Positions 1-64,000 of a stretch of 64,000 nt of DNA are shown here, piece after piece. The notes below the pieces were generated by a model. The model did not search any database and was not told the origin of the DNA. It saw only the letters and a list, made by a program, of their open reading frames with translations. Each line of letters begins with the position of its first letter. Positions within the stretch are counted from its first letter, which is position 1. The DNA lies in NCBI RefSeq assembly GCF_022374895.2, contig NZ_CP092423.2, forward strand, positions 4,340,001 to 4,404,000. Direction: 5' to 3'. Origin of the DNA: Mycobacterium lentiflavum (GTDB lineage: Bacteria; Actinomycetota; Actinomycetes; Mycobacteriales; Mycobacteriaceae). The position numbers and the translations under genes were made by a program.

Positions 1-55
1 AATGAATTATTTCGGACATTATGATGCAATAGCAACATAAGCAGAGGTGGCAGGC

Positions 56-925
56 ATGGCCGATGGGGACTACGAGTGGTTCCTCACACTCGCCGAGCTG
101 CAGCACGTCACGGCGGCGGCCCAACAACTGCACATCGCGCAGCCGACGCTCACGCGGATGCTGGCGCGCCTGGAACGGCGGCTCGGGGTGCGGCTATTCG
201 ATCGCCACGGCCGCCGACTCTCGCTGAGCACCTACGGCCGGATCTTCTACGAGCACGCGCGCCGGGCGCAGTTGGAGCTCGATTCGGCCCGACGCGAAAT
301 CGCGGATCTGAGCAACCCCGCGGCCGGTGAGATCCGGCTGGGCTTCTTGAGGTCGTTCGGATCCATCGTCGTGCCCCGTTTGATCGCGGCGTTCACGCAG
401 ACGTCGCCGCGTGTGACCTTCACGCTCGAGGAGGGGGCTGCCGAGCTGATCAACGACCGCGTCCTGGCCGGGATGATCGACGTCGGAGTGGTGTCGCCGC
501 GGCCGAAAACGGCAACCATCGCTTGGCGCAGCCTGTTTCGTCAGCGCCTCGGCGTCGCGGTGCCCCACGACCACCGGCTCACCGACGCGCCAACGGTGTC
601 CATGGCGGACCTCGCCGACGAGCCCTTCGTCGCCATGCATCCCGGATACGGCATGCGACAACTACTCGACGAGCTTTGTGCCGCAGCACAATTCCAGCCG
701 CGCATCGTCCTGGAATCGGCGAATCTGAGCACCACCGCGGGGCTGGTGGCCGCGGGCCTGGGCATCAGCCTGACGCCGATCGATGGCAGTGAGCGTGCGC
801 CCGGCGTCAGCGTGCTGCGCCTGGTCGACGCCGACGCCTACCGCGACATCGGAATGATCTGGGATTCGGCTCGACCGTTGTCCCGCGCCGCCCGGGACTT
901 CGTCGCTTCCGCCGCGACGTCCTAG
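56..925 (+). CDS. LysR-type transcriptional regulator
   Basis: Predicted DNA-binding regulator of 289 residues. Residues about 4-62 form the LysR winged helix-turn-helix (TAAAQQLHIAQPTLTRML, then RRLGVRLFDR). The remainder is the two-lobed effector-binding domain. An in-frame GTG lies at 47, but ATG 56 is preferred: the purine-rich AGAGGTGG just upstream is well placed, and the protein then starts as family members do. The 3' end converges on the VOC gene with a 4-nt overlap. No divergent partner is visible because the window begins here, so the target and inducer are unknown. Confidence 0.9.
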   Translation: MADGDYEWFLTLAELQHVTAAAQQLHIAQPTLTRMLARLERRLGVRLFDRHGRRLSLSTYGRIFYEHARRAQLELDSARREIADLSNPAAGEIRLGFLRSFGSIVVPRLIAAFTQTSPRVTFTLEEGAAELINDRVLAGMIDVGVVSPRPKTATIAWRSLFRQRLGVAVPHDHRLTDAPTVSMADLADEPFVAMHPGYGMRQLLDELCAAAQFQPRIVLESANLSTTAGLVAAGLGISLTPIDGSERAPGVSVLRLVDADAYRDIGMIWDSARPLSRAARDFVASAATS

Positions 926-1398
926 CCGCCGGGCCGCCAGAGCTCGACCGTGCTGCGCGCGCCGCCGGGCAGCTCGAGTATCTCGATGGGCGTGTCATCG
1001 GGGTCGTAAACGAAAAACATTCGCACACCACCGATATCGACGATTGGCTCGGTGCGCACAGCCGGATGCTGATGCAGCACCGCCTGGTAGGTGTCGTCGA
1101 GATCGGCGACGCGAAACGAGATGTTGGTATAGCCACGGTGCGGGCCGGCCGGGCTGGCCGGTACATCGCCGAGAAACAGCAGCTCGACCATGGCTCCCCC
1201 GATCAATCCGCCAACCATTCGGCCTTTCTGAGCCGCGCCACCGGTTACGGCATCGAGTCCGCCGCCCTCGAGTTCGACATCGAAGACGACGTCGATGCCC
1301 AGCACGTCGGTGTAGAACGCCAGCGACCTATCCATGTCCGAGACGCCGATGCAGACATGGGAGAAGTTCTCGACGGCGATGGGTTTCGGCTCGGTCAT
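922..1398 (-). CDS. VOC-family protein (glyoxalase/dioxygenase fold)
   Basis: A 158-residue protein of the vicinal oxygen chelate superfamily. It shows the two beta-alpha-beta-beta-beta halves: FSHVCIGVSDMDRSLAFYTDVLG near the N-terminus in shortened form (HVCIGVSDMDRSLAFY), and YDPDDTPIEILELP near the C-terminus. The metal-site His (HVCIG) and Glu (IEILE) are in the usual places. GGAG lies 7-8 nt before the ATG. The enzyme activity cannot be told from sequence; glyoxalase, epimerase and dioxygenase members look alike. It is convergent with the LysR gene and divergent from alkA. Confidence 0.85.
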   Translation of the reverse strand: MTEPKPIAVENFSHVCIGVSDMDRSLAFYTDVLGIDVVFDVELEGGGLDAVTGGAAQKGRMVGGLIGGAMVELLFLGDVPASPAGPHRGYTNISFRVADLDDTYQAVLHQHPAVRTEPIVDIGGVRMFFVYDPDDTPIEILELPGGARSTVELWRPGG

Positions 1399-1630
1399 GC
1401 GGACTCCTTCGGGTACTTGCGGCGGTGCACGAACTGGGCTGCACGGAACTCATCGCAATCTGCGCGGATCCTCGTCATCATGGGCAGGGTCGACAACCCC
1501 ACACCCCAGCGCGTCGTCGTTGCTGATCGCGCGGTAGCCCTGAATCAGGTCCATCGGCGGCTGGTCGATTATGACGCGGCACTGACCCGTTGGCCCGCCG
1601 GTCCACGATCATGTCGCTTTTCCGCCAGTC

Positions 1631-1653
1631 TTGTCGGCCCTCGGGTGTAACTG
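1631..1653 (+). promoter_or_regulatory. Candidate RecA-independent DNA-damage promoter of alkA
   Basis: TTGTCGGCC (1631-1639), exactly 8 nt, then TAACTG (1648-1653). This resembles the mycobacterial RecA-independent damage promoter tTGTCRgtg-N8-TAnnnT, the PafBC-type motif. The first seven bases and the spacing match; the last base of the -10 does not. The -10 ends 7 nt before GTG 1661, so the message would be leaderless. Assignment is by eye. Confidence 0.5.
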
Positions 1654-1660
1654 TGGAAGC

Positions 1661-3157
1661 GTGCACGACGATTTCGAACGCTGTTACCGGGCGGTCCAGT
1701 CGAAGGACGCCCGGTTCGACGGCTGGTTCGTCACCGCGGTGCTTACCACCCGCATCTACTGCCGCCCCAGCTGCCCGGTGCGTCCGCCGTTCGCCCGCAA
1801 CGTGCGTTTTTATCCGACCGCGGCGGCCGCGCAGCGGGCGGGTTTCCGCGCGTGCAAACGATGCCGTCCCGACGCCTCGCCGGGGTCGCCCGAATGGAAC
1901 GTGCGCGGCGACATCGTGGCGCGGGCCATGCGGCTCATCGCCGACGGAACGGTGGACCGCGACGGGGTGGGCGGTCTGGCCGCACACCTCGGGTACACGA
2001 CGCGGCAGCTAGAGCGGCTGTTGCAGGCCGAAGTCGGCGCCGGTCCCCTCGCACTGGCGCGCGCGCAACGAAGCCAGACCGCCCGGCTGCTGATCGAGAC
2101 GACCGACCTACCGTTGGGCGACGTCGCGTTCGCCGCGGGATTTTCCAGCATCCGCCAGTTCAACGACACCGTGCGCCTGGTCTTCGAAAGCACGCCGACC
2201 GACTTGCGCAAGCGCGCGGCGGCCCGGTCCGGGTCCTTGAGAGCCGGAGTGACTTCGCCTGGGACCGTGTGCCTTCGGCTGCCGGTGCGCACACCCTTCG
2301 CCTACGAGGGCGTCTTCGGACATCTGGCCGCAGGCGCCGTTACCGGTTGCGAGGAAGTGCGCGACGGCGCCTACCGGCGCAGCCTTCGGCTTCCGGCCGG
2401 CAACGCGGTGGTCGCGCTGACGCCGGCCGTCGATCACGTCCGCTGCCTGCTCGTGCTCGACGACTTCCGCGATCTCACGACCGCGATCGCCCGCTGCCGG
2501 CGGCTGCTCGACCTCGACGCCGATCCGGAAGCGATCGTGGACACCCTGAGTCGCGACCCGCTGCTGGCTCCTGTCGTGGCCAAGGCGCCGGGACAACGCA
2601 TTCCGCGCGCGGTCGACGAGGCCGAACTCGCGGTGCGCGCGGTGCTCGGTCAGCAGGTCTCCACGAAGGCCGCACGCACCCACGTCGGCCGATTGGTCAG
2701 GGCCTACGGGCCAGAAGTCCACGACCCCGAAGGCGCACTGACACATGCCTTCCCGTCGATCGAGCAGCTCGCCGAGATCGATCCCATCCATCTGGCGGTG
2801 CCCAAGTCGCGGCAACGGACGATGACTGCGCTGGTCGCCGGGCTGCTCGATGGCAGTGTGGTGCTGGACGCCGGAAGCGATTGGGACGGCGCGCGCAGTC
2901 AGCTGCTGGCCCTGCCGGGGGTGGGCCCCTGGACCGCCGAGGTGATAGCGATGCGTGGTCTTGGCGACCCGGACGCGTTTCCCGTCAGCGACCTTGGGCT
3001 CCAACTCGCCGCAAAGGAGCTGGGCCTGCCGACGAATCAACGCAAACTCATTGAGCACAGCGCACATTGGCGCCCCTGGCGTTCGTACGCCACCCAGCAT
3101 TTGTGGACCACGCTCGAGCACCCGGTGAACCACTGGCCGCCACAGGAGGCCGCATGA
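1661..3157 (+). CDS. alkA: Ada-AlkA fusion: methylation sensor and 3-methyladenine DNA glycosylase
   Basis: A 498-residue alkylation-repair protein colinear with M. tuberculosis AlkA (Rv1317c). Residues ~10-75 are the Ada zinc domain with four cysteines (YCRPSC and CKRC), where a Cys accepts methyl groups from phosphotriesters. Residues ~85-180 are an AraC-type helix-turn-helix. The C-terminal half is a glycosylase with the helix-hairpin-helix LPGVGPWTAEV and the catalytic Asp in FPVSDLGL. The GTG start at 1661 (MHDDFERCY) is chosen over an in-frame TTG at 1631 because the family begins there and a -10 element lies just upstream. Its stop overlaps the ogt start (ATGA), so the two are one operon. 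Confidence 0.95.
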   Translation: MHDDFERCYRAVQSKDARFDGWFVTAVLTTRIYCRPSCPVRPPFARNVRFYPTAAAAQRAGFRACKRCRPDASPGSPEWNVRGDIVARAMRLIADGTVDRDGVGGLAAHLGYTTRQLERLLQAEVGAGPLALARAQRSQTARLLIETTDLPLGDVAFAAGFSSIRQFNDTVRLVFESTPTDLRKRAAARSGSLRAGVTSPGTVCLRLPVRTPFAYEGVFGHLAAGAVTGCEEVRDGAYRRSLRLPAGNAVVALTPAVDHVRCLLVLDDFRDLTTAIARCRRLLDLDADPEAIVDTLSRDPLLAPVVAKAPGQRIPRAVDEAELAVRAVLGQQVSTKAARTHVGRLVRAYGPEVHDPEGALTHAFPSIEQLAEIDPIHLAVPKSRQRTMTALVAGLLDGSVVLDAGSDWDGARSQLLALPGVGPWTAEVIAMRGLGDPDAFPVSDLGLQLAAKELGLPTNQRKLIEHSAHWRPWRSYATQHLWTTLEHPVNHWPPQEAA

Positions 3158-3645
3158 TCCAGTACCGCACCATCGACAGCCCCATCGGGCTGCTGACCCT
3201 GGCCGGCCGCGGCTCGGTGCTGACCAATCTGCGGATGGTCGACCAGACCTACGAACCGAGTCGCGCCGGCTGGTCGCCCGATCCGGGAGCGTTCGGCGCG
3301 GCCGTCGAACAATTAATGTCGTACTTCGCCGGCGACCTCACGACTTTCGACATTGAACTCGAGCTGCGGGGCACCGAATTTCAGCGACGCGTCTGGACAG
3401 CGCTGCTGACGATTCCATATGGAGAGACCCGATCTTATGGAGAAATCGCCGAACAGATCGGGGCCCCGGGCGCCGCACGTGCGGTCGGACTGGCCAACGG
3501 TCACAATCCGATCGCGATCGTCGTGCCCTGCCATCGCGTCATCGGCGCTAATGGCAGCCTCACCGGCTTCGGCGGCGGACTCGGCCGCAAGCGCACATTG
3601 CTCGAATTGGAAAATCAGCGATCGACTTTAACGCTATTCGACTAA
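3154..3645 (+). CDS. ogt: O6-methylguanine-DNA methyltransferase
   Basis: A suicide methyltransferase of 163 residues that takes the methyl group off O6-methylguanine. The active-site loop VVPCHRVIG carries the acceptor Cys126. The DNA-binding helix-turn-helix with its Arg finger lies just before it (APGAARAVGLANG). ATG 3154 is preceded by AGGAGG and overlaps the alkA stop by 4 nt, so translation is probably coupled. An upstream in-frame start at 3067 would lie inside alkA and is not used. A bidirectional terminator follows directly, shared with the rRNA operon. Confidence 0.96.
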   Translation: MIQYRTIDSPIGLLTLAGRGSVLTNLRMVDQTYEPSRAGWSPDPGAFGAAVEQLMSYFAGDLTTFDIELELRGTEFQRRVWTALLTIPYGETRSYGEIAEQIGAPGAARAVGLANGHNPIAIVVPCHRVIGANGSLTGFGGGLGRKRTLLELENQRSTLTLFD

Positions 3646-3655
3646 AAGAGAATGC

Positions 3656-3685
3656 AAAAATGCCCCCTTTGCAGGGGGCATTTTT
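3656..3685. terminator. Bidirectional intrinsic terminator between ogt and rrn
   Basis: A perfect 12-bp stem AAAAATGCCCCC / GGGGGCATTTTT with the 6-nt loop TTTGCA. It has A-runs on one side and T-runs on the other, so it can stop transcription from both directions: ogt on plus and 5S rRNA on minus, whose 3' end is 5 nt away. Confidence 0.9.
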
Positions 3686-3690
3686 GTGTA

Positions 3691-3805
3691 TGTTCGGCGG
3701 TGTCCTACTTTTCCACCCGATAGGGCAGTATCATTGGCGCTGACAGGCTTAGCTTCCGGGTTCGGAATGGGACCGGGCGTTTCCCTGTCGCTGTGGCCGC
3801 CGTAA
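3691..3805 (-). rRNA. rrf: 5S ribosomal RNA
   Basis: 115 nt on the minus strand, starting TTACGGCGGCCACAGCG and ending CACCGCCGAACA. The two ends pair to form the terminal helix. Length and sequence match mycobacterial 5S rRNA. It is the last gene of the 16S-23S-5S operon, directly before the terminator at 3656. Confidence 0.96.
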
Positions 3806-3889
3806 CTCTATTTATTTTTCATTCAAGTGTTCTGGTGGGGGGTGTGGTATTCGGCGCGACTAAAAGTCACGAAAGAATAGTGGTTGCGA
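3806..3889 (-). other. 23S-5S spacer with the 3' arm of the pre-23S processing stem
   Basis: 3875-3889 is perfectly complementary over 15 nt to 7052-7066 in the 16S-23S spacer. 3834-3848 pairs with 7078-7090 apart from two extra G. Together they enclose the 23S gene and form the long helix expected to be cut by RNase III. No tRNA is present. Confidence 0.75.
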
Positions 3890-8784
<4,895 letters not shown>

Positions 8785-9000
8785 ACTCCTCGATAGACGA
8801 GGTGTATTTCGAATCAGAGAAAATCTGACCTAACAAAAAGACACCATACTTACTGGCATCAAAAAACGACCATACCCACACACGGGGAGTGTTAAAAGTA
8901 TGGTCAAAAAAACAACAACAAACAAAAACACCAAACACACTATTGAGTTCTCAAACAACACTCTTGCTTATTTCGCCCGCTTCGGGGCAACCCTGCCAGC

Positions 9001-9027
9001 TTAATACAGATCCGGCAGAGGCGTCAA
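9001..9027 (-). promoter_or_regulatory. rrn promoter PCL1
   Basis: Minus strand: TTGACG at 9027-9022, 15 nt, TATTAA at 9006-9001. It is followed by CTGGCAGGGTTGCCCCGAAG, the start region conserved in mycobacterial rRNA operons. The block TTGAC-CTGCCGGAT-GTATTA is the same as in the well-known PCL1 promoter. Confidence 0.88.
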
Positions 9028-9079
9028 CCCCCAAATTTCTTGCGATCGTGGTGATCGCTGCGAGGGCAGCCGTGCCAGG

Positions 9080-9106
9080 TTAGTACCAATCCGGCGAGGG
9101 AGTCAA
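9080..9106 (-). promoter_or_regulatory. rrn promoter P1
   Basis: Minus strand: TTGACT at 9106-9101, 15 nt including GCCGGATTGG, TACTAA at 9085-9080, then CCTGGCACGG. It has the same design as PCL1, 79 nt upstream, so the two look like a duplication of one promoter cassette. P1 lies about 55 nt past the murA stop. Confidence 0.82.
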
Positions 9107-9161
9107 GCCCCGGTCTCGGTCTCCTTCGGGGGTGACCGCGCCTGTGGGGCACTGACTTTGG

Positions 9162-10415
9162 TTACTGTACCCGCTCGATCTCCGCTCCCAAAATCGCCAG
9201 GTTTTCGACGAACAGTGGGTAGCCGCGATCGATGTGAAAGACGTCGTGGACCTCGGTGTCGCCGTCGGCGACAAGCCCGGCTAGCACCAGGCCGGCGCCG
9301 GCCCGAATATCCGAACACCAGACCGGTGCGCTGGAAAGTTGCGGCAGGCCCCGCACCACGGCGTGGTGGCCGTCGGTGCGCGCGTCGGCGCCCAGCCGGA
9401 TCATTTCTTCGACGAATCGAAAGCGCGCCTCGAAGACGTTTTCCGTGATCATCGAGGTGCCGTCGGCGATCGATGCCAGCGCAATCGCCATCGGTTGCAG
9501 GTCCGTCGGAAAACCGGGAAACGGCAACGTCGCAACGTTCATCGCCTTCGGACGCTCGTACTGCGTCACGCGAAAACTATTGTCTGTCTGGGTGACGGTG
9601 GCACCCGCGTCGTGCAATTTGTGCAGCACCACCTGAAGATGCGCCGGATCGATACCGCTGATCGAGATGTCGCCGCGAGTGATGGCAGCGGCGATCCCCC
9701 AGGTGGCCGCGACGATGCGGTCACCGATCACTCGGTGCTCGGTCGGGTACAGCCGCGGGACCCCGGTAATCGTCATGGTCGGCGAACCCGCGCCCACGAT
9801 CTGCGCGCCCATCTGGTTGAGCATCGTGCACAGGTCGACGACGTCGGGTTCCCGCGCGGCATTGTGGATCGTGGTGACGCCCTCGGCGACCACGGCGGCC
9901 ATCAGGATGTTCTCGGTGGCACCCACCGAGGGGAATTCCAATTGAATCTCCGCGCCGCGCAACGCATCTGCGTGAGCGACGACGCACCCGTGCTCGATGT
10001 TGCACGTCGCACCCAGTTGCCGCAGACCCGCCTGATGCATATCCAGCGGGCGCGAGCCGATCGCATCGCCACCGGGCAGCGCCACTTTGGCCCGCTTGCA
10101 CCGGCCGACCAGCGGACCCAGCACGCACACCGAGGCGCGGAACTGCCGCACCGCGGCGAAGTCCGCGTCGTACTTGGGCTCGTCGGGTGAGGTGATGCGG
10201 GCGACGTCACCGTCGAGTTCGACGGTGGCGCCCAGGCCGCGCAGGACCTCGGCCATCAGCGGCACATCGAGAATGTCGGGGCAGTTGGTGATGGTGCTGG
10301 TGCCTTCGGCCAGCAGGGTCGCGGCCATCAGCTTGAGCACGCTGTTCTTGGCGCCCCCTACTGCGACTTCGCCGGACAACCGGTTGCCGCCGGTTACCAC
10401 GAATCGCTCAGCCAC
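9162..10415 (-). CDS. murA: UDP-N-acetylglucosamine 1-carboxyvinyltransferase
   Basis: First committed enzyme of peptidoglycan synthesis: it moves enolpyruvate from PEP to UDP-GlcNAc in the cytoplasm. It has 417 residues and the inside-out alpha/beta barrel of the EPSP-synthase family, starting [17 protein letters not shown]. The active-site loop reads [11 protein letters not shown]. Asp117 stands where most bacteria have the Cys that fosfomycin alkylates, as in M. tuberculosis, so intrinsic fosfomycin resistance is expected. GTG start at 10415, only 7 nt after a TAGACT -10, so the mRNA is probably leaderless. It runs into the rRNA promoter region, the usual mycobacterial rrnA arrangement. 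Confidence 0.97.
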
Positions 10416-10422
10416 CCGCGTC

Positions 10423-10451
10423 AGTCTAGTGAAGCGGTATCGGCTTGTCAG
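10423..10451 (-). promoter_or_regulatory. murA promoter
   Basis: Minus strand: CTGACA (10451-10446), exactly 17 nt, TAGACT (10428-10423), then 7 nt to the GTG start. Five of six -35 bases match TTGACA and the -10 fits TANNNT. The spacing predicts a start at or next to the first base of the coding region. Confidence 0.72.
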
Positions 10452-10473
10452 TCGGCTAACTCACTTCGCCGAG

Positions 10474-10479
10474 TACGGT
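10474..10479 (+). promoter_or_regulatory. -10 element of the adenosyltransferase gene (leaderless)
   Basis: TACGGT, then 6 nt (TTGTTC), then ATG 10486. This fits the mycobacterial TANNNT box placed for transcription starting at the ATG. No good -35 is visible. It sits back-to-back with the murA promoter within about 60 bp. Confidence 0.5.
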
Positions 10480-10485
10480 TTGTTC

Positions 10486-11070
10486 ATGGCAGTCCATCTG
10501 ACCCGCATCTATACCCGGACCGGCGACGACGGCACGACGGGATTGAGCGACTTCTCCCGCGTGTCGAAAAACGATCCCCGCCTGGTGGCATACGCGGACT
10601 GCGACGAGGCCAACAGCGCGATCGGCGCCGCCATCGCGCTGGGTCGGCCCGACGCCGAACTCGCGGACGTGCTGACCCAGATCCAAAACGATTTGTTCGA
10701 CGCAGGCGCCGATCTGTCCACTCCGGTGGTGGAGAACCCGAAATATCCTCCGTTGCGCGTCGCCCAGTCCTACATCGACCGGCTCGAAGAATGGTGTGAC
10801 AAATACAACGAGCGGCTGCCGGCGCTGAATTCCTTTGTGCTGCCCGGCGGTTCGCCTTTGTCGGCGCTGTTGCACGTCGCCCGCACCGTGGTGCGGCGCG
10901 CCGAGCGATCCGCTTGGGCCGCAGTCGATTCGGCACCGAACGACGTCAACGTGCTGCCGGCGAAATACCTGAATCGGCTCTCGGACCTACTCTTCATCCT
11001 GTCGCGGGTAGCCAACGCCGGCGGCGAGGTGCTTTGGAAACCAGCAGGGAAGCCGGGCGGCGGCGCCTAA
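10486..11070 (+). CDS. PduO-type cob(I)alamin adenosyltransferase
   Basis: Transfers the adenosyl group of ATP to cob(I)alamin to make coenzyme B12. 194 residues, homologous in position and sequence to Rv1314c. The N-terminal ATP-binding motif YTRTGDDGTTGLSDFSRV is complete. The helical trimer-forming core includes the conserved VLPGGS and RRAERSAW stretches (SFVLPGGSPLSALLHVART, then RRAERSAW). ATG 10486 is chosen from the motif position and the -10 box 6 nt upstream; a longer frame from 10087 would run through the divergent murA gene. It ends 20 nt from the convergent DUF2550 gene. The IS gene that separates these neighbours in M. tuberculosis (Rv1313c) is absent. Confidence 0.93.
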   Translation: MAVHLTRIYTRTGDDGTTGLSDFSRVSKNDPRLVAYADCDEANSAIGAAIALGRPDAELADVLTQIQNDLFDAGADLSTPVVENPKYPPLRVAQSYIDRLEEWCDKYNERLPALNSFVLPGGSPLSALLHVARTVVRRAERSAWAAVDSAPNDVNVLPAKYLNRLSDLLFILSRVANAGGEVLWKPAGKPGGGA

Positions 11071-11090
11071 ACCGGTTGAGCCACTTTTCA

Positions 11091-11534
11091 TTAGATGCTG
11101 CGACGCCGTGCGCGCGGGGACGGACGGGACTCCAGCCACGACAAGAACGCGGTCAACGCGCCCTGATCGAGCGCGATTTCGTAACCCGACCGGCGTTCCT
11201 GCGTCGTATCGCGTAGTTCCAGCACCACGATCTTGTCGGTCATGATGTCGAACTCGTCGCCGCGCGGCGCGCGCCGAGCCACGATCTCGACGCCTCGCCG
11301 GCTCAGCCGGCGATCCGGCCAGAGCCGGACACTGGAGAGCCGGTAAAACGCGGCTTCACCTCCGCGATAACGGATTACGCCGTGCCGCCAGCCGTGACCC
11401 CCGACCGCCGGGATGTCGCGCATGATGCCGGCCGTTCCGCCCTGCCGGAGTTTCAGCAGCCGATAACTCAGCGCCAGTACCGCAGCTCCCAACACGACGA
11501 CGAGCACGACCATGCCAACCATGGGCGCGCTCAT
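11091..11534 (-). CDS. DUF2550 membrane-anchored protein
   Basis: A 147-residue protein with one N-terminal transmembrane segment (VGMVVLVVVLGAAVLALSY) followed by a basic soluble domain. It is the counterpart of Rv1312, a conserved actinobacterial protein of unknown function (DUF2550). It follows atpC by 16 nt on the same strand, so it is probably cotranscribed with the ATP synthase genes. Whether it acts on the enzyme is not known. Confidence 0.88.
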   Translation of the reverse strand: MSAPMVGMVVLVVVLGAAVLALSYRLLKLRQGGTAGIMRDIPAVGGHGWRHGVIRYRGGEAAFYRLSSVRLWPDRRLSRRGVEIVARRAPRGDEFDIMTDKIVVLELRDTTQERRSGYEIALDQGALTAFLSWLESRPSPRARRRSI

Positions 11535-11550
11535 CGCCTTGTCCTAACGG

Positions 11551-11916
11551 CTAGTCGATCGCGCCGACGGCGCGCAACCTCGCGCGGCCCCGGGCGGCAA
11601 CACGAGGATCGTCGGACTCGGAGTCTTGCTTGGCGGAAGCCTCGTCGATCTCCGACTCGAATTCGGCGGATTCGGCGAGAATGGTCACGCTCTCCTCGGT
11701 CACCGACAAGAACCCGCCATCCACCGCGACCCGTAGATCGTCTTCGCCCTCGCGCTCGACGCGCACCATTGCGTCATCGACCAATTGGGCCACCAACGGG
11801 ATATGGCGGGGCAGGATACCGATCTCGCCGGCGGTGGTTCGGGTGAATAGGAACGACGCCTCCCCCGACCAGATCTTGCGGTCGACGGCGACGATCTCAA
11901 CGTTCAATTCAGCCAC
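11551..11916 (-). CDS. atpC: F1Fo ATP synthase subunit epsilon
   Basis: Central-stalk subunit, 121 residues, the same length as in M. tuberculosis. The N-terminal beta-sandwich ([20 protein letters not shown] and [16 protein letters not shown]) is clear. The C-terminal helix region is short, as in other mycobacteria, where epsilon helps keep ATP hydrolysis latent. It is the last of the canonical atp genes, 29 nt behind atpD. Confidence 0.97.
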
Positions 11917-11945
11917 CTCACACCACCTTTCGACTCGGCCAGCTG

Positions 11946-14341
<2,396 letters not shown>

Positions 14342-14347
14342 GGTTAG

Positions 14348-16021
14348 CTACTTCTTGTCCTTCTTGGGCTCTTTCTTCGCGTCCTTCTCCTTGGGCTCCG
14401 CCTTTTTGACCTTCACGGATTCCTTGTCGTCGTCTTCCTTGGCCTCGGCGTGCTCGTCGGGCACCACCGAACCACCGCCGGTTGCCGCGAAGCCCTTCTT
14501 GAAGTGATTGATGGCGTCGGTGAGGGTCTTCTCGTTTTCCTCAGTGAGCTTCTTGCTGGTGCGGATCTCTTCGAGGATCTTGTCCTCGGAGCCCCGGATG
14601 TGGTCCAGCAGTTCGGCTTCGAATCGCCTGACATCCTCGACCGGCACCGAGTCCACATGCCCACTGGTGCCTAGGAACATCGAAACCACCTGCTCCTCGA
14701 CCGGCAGCGGCTGGTTTTGCGGTTGCTTGAGCAGCTCGACCAAGCGCGCGCCACGCTCCAACTGCGCCTTCGATGTGGCGTCCAAATCCGAGGCGAAGGC
14801 GGCGAAGGATTCCAATTCGCGGTACTGCGACAGGTCCAAACGCAGACTTCCTGCCACCTCTTTCATGGCCTTGATCTGCGCCGCGCCACCGACTCGGGAC
14901 ACCGAGACGCCGACGTTGATGGCGGGCCGGACGCCCTGGTTGAACAGGTCGGTCTCTAAGAAGCACTGTCCGTCGGTGATCGAGATGACGTTGGTGGGGA
15001 TGTAGGCCGAGATGTCGTTGGCCTTGGTCTCGATGATCGGCAAACCGGTGAGCGAACCGGCGCCGAGCTCGTCGGAGAGCTTCCCGCATCGCTCCAACAG
15101 CCGCGAGTGCAGATAAAAGACGTCACCGGGGTAGGCCTCGCGGCCCGGCGGGCGGCGCAGCAGCAGCGAGATCGCACGGTACGCCTCAGCCTGCTTGGTC
15201 AAGTCGTCGAACACGATGAGCACGTGCTTGCCCTGATACATCCAGTGCTGAGCGATTGCCGAACCGGCGTACGGCGCAAGCCATTTGAAGCCCGCCGCAT
15301 CGGAGGCGGGTGCCGCGACGATGGTGGTGTAGTCCATCGCACCGCCCTCTTCGAGCGTGCGGCGCACGGACGCGATCGTGGTGCCCTTCTGCCCGATCGC
15401 CACGTAGACGCAGCGCACCTGCATCTTCTCGTCGCCGGTCTCCCAGTTCTGCCGCTGGTTGAGGATGGTGTCGACGCAGACCGTGGTCTTGCCGGTCTTG
15501 CGGTCACCGATGATCAGCTGACGCTGGCCACGCCCGATCGGCGTCATCGCGTCGATGGCCTTGATCCCGGTCTGCAGCGGCTCACTGACGCTCTGCCGTT
15601 GCACCACCGAGGGCGCCTGCAACTCCAGCGCGCGACGAGTCTCGGCTTCGATGTCGCCGCCGCCGTCGATCGGTTGGCCCAGCGGGTTGACCACCCGCCC
15701 GAGAAAAGCGTCGCCGACGGGGACAGACAGGACTTCGTTGGTGCGCTTGACTTGCTGGCCTTCTTCGACCTTCTCGAAGTCACCGAGGATCACCGCGCCG
15801 ACACTGTGCTCATCGAGGTTGAGGGCGACCCCGAGGACGCCGCCTGGGAACTCGAGCAGCTCCTGGGTCATCACCGACGGCAGACCCTCGACGTGCGCGA
15901 TGCCGTCTCCGGCATCGATGACGGTGCCGACCTCCTCGCGAGAGGTGTCGGAGGTGAAGGAATCTACATACTCTTCGATCGCGCTCTGGATGTCAGCAGC
16001 GGATATCGTCAACTCGGCCAT
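14348..16021 (-). CDS. atpA: F1Fo ATP synthase subunit alpha
   Basis: Non-catalytic nucleotide-binding subunit, 557 residues. The P-loop [10 protein letters not shown] and the arginine-finger region ([10 protein letters not shown], with SVSRVGG) are present. The last ~40 residues are a very charged Lys/Glu tail (from about [20 protein letters not shown]). This is the mycobacteria-specific C-terminal extension that holds back ATP hydrolysis; it is slightly variable in length between species. The gene lies between atpH and atpG. Confidence 0.98.
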
Positions 16022-16065
16022 AGCTTTTCGTCTTCCTACTTCGGTTATTGCTGACTAGTTCGTGT

Positions 16066-17406
16066 TCACTCGGGCAGTTGAGCCTCGGCCGCGGTCAGGC
16101 GAGACGAGAGCGTCCCGTCGATCACTTCGTCGCCCACGGAGATCAGGAGCCCACCCAGCAGTGCGGCGTCGGTCTGCAGCTGCACAGCCACCGGGTGCCC
16201 GTAGATGCGGCTGAGCACCTCGGTCAGCCGGGTCCGCTGAGCAGCGCTGGGCTCGGCCGCCGCAGTCACCTGCGCGACGACTTCGTTGCGGCGTGCCACC
16301 GCCGCTTCGGCCAAGAACATCACGGCGTCGTCGGCGGATTGACCTCTCAACAGCTCGATAGTCTGGGACAGCAGTGCATTCGTGATCCGATTGCTCTGGC
16401 CGGTCGCGCTTTGGAGCACACTGCGCAGCAACCTGACTCGGCCTTCCGCCGGAGCCCCGTACTCACCAAGCAGGACCGCTAGGCGCGGCTGCGCCTCAAG
16501 GATCCGGGCAAACCGGAACAACTGGTCTTCGACCTCGTCGACCCGATCCTCGCGCGCGGCGACTTCCAACAGCGCTTGGCGCGCCACATGTTCGACGGCG
16601 TCGATCAGATCTGCATTGGCAGACCACCGCTCCGAAACGGCCGTCCGCAACAACTCCAGAGTGGGATCGCCGACCTTGCCGGACAGCAGGCGCTCGAGCA
16701 ACCTGACCCTGGGCGCGGCGTCTTCGGAAGGCAGGGTGAGATACCGGGTGACGACGATTTCGCCGTTCAGCATCTTGGCTACCGAAACCAGTTCAGCGGC
16801 CAGCTTTTCCAATCCGCGAGTGTCGAGATCCTTTGCGATGGCGTCGAACCGATCCGTGACGCTCTTGAGCGCACGCCGACTCGCCGAGCGCATCTTCGCC
16901 ATCAAGGGGTACTTGACATCAGTCGCCGCGGGGGCCATGGCATCGAGCTCGTCCAGGAAGCGATCGACCGTGGACGATTGCTGCTGGGCGTCGGCCACGT
17001 AGCTGCGCACCAATTCCTCTGCCTGGCGCACAGATTCGTGCCCGAGCTCCAGCCGTAGTTGACGGCTCACCTGGGCCCGCAACAGCTCAGCCTGGCGCGC
17101 ACCCTGTGCCTTGATCCGCTCCGCATCGATCTCGGCCTGGGCCTGTAGCTGCTCGGTAATCCGTTCCGCATCTACCTTGGCCTCTTCGACGACCCGCTCG
17201 GCGTCCGACTTGGCCTCTTCCACGGCCTTGCTATGGGCCGTGGTCGACTCGGTCAGCCGCTCGGCGGCCGCCGCCGAATCTTCCAATTGCTGGCGCACCG
17301 TGTTCTGACGTGCGGCCATCAAATTGCGCACTGGCGGAACGACATAACGCACCACCAGGAAAACGATGGCGGCGAACCCGATCAGCTGTCCAATAAACGT
17401 CGACAT
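16066..17406 (-). CDS. atpH: F1Fo ATP synthase fused subunit b-delta
   Basis: A 446-residue fusion typical of mycobacteria. Residues ~5-25 are a membrane anchor ([19 protein letters not shown]). Residues ~30-170 are a charged b-type coiled coil. The C-terminal ~270 residues are the delta (OSCP) domain. It forms the peripheral stalk with AtpF. It starts 7 nt after the atpF stop. No frameshift is seen, and the length is the same as in M. tuberculosis. Confidence 0.97.
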
Positions 17407-17413
17407 TGATTAG

Positions 17414-17926
17414 TTACCTTGTCGCAGCGGAAGTTGTGACGTCGACGCCGAGAATGCGACTGGCCAGCGTGGCCGACATGGTAGCCACGTTGGCACGCAA
17501 ATCCAGTTCCACAGCGTCCCTTTCCCGCTTCAATTGCTCGCCAGCCTGCTGCAAAGTCGTTAACACCTGCTGCTCGGCGTTTGCGCGCGCCTCGTCAACG
17601 ACCTTGCGGCCGTCGGCGCGGGCTTTGTCGCGGAACGACGACGCCTGCACTCGGGCTTCTTTCATCGCCTTCTCGTAGTCGGCCTGCGCGGCCTCGAACT
17701 GCTCGTTCGCCTTCTTGTTGTCGGTGGCGGTCTTGGCGACCATCGCGTCGCGTTCGCGCAACACCTTCATGACCGGCGGCACGACGAATGTGCCGATGAC
17801 GGCCAGCACGATCAAGAAGATCGCCAGCACGAAAAAGAACGTGCCGTTAGGGACGAGGAAGTTGTTGCCTCCCTCGGCTACTAACTGGCTGGACGCCAGA
17901 ACGCTGCGGCTCGCGTCACCCATCAC
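17414..17926 (-). CDS. atpF: F1Fo ATP synthase subunit b
   Basis: Peripheral-stalk subunit, 170 residues: one transmembrane helix ([20 protein letters not shown], residues ~29-48) and a long helical domain (from [20 protein letters not shown]). It pairs with the b-like part of the fused AtpH. The gene follows atpE by 6 nt. Confidence 0.97.
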
Positions 17927-17932
17927 TGCGAA

Positions 17933-18250
<318 letters not shown>

Positions 18251-18261
18251 TCAAGTTGGTC

Positions 18262-19020
18262 TCAGTCATGGTGATCCTCGATCTCCATGGCTTGGCTGAA
18301 GTACAGGATGGTCAGGATCGAGAAGATGAACGCCTGGATCGCGCCGACGAACAGGTCGAACGCTTTCCAGATCGCGTTGGGCGCCCACATGATGTAGGGC
18401 GGGAAGAGCGCGATCAGCGCGACCAAAATGCCGCCGGCAAATATGTTGCCGAAAAGTCGCAGCGACAACGAGATCGGCTTGGCGAGTTCCTCGACGAGGT
18501 TGATCGGCGCCAGGAACGCCACGTGGCCCTTGAGCACCGCAAGCGGGTGTCCCACGATGCCGCGACGCCAGATACCGGCCACGTGGTAGCAGACGAATAC
18601 GAAAAGAGCCAGCGCGAGTACGTAATTGATGTCCGCGGCCGCCGAACTGAGTAACTCGGTGGTGCGCCCGGATTTGTCGGTGTACTGCAGCGGCAGCACC
18701 GACAGCCAGTTGGAGATCAGGATGAACACGAAGATGGTGACCGCCAGCGGCAGGACGAAAGGTGCGATCCGCATCCCGACGGCGGCCTCGATCTGGTCGC
18801 GCATCTGGACGGTGATCGCCTCCCAGAACAACTGAACTCCGCTGGGCACCCCGGTCGAGGTGATCTTCGCGCGCAGATAGAAGGCGAGTGCCAGGACGAT
18901 CAGGGCAGCGATCCCGGTCGACAGGATCGTGTCGGTGTTGACGGTCAGCCCGAGCCAGGTGGCGTGGGTGTGCTCGCCGACCTCGATTGCGCCTTCGGCC
19001 AGGAACCTCGACTCACTCAT
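18262..19020 (-). CDS. atpB: F1Fo ATP synthase subunit a
   Basis: Membrane stator subunit that carries the proton half-channels, 252 residues. The essential Arg lies in [20 protein letters not shown], and at least five transmembrane helices are visible. ATG 19020 ([19 protein letters not shown]) is chosen because it matches the family N-terminus and has AAAGAGGT in front. The longer frame from 19182 only repeats the other frame of the upstream gene. It overlaps that gene by 8 nt and is followed by atpE after 77 nt. Confidence 0.97.
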
Positions 19021-19477
19021 CGCTGGTGTTACCTCTTTCGGTACCTTCGGATGCCGGCTCCGCCCAGTCGCCGGCGCGCAGCTTCTTCCATACCGGCAGG
19101 GCGGTCGACAGCACCAACACCACCTGGAAAAGGGCCAAGCCGAACACCACGCCCAAGCCGGCGGGCCGGAAAATGTAGGCAATGATCAGGCCGATGACGG
19201 TGATGATCGCCAGCCGAGTCGCTGAATTCAGCGCCATCGAGCTTTTCATCGGATGTTCTTTCGCCGTTATCGACGCAACGGAGCGACGCACCAGCAGCGC
19301 GTTGAGCAAACCCAGGAGCAGTCCGACGCCGAAGAACACGCCGACCATCAGATGACCGGAGAAAGCGGCGCCAGCTACCGCAACAGCGGTGATCGCTGCG
19401 CAAACCACCAGGAGCCGAGACGGATTGAATGCAACGGACGGAAACACCAACGGCGCGTCCTGCGCTGGTGTCGTCAC
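19013..19477 (-). CDS. AtpI-like membrane protein ahead of the ATP synthase genes
   Basis: 154 residues with four predicted transmembrane segments (for example [39 protein letters not shown] and [15 protein letters not shown]). It is the counterpart of Rv1303. In other bacteria the first gene of the atp operon, atpI, helps assemble the c-ring; that role here is inferred from position and membrane topology only. It overlaps atpB by 8 nt and is the first gene of the operon. Confidence 0.88.
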
Positions 19478-19541
19478 TGCAGCACCTCAATCCGGCTTGG
19501 TGAAGCGGAAAACTTCCGACCGACTGATCGGTAGCCCGCCG

Positions 19542-19573
19542 AGCGTATCGCACGTCACAGAGGATTCACTCAA
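19542..19573 (-). promoter_or_regulatory. Possible promoter of the atp operon
   Basis: Minus strand: TTGAGT (19573-19568), then 20 nt, TACGCT (19547-19542), about 64 nt before the first gene. The -10 fits TANNNT but the spacing is long; GATACG would give 18 nt. The only reasonable candidate in the 224-nt gap after wecA. Weak. Confidence 0.35.
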
Positions 19574-19701
19574 GGGGTATCTCCCTTAGTCGGTCGTCGA
19601 TCGGCGCGGCCGGAAAACGGTCCGGCGGCCCGATTGGCCGGCAACCCTCACGATTCTTTTTGGGGTTCTACCAGCACCGTACCACAAGGTCAGCGGTACT
19701 A

Positions 19702-20934
19702 CTACTGCCCGTCGTAGTCCTCGTCTGCGTAGTCGTCGCGGCGACGCAAGAGCGGGATCACCGTCGCGACGCCGGCAACCACGATGGCGCCCAGCATCAC
19801 CGCGCCGGTATCGCGTGGGTTGAAAAAGATCGTGCTGGCGGCGCCGAACGCGACGATGCCGACCCACAAATAGATGAGCAGTACCACCCGACGATGCGAA
19901 TGGCCGATCTGCAACAACCGATGGTGTAGATGCATCTTGTCCGGGCTGAATGCGCTGCGGCCCGCGCGGGTGCGCCGCACGATGGCCAGCAACAGGTCGA
20001 GCATCGGCACGAACATCACCGCGACCACCAGCAGGAACGGTGACAGCAGAGCAAAGACGTCACGGGCGCCGTAGGCATTTTGCGAGATCGGTCCGGCCGC
20101 GGTGGTGGACGCGGCAGCAAGCATCAAGCCGATCAGCATCGAGCCGGAGTCGCCCATGAAGATCTTGGCTTTGTGGAAGTTGTGTGGCAGAAAGCCCAGA
20201 CAGGCCCCCGCCAGCACGACCGAGATGACGGCGGGCGGATAGAACAGTACGTCGCCGCCATGGTCGCGCAGCAGACCGACCGAGAATATGCAGATCGCCA
20301 GCGCGGTGATCAGCCCGAGCCCGGCCGCCAGCCCGTCGAGCCCGTCGACGAAGTTCATCGCGTTGACAATCGACACCGTCAGCGCCAGCGTCAGCAGGAT
20401 CGACGACGCCTGGTCCAGCACGATGGTGCCGACGCCCCCGAACGGGATGTACAGCACGCTCCATGCGACACCCATCGTGACCAGCACGCTGGCGGCGGTG
20501 ATCTGGCCGGCGAATTTCGTCAGGGCGTCCAGACCCCAGCGGTCGTCGATGAGTCCGATGCCCATGATCACCGCGCCGGCCACCAACACCGCCGGCATAC
20601 CGGTGGAATAGACGAAACCGCGGGTGAGCGCCGGGAGCTCGGATGCCAAGAACACCGCGCAGAGAACACCGACGAACATCGCCAGCCCGCCCATGCGGGG
20701 GGTCGGCGTGACGTGCACATCGCGTTCGCGCGGATAGGCGACCGCTCCCAAACGAGTGGCCAGCACCCGCACCGGTCCGGTCACGAAGTAGGTGATGATC
20801 GCGGCCGTCAGTCCGACCAACGCCAACTCGCGCAGCGGGACCCCGGCGCCGCGGTCGGACAGGGCGTGCAGACCAGCGGCAATGCTGACGAGATTGCTGG
20901 CCGGGTCGCTAGACACCACGAGACCGTACGCCAC
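19702..20934 (-). CDS. wecA: Undecaprenyl-phosphate GlcNAc-1-phosphate transferase (WecA/Rfe)
   Basis: Integral membrane enzyme, 410 residues, that puts GlcNAc-1-phosphate on decaprenyl/undecaprenyl phosphate. In mycobacteria this makes the linker (GlcNAc-rhamnose) joining arabinogalactan to peptidoglycan. About ten or eleven transmembrane helices are visible. The active-site signatures are present: TPTPRMGGLAMF, the AMNFVDGLDGLAAG loop (conserved Asp), MGDSGSMLIG and HLHHRLLQIGHSHRR. GTG start 20934, chosen by match to Rv1302; the purine run in front is unusually close to it. Confidence 0.95.
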   Translation of the reverse strand: MAYGLVVSSDPASNLVSIAAGLHALSDRGAGVPLRELALVGLTAAIITYFVTGPVRVLATRLGAVAYPRERDVHVTPTPRMGGLAMFVGVLCAVFLASELPALTRGFVYSTGMPAVLVAGAVIMGIGLIDDRWGLDALTKFAGQITAASVLVTMGVAWSVLYIPFGGVGTIVLDQASSILLTLALTVSIVNAMNFVDGLDGLAAGLGLITALAICIFSVGLLRDHGGDVLFYPPAVISVVLAGACLGFLPHNFHKAKIFMGDSGSMLIGLMLAAASTTAAGPISQNAYGARDVFALLSPFLLVVAVMFVPMLDLLLAIVRRTRAGRSAFSPDKMHLHHRLLQIGHSHRRVVLLIYLWVGIVAFGAASTIFFNPRDTGAVMLGAIVVAGVATVIPLLRRRDDYADEDYDGQ

Positions 20935-20975
20935 CTTCCTGAGACCTGAGGTCTCGCTCCATCACCGTTGCGCCG

Positions 20976-21629
20976 CTAGGCGATTAGCCGTCCCGGGTCC
21001 ATTCCAAGCACTTCCGCGATGCGCTCGACGCTGACCGGTCCGGCGCGCAACAGGCGCGGAGTCTCGCCGGTGAGGTCGACGATCGTCGAGGCGGCCTGCT
21101 GCTGCGAGGGTCCCGCGTCGAGATAGACATCGACGGAATCGCCGAGTTGGTCCCGCGCCTCGGCGGCGTTTACCGCAGGCGGGCGACCGGAGACATTGGC
21201 GCTGGATACCGCCATCGGCCCGACCTCGCGCAACAGCTCGATCGCCACCGGGTGCAAGGGCATCCGCAGCATGACCGTGCCACGCGCGTCTCCGAGATCC
21301 CACTGCAGCGACGGCGCTTGCGCCACAACCAGACTCAGCGCACCGGGCCAGAACGCGCGGATAAGTTCGCGAGCGCCGTCCGGCATGGTGTAGACCAGGC
21401 CCTCGATGGTGTGCCAGGAGCCCACCAGCACGCCGACCGGCATGTCGCGCCCGCGGCCCTTTGCTGCCAACAGCGCGGCCACAGCGCGGTTGTCGAAGGC
21501 GTCGGCGCCGATGCCGTACACGGTGTCCGTCGGCATCACGACCAGCCGGCCACCCTTGAGCGCCCCGACCGCCGATTCGATTCCAGCCGAACGCTGTTCG
21601 GGCTCAGCACAATTGAACAACTCAGCCAC
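20976..21629 (-). CDS. L-threonylcarbamoyladenylate synthase (Sua5/YwlC/TsaC family)
   Basis: Makes threonylcarbamoyl-AMP from threonine, bicarbonate and ATP for the t6A37 modification of tRNAs reading ANN codons. 217 residues with the YrdC-like fold. The motifs GGRLVVMPTDTVYGIGADA near the N-terminus and SSANVSGRPP in the C-terminal half are diagnostic. It lacks the extra Sua5 domain. GTG start with AGGAG before it. Its start overlaps the prmC stop by 8 nt, so it belongs to the prfA-prmC operon (Rv1301 equivalent). Confidence 0.94.
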   Translation of the reverse strand: MAELFNCAEPEQRSAGIESAVGALKGGRLVVMPTDTVYGIGADAFDNRAVAALLAAKGRGRDMPVGVLVGSWHTIEGLVYTMPDGARELIRAFWPGALSLVVAQAPSLQWDLGDARGTVMLRMPLHPVAIELLREVGPMAVSSANVSGRPPAVNAAEARDQLGDSVDVYLDAGPSQQQAASTIVDLTGETPRLLRAGPVSVERIAEVLGMDPGRLIA

Positions 21630-22463
21630 GAGCGCTCCTACAGGCAGTCACGAATCTTGGCCGGCCGGTGAGATCTTTCCGCGCCCGGATGTCTTCGAAA
21701 ATCCCTGTGCACTGGATCAATTCGACAGTCCGCGACGAGGTGGTGTCATCGTGCTCGACGGCGAAAAGGCCACCGGGGCGCAGCCAGCGTCCGGCGAGGT
21801 CCACCACCGCGCCGATCACCGTCATGCCGTCCGGGCCGCCGAACACCGCGTGCGCCGGATCATGCTGGGCGACTTCGAGATCCAGCTCGACACCATCGGG
21901 CACGTAGGGCGGGTTAGCCACCACCAGGTCGACTCGTCCGTCCAGCTCGGGCAGCAGGCCTTGCGTGGTGACGTCGGCGCGAACCAGCTCCACCGCGGTG
22001 CCCTCCACATTGCGGCGCGCGTAGTCCAGCGCCGCCTCGGAGTCATCGACGGCGATCACCCGCGCCGCCGGCCAATGCCCGGACAGTGTCAGGGCCAACG
22101 CACCGGATCCCGTACACAAATCGACGATCACCGGCGCCGCGGCGAGGCACTGTGCGGTGGCCCACTCCAAGATGGCCTCGGTCTCCGGGCGCGGGATGAA
22201 GACACCGGGGCCGACGTGCAGCACAACCGGCCCGAATGCCGCGGTCCCGGTGAGATGCTGCAACGGCACTCGCCGCGAGCGGGCGGCGACGACGTCGTGG
22301 TATCGCACCAGGAACTCGTCGTCGATGGATTCGATCAAGGTCAGCCGACCGCGCTCGGCACCCGCCACATGAGCGGCCAACTCCTCGGCATCCCAACGCG
22401 CAGAATCGATTCCGGCCTCGGCGAGCACCGCCGCAGCAGAGTCGATTGCGCGCCGCAGGACGG

Positions 22464-22467
<4 letters not shown>
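21622..22467 (-). CDS. prmC: Release factor glutamine methyltransferase
   Basis: Methylates the Gln of the GGQ motif of release factors, using S-adenosylmethionine. 281 residues: a helical N-terminal domain that binds the release factor, the SAM site [16 protein letters not shown] and the catalytic NPPY ([11 protein letters not shown]). It directly follows its substrate gene prfA with an ATGA overlap, so the two are translationally coupled. Confidence 0.96.
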
Positions 22468-23537
<1,070 letters not shown>

Positions 23538-23574
23538 CACACACCTCCTCCCCCGCCGTTTACCGCGAACGCAA

Positions 23575-23620
23575 ACCGACGCCCGGCCTGCGCAAGTTGG
23601 TGCGCAGTTCGGGCGTCGGT
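23575..23620 (-). terminator. Stem-loop between rpmE and prfA
   Basis: Minus strand: ACCGACGCCCG ... CGGGCGTCGGT pair over about 11 bp, and inside them CTGCGCA ... TGCGCAG pair over 7 bp around a short loop. Only TTTG follows, so if it terminates it is of the U-poor mycobacterial type. It may instead be an attenuator or processing site that separates rpmE from the prfA operon. Confidence 0.6.
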
Positions 23621-23627
23621 AAGGCAG

Positions 23628-23867
23628 CTATTTGTCGGCCGATTCCTTGTCAGCTCCGGCCTTGCGCTTTCCGTAGCGCTTTTCGAAGCGCGCCACGCGG
23701 CCACCGCTGTCCAGGATCTTCTGCTTGCCGGTGTAGAACGGGTGGCACTGCGAGCAAACCTCGACAGTGATGTGACCGCCGTCCTTGGTGCTACGCGTCT
23801 GGAACGTGTTACCGCAACCGCAGAGCACGGTGGTCTCCCCGTAGGCGGGATGAATGTCAGCTTTCAT
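23628..23867 (-). CDS. rpmE: 50S ribosomal protein L31
   Basis: 79 residues. The four zinc-binding cysteines C16, C18, C38 and C41 (LCGCGN and [10 protein letters not shown]) show it is the zinc-containing C+ form, the one made under zinc-replete conditions. Start [11 protein letters not shown] is the family start. It lies between rho and prfA, as in other mycobacteria. Confidence 0.97.
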
Positions 23868-24054
23868 GATGTCCTCTTCGATCGTTGTCGCCCTGGTCCC
23901 CGCAGGGATCCGGCCGTCGGGCGTAACCTCGGAACCGCAAGGCGGCCCCGGGCAGTCGACGCTCGATTATGCCAGGTCAACTACCTTCTCCCCAAACACC
24001 GAGATCCACCCGCACATTCCCGGCCGGATTAGTCGCGGCTCTTGCACCGAGACC

Positions 24055-24093
24055 GTAACCACCCGGACACCCGGGTGTCGGCTGCGTGGTTAC
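24055..24093 (-). terminator. Cruciform-like stem-loop downstream of rho
   Basis: Outer 8-bp arms GTAACCAC (24055-24062) and GTGGTTAC (24086-24093) enclose a perfect 14-nt palindrome GACACCCGGGTGTC (24066-24079). It lies 33 nt behind the rho stop with no T-run. Probably a rho gene terminator or an RNA end-stabilising structure. Confidence 0.5.
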
Positions 24094-24125
24094 CGGGAGC
24101 GCCTCGCGCGTGCAGCGTTGGGACG

Positions 24126-26003
24126 CTAGTCGTTGTCCATGTTCCCCGGTGTCGTCTTGGACACCTGGACCAGGAATTCGTAGTTGGTCTTCGTCTTGCG
24201 CAGCTGGCTCATCAGCAGGTCGATAGCCTGGTGCGAGTCCAGACCCGACAGCACGCGGCGCAGCTTGTGCACAATGCCGAACTCGTCGGGCGACAGCAAC
24301 AGCTCGTCCTTACGAGTACCGGACGGGTTGACGTCGACCGCCGGGAACACCCGGCGCTCGGAGATCTTGCGGTCCAGCTTGAGCTCGGCGTTACCGGTGC
24401 CCTTGAACTCCTCGAAGATGACCGTGTCACCGGTGGAGCCGGTCTCGACCATCGCCGTGGCGATGATGGTCAGCGATCCGCCTTCTTCGATGTTGCGCGC
24501 CGCACCGAGGAAACGTTTCGGCGGGTACAGCGCGGTGGAGTCGACACCACCGGACAGGATCCGGCCCGATGCGGGCGACGCGTTGTTGTACGCGCGGCCC
24601 AGGCGGGTGATCGAGTCGAGCAGCACCACGACGTCCTTGCCCTGCTCGACCAGCCGCTTGGCGCGTTCGATGGCCAGCTCGGCGACGGACGTGTGGTCCG
24701 ACGGCGGCCGGTCGAAGGTGGAGGCGATGACCTCGCCCTTCACCGAACGCGTCATGTCGGTGACCTCTTCAGGACGCTCGTCGACGAGGACGACCATCAG
24801 GTGGCATTCCGGGTTGTTCTTGGTGATCGCGTTGGCGATGTCCTGCAGGATCGTGGTCTTACCGGCCTTGGGGGGCGACACGATCAGGGCCCGCTGGCCC
24901 TTACCGATCGGCATGATCAGATCGATGACCCGCGTGGTCAGCCGGTCGGGAGTCGTTTCCAGGCGAAGGCGCTGGTTGGGGTAGAGCGGCGTCAACTTCT
25001 GGAAATCGGGACGCTTCTTGACGTCTTCGACCGGTCCACCGTTGACGCTGTCCAGGCGAACCAGCGGATTGAACTTCTGCCGCTGGTTGGGCTGCTCGCC
25101 CTCTTTGGGCACCCGCACCGCGCCGGTCACGGCGTCGCCGCGGCGCAGGCCATTCTTGCGCACCATATTCATGGACACGTAGACGTCGTGCGGGCCGGCC
25201 AGATACCCGGAAGTACGCACGAACGCGTAATTGTCGAGGACGTCAAGAATGCCGGCTACCGGTTGGACGACGTCGTCCTCGCGCAGTTCGGCCTCGCCGC
25301 CGCCCTCGCCCGAGCGCTCACCGCGACGCCGGCGGTCACGGAACCGGCGGCCGCGACGGCCCCCACGGCCGTCGCCGTCGTCGTCCTGTTGGTTCGAGCC
25401 GCCGCGGTTTTGCTGGCCGCCGGAGCCTTGCTGATCGCCGGAATCGGATCCGCGGTCGTCGTTCTTGGATTCCTTTTGGCCTTGGCCCTGGCCGCCGTCG
25501 CGCCGGTCGGCTTGGCCGCCGTCGCGCTTGTCGGCCTCGCGAGTGGCCGTGCCGTTGCGGCTCTGCGAGCCCTCGCCGTCGGCCTCATCGGCGGGGGTGG
25601 CCGATCCCGCGTCGCGGGAGGCGCCGCGCCGTTCCCGGCGTTGGCTGCCCTCGTTCGCCGAATCCTTCTGTTCCCCTTGGGCAGTCGGTTCTTCGGCGGC
25701 AGTTTTCTCTTGGTTCTTGTCCTGTTCGGACTTGCCGGTGTTCTCGGCCGGGGCGGCGGCGGATGTACCGTTGGCCTGTCCCCTGATTTCCTTGATCGCG
25801 GCGATGAGTTCGTTCTTACGCATCCCCGACGTCCCCTTGACGCCGGCCTGATTAGCCAGCGCACGCAACTCGGGCAGCACCATGGTGGACAGGGAGCCGG
25901 CCGAGACATTGGGTTTCACGTCCGGAGTGTCGGTGGTCACGGCGTTCGGCAGCTGATTGCTGTCGGTACTTTCCCCAGCCGTGAACAGGTCCGTATCAGT
26001 CAC
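24126..26003 (-). CDS. rho: Transcription termination factor Rho
   Basis: Hexameric RNA helicase/ATPase that ends transcription, 625 residues. Residues ~30-75 are the N-terminal helix bundle (LRALANQAGVKGTSGMRKNE). Residues ~75-240 are a low-complexity, strongly charged insert rich in Gly, Arg, Gln, Asp and Glu, typical of actinobacterial Rho. Next come the cold-shock-like RNA-binding domain (GILDVLDNYAFVRTSGYL) and the motor domain with Walker A SPPKAGKTTILQ and Walker B DVVVLLDSITRL. GTG start with AAAGGA before it. The insert makes it a little longer than the M. tuberculosis protein. Confidence 0.97.
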   Translation of the reverse strand: MTDTDLFTAGESTDSNQLPNAVTTDTPDVKPNVSAGSLSTMVLPELRALANQAGVKGTSGMRKNELIAAIKEIRGQANGTSAAAPAENTGKSEQDKNQEKTAAEEPTAQGEQKDSANEGSQRRERRGASRDAGSATPADEADGEGSQSRNGTATREADKRDGGQADRRDGGQGQGQKESKNDDRGSDSGDQQGSGGQQNRGGSNQQDDDGDGRGGRRGRRFRDRRRRGERSGEGGGEAELREDDVVQPVAGILDVLDNYAFVRTSGYLAGPHDVYVSMNMVRKNGLRRGDAVTGAVRVPKEGEQPNQRQKFNPLVRLDSVNGGPVEDVKKRPDFQKLTPLYPNQRLRLETTPDRLTTRVIDLIMPIGKGQRALIVSPPKAGKTTILQDIANAITKNNPECHLMVVLVDERPEEVTDMTRSVKGEVIASTFDRPPSDHTSVAELAIERAKRLVEQGKDVVVLLDSITRLGRAYNNASPASGRILSGGVDSTALYPPKRFLGAARNIEEGGSLTIIATAMVETGSTGDTVIFEEFKGTGNAELKLDRKISERRVFPAVDVNPSGTRKDELLLSPDEFGIVHKLRRVLSGLDSHQAIDLLMSQLRKTKTNYEFLVQVSKTTPGNMDND

Positions 26004-26217
26004 GGATTTCCTTTCTTCCCTCGATGATCACGTCATACGAGGGGTTCGTTGCATTCAGCTAAATTGCCGAGTGCGCCCAAAAATCGACTCTGCAACGGTG
26101 ATCGCCTGGATGGGCGGAGAAAACGGCGAACCTCGTCCACGAGAAGAATTGGTGTTATCCCAGCGGCAAGGCAGTATGTATGCAGATGCAGATGACTGCG
26201 ATTGCTGGACGATGCCG

Positions 26218-26223
26218 AGGATA
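26218..26223 (-). promoter_or_regulatory. Possible -10 of rho with a long leader
   Basis: TATCCT on the minus strand, about 208 nt before the rho start. If used it would give a long untranslated leader, which is known for rho in several bacteria where Rho controls itself. The -35 is poor. The 268-nt gap between thrB and rho holds no gene. Confidence 0.3.
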
Positions 26224-26271
26224 GCCCGCATCTGTGCTTGAAGCAAGCAAACCCTCCGGTGAGCCTGTGGA

Positions 26272-28386
<2,115 letters not shown>

Positions 28387-28390
<4 letters not shown>

Positions 28391-29718
28391 ATGCTGGTTC
28401 CTTCCAATCTCAGCACGCTTGCCACACTCTGCACGACATCCAAATCGGCCAGCGCATCAACGGTTTCCGAGAGTGCGGCATCGGTCGCGCTGTGCGTGAC
28501 CACCACGATACGGGCCCCCACCCGTCGCCCGCCCTCGTCCGCGACGCCTTCCTGACGAACCTCGGCGATGCTGACCTCACGTTTGGCGAATTCGGCTGCC
28601 ACCGAGGACAACACACCGGGCTTGTCCGCGACGTTCATGCTGACGTAGTAGCGGGTGGAAATGAAACCCATTGGCGCAACCGGTAATTGGGCGTATTTCG
28701 ATTCTTTCGGTCCGCGACTGCCCAGCACCCGGTTGCGAGCGGCCATCACCAGGTCACCGGTCACCGCGGATGCGGTCGGCGCGCCGCCGGCGCCCTGGCC
28801 GTAAAACATCAGCCGGCCCGCCGCCTCGGCTTCCACCACCACGGCGTTGAACGCGCCGTTGACGGTGGCCAGCGGATGCTCCAGCGGCACCAGGGCGGGG
28901 TAGACGCGCGCCGAGACCCGTTGCTGGCCATCGTCGGTCGTGATGCGCTCGCAGACGGACAGCAGTTTGATCGTGCAGCCCAACGCGTGCGCGGATGCGA
29001 AGTCGGCCGGCGTGATCTTGGTGATGCCTTCGCGGTAGACGTCGTCGGCGGTCACCCGGGTGTGGAAGGCGATGGACGCCAGGATCGCGGCCTTGGCCGC
29101 GGCGTCGAAGCCCTCGACGTCGGCGGTGGGATCGGCCTCGGCGTAGCCCAGCGCACTCGCGTCGGCCAGGGCGCTGGCGTAGTCGGTGCCGGTGCTGTCC
29201 ATCGCGGACAGGATGTAGTTGGTGGTGCCGTTGACGATGCCGGCCACCCGGACCACCGTGTCCCCGGCCAACGACTGGGTGAGCGGGCGGATCACCGGGA
29301 TTGCGCCCGCAACCGCCGCCTCGAAATACAAGTCGACATGCGCGTTTTCAGCTGCCTGAGCCAGTTCGCCGGTCGAGGTGGCCAACAGTGCCTTGTTGGC
29401 GGTGACGACCGACTTGCCGTGCTCGAGCGCGGCCAGGATGGCCTTGCGCGACGGCTCGACCGGCCCCATCAACTCAACGACGATGTCGACGTCTTCCCGC
29501 GAGACCAGCTCTTCGACGTTGTCGGTGAGCAGTTCGACGGGCACACCGCGGTCGTCCGCGACGCGCCGAACCCCGATGCCGCGCAGCGCAAGAGGGGCGC
29601 CGACCCGGGCCGCGAGATCGTCCGCGCTCGCCTCGATGATGCGGACCACTTCGCTGCCGACGTTGCCCAACCCGAGTACCGCTACGCCGACTGGTTTTCC
29701 ATTCCCGGACACAGTCAC
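28387..29718 (-). CDS. thrA: Homoserine dehydrogenase
   Basis: NAD(P)H-dependent reduction of aspartate semialdehyde to homoserine. 443 residues. Rossmann motif [14 protein letters not shown] at the N-terminus, then the catalytic region with [11 protein letters not shown]. The C-terminal ACT domain ([20 protein letters not shown]) should give feedback control by threonine. Both ends overlap neighbours by 4 nt (lysA and thrC). The gene is called thrA in M. tuberculosis and hom elsewhere; no aspartokinase domain is attached. Confidence 0.96.
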
Positions 29719-31133
29719 CTCACTTCCAGACTCAGCAGATCGTCGACCGTCTCGCGGCGCAGGATCAGTCGGGCCCGTCCATCGCGAACCGCGACCACGG
29801 CAGGCCGGCAGATCATGTTGTAGCGGCTCGACAGCGAATAGCAGTAGGCGCCGGTCGCGGCCACCCCGAGCAGGTCGCCCGGTCCCAGATCGCCGGGCAC
29901 CCAGGTATCGCGCACAACGATATCGCCGCTCTCGCAGTGCTTTCCGACGATGCGGGCCAGCGCCGCCGGTGCGTCGGTGACCCGGGACACCAGCCGGGCG
30001 TCGTACTGCGCGTCGTAGAGCGCGGTACGGATGTTGTCGCTCATGCCGCCGTCGACGCTGACGTAGCGCCGGATTGCCGTCGTGCTGACCTCGACGTCCT
30101 TGACGGTGCCAACCTCGTAGAGCGTGATGGTCCCCGGTCCGGCGATGGCCCGTCCGGGTTCGACCACCAGGCGGGGCGTGGGCAGACCAACGGCCGCGGC
30201 CTCATTGCTGATGATCGCGCTCAGCTTGGCCGCGAGTTCGGCCATCGGGGGCGGGTCGTCGGATGCCAGGTACGAGATGCCAAGGCCGCCACCGAGATCG
30301 ACGGTCGAGATCTGTGCAGTCTTGTCCACTCCGAACGCAGCGACGACCTCCTGCAGCAGGCCGAGCACACGGCGCGCGGCCAGCTCGAAGCCGGCGACGT
30401 CGAAGATCTGCGAACCGATGTGGCTGTGCAGGCCGACCAGCCGCAGGTGATCGGTCGCGAATACCCGTTCCACCGCCGCCATCGCCGCGCCGCCGGCGAC
30501 TGACAGGCCGAACTTCTGGTCCTCGTGCGCGGTGGAGATGAACTCGTGAGTGTGGGCCTCGACGCCGACGGTGAGTCGCACGAAGACGTCCTGGACGACG
30601 CCGGCCTCCCCCGCGATCGTTTCGAGGCGCTCGATTTCGGTCATCGAGTCCACGACGATATGGCCAACCCCGGCTTTGACCGCGGTCGTCAACTCCGTGA
30701 CAGATTTGTTGTTGCCGTGCAGGGTAATTCGCTCCGGCGGGAAGTTGGCGTGCAGCGCGACGGCCAGTTCCCCGCCGGTGCACACGTCGAGGCAGAGGCC
30801 CTCTTCGTCGATCCAGCGCGCAATCTCGGTGCACAGGAACGCCTTAGCGGCGTAGTGGACATTAGCACCGCCGCCGAACGCCGCCGCGATCTCTCGGCAG
30901 CGGGAGCGCAAGTCGTCCTCGTCGACGACGAAGAGCGGAGTTCCATACTCCTGGGCGAGATCGGTCACCGGGACTCCGGCGATGACGGCCACCCCGGCGT
31001 CGTTGCGAACCATGTTGTGCGGCCAGACATTCGGCGCCAAGCCCAGCAGCTCCTCCGGCGACTGCGGCCGGGGTGGGCTGTCCGCATGACGGATTTCCTC
31101 GGCGTGCCGGGGACCGGCGGGATGGACGTTCAC
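29715..31133 (-). CDS. lysA: Diaminopimelate decarboxylase
   Basis: Last step of lysine synthesis: PLP-dependent decarboxylation of meso-diaminopimelate. 472 residues. The PLP Lys lies in [12 protein letters not shown], the beta/alpha barrel includes [18 protein letters not shown], and the second-site Cys lies in KHCESGD. GTG start at 31133 ([13 protein letters not shown]) is preferred. It has GGAGAG 6 nt before it and overlaps the argS stop (GTGA). A longer open frame to 31265 lies inside argS and has no support. Confidence 0.96.
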
Positions 31134-32794
31134 ATTCTCTCCGGGGCGCTGACGCCGAGTATCGCCAATCCGTTGGCGATGACCTGCCGGGTGGCCTGGC
31201 ACAACGCCAGCCGGGCGATGTGCAGGTCGCCGGGTTGTTCGTCGCCCTGGGGCAATACGCGGCACGAGTCGTAGAACCGGTGGTAGTCACCGGCAAGGTC
31301 TTCCAGGTAACGGCAGATCCGGTGCGGCTCGCGCAGCGACGCCGCGGTGTCGAGCACCCGCGGGAACTCGCCGATGGTGCGCAGCAGCGCACCTTCTTTG
31401 TCGTGGCTGAGCAACTCGAGATGGCCTTCAAAACCGGCACCGTCGGGAATCAGGCCGAGCTCCGCGGCGTTGCGGGCCAGCGCCGAGAGCCGGGCATGCG
31501 CGTATTGCACGTAATACACCGGGTTTTCATTCGACGCCGACGACCACAGCGCCAAATCGATGTCGATCGCCGTATCCACCGACGAACGGGTCAGGCTGTA
31601 GCGGGCGGCGTCGACACCGAGCGCGTCCACCAGGTCGTCGAGCGTGATCACGGTGCCGGCCCGTTTACTCATCCGCACCGGCTGGCCGTCGCGGACCAGG
31701 TTGACCATCTGCCCGATCAGCACCTCCACGGTCGCGGGGTCGTCACCGAACGCGGCCGCCGCGGCCTTGAGCCGCGCGATGTAGCCGTGGTGGTCGGCAC
31801 CAAGCATGTAGATGCACAAGTCGAAGCCGCGTTGTCGCTTATCCAGGTAGTACGCGATGTCCCCGGCGATGTAGGCGGGTTTGCCGTCGCTCTTGATCAC
31901 GACGCGGTCCTTGTCGTCACCAAAAGCGCTGCTGCGCAACCAACTTGCGCCATCCTTGTCGTAGATGTTGCCGGCCTCGCGCAGCCGCGCTATAGCTTCG
32001 TCGACGCGTCCGCTGGTGTGCATCGAGTCTTCGTGGGTGTACACGTCGAAGTCGGTACCGAATTCGTGCAGCGTCTCCTTGATGTGGGTGAACATCAGGT
32101 CGACGCCGATCTCGCGGAAGGTCTCGTGCATCTCGGTTTCGGGCAGGCTCAACACATCGGGTGCCTTCTGCAACACCTGGGCGGCGATGTCGTTGATGTA
32201 GGTGCCGGCGTAGCCGTCCTGCGGGGTGGGTTCGCCCCTGGCCGCGGCGATCAGCGAGTTGGCGAAGCGGTCGATCTGCGCGCCGTGGTCGTTGAAGTAG
32301 TACTCGCGCGTGACGTCGGCACCCTGCGTCGATAGCAGTCGACCCAGCGCATCGCCGACGGCGGCCCAGCGAGTACCGCCGATGTGGATCGGTCCGGTCG
32401 GGTTGGCCGAGACGAATTCCAGATTGATCTTGGTGCCGGACAGCGTGTCGGAGTATCCGTAGCGGTCGCCGGCGTCGATCACGTCGTTGACGACCTTGGC
32501 TTGGGCCGACGCCTCGAGGCGCAGGTTGATGAAGCCCGGTCCGGCCACTTCCGCCGACGAGATACCGTCGGCCGCGACCAGCGCCTCGGCCAGCCATCCG
32601 GCCAGTTGACGCGGGTTGGCGCCGACCTTCTTGCCCAGCTGCATCGCCAGGTTGCTCGCGTAATCGCCGTGTTCGGGATTGCGCGGTCGTTCCACCGTGA
32701 CCGTCGCCGGCAGCACCGACGCGTCGAGGCCATGCTCGGCCAGCACCGCGGATGCGGTGACCTTGAGCAGCTCAGCCAGGTCAGCGGGGGTCAC
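31130..32794 (-). CDS. argS: Arginyl-tRNA synthetase
   Basis: Charges tRNA-Arg. Class I synthetase of 554 residues. The HIGH signature is PIHIGGTRW and the KMSKS-type signature is RMSKRAGTV. The N-terminal Arg-tRNA domain and the C-terminal anticodon domain (DALRALD-type helices, [20 protein letters not shown]) are present. It is first in the argS-lysA-thrA-thrC-thrB series. A tRNA-Arg gene lies divergently about 125 nt upstream. Confidence 0.96.
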
Positions 32795-32919
32795 GAGCGT
32801 CCATCCTATTGGTTAGCGTGCCTACGCCTCGAATCCATTGCGATGTCAGCGCTGCCACCCGGATGCGTTAGTCTGTCCCGGATAGTTTGAAGCCCATTGG
32901 CGCAGTATCTATATCGTGC

Positions 32920-32992
32920 GCCCCCGTAGCTCAGGGGATAGAGCGTCTGCCTCCGGAGCAGAAGGCCGCAGGTTCGAATCCTGCCGGGGGCA
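32920..32992 (+). tRNA. tRNA-Arg (anticodon CCG)
   Basis: 73 nt. It folds as a full cloverleaf: acceptor GCCCCCG/CGGGGGC, D-arm GCTC...GAGC, anticodon arm TCTGC-CTCCGGA-GCAGA with CCG, T-arm GCAGG-TTCGAAT-CCTGC, discriminator A. CCA is encoded at 32993-32995. A TAGTCT -10-like box lies about 45 nt upstream. It is divergent from argS, whose product charges it. Confidence 0.96.
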
Positions 32993-33099
32993 CCATCTGA
33001 CCAGGCGATTCACCTTCCCCCAACCCCGGCGGCGGCAAACTACCCCTAGCAGTTCCCGGGCGACAGTCGAAACCTTCTACTTCCAGACCACTCGAGTGT

Positions 33100-33744
33100 T
33101 CACCCACCGCCCCCGTGGATGGCAATGATGGCCAATTGTGCGAGCGCGGCGGCCAGGGCGAGGATCAGGAACACCGAGACTCGCGGGCTGACATAAGCGC
33201 GCAGGAAGGGCTGGGTCGGGAAGGAGAAGGTCTCCGCGACGCCGAGCGGCTTGTATTTGTGAGCGGCCTCGAAGGCGGGATTGAGCACCATCTTGAGCAT
33301 GTCACGGCGCGACCGGTAGCGCATAAAGCCGACGATGCTCCAGCCCGGATCGGGGCCGACCATCCAGGAATCGATGTAGCCGCCGACTTTGCGCGTCGCC
33401 AGCGCCGGATGGCCGCCGTGTCGTAGCAGCAGCGGCATGAAGGCCTTGGAATAGGCCCGCATCATCGCGTTCGCCGGCACCTCGGCCCCGGTGTCCGGAT
33501 CGGTGACCGTGGTATCGGGCACGCGCACCAGATTGACCATGACGAATTCGCGGCCGTCGTCCTCTTCGAGGAAGGTGCGCACCACCGCGAGATCAGTCGC
33601 GCCGCCAGAGCCCCGCGCCTCGATTTGGGCCAGCATGGTGTCGATCTCGCCCTGCCGCAGCTTGCCGCGCCAATTGTCGTAGAACAGTCGAAAACCACCG
33701 TAGAGCGCGGCCGCCACCAGCCATACCCACCACCCGGGCATCAT
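33100..33744 (-). CDS. Membrane protein with a dimeric alpha-beta barrel-like middle part
   Basis: 214 residues, function unknown. There is one N-terminal transmembrane segment (WWVWLVAAALYGGFRLFY) and one near the C-terminus (VSVFLILALAAALAQLAII). Between them is a soluble domain (residues ~55-160) with the strands EFVMVNLVRVP and WSIVGFMRYRSR and an LNPAFE stretch, which reminds of DUF1330-like ferredoxin folds. Start ATG 33744 or the next ATG. First gene on this strand after the tRNA; the next gene upstream on the same strand is the sulfatase. Confidence 0.7.
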   Translation of the reverse strand: MMPGWWVWLVAAALYGGFRLFYDNWRGKLRQGEIDTMLAQIEARGSGGATDLAVVRTFLEEDDGREFVMVNLVRVPDTTVTDPDTGAEVPANAMMRAYSKAFMPLLLRHGGHPALATRKVGGYIDSWMVGPDPGWSIVGFMRYRSRRDMLKMVLNPAFEAAHKYKPLGVAETFSFPTQPFLRAYVSPRVSVFLILALAAALAQLAIIAIHGGGG

Positions 33745-33850
33745 GGACGATCTCCCTTCGGGCGTTCAGCACCGTCCAATGCGCACGACCCTGCGGAGTC
33801 GGCTTGCGCAACACGTCGCCGGACACCAGACCGGCCAGCCGGGCAGCCGG

Positions 33851-36115
33851 TCATTGCCGGCTCATTTCGGCTGCCGCCTCGGCTCCAGTTGTGGCGAGAT
33901 CCTGGTCATCGACGAGCTGGATGTCGAGTTCGTGGAGTTTCCCCGCGAATGCGAAAGGTGCCTGGTACCGGCCGGACACGGCCGATCCGTGGTTGTAGCC
34001 GATGCTGGCGCCGACCGACGAGATCATCATCATGACCAGCGGCAGCTCGACCGAGCCCGCCGCGTGGCCGTTGACCTGCACAGTGATCGACCCCGTCCGG
34101 CCCGCGCCCCGGCGCAGCCGCACAACCAGCGTCGAATCGCCGGCGGGGACGTCGACGGCCGATTCGACGATCGAGTGGTCATCGAACGCGTTGTAGTCGA
34201 CCACGAGCTTGTCGTTCTGCACGAATACCGCGATGCCCGAGTTCTCGGTGCCGGTGGCGAACAGCACGCCGTCCTGACCCTGGCTTCGGGTTATCCGCGC
34301 GGTGAGGTCGAAGCTACGGCCTCCGATGGCGGCGGCCGCTTGTCCGGGCTGCGGGGACATCGGTGGCCGGTAGACGTAGTGCTGGTCGACGGGGTGGGGT
34401 GAGTTCGGCCGGAATCGGGCGCCGAACAGCTCAATGGTGCGGTCGTCGAGCGGGAGCACACCGTGCTTTTCGGCCTCCGCCCACCACAGCCGGATCAGTT
34501 CGCTGAGCCGCTCGGGCTGTTCGGCTGCCAGGTCGGTGCACTCGGACCAGTCTGTGCCGAGGTGATAGAGCTCCCAGCGTTCGGTGTCGAAATCGGCACC
34601 CGGGGTGTGCTTGCACACGGCTTTCCAGTCGCCGGCGATGATCGCGCGGCTGCCCATCATCTCGAAGTACTGGACGGTGTTGGCGGCTGGCGCGTCCGGG
34701 TCGTCGATGAGGCCGGCGAAAGAGTGGCCGGTGACCGGGAGCTGTTCGATGCCGCGGTAGTTATGTGGTGGTGTAACTCCGAGGAGGTCGTAGACCGTCG
34801 CGGCGATGTCGGAGACGTAGACGAACTGATCGCGTTTTGTTCCACGCTGATCCACGGCGATCCGGTCGGGGTAATGCACGATCATCGGCACGTGCACGCC
34901 GCCTTCGTGAGTGTTCTGCTTGTACCACTTGAACGGGGTGTTTCCGCACTGCGCCCAGCCCCACGGATAGTTGGTGTGGCTGTGCGGGCCACCGATGTCA
35001 TCGAGGCGATGCATCACCGTCTCGGGCGTGTCGAAGATGCCGTTGAAGAATTTCATCTCGTGGAGAACGCCGTACGGTCCGCCCTCCTGGGACGCGCCGT
35101 TGTCAGCAAGTACCAGCAGCAGCGTGTTGTCGAGTTGGCCCAGATCGCGTAGGCCCGCGACCAGGCGGCCGATCTGGTCATCGGTGTGATCGAGGAACGC
35201 CGCGAACGCCTCCTGGAGCCGGCAGGCAAGCTTACGTTGGTCGTCGCCGAGATCGGCCCAGGCGTCCACGCCGGGGTTGCGCGGGGCCAGTTCGGTTTTA
35301 GCCGGCACGACGTCCGATTCGAGCTGGCGGTCAAACCACCTTTGCCGCAAGAGGTCCCATCCTTCGTCATATCTGCCGCGGTACTTGGCCAGGTAAGCCT
35401 CGGGCGCCTGATGCGGGGCGTGGGTCGCACCGAAGGGCAGGTAGAGAAAGAACGGCCGGTCGGGTCGCACACCGCGTGAATCCGACACCATTTTCAGAGC
35501 CTGATCGACTAGGTCTTGGGACAGGTGGTAGCCGTCTTCGGGCCGGGCGGGCGGTTCGATCGGGTGGTTGTCGCAGACCAGTTGAGGATGGAACTGGTCG
35601 GTTTCGCCCTCGAGGAAACCGTAGAAGCGATCGAAGCCGCGGGCCAGCGGCCACTGGTCGAAGGGGCCGGCCGCCGAGCACTGTTCCAACGGGGCGAGGT
35701 GCCATTTGCCGACGCAGAACGTCGCGTACCCCTGCTCGCGGAGTACCTCGGCCATAGTCGCCGCGTCGTTGGCGATGTGGCCCAATTGGTGCGGGAACCC
35801 GGTGCGGAAGTTCGACACCGACCGCATACCGACGGCGTGTTGGGATCGGCCGGTCAGTAGCGCCGCCCTTGTCGGCGAACACAGCGGTGTCACGTGAAAG
35901 TTGGTGAACTGCAGGCCATTTGCGGCCAGCGCATCGACGTGCGGGGTGTCGATGTCGGAGCCGTAACACCCGAACTGCGCGAACCCGGTGTCGTCGAGCA
36001 ACACCACCACCACGTTCGGGGCGTCAACCCCAGGATGGGGTGGCTCATCGAACCACGGCTGCGAGTCGGCCACGGTGCGGCCGATGGTTCCTTCGAATCG
36101 GGACGCTCGGGTCAT
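33851..36115 (-). CDS. Arylsulfatase (AtsA/AtsD type)
   Basis: Type I sulfatase of 754 residues that hydrolyses sulfate esters. It carries the signature CSPTRAALLTGR, where Cys79 should be turned into formylglycine. Metal ligands are seen in VVLLDDTGFAQFGCYG and in LADNGAS. The C-terminal ~150 residues are an extra beta-rich domain, as in mycobacterial AtsA/AtsD. No signal peptide, so it is cytosolic. ATG 36115 is chosen because it overlaps the stop of the tetR gene (ATGA); a longer frame to 36331 lies inside that gene. The substrate is unknown. Confidence 0.92.
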   Translation of the reverse strand: MTRASRFEGTIGRTVADSQPWFDEPPHPGVDAPNVVVVLLDDTGFAQFGCYGSDIDTPHVDALAANGLQFTNFHVTPLCSPTRAALLTGRSQHAVGMRSVSNFRTGFPHQLGHIANDAATMAEVLREQGYATFCVGKWHLAPLEQCSAAGPFDQWPLARGFDRFYGFLEGETDQFHPQLVCDNHPIEPPARPEDGYHLSQDLVDQALKMVSDSRGVRPDRPFFLYLPFGATHAPHQAPEAYLAKYRGRYDEGWDLLRQRWFDRQLESDVVPAKTELAPRNPGVDAWADLGDDQRKLACRLQEAFAAFLDHTDDQIGRLVAGLRDLGQLDNTLLLVLADNGASQEGGPYGVLHEMKFFNGIFDTPETVMHRLDDIGGPHSHTNYPWGWAQCGNTPFKWYKQNTHEGGVHVPMIVHYPDRIAVDQRGTKRDQFVYVSDIAATVYDLLGVTPPHNYRGIEQLPVTGHSFAGLIDDPDAPAANTVQYFEMMGSRAIIAGDWKAVCKHTPGADFDTERWELYHLGTDWSECTDLAAEQPERLSELIRLWWAEAEKHGVLPLDDRTIELFGARFRPNSPHPVDQHYVYRPPMSPQPGQAAAAIGGRSFDLTARITRSQGQDGVLFATGTENSGIAVFVQNDKLVVDYNAFDDHSIVESAVDVPAGDSTLVVRLRRGAGRTGSITVQVNGHAAGSVELPLVMMMISSVGASIGYNHGSAVSGRYQAPFAFAGKLHELDIQLVDDQDLATTGAEAAAEMSRQ

Positions 36116-36783
36116 TCGGGGATGGTCCTTTCCTCGGAAGTTGGTAGCGGTGGCCACCCTGAGATCAAGACGCGTAGCCCCGACCGCCATGACCGGGCGA
36201 TCTGTCGCGCAGACCGGCCGTGGGTCCTGGCCAACAGTTCGAACGCTTCCGGGGACGTCAGCGCGTCCAGCAGGGACACCAGATCTGAGGCGTCCGTCGT
36301 TGTCCGCCCTACGGTTTCGGGCTGGAAGCACTCCCGCGTCTGGGCCGCGAGCGCGGCACGGTTGTAGGCGACCGCCGCGGCCATCGTCTCGTAGTCCAGT
36401 GCGCGGATCCGTGCCAGCATCAACAGCGGTCCGGCTTGCTCGTAAAGGCTCACGCGATGGTGCACGAAGAACCGTATCCGTGCGTCGAGATCGGCACCCG
36501 GCGCCGGCCTGGCGGCGACCAAATGCGAATAGCGGGAACGGAATCGGTCCAAGGCCTGAACCTGCAGGTCGGCCAGGCCGTCGAAGTTGCGGAACACCGA
36601 CGAGACCGATACACCGGCCCGCTCGGCGACATCGTGCGCCGACGGGGGGATCTTGCCTTCCAGGATCAGCGCGAAGGCCGCGTCGACCACCGCCTGCCGG
36701 CCGCGCTCGCGGCGCGCCCGCCGTCCGTCCGCTTGCGCGCCGCCCACATCACCGGGTTGGACGTCAACAGGTTCTGCCCTCAC
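36112..36783 (-). CDS. TetR-family regulator coupled to the sulfatase
   Basis: 223 residues with an N-terminal TetR helix-turn-helix at residues ~25-75 (AHDVAERAGVSVSSVFRNF) and a divergent ligand-binding part. The stop codon overlaps the sulfatase start, so the two are one transcript and the regulator probably controls the sulfatase and itself. It is divergent from a lipoprotein gene across 79 nt. Confidence 0.88.
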   Translation of the reverse strand: MRAEPVDVQPGDVGGAQADGRRARRERGRQAVVDAAFALILEGKIPPSAHDVAERAGVSVSSVFRNFDGLADLQVQALDRFRSRYSHLVAARPAPGADLDARIRFFVHHRVSLYEQAGPLLMLARIRALDYETMAAAVAYNRAALAAQTRECFQPETVGRTTTDASDLVSLLDALTSPEAFELLARTHGRSARQIARSWRSGLRVLISGWPPLPTSEERTIPE

Positions 36784-36791
36784 CTTGGCCA

Positions 36792-36824
36792 GACTAGATC
36801 GCGACCGGAGATATTGCTAGTCGC
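36792..36824. promoter_or_regulatory. Candidate TetR operator between tetR and lipoprotein genes
   Basis: Two nested inverted repeats lie in the 79-nt divergent region: GACTAG (36792-36797) with CTAGTC (36817-36822), and GCGAC (36801-36805) with GTCGC (36820-36824). Arms are short and spacings wide, so the call is tentative. Confidence 0.28.
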
Positions 36825-36862
36825 ACTCGCAAAACATCACCGACGGTGCTTTACTTGCCGCC

Positions 36863-37597
36863 ATGACGTCTCACCGACACCGGGTCGCCGCAACCCTGGG
36901 GATTTTCGGGGTGATCCTCATCGCAGTGGCCTGCGGCACCGGGCCGACAACCGCCCCGGCGGCATCGGTCACCGCCCGAGTTGTGGCGACCCACCTGCGG
37001 GGCAAACGGTACTGCGAGGTCCTTCTCGTCCGCGCGGGCCTGGCCGGGTTATCGGCTGATGTGTACAACTCCTATGGGCTCAACGACTGCCCGCAATCGC
37101 GTTGGGCGACACTGGATGCCGACAAGATCGCCGACGACAACGGCGCGCTGACCGCGGTACTCAGCGGACCGCGGTACTGGCTGGTGGACTCCATCGCCAA
37201 GGACGGTGCGGCAGGCCAAACCACGACCTTCGGCGGGATCGCGATGCGCAAGGATGCCACCGTCGACATCGGCAATCCGGTGACGGCCGCGCGGCCTTAC
37301 ACCCCGCACCTGGTGAATCGCGGGACTGAGTTCAACTTCGACGCTGGGCGGCAAGTCTACGAACTGGTGGAACCGAACGGGACGCGCTGGGTCATGCAGA
37401 GTTGGAGCCAGAAGACCGACCCCACACTCTCACCGGCCGATCTACCGGGTCTGGCATCCCGGCTGACGCCTCCGGCCGGATGGAAATACGACGTCCGGAC
37501 CCTATCCGTACCGCTGCATGTCCTCACCACCACGACCAGCGCGTACGTCCTGCAGGACAACCTCAACAACAGCTACTCACGGCAGAACTCCACCTGA
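36863..37597 (+). CDS. Predicted lipoprotein of unknown function
   Basis: 244 residues. The N-terminus has a basic start (MTSHRHR), a hydrophobic stretch and a lipobox-like IAVACGTG, so Cys24 may be lipidated and the protein anchored outside the membrane. The rest has no motif I recognise; several Trp/Tyr and few Cys. A homologous-looking family of mycobacterial lipoproteins of unknown role is likely. It is divergent from the tetR-sulfatase pair. Confidence 0.78.
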   Translation: MTSHRHRVAATLGIFGVILIAVACGTGPTTAPAASVTARVVATHLRGKRYCEVLLVRAGLAGLSADVYNSYGLNDCPQSRWATLDADKIADDNGALTAVLSGPRYWLVDSIAKDGAAGQTTTFGGIAMRKDATVDIGNPVTAARPYTPHLVNRGTEFNFDAGRQVYELVEPNGTRWVMQSWSQKTDPTLSPADLPGLASRLTPPAGWKYDVRTLSVPLHVLTTTTSAYVLQDNLNNSYSRQNST

Positions 37598-37649
37598 CGC
37601 GGATTGGGTTTCGCCCCGACGTTGTCAACGCCCTTGTCTCCCTTTGGGT

Positions 37650-38630
37650 TTAGCGTTGCTCGGTGGAGTGCTCGACAACGTTGGGTTGACGAAGACCGGG
37701 CGCATCAGCCGAGATCGGGCCACGCAGTTGCCGCGCGGTGGCCGTGAACCAGCCGAGATGGAATTCGTCGCCGTCGGCCAAAAACGCCGAGCGGAGTTCG
37801 TACCACGGCAGGCCCGGATGCCGGTGATGCACGCCATGCAAATTGAATGCGAGGAGCAACCGTTCCAGGAGTCCGGGCAGCCGGAGGTTCAGCGCCTCCA
37901 ACCGCGCGTCCAGGCGGGTGCCGTAGTGGTAGGCGTTGTCCGCGATGGAGATCAGCACCGCGCGGGCGACGAGCGCGGCGACGAGCATCCAGACGTGCCG
38001 ACCGTAGGCGAAGCCCGCCGCCACGTACACCAGGACCACCGAAACCGCATCCGCACGGAACTCGCGGAGGTGCCGTCGGCTGATGCCCTCGAGCAACATG
38101 CCGGCGAACGTGTCGGGCGAATCGAGCAGGCGCGCCAGGTAGCGCCAGAGCCGGCGCGGCGCGGCGACGAGTAACACCGAAGCGGCCTCGATGACGTAAA
38201 GCCCACCGAGAAGATGCAGGTAGTAACCAGGAGCCGCGGCCGCCCAACTCGAGGTTGCCGGATCATAGATCTCGGTCCGTTCCCGGCGGGTCCGGTTGTA
38301 GCGGTGATGCAGGAGATGAGCGGACTTGAGCAGCACGAAAGGTGCACCATAGCCGATGGCAAGTACCCGCCCGAACCGGTCGTTCCATGGCCTGTGGCCG
38401 ATCAAAGTGCCGTGGATGGCTTCGTGGATCAGCGACCAGAACGGCATTGAGAGCAGCGCGATCGGTACTAGCAGCCATCCGAAGGCCGCATCTGCCGGCA
38501 GCATCCAGAGCGGCAGGACCACCAGCTGGAGGACGAGGCCGGCCAGTGTCGCCACCACCACGCACGAGGTGACGCTGCCAGACCCACCGTCTTGGGTGGC
38601 CCGCCAGACCGACGAGTGGACTAGTGCCAT
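37650..38630 (-). CDS. Fatty acid desaturase-family membrane protein
   Basis: 326 residues, four or more transmembrane helices. It has the three histidine boxes of the membrane di-iron desaturase/hydroxylase family: HEAIHG (~69-74), HLLHH (~105) and NLHGVHHRHPGLPW (~265). It should use O2 and two electrons on a lipid substrate. Desaturase, hydroxylase and ketolase cannot be told apart by eye. GGGGAG lies before ATG 38630. It follows a small membrane-protein gene on the same strand by 113 nt. Confidence 0.88.
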   Translation of the reverse strand: MALVHSSVWRATQDGGSGSVTSCVVVATLAGLVLQLVVLPLWMLPADAAFGWLLVPIALLSMPFWSLIHEAIHGTLIGHRPWNDRFGRVLAIGYGAPFVLLKSAHLLHHRYNRTRRERTEIYDPATSSWAAAAPGYYLHLLGGLYVIEAASVLLVAAPRRLWRYLARLLDSPDTFAGMLLEGISRRHLREFRADAVSVVLVYVAAGFAYGRHVWMLVAALVARAVLISIADNAYHYGTRLDARLEALNLRLPGLLERLLLAFNLHGVHHRHPGLPWYELRSAFLADGDEFHLGWFTATARQLRGPISADAPGLRQPNVVEHSTEQR

Positions 38631-38743
38631 TATCGCCTGCTCCCCTGTTCAGGATCTGTTGACGCGTGACGGAGCTGATTCGGTTCACCGTTGAACCGCT
38701 TGGTCTGACCTCGGCCTCGGTACGCATGGCTGCGGCCGCGCAC

Positions 38744-39151
38744 TCAGCGAACGGATGCCCCGTGGGTGCCTGCGCCGCGCCTGGCTAGCACGAGCAGTGC
38801 ACCGGCATAGAGGAAGTCGGACGCGGTGCCAATGATCACGGGCGGTGCAATAGTCACCACGATGTTCGGGGTGCCCGCCAGCGCATGGCCCAGATAGAGC
38901 CAAACCGCACTCAGTGTCGAAGTTCCGAGCGCGGCCAACCAGAAGCCGCGCACGGGATTCGACGGCCAGCGGAAAAGCCGTTCCAGGATCAGCGCCGCCA
39001 CCAGGGTCGCGATCACGCTCAGTGCTAGCTGCGCGAAGCCCGCGTGCATCTCCGCGGCCAAGCCGAGCCGGTGGTGAGTAAACGCCGCCCAGCAACCGTA
39101 TGCCACGCCCCCGATCAGCGCGGCCAACACTGGCCGGGCATGCTCGCTCAT
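38744..39151 (-). CDS. Small four-helix membrane protein
   Basis: 135 residues with four hydrophobic segments (for example VLAALIGGVAYGCWAAF, LALSVIATLVAALILE and TIAPPVIIGTASDFLYAGAL). Not recognised. ATG 39151 (MSEHARPVL) is chosen because the upstream extension of the frame to 39298 is low-complexity and AT-rich and has no match to coding style. It lies upstream of the desaturase on the same strand and may act with it. Confidence 0.7.
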   Translation of the reverse strand: MSEHARPVLAALIGGVAYGCWAAFTHHRLGLAAEMHAGFAQLALSVIATLVAALILERLFRWPSNPVRGFWLAALGTSTLSAVWLYLGHALAGTPNIVVTIAPPVIIGTASDFLYAGALLVLARRGAGTHGASVR

Positions 39152-39664
39152 GCGCACCCGGCGACTGGCCCGTGCCCGATCGGCCTGAGCACTTTTGTGA
39201 CAAGCAATTTGATGGAAGGTGTATTTACGGTACAAGAATTTATCGCGCCGAAAACTGCGGTACGCATGACAACCCTTTTTCTCGGGTACGTTAAGCATTG
39301 ATTCAGCTTGCCGCTATTGCTTTCTTCGCGGATATCCTCGCACCGCCCCGGGTTATCCGCAACGACCTTGGCCTCCAAATCTTGCGTTTCGGGCGAGTGG
39401 TAGCCACCGGTGGGTAAGACAACCTGTCAGTCTCGTTGCCATTGCGTGGCCAGTCAGTGACGAAACGTGTTGGCATGTAAGTGTGTTGAGCGGCGGCCCA
39501 GGTTGCGGTTAGGGTTGGTGCGCAGCCTTCGAGGGTTGGCCATAACCGGCCCCTATGCATTTCGCTCGACGGTGTGTGCCGTTGACGTGATCGACCCACG
39601 CGACTAGCGTTTGGCCGTTCGACGATATGTAATGCGTGATAGTGGCGACAGAAAGGCTGAATTC
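39152..39664. other. 513-nt intergenic region with no gene
   Basis: It separates the divergent desaturase pair (minus) and the hydroxylase pair (plus). The stretch 39190-39330 is markedly richer in A+T than the surroundings and contains only short unsupported frames. The right end holds a good promoter (39582-39610) and the ribosome binding site of the first hydroxylase gene. No RNA gene was recognised. Confidence 0.6.
39582..39610 (+). promoter_or_regulatory. SigA-type promoter of the hydroxylase pair
   Basis: TTGACG (39582-39587), exactly 17 nt, TAGCGT (39605-39610). The start would be near 39617, giving a leader of about 48 nt that contains GAAAGG 8 nt before ATG 39665. One of the best-looking promoters in the window. 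Confidence 0.7.
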
Positions 39665-40516
39665 ATGGCACGTTCGGTCCGGCGCACCGCGGGTGTCGAA
39701 GACACTTTGAGCCGGCCTGGACTCGTGAATCGAGCGTTGATGGGTGTCGCCGAATGGGCTCAGGAGCTCAACGAGAAGTACTCGAAACTCGGTAATCGAC
39801 CCGTGTATAACGTCGGCGACTTTCCGTGGGCGATGGACGTCGAGCGCGAGTGGCACCACATCCGCACCGAACTCGACAGCCTGCTTACCCGCAAGGAGGA
39901 ATTGCCCGGCTGCCACGAGATCTTGAGTGAGCTGCGCTCGATCAGCACCGACCGCGACTGGAAAACGTTTGTCTTCGCCTGCTATGGCGCCAAGTCGGAT
40001 GAGGCCATTCGTCGGTGTCCGCAAACCTGGCGCATCCTGCAGACGATCCCCGGCATGAAGACGGCGATGTTCTCGGTGCTCGAGCCAGGAAAGCACCTCA
40101 AGCCGCATCGCGGACCCTACAACGGCGTGCTGCGCCTGCACCTCGGCCTGCTCGTGCCGGACGCGCCGCCCCGCACGGTCGCGATCAGGGTGGACGACAC
40201 AGTCTGCGAGTGGGACGAAGGCAAGGTCCTGATCTTCGACGACTCCTACGAGCACGAGGCGTGGAACCGTTCCGACGATACCCGCGTCGTGCTGTTCGTG
40301 GACTTCGTTAAGCCGCTGCGTTTCCCGGCCTCCTTCGTCAATTGGCTGCTCCTCAACATCGCAGCCTTCACCCCATTCATCAGGGAGGGGAAGAAGGCTC
40401 ATAAGGAATGGGAGAAGGGCTTTTACCGAAACGGGGACTCGTTGGAGACTGGCGCGCCGTCAGCGCCCGCCAGTCTCCAACGAGTCCCGACGCACCGCTC
40501 GAGCCGCACGGTATAA
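39665..40516 (+). CDS. Aspartyl/asparaginyl beta-hydroxylase-like protein, first copy
   Basis: 283 residues of the Fe(II)/2-oxoglutarate beta-hydroxylase family (Asp_Arg_Hydrox; LpxO is a lipid-acting relative). The iron site is the His of KPHRGPYNGVLRLHLGL and the His of IFDDSYEHEAWN; the Arg of RLHL would hold 2-oxoglutarate. ATG 39665 has GAAAGG in front and follows a strong promoter. The last ~28 residues lie in and after a 21-bp perfect inverted repeat and look foreign to the family. It is followed 18 nt later by a paralogue. Substrate unknown: protein Asp/Asn or a lipid acyl chain. Confidence 0.88.
   Translation: MARSVRRTAGVEDTLSRPGLVNRALMGVAEWAQELNEKYSKLGNRPVYNVGDFPWAMDVEREWHHIRTELDSLLTRKEELPGCHEILSELRSISTDRDWKTFVFACYGAKSDEAIRRCPQTWRILQTIPGMKTAMFSVLEPGKHLKPHRGPYNGVLRLHLGLLVPDAPPRTVAIRVDDTVCEWDEGKVLIFDDSYEHEAWNRSDDTRVVLFVDFVKPLRFPASFVNWLLLNIAAFTPFIREGKKAHKEWEKGFYRNGDSLETGAPSAPASLQRVPTHRSSRTV
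40434..40488. repeat. 21-bp perfect inverted repeat at the end of the first hydroxylase gene
   Basis: Arms 40434-40454 (beginning GGGACTCG) and 40468-40488 (ending CGAGTCCC) are exact reverse complements over 21 bp around a 13-nt loop. It lies inside the coding frame and codes for the aberrant C-terminal tail. No T-run follows. It could be a palindromic insertion, a transcription-attenuating hairpin between the two paralogues, or an RNase site. Confidence 0.9.
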
Positions 40517-40534
40517 GGCGTACGAGCGATCGGA

Positions 40535-41305
40535 ATGTTCTCGAGGACAGTCGAATACAAGATGGTAAGGCTCAAGTCCGGCCGCGAACTGATCATCACC
40601 TTCGGCCTCTGGCTGTTACCGATCGTCGACCGGATCATGATGCGGTTCGCCGCAACTGAGGAATACCAGGTCTTCCCGAACGAGGTTTTCGCCTGGACGA
40701 CCGACCTCGCCGAGAACTGGACCGCCATCCGTGACGAGGCGCAGGAGTTGATGCGCGACCCGATGGCCGTACCCGCGTTGCGCGACGTTTCGGTCGATCA
40801 CGAAAAGATCGCGGTCGATGGCCGCTGGCGCTCCTTTTTCCTGTGGGGCTACGGGATCCGCAGCGACGTGAACTGCGCCCGCTGTCCAGAGACGGCGCGG
40901 GCCCTCGAGCGCATCCCGGGCCTATTGACCGCTATGTACTCGGTGATGCTGCCCGGCGCGCATGTGCCGCGCCACACCGGGCCGACCAAGGCCATCGTCA
41001 CCGCCCACCTGGGCCTCATGGTGCCGCGCGACCGCCAGAAATGTCGGATGGCAATCGGCGACCATGAGGTGGTATGGCAAGAGGGCCAAATCTCGATCTT
41101 CGACGACATGTTCCCGCACGAGGTGTGGAACAACACCGAGGATCACCGCGTCATCTTGCTACTCCACGTGAAGCGCCCGCTGCGCTTCCCCGGCTCGCTG
41201 GTGCGCGACGCCTTGTTCGCGCTGTTGCGGGCGAGCCCGTTCGTGCGCGACGGGGTGCGCAACATCGAGCAGTGGCACGAGACGCAAACTGCCGCAACGG
41301 ATTAA
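40535..41305 (+). CDS. Aspartyl/asparaginyl beta-hydroxylase-like protein, second copy
   Basis: 256 residues, paralogue of the preceding gene with the same order of motifs: VPRHTGPTKAIVTAHLGLMV (iron His and 2-oxoglutarate region) and IFDDMFPHEVWNNTEDHRV (second iron His). The N-terminal ~40 residues are hydrophobic (LIITFGLWLLPIVDRIMM), which suggests a membrane anchor. ATG 40535 is used; ATG 40562 is also possible, and neither has a clear ribosome binding site, which fits translation coupled to the first copy. Its stop overlaps the convergent gene by 4 nt. Confidence 0.86.
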   Translation: MFSRTVEYKMVRLKSGRELIITFGLWLLPIVDRIMMRFAATEEYQVFPNEVFAWTTDLAENWTAIRDEAQELMRDPMAVPALRDVSVDHEKIAVDGRWRSFFLWGYGIRSDVNCARCPETARALERIPGLLTAMYSVMLPGAHVPRHTGPTKAIVTAHLGLMVPRDRQKCRMAIGDHEVVWQEGQISIFDDMFPHEVWNNTEDHRVILLLHVKRPLRFPGSLVRDALFALLRASPFVRDGVRNIEQWHETQTAATD

Positions 41306-41838
41306 CGGTGCGTCTTAGTCGTGACCGTCGACTGCCAGATTGTCACCGCCAGCAGCGTGATGAAGGCGACGGCGCCGAGCAACGCCGACAGGGCATGTGC
41401 AATCTCCCATGTCTGCCGAAAAGAAGTCCAGTCTGCAGGTAGCGTGCCCGGTGTCCAGCCGGCCACTTCGGCGTTCACCGGCCGGTTTCCGAAGTAGTAG
41501 CTGACTAGCGTGCCGAACAGGCACAGCGAGGAAAAGGCGGGCGCGATGGCGCCGCAGGGCCGCCGCCGCGACAACATGGCATCGCCCCCGCTGGCCACCA
41601 GGCCGACGATTTCGGCGGCGCCGCCGACGACGGCGAAGCCCCCGTAAAAAGTGTGCTGCACAATCAGCCAAGTCGGACCATCTAGCCCGCGGCTGCCCGG
41701 CGATTGCAAGACATGCGCCAGGGTCAGGCCGAAGACGAGCGAGCTGGCCAACAGACCGGTGAATCGAAGTGCTCTGTGCATTGGGGTCACGAAGCCGAGG
41801 TACCCGTTTGTGCTCGATTGCACGGCGCTCGCTGACAT
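41302..41838 (-). CDS. DUF1772-like (anthrone oxygenase-like) membrane protein
   Basis: 178 residues, four predicted membrane helices (RFTGLLASSLVFGLTLAHVL, VQHTFYGGFAVVGGAAEIVG, FSSLCLFGTLVSYYF, ALSALLGAVAFITLLAVTIW). The loop NRPVNAEVAGWTPGTLPADW with RQTWEIAH resembles the DUF1772 family. Function unknown. It overlaps the second hydroxylase gene by 4 nt tail-to-tail. Confidence 0.7.
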   Translation of the reverse strand: MSASAVQSSTNGYLGFVTPMHRALRFTGLLASSLVFGLTLAHVLQSPGSRGLDGPTWLIVQHTFYGGFAVVGGAAEIVGLVASGGDAMLSRRRPCGAIAPAFSSLCLFGTLVSYYFGNRPVNAEVAGWTPGTLPADWTSFRQTWEIAHALSALLGAVAFITLLAVTIWQSTVTTKTHR

Positions 41839-41981
41839 GCCAGCCGTAAGGACGGCGTCAGGCGAGTTGTAATCGGCTGTGCAGCAATGCCATTGTTAGC
41901 AGCTCTATCGGTCAGCGCAAATCCATCCGGCGGTCGGTTCGACTTCGCCACCCGCTAACCCGGCCGCCGCACCAGGACGCG

Positions 41982-41987
41982 TAGCCT
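41982..41987 (+). promoter_or_regulatory. -10 element of the phosphoesterase gene (leaderless)
   Basis: TAGCCT, 6 nt, then GTG 41994. The spacing predicts a transcript starting at the GTG. No ribosome binding site is present, which supports this. Confidence 0.5.
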
Positions 41988-41993
41988 GACGCC

Positions 41994-42713
41994 GTGCGGA
42001 TTCTTGCCGCGTCCGATTTGCACTACCGCCTGGCTCACTACGACTGGCTCGTCGCGCAGGCACCCTCAGCGGACATTGTCGCGATCGTCGGTGATCTCGC
42101 TGACGCGGTCAGTGCCGTGCCGCTCGAGGTGCAGATCGTCGTGCTCGAACGCTATCTGGATCGGTTGGCAGACGTCGCCGCGGTTCTGGTTGTTTCCGGC
42201 AATCACGACCTGGACGGCCCTGGTGAACACGGCGAGCAAGTCGCCTCGTGGCTGCGCCGATCGCGGGCCGGGCGCTTCTTCTCCGACGGCCAAAGCGTCG
42301 ATATCGACCGATACCGCTTCACCATGTGCCCATGGTGGGACGGCGAAATCACCAAGAAGGCGGTGGCGCAGCAGCTAGCGACGGCCGCCGTCGAGCGGCC
42401 CGAGTGCTGGGTCTGGCTACACCACGCGCCGCCTGCCGGCACAGTGCTGTGTAACGACGGGCGGCGGGTCTTCGCCGATGCGGATCTGGCGGCCTGGATT
42501 GCCCAGTACGAACCCGATATGGTCCTCAGCGGCCACATTCACCAGGCGCCATGGGTCAAGGGCGGGTCCTGGCACGATCGTCTCGGCCAGACCCTGGTCT
42601 TCAATGCCGGCAAGCAGGCGGGCATGGTTCCGCCGCACATCATGATCGACACCGAAGCCGGTACCGCCGACTGGTTCGGGGTGTTCGGCGGCGAATCGAT
42701 CTGCCTCAAATAG
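41994..42713 (+). CDS. Calcineurin-like metallophosphoesterase
   Basis: 239 residues with the complete two-metal signature in order: ASDLHYR (D-x-H), VGDLAD (GDxxD), SGNHDLDG (GNHD/E), the histidine in WLHHAPPAG and SGHIHQAPW (GHxH). A phosphodiesterase or phosphatase; the substrate cannot be given. GTG start directly behind a -10 box. Monocistronic by layout; the next gene is convergent. Confidence 0.9.
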   Translation: MRILAASDLHYRLAHYDWLVAQAPSADIVAIVGDLADAVSAVPLEVQIVVLERYLDRLADVAAVLVVSGNHDLDGPGEHGEQVASWLRRSRAGRFFSDGQSVDIDRYRFTMCPWWDGEITKKAVAQQLATAAVERPECWVWLHHAPPAGTVLCNDGRRVFADADLAAWIAQYEPDMVLSGHIHQAPWVKGGSWHDRLGQTLVFNAGKQAGMVPPHIMIDTEAGTADWFGVFGGESICLK

Positions 42714-42722
42714 CGGCGATCA

Positions 42723-43217
42723 TCAGCCGTCGGGGTCGCGAACCGAGCCGGGCCGGACCGCCGCGTGGTGGTGCACCAACGTGTCGACGATCTGTCCGAG
42801 CATGCCCAGGTGGCCCACTTCGTCGGCCAACTGCTCCTTGACGTCGACGAGATAGCGGGTCAGGCCGTCCAGCCGCGACGCGGTCAAGCGCAGTACTGCC
42901 AGGGCGGCGCCGGGCCGTTCAGTAAGAAAGGTTTCCGGATCGTCGATGACGTGGCACTGCGTCTCGGAGCTCGCCCGAACGCTTGCCGTGGCCGGTTGAC
43001 CGAGCACCAGCGCCATCTCGCCGAACACCGCGCCGGGAGTGTCAATCCGCGCGAAGGGCACATCGTCACGCTCGACCGTCACCGATCCGGATGTCAGGAC
43101 GTAGAGGCGAGACGCCAGCCGGCCGGCTTCGATGATGAGTTCACCGGGTTGCCACGACTCTCGAGGGAGATCGGCGCACAAGGCCAGCAGGTCGCTCACT
43201 GCTGCAGTATGGATCAT
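42723..43217 (-). CDS. Cyclic nucleotide-binding domain protein without a DNA-binding part
   Basis: 164 residues. The N-terminal ~110 residues form a cNMP-binding beta-roll (LYVLTSGSVTVERDDVPF, then GAVFGEMALVLGQPATASVR, close to the phosphate-binding cassette GEMAL...RSA). The helix-turn-helix of CRP proteins is missing; the rest is a helical tail ending in HHHAAVRPGSVRDPDG. It may be a sensor or partner protein rather than a regulator. Ligand unknown. Confidence 0.82.
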   Translation of the reverse strand: MIHTAAVSDLLALCADLPRESWQPGELIIEAGRLASRLYVLTSGSVTVERDDVPFARIDTPGAVFGEMALVLGQPATASVRASSETQCHVIDDPETFLTERPGAALAVLRLTASRLDGLTRYLVDVKEQLADEVGHLGMLGQIVDTLVHHHAAVRPGSVRDPDG

Positions 43218-43304
43218 GCGCCGGGCTCACGCCCAGACAAATGTGGAACCATCCGCGTCGCACGAGGAAATACGTTGGCGTCGTTGCATTTTCGGCCCGC
43301 CGCC

Positions 43305-43871
43305 TCACACCGGCTTAGCGCTGTCGACCTGATCCCGGTCGTATGCGATGACCGGTGGCGAGTCGCCGTACACGTTGAGGGTGTGGATGAAGCGGTGCAA
43401 CCCCATCACACCGGCACAGGTGAACCCAAGCTCGATGATCTGTGCGGCGGTGAAATGCTCGCCCAACCGCTTGTAGAACTCGTCGTCCATGGCGTGATGG
43501 TCGGCCGACAGCAGGTCGAGGAACTCGACCGCCATCTGCTCCTGCGGGGTGAGGTCGCCGTGGCCCGGTGCCAGCAGGCAGACGACGTCCTCGTCGGTGA
43601 TCGACTCGTGCTTGCGCGATTGGCTGCAGGGTTCGCACTCACCGAGCTGCGCGCTGCGGATGCGCAATAACTCCAGGATCCGGCCGCCCAGCAGGGTGCC
43701 GGCGCCGAGGTGCGTTCGCGCCATGTTCACCTGTTCGAGCTGCGCGCTGCGATAGGCGAAGATCTGCAACGGCACCGGCGTCGCGTAGAGCCCGGCGGCA
43801 ACGCCGGCATCGACGATTTCGCGGGAGTGCGCGCTGAGTTCTTCCATCGGGATTGGTGCAATACGCGGCAT
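43305..43871 (-). CDS. Carboxymuconolactone decarboxylase/AhpD-family protein
   Basis: 188 residues, all-helical AhpD-like fold. The signature is ELLRIRSAQLGECEPCSQSR-like, with the CEPC pair followed by H (RKHESIT), as in alkylhydroperoxidase-type proteins where the two cysteines are redox active. An actual role in peroxide reduction or in degradation of an aromatic compound is not shown. ATG 43871 lies 6 nt behind a -10 box. It is divergent from the short-chain dehydrogenase gene over only 45 nt. Confidence 0.85.
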   Translation of the reverse strand: MPRIAPIPMEELSAHSREIVDAGVAAGLYATPVPLQIFAYRSAQLEQVNMARTHLGAGTLLGGRILELLRIRSAQLGECEPCSQSRKHESITDEDVVCLLAPGHGDLTPQEQMAVEFLDLLSADHHAMDDEFYKRLGEHFTAAQIIELGFTCAGVMGLHRFIHTLNVYGDSPPVIAYDRDQVDSAKPV

Positions 43872-43877
43872 TAATTC

Positions 43878-43883
43878 AGGCTA
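43878..43883 (-). promoter_or_regulatory. -10 element of the AhpD-like gene (leaderless)
   Basis: Minus strand TAGCCT, 6 nt, then ATG 43871. It lies in a 45-nt divergent region; the plus-strand TATCTT at 43883-43888 may serve the dehydrogenase gene, so the two promoters would overlap. Confidence 0.45.
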
Positions 43884-43916
43884 TCTTTTTTGTGCGGCAC
43901 TGAAAAGGAGAACGCG

Positions 43917-44705
43917 ATGTCCAGACTTGCCGGAAAGGTCGCAATAGTTACCGGAGGTGCCGGCGGGATTGGTGCGGCGACCGCGGCCGAATTGGCCCGC
44001 GAAGGCGCCGCCGTTGCGGTCGTCGATATCGACGAGGCCAAGGCCGATGGGGTAGCCGAGGGGATGCGGCGAACCGGCGCTCGAGCAATCGCCCTGGGCG
44101 GTGACCTCGCCGAGGAAGACGTGGCGAGGTCCGTGGTGCGGGCCACGGTGGCCGAGTTCGGCCGGGTCGATGTCCTGCACAACAACGCGGCGCTGACCGC
44201 CAGCAGCTTCTTGTCTCGCGACACCACGGTCTGCGAGATCTCGCTCGATGTCTGGCAGCGCTCGTTGCAGGTCAACCTCGGAAGTCAGCTGCTGATGTGC
44301 AAGTACGCCGTTCCCGAAATGCGCAGGGGCGGTGGAGGTTCGATCGTCAACATGTCGTCGGGCGCGGCGCTGTCGGGTGACCGCACCCGCTTGGCCTACG
44401 GCGTCTCGAAGGCGGGCGTGCACGCGCTGACGATGTATGTGGCCACCAGCGAGGGCAAGGGCGGCATCCGGGCGAACACCGTCGTGCCCGGCTTGATCAT
44501 GACCGACGCCGTGCGCGCACACCTGTCCCCCGACATCGTCGACGGTCTGGGCCGAGCCACCCTGACGCCGTACGTCGGACAACCAAAAGACGTCGCAGAA
44601 CTCGTTGTTTTTCTGGCTTCCGAGCAGTCCCGCTACATCACCGGACAAATGATTTCGATTGACGGCGGAATGTCAGCACATGTCGCAATGAATACCAGCG
44701 ATTAA
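43917..44705 (+). CDS. Short-chain dehydrogenase/reductase
   Basis: 262 residues, classical SDR. Cofactor motif VTGGAGGIGAATA, Asp of AVVDIDEA favouring NAD(H), HNNAALT (NNAG-like), active-site YGVSKAG (YxxxK) and the late GQMISIDGGMS. ATG 43917 follows AAAAGGAG; an upstream in-frame start at 43890 is ignored. The stop codon lies inside the 12-nt palindrome GATTAATTAATC (44700-44711). The substrate is unknown; alcohol/ketone oxidoreduction of a lipid or steroid is typical. Confidence 0.9.
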   Translation: MSRLAGKVAIVTGGAGGIGAATAAELAREGAAVAVVDIDEAKADGVAEGMRRTGARAIALGGDLAEEDVARSVVRATVAEFGRVDVLHNNAALTASSFLSRDTTVCEISLDVWQRSLQVNLGSQLLMCKYAVPEMRRGGGGSIVNMSSGAALSGDRTRLAYGVSKAGVHALTMYVATSEGKGGIRANTVVPGLIMTDAVRAHLSPDIVDGLGRATLTPYVGQPKDVAELVVFLASEQSRYITGQMISIDGGMSAHVAMNTSD

Positions 44706-44766
44706 TTAATCGCAGCATTTATCAACACAACCGCCATTGTGACCGGCGGACGTGAATTAACGAATT

Positions 44767-45579
44767 TTATTGAGTTGTCGGCCCGAGCGCGTATACACCG
44801 GTCTCCGGGTGGTGATACCAGCCGCTGGCGGCCTGCGTGCCACCGTCGACATGGATCGTTTGGCCGGTGATGTAGCTGGACATCTCAGACGCGAGAAATA
44901 CTGCCGCGCCGGCCATTTCGTCCACGTGACCCGCGCGCCCCATCGGAACCGTGAGTCCGAAGCGCTGCTCGGAGCCCGGCGGCGCGATCGCCTTGATGCC
45001 CTCGGTCAGCGTGATATCGGGGGCCAGCGCGTTGACGCGGATGCCGTGCGGAGCGAGTTCGAGCGCGGCGGTCTTGGTGTAGTTGATGACGCCCGCTTTG
45101 GCGGCCGCATACGTCGCGTAACCCGGGGCGGCACGCACTCCCTCGATCGAGGTGACGCTGATGATGCTGCCGGGCAGTTTCTGCTCGACGAGGATGCGGG
45201 CCACCCGTTGGGTGCACAGGTACACATGGCGCAGATTCGACTTGTAGAGGGCGTCCCACCCGTTTTCGGTGGTCTCGAGGATCCCCGACCAGAAAACGCC
45301 GCCGGCATTGTTGACCAGGATCGTCACCGTGCCGAGCTGGCCCGACGTCTGCTCCAGCGCGGCGTCCACCGCGGCGCTGTCGCGCACATCGACGGGGATC
45401 CCGAGAGCACCGATCTGCTCGGCGGCGGACGCACACGTATCGGGGTTGCGCTCCCAAATCGCGACCCGTGCGCCAAATGCCTTCAGCCCGGCCGCGATGC
45501 CACGGCCGATGCCGGCGCCACCACCGGTGACGACGGCCACGCGATCGGTCAGGAGCACGCTGGTGGGATCGAGTGCCAT
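44767..45579 (-). CDS. Short-chain dehydrogenase/reductase
   Basis: 270 residues, classical SDR with VTGGGAGIGRGIA, NNAGGVFWSG, the Ser-Tyr-Lys triad (VTSIEG and YATYAAAKAGV) and the end motif YITGQTIHVDGG. ATG 45579 (MALDPTSVLLTDRVA) is chosen: a TATAGT box ends 7 nt before it, so the mRNA may be leaderless. The upstream frame to 45609 would include the promoter. Divergent from the epimerase gene; convergent with the other SDR gene. Confidence 0.9.
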   Translation of the reverse strand: MALDPTSVLLTDRVAVVTGGGAGIGRGIAAGLKAFGARVAIWERNPDTCASAAEQIGALGIPVDVRDSAAVDAALEQTSGQLGTVTILVNNAGGVFWSGILETTENGWDALYKSNLRHVYLCTQRVARILVEQKLPGSIISVTSIEGVRAAPGYATYAAAKAGVINYTKTAALELAPHGIRVNALAPDITLTEGIKAIAPPGSEQRFGLTVPMGRAGHVDEMAGAAVFLASEMSSYITGQTIHVDGGTQAASGWYHHPETGVYALGPTTQ

Positions 45580-45586
45580 GGCCTCG

Positions 45587-45592
45587 ACTATA
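45587..45592 (-). promoter_or_regulatory. -10 element in the divergent SDR/epimerase region
   Basis: Minus strand TATAGT, 7 nt, then ATG 45579. The 87-nt region to the epimerase gene is AT-rich and holds an inverted pair GAACAT (45593-45598) and ATGTTC (45631-45636) plus the direct repeat ATATGT-tcg-ATATGT. The TetR gene two genes on could act here. Confidence 0.45.
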
Positions 45593-45666
45593 GAACATTC
45601 CCATTTCACGGTTTACAGTTCTCACTAAATATGTTCGATATGTAACGCAGTCCGAGGGAGGCCGCG

Positions 45667-46656
45667 ATGGCCAGCACGATCTTCGTCACCGGCGCCACCG
45701 GTCAAACCGGCGGCAACGTCTGCCAGCAGCTGATCGAGCGTGGCGACCACGTCCGCGCCCTGGTACGCGATCCCGGCGCGGCCACCGCGCTGGCCGACAT
45801 CGGCGTCGAATTGGTCAAGGGCGATATCAGCGACGCCGACGATGTGCGGGGCGCCGCCAAGGGCGCCGAGGCGGCGATCCACTGTGCCGCGCTGCTGGGC
45901 GGCGCGAGCCAGGACCTGGAGGATTTCCAGGCCGTCAACTTGGTCGGCACCACGAACGTCCTGGATGCGGCGAAGGCCCACGGGATGCGCCGGGTCGTCG
46001 CGCTGAGCACGGCCACCTTCCTCGATCTGAGCACGGGCGTCGATTTCGAAGAGGCGCCGGTGCTGAAGAACCCGCCCGGCGATCCCTACACCGTCACCAA
46101 GCTCGCCGCCTTCGAGGAGGCCCACCGGCGCGCGGCTGCCGGCGATGACGTGCTGACGTGTCACCCGGGCGCCATCTTCGGGCCCGGCCTGGTGGTGGAA
46201 CGGGCATTGCACCGCACCAGTTTCAACCGGGTGCTATTGGCGGGTATGCGCGGAAAGATCAAGCGCTACTTAGCCTTTCCGGTGACCTGGGTAGCCGGAG
46301 CGGATGTCGCGAAGGGCTCGATCGCCGCTCTGGACGACGGGGTGGCCGGCGAGCGCTACCTGTTGGTCGGCCGGCCCGAGGACACCTTCAGCACAGCGGG
46401 CGGCATCAACCGCGCTTGCGAGGTCGCCGGAATCGACCACCGCGTCGAGGACCTCGACTACCGCACCGACCCCGAGGCGCTGACCGCCGAATTCGGGCCC
46501 ACTTTGATGGCCATCGCGGAAGCCGCGGCGCGCAGCGAGCGCAAGCCCCGAACCACGACCAACCTGACCGCCCGTCGCCTCGGATACGCGCCGATGTCGT
46601 TTGACGATGGGTTGCGGCTGTTGATCTCGTGGCTACGCAAACTCGGCAAACTGTAG
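45667..46656 (+). CDS. NAD-dependent epimerase/dehydratase-family (extended SDR) protein
   Basis: 329 residues. The N-terminus has the extended-SDR motif VTGATGQTGGNV and the catalytic YTVTK (DPYTVTKLAAFEE), with the upstream Ser/Thr in LSTATFLD. GGGAGG lies before ATG 45667. It resembles 3-beta-hydroxysteroid dehydrogenase/flavonol reductase-like proteins more than sugar epimerases, but the substrate is open. It overlaps or abuts the TetR gene behind it, so one operon. Confidence 0.88.
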   Translation: MASTIFVTGATGQTGGNVCQQLIERGDHVRALVRDPGAATALADIGVELVKGDISDADDVRGAAKGAEAAIHCAALLGGASQDLEDFQAVNLVGTTNVLDAAKAHGMRRVVALSTATFLDLSTGVDFEEAPVLKNPPGDPYTVTKLAAFEEAHRRAAAGDDVLTCHPGAIFGPGLVVERALHRTSFNRVLLAGMRGKIKRYLAFPVTWVAGADVAKGSIAALDDGVAGERYLLVGRPEDTFSTAGGINRACEVAGIDHRVEDLDYRTDPEALTAEFGPTLMAIAEAAARSERKPRTTTNLTARRLGYAPMSFDDGLRLLISWLRKLGKL

Positions 46657-46667
46657 GGGCCGCCACG

Positions 46668-47243
46668 GTGTCGACCGCCGAATCACGCAGACCCCGTTCA
46701 GATCACGGAGATCTGTCCGACCGAATCCTGGACGCGGCGGAGCGGCTGATCTTCCGGACCGGCGCCCGCAAATTGTCGCTGTCGGACGTCGCGACGCTGG
46801 CCGGAGTGTCACGGCCCACCATCTACCGGTACTTCGTGTCCAAAGAAGAGCTCATCGACGCGATGGGAAAGCGCGAACGCCGTCGATTCAGTACAGCGAT
46901 GGACGACGCGATGTCCGGAGTCGTCGGTGTCGCGCGCTTGGCGGCGGCGGTCGACGTCGTCGCGGGGTTCCTCGAAGCTCAGCCGCCCGGGCGGCTGCTC
47001 GACCTCGAGCCGGGTTTCGCGCACGACCAGATGGCCGCGGCACTACCCATGATCACCGAGGGGCTGGTTCGGGTTTTGCAGCGCTGCGCCCGCGAGGGGG
47101 CGCTGGCCGCGGCGGTGGATCCCCGCGACCTTGCCGGCGCTATCGCACGGACTGCCTTGAGCCACTACATATTTCCCGAAACTGATCGGGCCGCGGCTCG
47201 TCGACAGATCCGGGCCGCCGCGGGTCTCGCCGGGCGCCCATGA
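46668..47243 (+). CDS. TetR-family regulator
   Basis: 191 residues from GTG 46668, which has AGGGG 8 nt upstream. GTG 46629 inside the epimerase gene is an alternative. Helix-turn-helix at residues ~20-60 (LSDVATLAGVSRPTIYRYF), C-terminal ligand domain. It stands directly behind the epimerase gene and most likely controls this dehydrogenase group; the ligand is unknown. Confidence 0.87.
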   Translation: MSTAESRRPRSDHGDLSDRILDAAERLIFRTGARKLSLSDVATLAGVSRPTIYRYFVSKEELIDAMGKRERRRFSTAMDDAMSGVVGVARLAAAVDVVAGFLEAQPPGRLLDLEPGFAHDQMAAALPMITEGLVRVLQRCAREGALAAAVDPRDLAGAIARTALSHYIFPETDRAAARRQIRAAAGLAGRP

Positions 47244-47311
47244 TTGCCAAGGGAACTCAACGGCTATCCCGACTTTCTTTGTTCTTCATACGTTTGGCGC
47301 ACAATGACTCC

Positions 47312-47659
47312 ATGTCCACACCCGCCTGGCTGGTCAGAATTACCGCCCCCGCACTGGTTGGTGCCGCCCTGGTTGCGAGCGCACCGATGGCGACTGCCGA
47401 TCCCGTCAATGACGGATACCTTGCTCAACTGCGCGCCGCCGGCCTGTCTTGGCCGCCGGGACACGAGGAAGCCCTGATCGGGATGGCCCAGCTCATCTGT
47501 GACGATCTCGGCTGGGGCTGGACGGCAGACCAGATATCCCGGGACGTGCACGCCAACTTGGACCCGAGAGGCATCGCGGTCGGTGACGTCGCAGCCATGG
47601 TCGGCATCGCGCACGCGACCTATTGCCCTAACCAGAGGTGCTGGGCGCCGCACTGCTGA
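47312..47659 (+). CDS. Secreted DUF732 protein
   Basis: 115 residues: a signal peptide (LVRITAPALVGAALVASAPM, cut near ATADP) and then a small mycobacterial DUF732 domain with two paired cysteines (LICDDLG and ATYCPNQ). A third and a fourth Cys at the very end (CWAPHC) are extra. Function unknown. ATG 47312 gives a proper signal peptide; an upstream start at 47240 overlaps the TetR gene. Confidence 0.82.
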   Translation: MSTPAWLVRITAPALVGAALVASAPMATADPVNDGYLAQLRAAGLSWPPGHEEALIGMAQLICDDLGWGWTADQISRDVHANLDPRGIAVGDVAAMVGIAHATYCPNQRCWAPHC

Positions 47660-47835
47660 GTGCCGCGGCCCGGCAGCGACGCATGTCGATTTCATAGAAC
47701 CTTTCGGTACAGCCGACCAATTTGTCTTTCAATTCGATATGCGTTTCAGCGCAGAGCGATCCTCGCTATTAGTTTGCTGATACGTTCTCGTCAGGTGGCC
47801 GCGCGACGGTAAAACCACGACATGAGGGCATAAAG

Positions 47836-48270
47836 ATGAGGATCAGCATATTCATCGCGGCGACTGCATTCTTTGCTGGCGTGGCCACGTTGCCGGTACC
47901 CCCAGCCAAGGCCGAGCCACTGGCCGCGGCCGACGACACGAGAATGAACGGCGTCTACCGCTACGCCGACGAGGACGGCGACACCGGAATGTGGACCATC
48001 AACACCACCTGCAAGCAGGTCTGCGTCGCGCACGTGACGACCGCGCCGGATCAAGGGTTCAACGCCCCGTTCATTGACGGCGAGTACAGCGTGACCCGCA
48101 CCATCCCGGAGGCCGCGATCTGTGCGAACGACAACAGCTTGCATCCGGTCACCGTTCACCAATCATGGGACCCGCTGACGCTCACCGGCCTTGCCGTCTT
48201 CCTGGATAGCACCGCGCCCTGCGGCCTCACCGACCCGCACGACACCTTTACCCTCACGAGAATCGGCTAG
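47836..48270 (+). CDS. Small secreted Cys-containing protein
   Basis: 144 residues with a signal peptide (MRISIFIAATAFFAGVATL, cut after AKA) and a mature part with four cysteines in two likely pairs (TTCKQVC and AIC...APCG). The start is NGVYRYADEDGDTG. No known domain; similar in design to the secreted protein at 49618 (both NG-x-Y and CxxxCVA). Unknown role in the envelope or outside the cell. Confidence 0.75.
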   Translation: MRISIFIAATAFFAGVATLPVPPAKAEPLAAADDTRMNGVYRYADEDGDTGMWTINTTCKQVCVAHVTTAPDQGFNAPFIDGEYSVTRTIPEAAICANDNSLHPVTVHQSWDPLTLTGLAVFLDSTAPCGLTDPHDTFTLTRIG

Positions 48271-48286
48271 CTGCACCAGGTTTCGA

Positions 48287-48937
48287 TCACACCTTGGAGC
48301 CCAGCCCTGCGATCAAATTGATCGTGACCGCCAGGACCACCGCGCCCAGCAGGTAGGACACCAGGGCTTGTCGCAACACCGTCGCCCGGATGGACGTCAG
48401 GTTGATCTCGGTGTCTGACACCTGGTACGTCATGCCGACGGTGAAGGCGACATACGCGAAGTCCTGAAACCGCGGCGGCTCCGGATCATGGAAGTCGATG
48501 CCGCCGGGAACGCCGGAATAGTAGAGGCGCGCGTAGTGCACGGTGAATAGCGTGTGCACGGCGAACCAGGACGCCGCGACGCTCAAAACGCCGACGATGG
48601 CCGCTTGGAGGGCCTCGGCGCCGGAACGCGACCCGGCGGCCACCACATACCCGACACCGCCCAGGCTGGCCACGCTTGCGGTCAGGATGATCGCGTCGGC
48701 GAGCCAGCGGGTTGGGTCTTCTCGCGTCGCCCACACGCGGGTTTGGTCAGCGTCCATTCCGCGCAGGATGAGCTGCGTCCACACCACATACACTCCGGCG
48801 GCGGTGATCCAACCGACCAACGCATACCGCGAACCGAGGGCATGTCCCACCAGGAAGGCGACGACAACACCGAGCACCACGACCACGGCCATCCGAACCG
48901 CGACGGTGTCGCGGAACAACTTCACCAGGGACGTCAC
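48287..48937 (-). CDS. DUF1345 membrane protein
   Basis: 216 residues with about five transmembrane helices (for example [39 protein letters not shown] and [20 protein letters not shown]). The DUF1345 fingerprint is seen in [20 protein letters not shown] followed by RATVLRQAL. Function unknown. ATG 48937 follows the family start. Confidence 0.85.
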
Positions 48938-49298
48938 ATTCCCGACCTAACCATTATCCGGTAGCGGCACTCGGGAGAAACTCCGAAAAAGATATGATTG
49001 CCGCCGGGCACTATTTCGCGAGTATGCGAAAGTTCCGGCATTTCATGTCGCAGCCTGGCCATTTGCTGAGAACCAGCATCGCGCGTCACCAATGGCCGCC
49101 CCCGCTTTGGCCTCGCAAGGCCCCGTAGACGCCGCGCCCAGCGAAGTATCCGTCACGGACATGGGGAGCCGGTTCGCGCCCGCGCGGCGGCAAGCATGGC
49201 GCGAGCCTTTGCCCGCTTCGTCAATTCGCCGCGCAGACCCGCGTCACGAACCGCATAATGATGCCGTTGCACCGCCCCTCCCAAACAAGGAGCCGACC
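48938..49298. other. 361-nt intergenic region with no gene
   Basis: It lies between the divergent DUF1345 and DUF732 genes. The only long frame in it is a fake N-terminal extension of the DUF732 gene without coding style. The strip 48950-49040 is richer in A+T and includes TATGAT near 48992, a possible -10 without a clear -35. No RNA gene or repeat was recognised. Confidence 0.5.
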
Positions 49299-49598
49299 AT
49301 GATTTCTGCTCGCAAACTGTGCTTGTTGACGGTCCCCGCAATTGCTGCTGCCGCGTTGACCGTGGGCACCGGGATTGCGGTCGCCGACGATGACGCCTAC
49401 CTCGCACAGATCAAGAAGATCGGCCTCACCGGGGACCCCACCGGGTTGATCCAGCTCGGGCACTTGATCTGCGTCGACCGCGCCGCCGGCGAGACCCCAG
49501 ATCAGCTGGCCCAGGTGGTGCAGAGTAAGAACCCGGGGATCAGCCTCAGCGACGCAACCGGCGTTGTGAGCGCCGCGGAATCCAACTACTGCCCGTAA
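49299..49598 (+). CDS. Secreted DUF732 protein
   Basis: 99 residues: signal peptide (LCLLTVPAIAAAALTVGTGI, cut after AVA) and a DUF732 domain with the Cys pair LICVDRA and SNYCP. It is a close relative of the gene at 47312 without the extra C-terminal cysteines. ATG 49299 is preceded by AAGGAG at good distance, which decides the start against the upstream frame from 49092. Confidence 0.85.
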   Translation: MISARKLCLLTVPAIAAAALTVGTGIAVADDDAYLAQIKKIGLTGDPTGLIQLGHLICVDRAAGETPDQLAQVVQSKNPGISLSDATGVVSAAESNYCP

Positions 49599-49617
49599 CC
49601 AGGTGAGCGCGCCGCGG

Positions 49618-50127
49618 CTATTGCGGGCCCGCTGAAAACGCTGCCACCGGCATCTCCACCGTCCCGCGGCATGGGCCGCTGGCGATGTCGGTGTGCCAGG
49701 CGCCTCGCAGCGTCCCGTCCGGTTGCGGCGTGTAGAACGCCCACGACTTCGCGGGTGCCCAGACTTTCGGAACCCCTTCGCCCAGGTAGCAATCCCACTG
49801 AAAATCGAAGTGCTCCACCCAGCGGGCGCCATCCCATGTGTAGTGAGACGGCTGGGGCAACGTCGGGTTTTTCGGGACAGGCCCGTTCGTGGCGGTGGCG
49901 ACGCACTTGCCCGACGCGCACGACGTCACGAAGACGTAGTCCGCGCTGAAGGTCGGTTCGGCTTGACCGGCTGCCACGCTGGTGCCGGTCTTGTTCACGG
50001 CGTACCTCACCAACGAGTACTTGCCGTTCCAGACCGGTGTCGCCGCGTGCACCGAGATCGCGGGTACCCCAAGGATCGCGACGATGCCGAGCACCACGGC
50101 CAGGTAACGCGAACACACCGTGCCCAT
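49618..50127 (-). CDS. Secreted Cys-containing protein
   Basis: 169 residues, ATG 50127. Signal peptide (YLAVVLGIVAILGVPAISV, cut after HAA) and a mature domain starting NGKYSLVRY with the cysteines SCASGKC, WDCYLG and GPCRG. Aromatic-rich (WNG, YTWDGARW, FDFQWDC). It looks like the small secreted protein at 47836 in layout. Function unknown. The frame continues far upstream to 50367 but that part overlaps the next gene and is not used. Confidence 0.75.
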   Translation of the reverse strand: MGTVCSRYLAVVLGIVAILGVPAISVHAATPVWNGKYSLVRYAVNKTGTSVAAGQAEPTFSADYVFVTSCASGKCVATATNGPVPKNPTLPQPSHYTWDGARWVEHFDFQWDCYLGEGVPKVWAPAKSWAFYTPQPDGTLRGAWHTDIASGPCRGTVEMPVAAFSAGPQ

Positions 50128-50185
50128 GGTGCGGACTCGATGACGCGACGCGGTATCGGCGCGGACACGATCGGGCGGTAATGCC

Positions 50186-50716
50186 TCAGTCCAGGCGAAA
50201 CTTCGTCGCGCCGAACGGTTCCGATGTGCCCATCGCGAACACGGCCGACGGCTGCGCGCGATAGACATGCCAGGGCGGCGGACCCGCCGACGGCGCACTG
50301 TACTCGGCCGTGAGCGCATCGCCGTCGACCCGGGCGGGCCACCCGGATTGAACGAAAGCCTCTGCAACAGAGGCTAATTCGTCGCCGTCGGTGATCTTTT
50401 CGGCGGTGCCCTCGAAGACGAGGTCGAATTGATCGGTGGCGATGCTGACCACACATCTGCGGTCGCGGGCCAGGTTACGAGACTTCCGGGTCGCGGATCC
50501 GGACGTGAAATACCAGCTGCCGTGGTGCGTGATCACCCCCACCGGCCGTACGTGCGGACTGCCGTCGGGATTGATCGTCGTGAGCCACGCCGTATGGCGT
50601 TGCGGACCACCGCTACCCGGCGCCTGCGTCAGTTGGGTGTCCAGCACCGCTTCCACCCGGGCCCACTCGATGGTCGGCGCTGCGTAGCCGTCGAGATTGC
50701 GCGCTCTGATCGTCAT
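50186..50716 (-). CDS. Pyridoxamine 5'-phosphate oxidase-like flavin/F420-binding protein
   Basis: 176 residues with the split beta-barrel fold of the PPOX superfamily: RHTAWLTTINPDGSPHVRPV, WYFTSGSATRKSRNLARD and VVSIATDQFDLVFEGTAEK. In mycobacteria many such proteins use F420 rather than FMN; the cofactor cannot be decided here. ATG 50716. It is downstream of the Nudix gene on the same strand by 30 nt. Confidence 0.85.
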   Translation of the reverse strand: MTIRARNLDGYAAPTIEWARVEAVLDTQLTQAPGSGGPQRHTAWLTTINPDGSPHVRPVGVITHHGSWYFTSGSATRKSRNLARDRRCVVSIATDQFDLVFEGTAEKITDGDELASVAEAFVQSGWPARVDGDALTAEYSAPSAGPPPWHVYRAQPSAVFAMGTSEPFGATKFRLD

Positions 50717-50746
50717 AACCTACTTGACCGGCACCGGCACCGAAAC

Positions 50747-51283
50747 TCATCGCCCGTGCAGCAGGAACAGCCCGTAGGCCGCCACGGATTGCGAATCGGC
50801 GATCACGGCCGAGCGGATCATCTCCTCGACGTCTTCGCGGGCGAACCATGCGCTGCGCATGTCCTGCTCCTCGTGCTCGAGGGCGGCTTGACCCTCGGAG
50901 ATCCCGGTGGCCAGGAACACCCAGCCCCGCTGACTGGTCATACCGGGAGCGACGTCGAGCAGGCCGAGTGCCTCGAACGACGTCGCGCTCAACCCGGTTT
51001 CCTCGCGCAGCTCGCGCGCTGCCAGCTCGGCGGGCTCGGTTTCGGTCAGATCGGGCGCCGTGCCCTGCGGGAACTCCCAGCGGCGCGCGCCCACCGGATA
51101 GCGGAACTGCTCGACGAGCCGGAATCGGCGTCCGTCATAGGGAATCACCAGCGCATACGTCGGCTTGTCCACCACGGCGTAGATGCCGGGGCTGCCATCG
51201 GGGCGGCGAATCTCGTCCTCCCGGAAGATCAGCCACGGATTCCGGTAGATCTCGCGCGATGCGACGCGTTCGATGAAAGCCAC
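50747..51283 (-). CDS. Nudix hydrolase
   Basis: 178 residues. The Nudix box runs from GTAPDLTETEPAELAARELR to EETGLSA (GX5EX7REUXEEXGU pattern, with the REXXEE core ARELREETG). ADP-ribose pyrophosphatase-like by length and by the PDGSPGIYAVVDK region. Start GTG 51283 (MAFIERVASREIYRNPW) is chosen because family members begin there; a GATACT box 6 nt upstream suggests leaderless translation. Earlier in-frame starts would overlap the divergent gene. Confidence 0.87.
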   Translation of the reverse strand: MAFIERVASREIYRNPWLIFREDEIRRPDGSPGIYAVVDKPTYALVIPYDGRRFRLVEQFRYPVGARRWEFPQGTAPDLTETEPAELAARELREETGLSATSFEALGLLDVAPGMTSQRGWVFLATGISEGQAALEHEEQDMRSAWFAREDVEEMIRSAVIADSQSVAAYGLFLLHGR

Positions 51284-51327
51284 GTTGCAAGTATCACCAA
51301 CCCGAAGCGACCGCCAGGGCGAACAGG

Positions 51328-51333
51328 TAGCGT
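51328..51333 (+). promoter_or_regulatory. -10 element of the SnoaL-like gene
   Basis: TAGCGT, 8 nt, then ATG 51342, with no ribosome binding site in between. Near-leaderless start is likely. Confidence 0.42.
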
Positions 51334-51341
51334 CCGAAGCC

Positions 51342-51713
51342 ATGCCTTCCCAAGAAGCCATCACCGAGACCGTCAACAGCTACCTCGCACACGTCGCCAG
51401 CGGCGCGACCGACGAGATTGTGAACCTCTACTCCGCCGACGCCACCATCGAGGATCCGGCCGGATCGGAAGTCCGGCGCGGCCAAGACGCGGTACGTGAG
51501 TTCTACACGGCGTTCCAAGATGCCAAGAAAGATACCGAACTCGCCGAAATACGGGTTGGCGGCAACGAAGCGGCGTTCTACTGGCACCTGACGCTCGATG
51601 CCGGTGACACCCGCACCCGAATCTCGCCCATTTCGCTGATGACATTCGACGACGACGCGAAGATCACGTCGATGCGGGCGTTCTGGGGACCTTCCGACGT
51701 TCGTGTGCTGTAG
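51342..51713 (+). CDS. SnoaL/ketosteroid isomerase-like (NTF2 fold) protein
   Basis: 123 residues of the NTF2-like superfamily. It starts MPSQEAITETVNSYLAHVAS, has the strand-turn YSADATIEDPAGSEVRRGQD with the Asp typical of ketosteroid isomerase-like pockets, and ends with ITSMRAFWGPSDV. Delta5-3-ketosteroid isomerase is possible, since YSADATIEDP matches that subgroup, but not proven. ATG 51342 from family length. Confidence 0.8.
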   Translation: MPSQEAITETVNSYLAHVASGATDEIVNLYSADATIEDPAGSEVRRGQDAVREFYTAFQDAKKDTELAEIRVGGNEAAFYWHLTLDAGDTRTRISPISLMTFDDDAKITSMRAFWGPSDVRVL

Positions 51714-51843
51714 CGCAAAACCATTACAGCCCAAGAAAATACGGACCCAGCGCCGGGCTGGCCGTCGCCCCGACCGGTGTTGCGCTGGCAGAAATCGGCA
51801 CAGTAGCCGATAGTCATAGCAATGCGACGTTCCGGGAGGCGGG

Positions 51844-53580
51844 GTGAGCATGCACGGCCACATCATCGTCAGCGGTGACGACGCGCTGGCGACGACGATC
51901 GCCGAGGAGCTGGAGAACGCCGGCGCCACCGTCGTCAAGCTCGTCGATGACGCGGTCGCCGACACCAAGGACGACCTCGTCGAGGCCGGGATCGTGCGCG
52001 CGGCCGCCGTGGTCTGCGCCGGGGATGACGACGCGATAAATCTCGAAATCGCTTTACTGGCAAGGCAAGCCAACCCGAATGTGCGCGTGGTCGCCCGGCT
52101 GGCCAACGATGTGCTGCGCGAGGCGGTTGGCGACGACAACGGTCCCGGCGCGATCCTCGATGTCGCCGAACTGGCGGCGCCGTCGGTCGTCGAGGCCTGC
52201 CTCGCGCACACCGCGCACCCTTTCGAGGCGGCGGGCATCGAGTTCCTCGTCGCGAACGGTCAGGCGCCCTACGACGCCACGCTGCGCGAGATCTACGCCG
52301 ACCTGGCGCCGGTCGCGGTGATCCACGGCAAGAACTCGCCCGCGCCCGGGCTGCTGGAGGCATGTCCGGGCCGCGACCTGCGCGTCCGCACCGGCGACTG
52401 GGCCGCGATGATCGGCACCGTCGACGAACTGGCCGGGCGCGGTGTCAAGGCCCCGCGGCCCAACACGACCCGCACCCGCCAGCGCCGGCTTCGGCGGGCC
52501 ATCGACGTCGCGCGCGGGCTGGCCAACGACGTCAACCCGATGTTCATGCGTGCGGTGGCCGCGGTGTTGACCGTGCTGGTTGGCTCGACGGTGTTGTTGC
52601 GCTACAGCTATCAGCCTCACGCGAAAATGAACTGGGTGGACGCGCTGTACTTCAGCACCGAGACGATCGCGACCGTGGGGTACGGCGACTTCAGCTTCCT
52701 CTCGCAACCGACGTGGCTGCGACTGTTCAGCATCGGTTTGATGTTCGGCGGCTTGATGACGACCGCCGTGCTGGTCTCGTTCATCGCCGACCTATTGATC
52801 TCCCGGCGATTCGAGCACACGGCCGGCCGACGGCGGGCCCGCCGCATGCGCAACCACATCGTCGTCGTCGGGCTCGGCTCGTTCGGCAGTCGGGTCACCG
52901 CCGACCTGCACGCGGCCGGATATGACGTCGTGGTGATCGAGCTGGACGAGAACAACCGCTACCTGTCGACCGCCACCGAACTCGAGGTGCCGGTGATCTT
53001 CGGCGACGCGACGCTGCGCCAGACGCTGGCGGCGGCCCGGGTCGAGACCGCGCGTGCGATCGCGGTGCTGACCCACGACGACATGACCAATATCGAGACC
53101 GGGATCGTGCTGCGCGAGATGCTGGGTCCACGGGTGATGCCGCACGTCATCCGGCCTGATGTTCCGATCGTGCTGCGGATCTACGACCGGTCGCTGGGCA
53201 ACGCGGTGGCCGACCGGTTCGGCTTCAATACCGTGCGCTCGACCGTCGAACTGGCCGCGCCGTGGTTCATCGGCGCCGCGATGGGCCTGCAGGTGCTGGG
53301 GACGTTCTCGGTCGGTCAGCGCTACTTCATGATCGGCGGCATGCACGTGGCCGCGGGCAGCGAGCTCGATGGGATGCGGATGTTCGAAATGTCCACCCAG
53401 ACCCGCGTCATCGCGATCACCCGCGACGACACCCCGGTCCAGCTGCATCCGCGCCGCGACGCCCGGCTGCGCGCCGGCGACACCGTCTACCTCGTCGGCC
53501 CCTACCGCGAGCTGGTCGCGACGCTGCAAAAGGGCCAACCCCCGCAGCCGGAGGTCGGCCGCGAGCGGCTACCGGCCTAG
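51844..53580 (+). CDS. Potassium channel with two RCK domains
   Basis: 578 residues. N-terminal RCK/TrkA-like domain (residues ~4-190), two transmembrane helices around a pore with the K+ selectivity filter TVGYGD (~279), then a second RCK domain with a good nucleotide motif VVGLGSFGSRVTADL (~339) and a TrkA-C domain at the end. The first RCK lacks the GxGxxG motif (it reads VSGDDALATTI). Starts GTG 51844 or ATG 51850, behind GGAGG. Likely a ligand-gated inner-membrane K+ channel. Stop overlaps the next gene by 4 nt. Confidence 0.9.
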   Translation: MSMHGHIIVSGDDALATTIAEELENAGATVVKLVDDAVADTKDDLVEAGIVRAAAVVCAGDDDAINLEIALLARQANPNVRVVARLANDVLREAVGDDNGPGAILDVAELAAPSVVEACLAHTAHPFEAAGIEFLVANGQAPYDATLREIYADLAPVAVIHGKNSPAPGLLEACPGRDLRVRTGDWAAMIGTVDELAGRGVKAPRPNTTRTRQRRLRRAIDVARGLANDVNPMFMRAVAAVLTVLVGSTVLLRYSYQPHAKMNWVDALYFSTETIATVGYGDFSFLSQPTWLRLFSIGLMFGGLMTTAVLVSFIADLLISRRFEHTAGRRRARRMRNHIVVVGLGSFGSRVTADLHAAGYDVVVIELDENNRYLSTATELEVPVIFGDATLRQTLAAARVETARAIAVLTHDDMTNIETGIVLREMLGPRVMPHVIRPDVPIVLRIYDRSLGNAVADRFGFNTVRSTVELAAPWFIGAAMGLQVLGTFSVGQRYFMIGGMHVAAGSELDGMRMFEMSTQTRVIAITRDDTPVQLHPRRDARLRAGDTVYLVGPYRELVATLQKGQPPQPEVGRERLPA

Positions 53581-54467
53581 AGCCGCGCGGCCACGTCGGC
53601 GGCCCGGCGCACCTGGTCGACGTCGGAACTGGTCGGAATCAGCTGAACCTCGTCGGTGCCGATCTCCTCGAACTTGCGCAGCACCGCGGCCAGCTCGTCT
53701 TCATCGCCGGCCCAGCCGGTCATCGGGGCCATCGCGTCGACGTACTCCGCCGGGATCCAGTTCATGTAGCGGCGCAGGTGCCGATGCACCTGGGCGCGCG
53801 ACTCGTCGGGCGTGCCGAAGGCGAACCAGAACGAGGTCAGCAGATGGGGTTTGGGCTTGCCGGCCCGCGCCCACGCTTCCCGCGTGACGTCGAAGAGCTC
53901 ATTTTGCTTGTCGACATCCAGGTCCAGGGTGGTGCCGGCCAGCCCGTCGGCCCAGGCGGCCGCGCTGCGGATGGTCTTCGGCCCGATGCTGCCGACGAGC
54001 AGCGGCGGGCCACCGGGCTGAACGGTTGCGGGCCCGACCGGCAGCACCGACTCGGTGATCTTTTCGCCGGCCCATACCCGCTTCATCACCGCGACCCGCT
54101 CGGCCATGTCGCGCATGGTCTGCGATGCGGGGTCGGCGCCGACCGCGTGGTAGTCCTCGTGCCTGCCGCCCACGCCGACGCCCACGGTCAACCGCCCGCC
54201 GGACAGCATGTCGCCGGTCGCCAGGCCCTTCGCCAACATCACCGGATCGTGCAGCTGCGGCACGATCACCGTCGTCATCAGCCGCACTCGCGTCGTCCAG
54301 GCCGCGAGCGCACCGAGCAGCGTGAGGTTGTCCGGGTTTTCGAACGCGATGCGCTCGCCCCAGCACAGCGACGAGAAGGGGCCCTCGTCGATCGCGCGCG
54401 CCCAAGTCTCGAGCACCGTGGCATCCAAATCCGGCTCCATCACCGGCATCGTCATTGCTATCCGCAC
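53577..54467 (-). CDS. LLM-class (F420/FMN-dependent) oxidoreductase
   Basis: 296 residues of the luciferase-like monooxygenase superfamily; the TIM-barrel strands RVRLMTTVIVPQLHDPVMLA and GRLTVGVGVGGRHEDY are typical of mycobacterial F420-dependent reductases. GTG 54467 (MRIAMTMPVMEPDLD) is chosen over an upstream start that would run into the neighbouring gene. Substrate unknown. Tail-to-tail with the K+ channel (4-nt overlap) and divergent from the VOC gene. Confidence 0.88.
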   Translation of the reverse strand: MRIAMTMPVMEPDLDATVLETWARAIDEGPFSSLCWGERIAFENPDNLTLLGALAAWTTRVRLMTTVIVPQLHDPVMLAKGLATGDMLSGGRLTVGVGVGGRHEDYHAVGADPASQTMRDMAERVAVMKRVWAGEKITESVLPVGPATVQPGGPPLLVGSIGPKTIRSAAAWADGLAGTTLDLDVDKQNELFDVTREAWARAGKPKPHLLTSFWFAFGTPDESRAQVHRHLRRYMNWIPAEYVDAMAPMTGWAGDEDELAAVLRKFEEIGTDEVQLIPTSSDVDQVRRAADVAARL

Positions 54468-54523
54468 GACGGCATTCTGGCATGCCCTCAACATGTGGCC
54501 CCGGGAGTGGCAGCATGGGGTAA

Positions 54524-54937
54524 GTGACCTTAGCCAGTACCTCCATCGCACATGTTCGACTGACCGTCACTGATATCGAGCGATCGCGGCGGTTCTACGA
54601 GAGCGTGTTCGGTTGGCCGGTGTTGCTGGAACTTCCCGAAAATGTCGACGAGGCAACCCGCAACCAGTTCTCCTTCTTGTACGGCGGCGTCATCTACGAC
54701 CTCGGCGGCACGCTGCTCGGACTGCGGCCGGTCGCATCCGATCGCTTTCACGAAGACCGTTGCGGTCTTGATCACATCGCTTTCCGGCTCGCCAGTTTGG
54801 ACGAATTAGACTCTGCGGCAGCACATCTCGACGAAGTGGGGGTCGAGCACGAGCCGGTCAAAGATATCGGGCCGTCCTACATTCTGGAATTCCGCGACCC
54901 GGACAACATCGCGCTGGAGCTGACCGCGCCCAAGTAG
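54524..54937 (+). CDS. VOC-family protein
   Basis: 137 residues with both VOC halves: IAHVRLTVTDIERSRRFYES and CGLDHIAFRLASLDELDSAA, metal-site His in HVRL and DHIA and Glu in IALELTAP. GTG start. It is followed 19 nt later by another VOC gene, so a tandem pair. Reaction unknown. Confidence 0.85.
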   Translation: MTLASTSIAHVRLTVTDIERSRRFYESVFGWPVLLELPENVDEATRNQFSFLYGGVIYDLGGTLLGLRPVASDRFHEDRCGLDHIAFRLASLDELDSAAAHLDEVGVEHEPVKDIGPSYILEFRDPDNIALELTAPK

Positions 54938-54956
54938 GGGAATACTGGAAAGAACT

Positions 54957-55346
54957 ATGTCCATCAGTTTCAACCACACCATCGTCGCCGCACGCGACAA
55001 AAACGAATCCGCGGAATTTCTCGCCGAGCTCTTCGAGCTGCCGAGCCCGAAGCCATTCGGCCCCTTCATGGTCGTCGCACTAGAGCACGGGGTGAGCCTC
55101 GATTACGCGGACGCCCCCGAGGGCGAGGAGATCCGGCGCCAGCACTACGCCTTCCTCGTCTCCGAGCCGGAGTTCGACACGATCTACGGCAAGATCCAAT
55201 CGCGCGGCCTGCCGCATTGGGCCGATCCGCGGCAAAGCCGGCCCGGCGAGATCAACCACAGCGACGGCGGGCGCGGGGTCTACTTCCTGGATCCCGCCGG
55301 GCACGCCATGGAGATCTTGACCCGGCCCTACGGATCGGGCGGCTGA
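54957..55346 (+). CDS. VOC-family protein
   Basis: 129 residues, the first half ISFNHTIVAARDKNESAEFL and the second with EILTRPYG at the end (LDPAGHAMEILTRP). His and Glu metal ligands are kept. Lies 19 nt behind the other VOC gene. The strands and ligands suggest a metal enzyme, but the substrate cannot be told. Confidence 0.85.
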   Translation: MSISFNHTIVAARDKNESAEFLAELFELPSPKPFGPFMVVALEHGVSLDYADAPEGEEIRRQHYAFLVSEPEFDTIYGKIQSRGLPHWADPRQSRPGEINHSDGGRGVYFLDPAGHAMEILTRPYGSGG

Positions 55347-55356
55347 GCCGACCGGG

Positions 55357-55839
55357 CTAGTCGGCGCGTGGAGCGCCATGCCGCAGGCTCTCCTGGCCGC
55401 GATAGTCGTCGGCGAGCTTCGCGACGTGCTTGGGCAGGGTGCCCGACGCCACGTCGGCCAGCGTCGTCTCCTCCAGGACCGAGCGCATGCTGGCGCGCAG
55501 CGCACGCCACACATCGGCCAGGGGTGCCGTCGGTCCCGAATACGGCAGGTCACCCAGGCCGATGTCACGGACACTGGCCAGCGGCCCGTCGATGCAGCGC
55601 AGCACGTCGGCAATGCTGATCTCGCTACCCGGACGGGCCAGCTCGTAACCGCCGTCGCGGCCGCGGTGGCTACGCACCAAACGATCGGTACGCAGGTTGG
55701 TCAGGATGTCGACCAGAAACTGCGGCGGTATGCCCTGCGCTTGCGCCAAATCGTCGGTCTTGACCAGCGTGCCGCTGTCCGCGGTGGCGAGCTGAATCAT
55801 CGCCCGCACCGCGTACTCCGCTTTTGCCGACATCCGCAC
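55357..55839 (-). CDS. Rrf2-family transcriptional regulator
   Basis: 160 residues with the Rrf2 winged helix-turn-helix ([18 protein letters not shown], then [19 protein letters not shown] and [12 protein letters not shown]). Rrf2 proteins such as NsrR or IscR bind an FeS cluster with three cysteines; here only one Cys is present (VLRCIDG). It is the counterpart of Rv1287 and stands 55 nt behind cysNC on the same strand, so control of sulfate assimilation is likely by position. Confidence 0.9.
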
Positions 55840-55894
55840 GTTGAGGATTGTGCCACCATCGGCCCAATGCGATGCGCACGCTTGGGTCTGCTGG

Positions 55895-57748
55895 CTAGGA
55901 GCGCAACTCCAGCATGTCGATGACGCGCTGGGCCATCTCCTCGAGCGAACAGTCCGGAATCAACCGCAGATCCGGATTCTTGGGCCGCTGATACGGACTG
56001 TCGATACCGGTGAAATGCGTGATTTCGCCCGCGCGGGCTTTGGCATACAGCCCCTTGGGATCACGTGCTTCACACTCCGAAAGCGGGGTATCGCAGAACA
56101 CTTCGAAGAACTCAAATCCCGCGTCGTCGTGCACTTTACGAGCCATCTCGCGATGCTCTGCCAGCGGACTGATCGCGGGCACCAGCACGGTCTGGCCGGA
56201 ATCGGCGAGCAGCGTCGCGACATGAGCCAGCCGGCGCAGGTTCTCCGCGCGGTCGGCCATCGAAAAGCCCAGGTCGGCGTTGAGGCCGTGGCGCAGGTTG
56301 TCGCCGTCGAGAACATAAGCGGGAGTGCCCTTTTCGAGCAGCTTCTGCTCGACCAGCATCGCCACCGACGATTTACCCGCACCCGACAGGCCGGTGAGCC
56401 ATACCGTCCGGCCACGAGCCGCCCGGTCTTCGGCAGTGACCAGTGACTTGTGCCGCACGGTGTTGGGGCTGGCCTTCTGCGCCGCGACGTCGCGCAACAC
56501 CATGCCCGCCGCCACCGTGCCGTTGGTGTTCGGGTCGATCAGGATGAACGAACCTGTGCTGGCGTTGCGGGTGTACTCGTCGAGCAGCAACGGCACCTGC
56601 GTGCGCAGCGTTATGCGGCCAAGTTCGTTGAGCTTCAACGCCGTAGCACTCTTGTCCCGATGCAGGGTGTTGACATCGAGCCGGTAGTCCAGGGCGGTGA
56701 CCCGCGCGCGTGTGGTCCGGGTGGTGTGCTTGATGACGTAATCGCGGCCCGGCTCGAGCGACGCGCCGTCGGCCATCCAGCACACGGTCGCGTCGAATTC
56801 CTGGGTGACCCTGGGCTGATTGTTGGTGCGGGCAATCATGTCGCCACGCGAAATGTCGATGTCGTCGGCCAGGCTCATCGAGACGGCCATCGGCGGAAAT
56901 GCTTCTCCCACAGGGCCATTCGGGCCTTCGATCTCGGTGATACGGGTGGTCTTGCCGATCGGCAGCACCACCACCTCGTCACCGGGACGCATCACGCCGC
57001 TGGCCACCGTTCCGGCGTAGCTGCGGTGGTCGCGATGCTCGTGGGTTTGCGGCCGGATCACGTACTGGACCGGGAAGCGCACGTCGACCAGATTGCGGTC
57101 ACCGGCGACGTAAACCTCCTCCAGGTGTGAGAGCAACGCGGGACCCTCATACCAGGGCGTCTTGTCCGATTTGGTCACCACGTTGTCGCCGTGCAGCGCC
57201 GACATCGGGATGGTCGCCACGTCCTGCACGTCCAAACGTGCGGCGAAGGCGTGGAATTCATCCTTGATCGCTTCGAATTTCGCTCTGTCCCAGTCGATCA
57301 GGTCCATCTTGTTGACCGCCAGCACAATGTGCTGGATGCCCAGCAGCGAGGCCAGGAAGGCGTGTCGTCGGGACTGCTCGAGCAGACCTTGGCGGGCGTC
57401 GACGAGCACGATGACCAGCGCGGCGGTCGACGCACCGGTGACCATGTTGCGGGTGTACTGAATGTGGCCCGGGGTGTCGGCGATGATGAATTTGCGTCGG
57501 GGAGTGGCGAAGTAGCGGTAGGCGACGTCGATCGTGATGCCCTGTTCCCGCTCGGCCCGCAGGCCGTCGGTGACCAGTGCCAGATCGGTGTAGTCGTGGC
57601 CGCGCTCTTTCGAGGTCTTTTCGACCGCGGCCCACTGGTCTTCCATCACGGCCTTGGAGTCGTACAGCAGCCGTCCGATCAGGGTGGACTTGCCGTCGTC
57701 GACCGAGCCGGCGGTTGCGATGCGGAGCAGCGTCGTCGGTGCAGCCAT
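55895..57748 (-). CDS. cysN: Sulfate adenylyltransferase large subunit fused to APS kinase
   Basis: 617 residues. The N-terminal GTPase (P-loop [12 protein letters not shown], then [12 protein letters not shown] and NKMDL) drives adenylylation of sulfate together with CysD. The C-terminal ~180 residues are an APS kinase ([30 protein letters not shown]) that makes PAPS. This is the CysNC fusion usual in mycobacteria. ATG 57748 overlaps the cysD stop (ATGA). A longer frame to 58186 lies inside cysD and is not used. Confidence 0.96.
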
Positions 57749-58677
57749 CAGAAGTAACCCTGCCGTTTCCGGTCTTCCATTCCAGCCTCTGAGATGCGGT
57801 CGTCCGCCCTGGTGGCGCCGCGTTCGGTCAGGCGGGACACCGCGGTCTCGGCGATCACCTCCGACACCGTCGCGGCCTCCGATTCGACGCAGCCGGTGCA
57901 GGTGACATCGCCGACCGTGCGGAACCGCACCGTCTTCTCCACCACCTGCTCGTCGGCGCGCGGTTGCATGTGGCGATGCACGGCCAGCAGCATCCCGTCG
58001 CGCTCGAAAACCTTGCGCCGGTGCGCGTAATAGATCGACGGCAGCTTGATTTTCTCGGCGCCGATGTAGGACCAGATGTCGAACTCGGTCCAGTTGGACA
58101 GCGGGAAGACGCGGATGTGCTCGCCCTTGTGGTGCCGGCCGTTGTAGAGGTTCCACAGCTCGGGACGCTGGGCCTTGGGGTCCCACTGGCCGAATTCGTC
58201 GCGGAAGCTGAACACCCGCTCCTTGGCGCGGGCCTTCTCCTCGTCGCGACGGGCCCCGCCGAACGCGGCGTCGAACTTGTTCTCGCGAATGGCACGCAGC
58301 AGCGTCACGGTCTGAATCGGGTTGCGCGACGGGATGGTCTCGACGACCCGGCCGGCGTCGATGTCCTCTTGCACCGACGCCACCACCAAGCGCACCCCGA
58401 ACTCGTCGACGAGTTCGTCGCGGGTCGAGATCACTTCGTCGAAGTTGTGGCCGGTGTCGACATGCATGACCGGGAACGGCAGCCGCCCCGGGCGGAACGC
58501 CTTAAGCGCCAGGTAGAGCATCACGATGGAGTCCTTGCCGCCGGAGAACAGCAGCACCGGCCGCTCGAACTCCGCGGCCACCTCACGGATGATGTGGATG
58601 GCCTCCGCCTCCAACGAGCGCAGGTGGCTCAATTCGTACTGACCGGCCGCGGGGCCCGCCGTCACACCACTGGTCAT
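57748..58677 (-). CDS. cysD: Sulfate adenylyltransferase small subunit
   Basis: ATP sulfurylase subunit of 309 residues. The PP-loop SGGKDSIVMLYL activates sulfate. It ends RISEAGMEDRKRQGYF, as all CysD. ATG 58677 gives the same length as the M. tuberculosis protein (309) and lies behind AAGGAAG; an upstream start at 58740 is in the promoter region. Coupled by a 4-nt overlap to cysN. The palindrome at 58694 lies 17 nt upstream. Confidence 0.96.
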   Translation of the reverse strand: MTSGVTAGPAAGQYELSHLRSLEAEAIHIIREVAAEFERPVLLFSGGKDSIVMLYLALKAFRPGRLPFPVMHVDTGHNFDEVISTRDELVDEFGVRLVVASVQEDIDAGRVVETIPSRNPIQTVTLLRAIRENKFDAAFGGARRDEEKARAKERVFSFRDEFGQWDPKAQRPELWNLYNGRHHKGEHIRVFPLSNWTEFDIWSYIGAEKIKLPSIYYAHRRKVFERDGMLLAVHRHMQPRADEQVVEKTVRFRTVGDVTCTGCVESEAATVSEVIAETAVSRLTERGATRADDRISEAGMEDRKRQGYF

Positions 58678-58693
58678 GGCTTCCTTGTCCCAA

Positions 58694-58705
58694 CCGGATA
58701 TCCGG
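58694..58705. promoter_or_regulatory. Perfect palindrome in front of cysD
   Basis: CCGGATATCCGG, a 12-nt perfect palindrome 17 nt before the cysD start. A second short inverted pair (TGACC-N8-GGTCA) lies just further upstream, at about 58721-58740. It may be an operator, perhaps for the Rrf2 protein encoded behind cysNC. Confidence 0.45.
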
Positions 58706-58882
58706 ATAATCTTGGTAGAACTGACCATGTTTACGGTCATTGACGTTCATAGAACCAGCCCGGCCCGGCCGTGTCAATGTGCGGATCGGGCCGTGTGGCG
58801 CATCGGCCGAGCACCGGACACATCGCGCCAGGTTGCGGCCGCGGCCCTGTTGCCGGGCTCGGCGGTGCGACAGCATGAACGA

Positions 58883-59308
58883 ATGACCACCTCCTCGGCT
58901 CCCCCCAGCGGGCGCGACGTGATCGCGCAGTTTCTGCCCCAATCGCCGTTCGTCGCCAAGCTGGGCATCGTTGCCGACGAGCTCGGCGACGAGGAAGTAC
59001 GGCTACGGCTGCCGTGGGATCCCTCCAACGTCACCCTCGGCGACATGGTGCACGGCGGCGCCATCGCCACGCTCGCCGATCTCACCGTGATGGCGGCGGC
59101 CTGGTGCGGCCGGGAAGCACCGCCGGAATTCCGCGGCGTAACCGTGTCGATGGCGCTGGACTTCATGGCGCCGGCCCGGGCAACCGACGTGATCGGAGTG
59201 GGCCGGGTGCTGCGCAGGGGCCGGTCGCTGACCAACTGCGAGGCCGAGGTCGTCGATCCCGAGGGCCGGCTGATCGCCAAGGCCCTCGCTACTTACAAAG
59301 TCGGTTAG
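58883..59308 (+). CDS. PaaI-family hotdog-fold thioesterase
   Basis: 141 residues of the hotdog-fold PaaI/YbgC-like thioesterases. It has GDMVHGGAIATLADLTVMAA (the HGG motif with the catalytic Asp/His region) and ends with strands such as LTNCEAEVVDPEGRLIAKAL. It would cleave an acyl-CoA. ATG 58883 is used; earlier ATGs lie in the divergent promoter region. The stop codon lies inside a 13-bp tandem repeat. Confidence 0.85.
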   Translation: MTTSSAPPSGRDVIAQFLPQSPFVAKLGIVADELGDEEVRLRLPWDPSNVTLGDMVHGGAIATLADLTVMAAAWCGREAPPEFRGVTVSMALDFMAPARATDVIGVGRVLRRGRSLTNCEAEVVDPEGRLIAKALATYKVG

Positions 59309-59351
59309 CGGGGTCGGTTAGCGGGGTCGGTTAGCGGGGTCAGCTAGCGGG
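59301..59351. repeat. 13-bp tandem repeat across the thioesterase stop
   Basis: The unit TCGGTTAGCGGGG is repeated three times without error (59301-59313, 59314-59326, 59327-59339), then a changed fourth copy TCAGCTAGCGGG. It contains the stop codon of the PaaI gene (first copy) and the stop of the carbonic anhydrase gene on the other strand (fourth copy). It looks like a variable-number repeat. Confidence 0.85.
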
Positions 59352-59835
59352 TTATCTCCTCGAGCTTGCCGGTCGCCACGTCGAAGATGAAGCCGCGCAA
59401 GGACACCTGCTTGGTGACGAACGGGCTGTTTTCGATGCGGCGCAACGACTGCCGCACGTCCTCGGCCAGGTCTCCGAACGCCTCGGCCGCCCACGGCGGC
59501 TTCACGCCCGTCTCTTCTTGGATGGCGCGCTTGAAGTCGTCGTCGGTGAAGGTGAGCATCCCGCAGTCGGTGTGGTGAATCAGGATGACCTCCCGAGTCC
59601 CCAGCAGCCGCTGGCTGATGGCCAGTGAGCGAATGACGTCATCGGTGACGACCCCGCCGGCGTTGCGGATGACGTGGGCTTCGCCCTCGTTCAGGCCGAG
59701 GACGCGGTAGACGTCGAGCCGGGCATCCATGCACGCGACGACCGCGACGTGCTTGCTCGGCGGCAGCGGCAGTGGTCCGTTGAATGCGCTCGCGTATCCG
59801 GCGTTGTTCGCCAAGTAGTCATCGGTAACCGTCAC
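59344..59835 (-). CDS. canA: Beta-class carbonic anhydrase
   Basis: 163 residues; interconverts CO2 and bicarbonate. Zinc ligands are Cys35, His88 and Cys91 (VACMDARL and HHTDCG), with the Asp37/Arg39 pair next to them. This is the same arrangement as M. tuberculosis Rv1284. GTG start 59835 behind GGAG. A TATGCT box lies about 47 nt upstream. It is next to the cysD region as in M. tuberculosis. Confidence 0.94.
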   Translation of the reverse strand: MTVTDDYLANNAGYASAFNGPLPLPPSKHVAVVACMDARLDVYRVLGLNEGEAHVIRNAGGVVTDDVIRSLAISQRLLGTREVILIHHTDCGMLTFTDDDFKRAIQEETGVKPPWAAEAFGDLAEDVRQSLRRIENSPFVTKQVSLRGFIFDVATGKLEEITR

Positions 59836-59966
59836 GCAAGTCTCCTCGGATGGAATTTGCCAGGCAATCGGTGCCGCAGCATATCTCCGGCAATAGGCTC
59901 GGGGCTCTAGTTTTGCTCAGCGTTTTCTGAATGTCGTGGCGGCGGCCGGTGACGAGTCCGGGTCGG

Positions 59967-61442
59967 CTACAGGTCGTTGCCCGCGTAGGACTGGTTGAAG
60001 CTCTTGTTGGCCAGCGGGAAATCGGGAACGATCGTGTCGGCCATCGCCACGGGCAGCGCGGGCCAGTTGAACCAGGACGGGTCGACGATTTTGGAACGGG
60101 TGATGCGGTTTGTCGCGTCGATTTCGACGCGGTGCACGATGGTGCCGCGCCAACCCTCGACTATGCCGACACCACTACCGGGCGTGCCCACTGCCTCGGT
60201 GCCGGCACTGTATTCGATTGGGCCGCTGTGTGACTCGACAATGCAGCGGGCGAGGACAGCGGCCGCGGCGAACTCGTCGCGCCGCACGGTGTAGCGGGCC
60301 AGGACATCGCCTGCCGTCGCGCCAATTTCCACGACGGGCAGATCGACGGTGGGGTGCTCGACCCGGGCGTCGGTGCGAAGGCCGCTGGCACGGGCGACGT
60401 ACCCCAGACAGCCCAGGGCGGAAGCGTCTTCGCCGCGAAGGACCGCGGTGCCGGCGAATCGGTCGTAGGCGACCGCGTTCGTCAGTGTCAGCGACGCGAC
60501 CTCGGCCACGTCGGAGGCGAGTCGGTGAAGTTCCTCGGTGTCGGGAAGGCCTTGCAGCACAATGCCGCCCGGGCGAATGGCACCCCGTAGCAGCCGGTGG
60601 CCGGTGACCGAGGCGTTGAGCCGCAGCAGTCTTTCCCGGATGCGTTGAGCGTGCGCGTTGGCGATGGAGTAGCCGATGTCATTGGCCAGGGCGCCGAGAT
60701 CGGCGGCGTGGTTATAGAGCCGCTCGAGTTCAACGATGAGCGCACGCAACCGGTGCACGTCGTCGGGTAGCTCGATGCCGAGGGCGTCTTCGACGGCGAG
60801 GCTGTGGGCCAGGGCGTGGGCGGCCGACGTATCGCCGCTGATGCGTTCGGCGAGATCGACTGCCCCATCGGCGGTCCGGCCGTGGAACAACTTCTCGATG
60901 CCGCGGTGGACGAACCACAGCCGAACTTTCAACCGCACGACGGTCTCGCCCGCCACCGAGAAGCGAAAGTGGCCGGGTTCGATCAGGCCGGCGTGAACCG
61001 GGCCGACCGGGATCTCGTACACCCCGGGTCCTTCGACGTTGAGGAACGGGAACGCCCCGGTGTCAGCGAATTCGGGCACGGGCCCCGGGTCGGTGCGCAT
61101 CGGATGCCAGTCGGGCCAGTGCGCGTGACTGACCAGGCGGCGAAGCTTGGGGTGGCCGACGGGGCGGATTCCGTACAGATCCGCCATCTCCCGCTCGAAT
61201 CGACTCGCCGGAAACGATACATAGGCCAGCGATTGGACGATTGGATCGTGCACGGGTACAACGCATTCAAGCTCGACGCGACGATCGGGGCGGCCGGCCA
61301 GGAACAGGTAGACGACACGCAGACTGTCTCCGTCGTCGTGTGCGGCGACCAAAGCCAGCCTGAAGGAATCGTCCAGCAGTTGTTCGGCCATTTCGGTGAG
61401 ACCGCGCTGCGAAACCCTGTGCCGCAACCATGTTCGCCTCAC
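59967..61442 (-). CDS. hycE: HycE-like large subunit with an attached NuoC-type domain
   Basis: 491 residues, same length class as Rv0087. The N-terminal ~150 residues are a NuoC/HycE 30-kDa domain (SFPASRFEREMADLYGIRPV, GHPKLRRL), the rest a NuoD/hydrogenase large-subunit domain (WFVHRGIEKLFHGRT, DDVHRLRALIVELERLYNHA). None of the CxxC motifs that bind NiFe is present; the first region reads ERISGDTSAAHA and the last DPSWFNWPAL. GTG 61442 overlaps the hycQ stop (GTGA). The very long frame up to 62954 is only the shadow of hycQ. Confidence 0.9.
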   Translation of the reverse strand: MRRTWLRHRVSQRGLTEMAEQLLDDSFRLALVAAHDDGDSLRVVYLFLAGRPDRRVELECVVPVHDPIVQSLAYVSFPASRFEREMADLYGIRPVGHPKLRRLVSHAHWPDWHPMRTDPGPVPEFADTGAFPFLNVEGPGVYEIPVGPVHAGLIEPGHFRFSVAGETVVRLKVRLWFVHRGIEKLFHGRTADGAVDLAERISGDTSAAHALAHSLAVEDALGIELPDDVHRLRALIVELERLYNHAADLGALANDIGYSIANAHAQRIRERLLRLNASVTGHRLLRGAIRPGGIVLQGLPDTEELHRLASDVAEVASLTLTNAVAYDRFAGTAVLRGEDASALGCLGYVARASGLRTDARVEHPTVDLPVVEIGATAGDVLARYTVRRDEFAAAAVLARCIVESHSGPIEYSAGTEAVGTPGSGVGIVEGWRGTIVHRVEIDATNRITRSKIVDPSWFNWPALPVAMADTIVPDFPLANKSFNQSYAGNDL

Positions 61443-62911
61443 CGTGCGGCTCCGACGTTGGTGCTGGCGGCGACTGTGAACAGGTCGGTGAGCGGGCCGG
61501 CCGTGACGCCCAGGGCGGCAGAGGCGGTGATGCCGAGGATCAAGACCGTTGCGGCCGTGGCCGGCACGGCAATCGATGGCGCACCCACCGCGGGCGCACC
61601 GAGTAGTAGTCGCCCGCAATTGCGGGCCAGAGCGGCGAAGGCGATCGCGATCAACAGGATCGCGACGCCCAGCACCCAGGCCAGCCGCGCGCCGGCCAGC
61701 GACCGCGCGATCGCCAGCTCGCTGGCGAACATCGCGAAAGGTGGCAGGCCCAGCAGCGCGATCAGGCCGGTGGCGAACGACAGGCCGATCAGCCGTGACC
61801 GGTGCATGACTCCGGTGATATCGGCGATCGCCGTCGAGTTGTGCGCGGCCTGCAAATGACCACCCGACAGAAACAACACTGTCTTGGCGATCCCGTGCGC
61901 GAGCACATGCAGCAGCAGAGCGGAGATCGCCAACGTGGTGCCGGCGGCCGCTGCGATCGCGATCAGGCCCATGTTCTCCATCGAGGAGTACGCCAGCATC
62001 CGCTTGATATCGCCGGTGACGGTTAGCATCAGCGCGGCGACCAGCAGCGTCGTCAACCCGACCACCAGCAGTCCGGTGCGCAGAAATGCGGGCCCGGTGG
62101 CGGCATCGATGATCGGCCGCAGTCGGATGAGCACCGAGAACGCGACCGACAACAGCACGCCACTCATCAGCGCGGACACCGGCGCGGGGGCTTGGCTGTG
62201 GGCGTCGGCCAGCCAGGTGTGGAACGGAAAGAGCCCGGCCTTGGCGCCGTAGCCGATCAGGAGTAGTCCCCCGGCCAGCCGCGCGACAGCGGGATTCAGG
62301 CCGCGGGCGTGTGCAGCCAGGACATCGAGGTTCAATGCGTGGGCGGCGGGCAGCCCGGCGTACCGGGCGGCGAAGTACAGCAGCACGGTTCCCAGGAACG
62401 CGACGGCGATACCAACCGAGCAGATCACGACGTACTTCCAGGTCGCTTCCAGCGCGGTGCGCGTGCGCCGATGCCCCACCAGGAAGGCAGTGATCACGGT
62501 GGTGGCCTCGATCGCCACCCACACCACGCCAATATTGTTGGCGCACACCGCGAGAACCATCGCCGCCAAGAACGCCGGTGTCAGTACACCGAACAAACGG
62601 GCGCCCCGCTCGTCGGTGTGGGCACCCGCCAGCTCGCCGTCGATATAAGAAACGCTCGCCCAGGTGGCCAGTGTGCCGACGATCCCGATGACGATGAGCA
62701 TCGTCACCGTGAGCGCGTCGGTGCGCAGCAGGCCGCCGAGCGCGAACCGGGTACCGGATCCGACCCTGAATCCCATTGCGGCGCCGCACACCAGCACGGT
62801 GACTGCGGACAGGACAGTCAGTGCCGCAGTCACCCGCCGCCATCCACCGACCAGGGTGGCGATTGACGCGGCAAGTGGCGCGAGGATCGCGGTGAGCAGC
62901 AAGGTGGTCAT
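61439..62911 (-). CDS. hycQ: HycQ-like proton-channel antiporter subunit (NuoL/M/N family)
   Basis: 490 residues, about 13-14 transmembrane helices. The core of the Mrp/NuoN-like channel is present: VVWVAIEATTVITAFLVG with the conserved Glu, GYGAKAGLFPFHTWLADAHS with the conserved Lys, and GDIKRMLAYSSMENMGLI. It should move protons or sodium ions coupled to electron flow. ATG 62911 ([17 protein letters not shown]) overlaps the hycP stop by ATGA. Confidence 0.92.
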   Translation of the reverse strand: MTTLLLTAILAPLAASIATLVGGWRRVTAALTVLSAVTVLVCGAAMGFRVGSGTRFALGGLLRTDALTVTMLIVIGIVGTLATWASVSYIDGELAGAHTDERGARLFGVLTPAFLAAMVLAVCANNIGVVWVAIEATTVITAFLVGHRRTRTALEATWKYVVICSVGIAVAFLGTVLLYFAARYAGLPAAHALNLDVLAAHARGLNPAVARLAGGLLLIGYGAKAGLFPFHTWLADAHSQAPAPVSALMSGVLLSVAFSVLIRLRPIIDAATGPAFLRTGLLVVGLTTLLVAALMLTVTGDIKRMLAYSSMENMGLIAIAAAAGTTLAISALLLHVLAHGIAKTVLFLSGGHLQAAHNSTAIADITGVMHRSRLIGLSFATGLIALLGLPPFAMFASELAIARSLAGARLAWVLGVAILLIAIAFAALARNCGRLLLGAPAVGAPSIAVPATAATVLILGITASAALGVTAGPLTDLFTVAASTNVGAAR

Positions 62912-63573
62912 CAGTCGTGCAGTTCCTGCAGCTTGTCCAGGTCGGCGTCGCCAAAGGTGTGTCGCAGCCGGCCGGTCAGCACGCCGATCACGATGACGGC
63001 CAAGAGCACGTCCAATGAGGCTCCGAGTTCGACGATCAACGGCACTCCCGCCGTAAGCAGGAAAGCCGTCGCGGCAATCCCGTTGTCTAGCATCAGGAAT
63101 CCGACGGCTTGCGAGATCGCGTGCAGCCGGGTGGTCAACACGAAGAGCGCGATCAGCACCACCGCGAACGCGGCGGGCACGGCGTTGGTGCTCGGACCCG
63201 GTGCCAGGTCCACCACCGGTTGGGTGATCGCGAAGGCGGCGACGGTCAATCCGCCGGTAATCAGCAGCGAACCGGTGGTATTGATCAGCGGGGTGGCCTC
63301 GCGTCGCGACGCGACTTCGGCACCCACCACGCGGGCGAGCAGCCACGGCAACACCACCACGCGCAGCACCAGCACGACGACGGCGACCGCGATCAGTGCG
63401 ACATCGTGGTCATGGAGGCCGCGCAACGCCGGAATCGCGGTCAGTGCCAGGCCCTGCCAGGCCAGCAGATGCACGATGGCGGGCAGATCGCGGCGCCAGA
63501 CGATCAAGACCGCGGCCAGCACCAGCCCGCCCGCGGCGAAGTCAACCAAGGTCGAGAAGTTCGCGTCGGTCAT
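62911..63573 (-). CDS. hycP: HycP-like membrane subunit
   Basis: 220 residues, the same length as Rv0085. Six to seven transmembrane helices (for example [13 protein letters not shown]-like start region, [40 protein letters not shown]). It corresponds to HyfE-like subunits that lie next to NuoK-type proteins. Start 10 nt after the hycD stop. Lies between hycD and hycQ as in M. tuberculosis. Confidence 0.9.
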
Positions 63574-63583
63574 GGCCGGGCCC

Positions 63584-64000
63584 TCATGTGCGCACCGTGA
63601 AGAAGTTGGCGGCAGTGACCGCGAGCAAGGCCAGCAGGAACGAACCCGCCAACAGTTCGGGCACCCGGAACAACCGGAGTTTGGCGATGAACACCTCGAA
63701 TGTCGCGAGCAGCGCGGCCAGCACCGCGACTTTGACCACTATGGCCGCCATGGCAACCAGCACCTGAAGGGCGGTGGGCGCGGTGCCGGCAATCCCCCAC
63801 GGCAAGAACAGGTTTGCCAGCAGCGCCAGCAGCACCGTGAGTCGCATCCCCGACGCCCACTCGATGAGCGCCAACCGGGGTCCGGCATACTCGAGGACCA
63901 TCGCCTCGTGCACCATCGTCAGTTCGAGATGGGTCGCTGGGTTGTCGACCGGCAGCCGCCCGGTCTCGGCGACGATGACGATCACCAGCGCGACAAAGGC
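63584..64000 (-). CDS. hycD: HycD-like membrane subunit (NuoH family), 5' part outside the window
   Basis: Only the last ~138 codons are present; the N-terminus lies beyond the window edge. Four to five helices, with the NuoH-type loop [20 protein letters not shown] (conserved Glu/Asp ring facing the membrane interface). It is the subunit that connects the proton channel to the soluble electron-transfer module. Confidence 0.9.

Follow-up and report, generated by a model that had tools for sequence, protein, structure and literature searches.

The Mycobacterium lentiflavum window (the whole stretch of 64,000 nucleotides analysed here, from a genome of 6.16 Mb) contains a four-gene unit, desatA–tmB–hydC–hydD, that, judged from sequence, is probably a horizontally acquired cassette for the modification of ornithine lipid. 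HydC would be an OlsC enzyme, and HydD and the products of desatA and tmB would accompany it. The original prediction had proposed that a set of LpxO-type enzymes uses O2 to modify an envelope lipid. The analysis supports that proposal and makes it more specific: because HydC groups with OlsC, and its orthologues sit in loci that contain the ornithine-lipid synthesis genes olsB and olsA, ornithine lipid is the most likely target.

Two of the genes occupy the reverse strand: desatA (37650–38630), which encodes a putative membrane di-iron protein of the FA_desaturase family (PF00487; 326 residues), and tmB (38744–39151), which encodes a small protein of 135 residues, predicted to have four membrane helices and assigned to no family. 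Divergent from these, on the forward strand, are the tandem genes hydC (about 39665–40516; 283 residues from a conserved ATG), for the predicted OlsC-type ornithine-lipid acyl 2-hydroxylase, and, after a gap of 18 bp, hydD (40535–41305), for a second enzyme of the Asp/Asn-hydroxylase family that belongs to a divergent clade and has Thr at the position of AspH R688. The intergenic region (39152–39664) presumably carries the promoters of both tmB–desatA and hydC–hydD. Aligned across four species, it displays conserved blocks near 39200–39290 and at the hydC start, where an AGAAAGG...ATG block suggests initiation at 39665. A GGTTCA..TGAACC palindrome upstream of desatA was considered as an operator and rejected, because it is missing from M. 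ahvazicum. As originally noted, hydC and hydD are tandem Asp/Asn-hydroxylase-family genes: both products match PF05118 in Pfam (E 1.5e-51 for HydC, 3.7e-46 for HydD), and they are the sole two PF05118 genes of the genome. The hydrophobic N-terminus also ascribed to HydD is weak, with a best 19-residue Kyte–Doolittle mean of 1.52 versus 0.33 for HydC.

The best NCBIfam model for HydC is that of OlsC (NF052565), on which it scores 401.9 bits, below the curated cut-off of 450. Its mycobacterial relatives score 372–399 bits on this model, and three alphaproteobacterial OlsC proteins that we tested score 510–523. Among 84,980 genomes, the closest relatives of HydC outside the mycobacteria are alphaproteobacterial proteins of 55–64% identity; R. 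leucaenae OlsC is 58% identical. HydC and OlsC form one clade in IQ-TREE analyses (98/96 with LpxO in the tree, 100/99 without it), and in the latter tree the other mycobacterial PF05118 proteins fall outside it. By alignment, HydC keeps all of the Fe/2-oxoglutarate residues of the AspH type (equivalents of H679, H725, R735 and R688), as do the OlsC enzymes of Rhizobium tropici, Brucella microti and Ochrobactrum. Unlike these, HydC occurs in an actinobacterial host and scores under the curated cut-off, and whereas none of the sampled alphaproteobacterial OlsC genes is adjoined by hydD, desatA or tmB, hydC comes with all three. The kinship with LpxO, the lipid A hydroxylase, that had been suggested for both enzymes holds as to the PF05118 family and its chemistry, but HydC groups with OlsC (402 versus 129 bits on the two models); on the LpxO model (NF033391, cut-off 500 bits) HydC reaches only those 129 bits and HydD 101. 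Mycobacteria are not known to make lipid A. OlsC activity in B. microti, an alphaproteobacterial relative, has been shown by deletion and complementation (PMC5767591). Homology and synteny together give strong grounds for predicting that HydC is an ornithine-lipid ester-acyl 2-hydroxylase, both as to its substrate and as to the position that it modifies.

Synteny with olsBA is the strongest evidence for the ornithine-lipid substrate, and comes from two loci, one of them in a metagenome-assembled genome. In this last, Mycobacterium RYN_167 (L052), genes for homologues of OlsB and OlsA come directly after a hydC orthologue (70% identity) and share its strand. In the second, from the mycobacterial genome G849 (L164), olsB (8309–9124), olsA (about 9121–9951), a relative of hydD (9957–10730; 48% identity, opposite strand) and hydC (10834–11628; 64%) are adjacent. 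The acyltransferases of both loci have OlsB and OlsA as their best NCBIfam matches, at scores well below the curated cut-offs (mycobacterial OlsB 117 of 320 bits, OlsA 81 of 300). Because the two loci have flanking genes in common, for a DMT transporter and an FHA-domain protein, they may represent a single event. G849 also possesses an ancestral olsBA pair, beside iscS–trmU, and its hydroxylase locus is therefore a second, dedicated set.

The window genome has a single olsB, with olsA behind it, at this same ancestral site beside iscS–trmU (C1, about 1.733 Mb), 2.6 Mb from the cassette, a distance that counts against the ornithine-lipid reading; the best NCBIfam matches are again OlsB (8e-34) and OlsA (7e-23), below their curated cut-offs. 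All four species that carry the cassette have olsB. The olsBA pair is intact in three of them, that of M. triplex and M. ahvazicum standing at the same ancestral site, whereas the M. genavense contig breaks off within olsB. We take the ancestral site to be the Rv3027c–Rv3026c locus of M. tuberculosis. In that species, rv3027c and rv3026c, reported as putative acyltransferases, show 10- and 7-fold induction when pstA1 is mutated (PMC6016242), and the ornithine lipids increase 1020-fold in the absence of phosphate (PMC12722247). Two further genes lie beside the olsBA pair of the window genome (L129:5687–8665; C1, about 1.7297–1.7327 Mb): one for a fatty acyl ligase and one for an alpha-oxoamine synthase that NCBIfam matches best to serine palmitoyltransferase (313 bits against a cut-off of 500). 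Both also adjoin olsB in each of the three other cassette species, and are absent from the stretch read around the ancestral olsBA of G849; they possibly provide a sphingolipid-like or amino-ketone lipid step.

Three other species, M. ahvazicum, M. triplex and M. genavense, have the four genes arranged and oriented as in the window, with identities to the window orthologues of 77–83% for desatA, 75–86% for tmB, 84–87% for hydC and 80–89% for hydD. Pairwise dN/dS among the cassettes is 0.13–0.34 (0.23–0.32 for desatA, about 0.2 for hydD), and the four-gene cassette is under purifying selection. Of 198 genomes sampled from the genus, 17 have PF05118; with the tandem, desatA and tmB conserved in order and orientation in three further species, this argues that the set did not come together by chance. 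Orthologues of hydD (80% identity or more) occur in four of 396 genomes of the genus, all four of which also hold an adjacent desatA, and those of desatA in only six of the 396; among 296 Actinomycetota genomes, no hydD orthologue was found outside the window genome itself. The carrier species are related, so this co-occurrence amounts to few independent events. Checked in this way across mycobacterial genomes, as had been proposed, the co-occurrence of the genes originally grouped together passes for four of the five. The fifth, tmE (41302–41838, reverse strand), which encodes a small membrane protein of 178 residues with a weak, below-cut-off match to PF08592, was rejected as a partner, since no homologue of it is present in any other cassette. 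Of the two small membrane proteins in the original prediction, then, both exist but only tmB recurs with the cassette.

Two different gene neighbourhoods surround the four cassettes. That of M. triplex is shared by M. genavense, and M. ahvazicum has one gene, ‘cmd’ (94%), in common with the window. Horizontal acquisition is probable, because few mycobacteria carry the cassette, the family is otherwise alphaproteobacterial and the flanks differ; the tree is compatible with transfer in either direction. Several peculiarities of the individual loci may be recorded here. In the window, cmd is separated from the cassette by tmE and by genes for a calcineurin-like phosphoesterase and a cNMP-binding protein (41302–43217), all three of which are missing from the corresponding interval of M. 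ahvazicum, only about 1.3 kb long. M. ahvazicum contig NZ_FXEG02000003.1 contains two copies of the cassette region, each of 14.87 kb and 100% identical to the other, that lie some 47 kb from one another; they reflect either a recent duplication or an assembly artefact. In M. genavense (L035:8686–9545), hydC is frameshifted and the HydD motif HTGPT reads HTKST. Loss of the cassette from this species was considered; other genes of the same draft are also frame-broken, so the damage may be decay or sequencing error.

The desatA product belongs to PF00487 (E 1.1e-23; 84.8 bits, cut-off 29.7) and has three His boxes (HEAIH, HLLHH and HGVHH), so that the original label of di-iron desaturase stands as to family; as to reaction, desaturation and hydroxylation are both possible. 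Its best NCBIfam matches, both sub-threshold, are hydroxylases: the beta-carotene hydroxylase CrtR (1.5e-6; 27.5 of 475 bits) and the arginine hydroxylase GntB (4.7e-4; 19.7 of 380 bits). A PDB sequence search with desatA returned only spurious matches to designed repeat proteins, and the structure predictions (pLDDT 42 for desatA, 58 for tmB) were of too low a quality to support fold searches. TmB has no Pfam or NCBIfam match, and its four helices are predicted with low confidence. We infer, weakly, roles for both proteins in ornithine-lipid modification. A conceivable functional analogue of desatA is OlsE, which hydroxylates the ornithine head group by membrane di-iron chemistry; OlsE belongs to family PF04116, whereas desatA matches PF00487 only.

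It is possible, though less likely than not, that HydC acts on ornithine lipid but that desatA and tmB, perhaps together with HydD, were simply inherited along with it and work on another lipid (carotenoids or free acyl chains, for example). The resemblance of desatA to CrtR and GntB, though weak, points this way, and relatives of desatA stand without hydroxylases in three genomes (G173, G089 and G222); an M. riyadhense plasmid carries a relative of tmB not far from a wax ester synthase gene. A search of plasmids for desatA found none. G849, moreover, has hydC and hydD without desatA, the RYN_167 locus also does without it, and neither desatA nor tmB was ever seen in an olsBA locus. Yet desatA and tmB accompany hydC and hydD in four of four cassettes, in two different sets of flanks.

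HydD is only 34% identical to HydC and lies outside the OlsC clade. It scores 212 bits on the OlsC model, and no NCBIfam model other than those of OlsC and LpxO matched it. It groups instead with proteins from plasmids of Novosphingobium and Novacetimonas (40–44% identity; 99/93 and 100/99 in two trees), although long branches make its exact position unsure. The genes for those proteins adjoin kds/capsule genes or a Rieske gene, unlike hydD. In the numbering of AspH, the only solved relative that we found for it, HydD retains S668, H679, H690, H725 and R735, and Thr replaces R688 in every HydD. In AspH, R688 contacts the C-1 carboxylate of 2-oxoglutarate and the substrate, and the R688Q change lowers kcat about 20-fold without raising the Km for 2-oxoglutarate (PMC12816917). 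The replacement could therefore be taken to mean that HydD has lost its 2-oxoglutarate oxygenase activity and now serves HydC as a degenerate or regulatory partner. We consider this unlikely: all the other ligands are kept, dN/dS is about 0.2, and the same Thr is found in the Novosphingobium, Novacetimonas and G849 proteins. From these residues and the behaviour of the AspH mutant, HydD probably still works as an oxygenase but contacts its substrate differently. Its place in the G849 locus and in the cassette argues with moderate force that it, too, may act on ornithine lipid, in which case a possible functional analogue is the amide-acyl hydroxylase OlsD of Burkholderia.

Other mycobacterial PF05118 proteins raise the question of whether HydC and HydD serve a different envelope lipid, a lipopeptide or the product of a non-ribosomal peptide synthetase (NRPS). 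On M. riyadhense plasmid p1, a PF05118 homologue comes after an NRPS gene, and in genome G146 another is found among genes for an acyl-AMP ligase, a glycosyltransferase and an acyltransferase (read from translations only). Such an assignment is improbable for the cassette, since these proteins fall in clades separate from both HydC and HydD, the immediate neighbours of the window cassette include no NRPS or PKS, and hydC orthologues sit with olsBA. In their own right, the NRPS and hydroxylase of the 472-kb plasmid (L133:1–11201), which also carries the tmB relative, are a possible beta-hydroxylating lipopeptide pathway, and the G146 locus (L037:3521–13224), a third mycobacterial PF05118 clade, has a sulfotransferase-like gene nearby, again by translation only. 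Hydroxylation of Asp or Asn in a membrane protein, the alternative target first entertained, has the family name and the AspH structure in its favour, but it is not supported and seems very unlikely, given that HydC groups with a lipid hydroxylase and that its relatives are syntenic with ornithine-lipid genes.

If the cassette does modify ornithine lipid, we envisage the following. The lipid would be made by the chromosomal olsB and olsA elsewhere in the genome. At the membrane, HydC, with Fe(II), 2-oxoglutarate and O2, would 2-hydroxylate its ester-linked acyl chain, and HydD, co-transcribed with HydC, might hydroxylate lipids of this class at another site; the amide-linked chain, the target of Burkholderia OlsD, is one candidate. 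DesatA could introduce a further O2-dependent change, a double bond or a hydroxyl group, into the same lipid or its acyl supply, and TmB would be an accessory membrane protein. That these steps together yield a multiply modified ornithine lipid, bearing OlsC-type and Thr-type HydD hydroxylations and the desatA change, for use in phosphate-poor niches such as the phagosome, is a speculation that we put forward tentatively and with some doubt; if true, the lipid would be of a type not described in any bacterium. The novelty of the cassette would lie in a known activity, that of OlsC, in a new setting, together with a new second class of hydroxylase and a desaturase-family partner. In the literature that we searched, which took in few of the subscription journals, we found no report of a mycobacterial OlsC.

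Ornithine lipids are phosphorus-free membrane lipids, formed by M. tuberculosis on exhaustion of phosphate, and rhizobial stress tolerance has been linked to their hydroxylation. The adjacency of hydC relatives to genes of the Rv3027c–Rv3026c type supports the view that such genes are the mycobacterial OlsBA, and the cassette offers a direct and testable prediction from gene to lipid. If slow growers such as M. triplex, M. genavense and their relatives do have an OlsC alongside a second class of hydroxylase, they would be able to tune their ornithine lipid.
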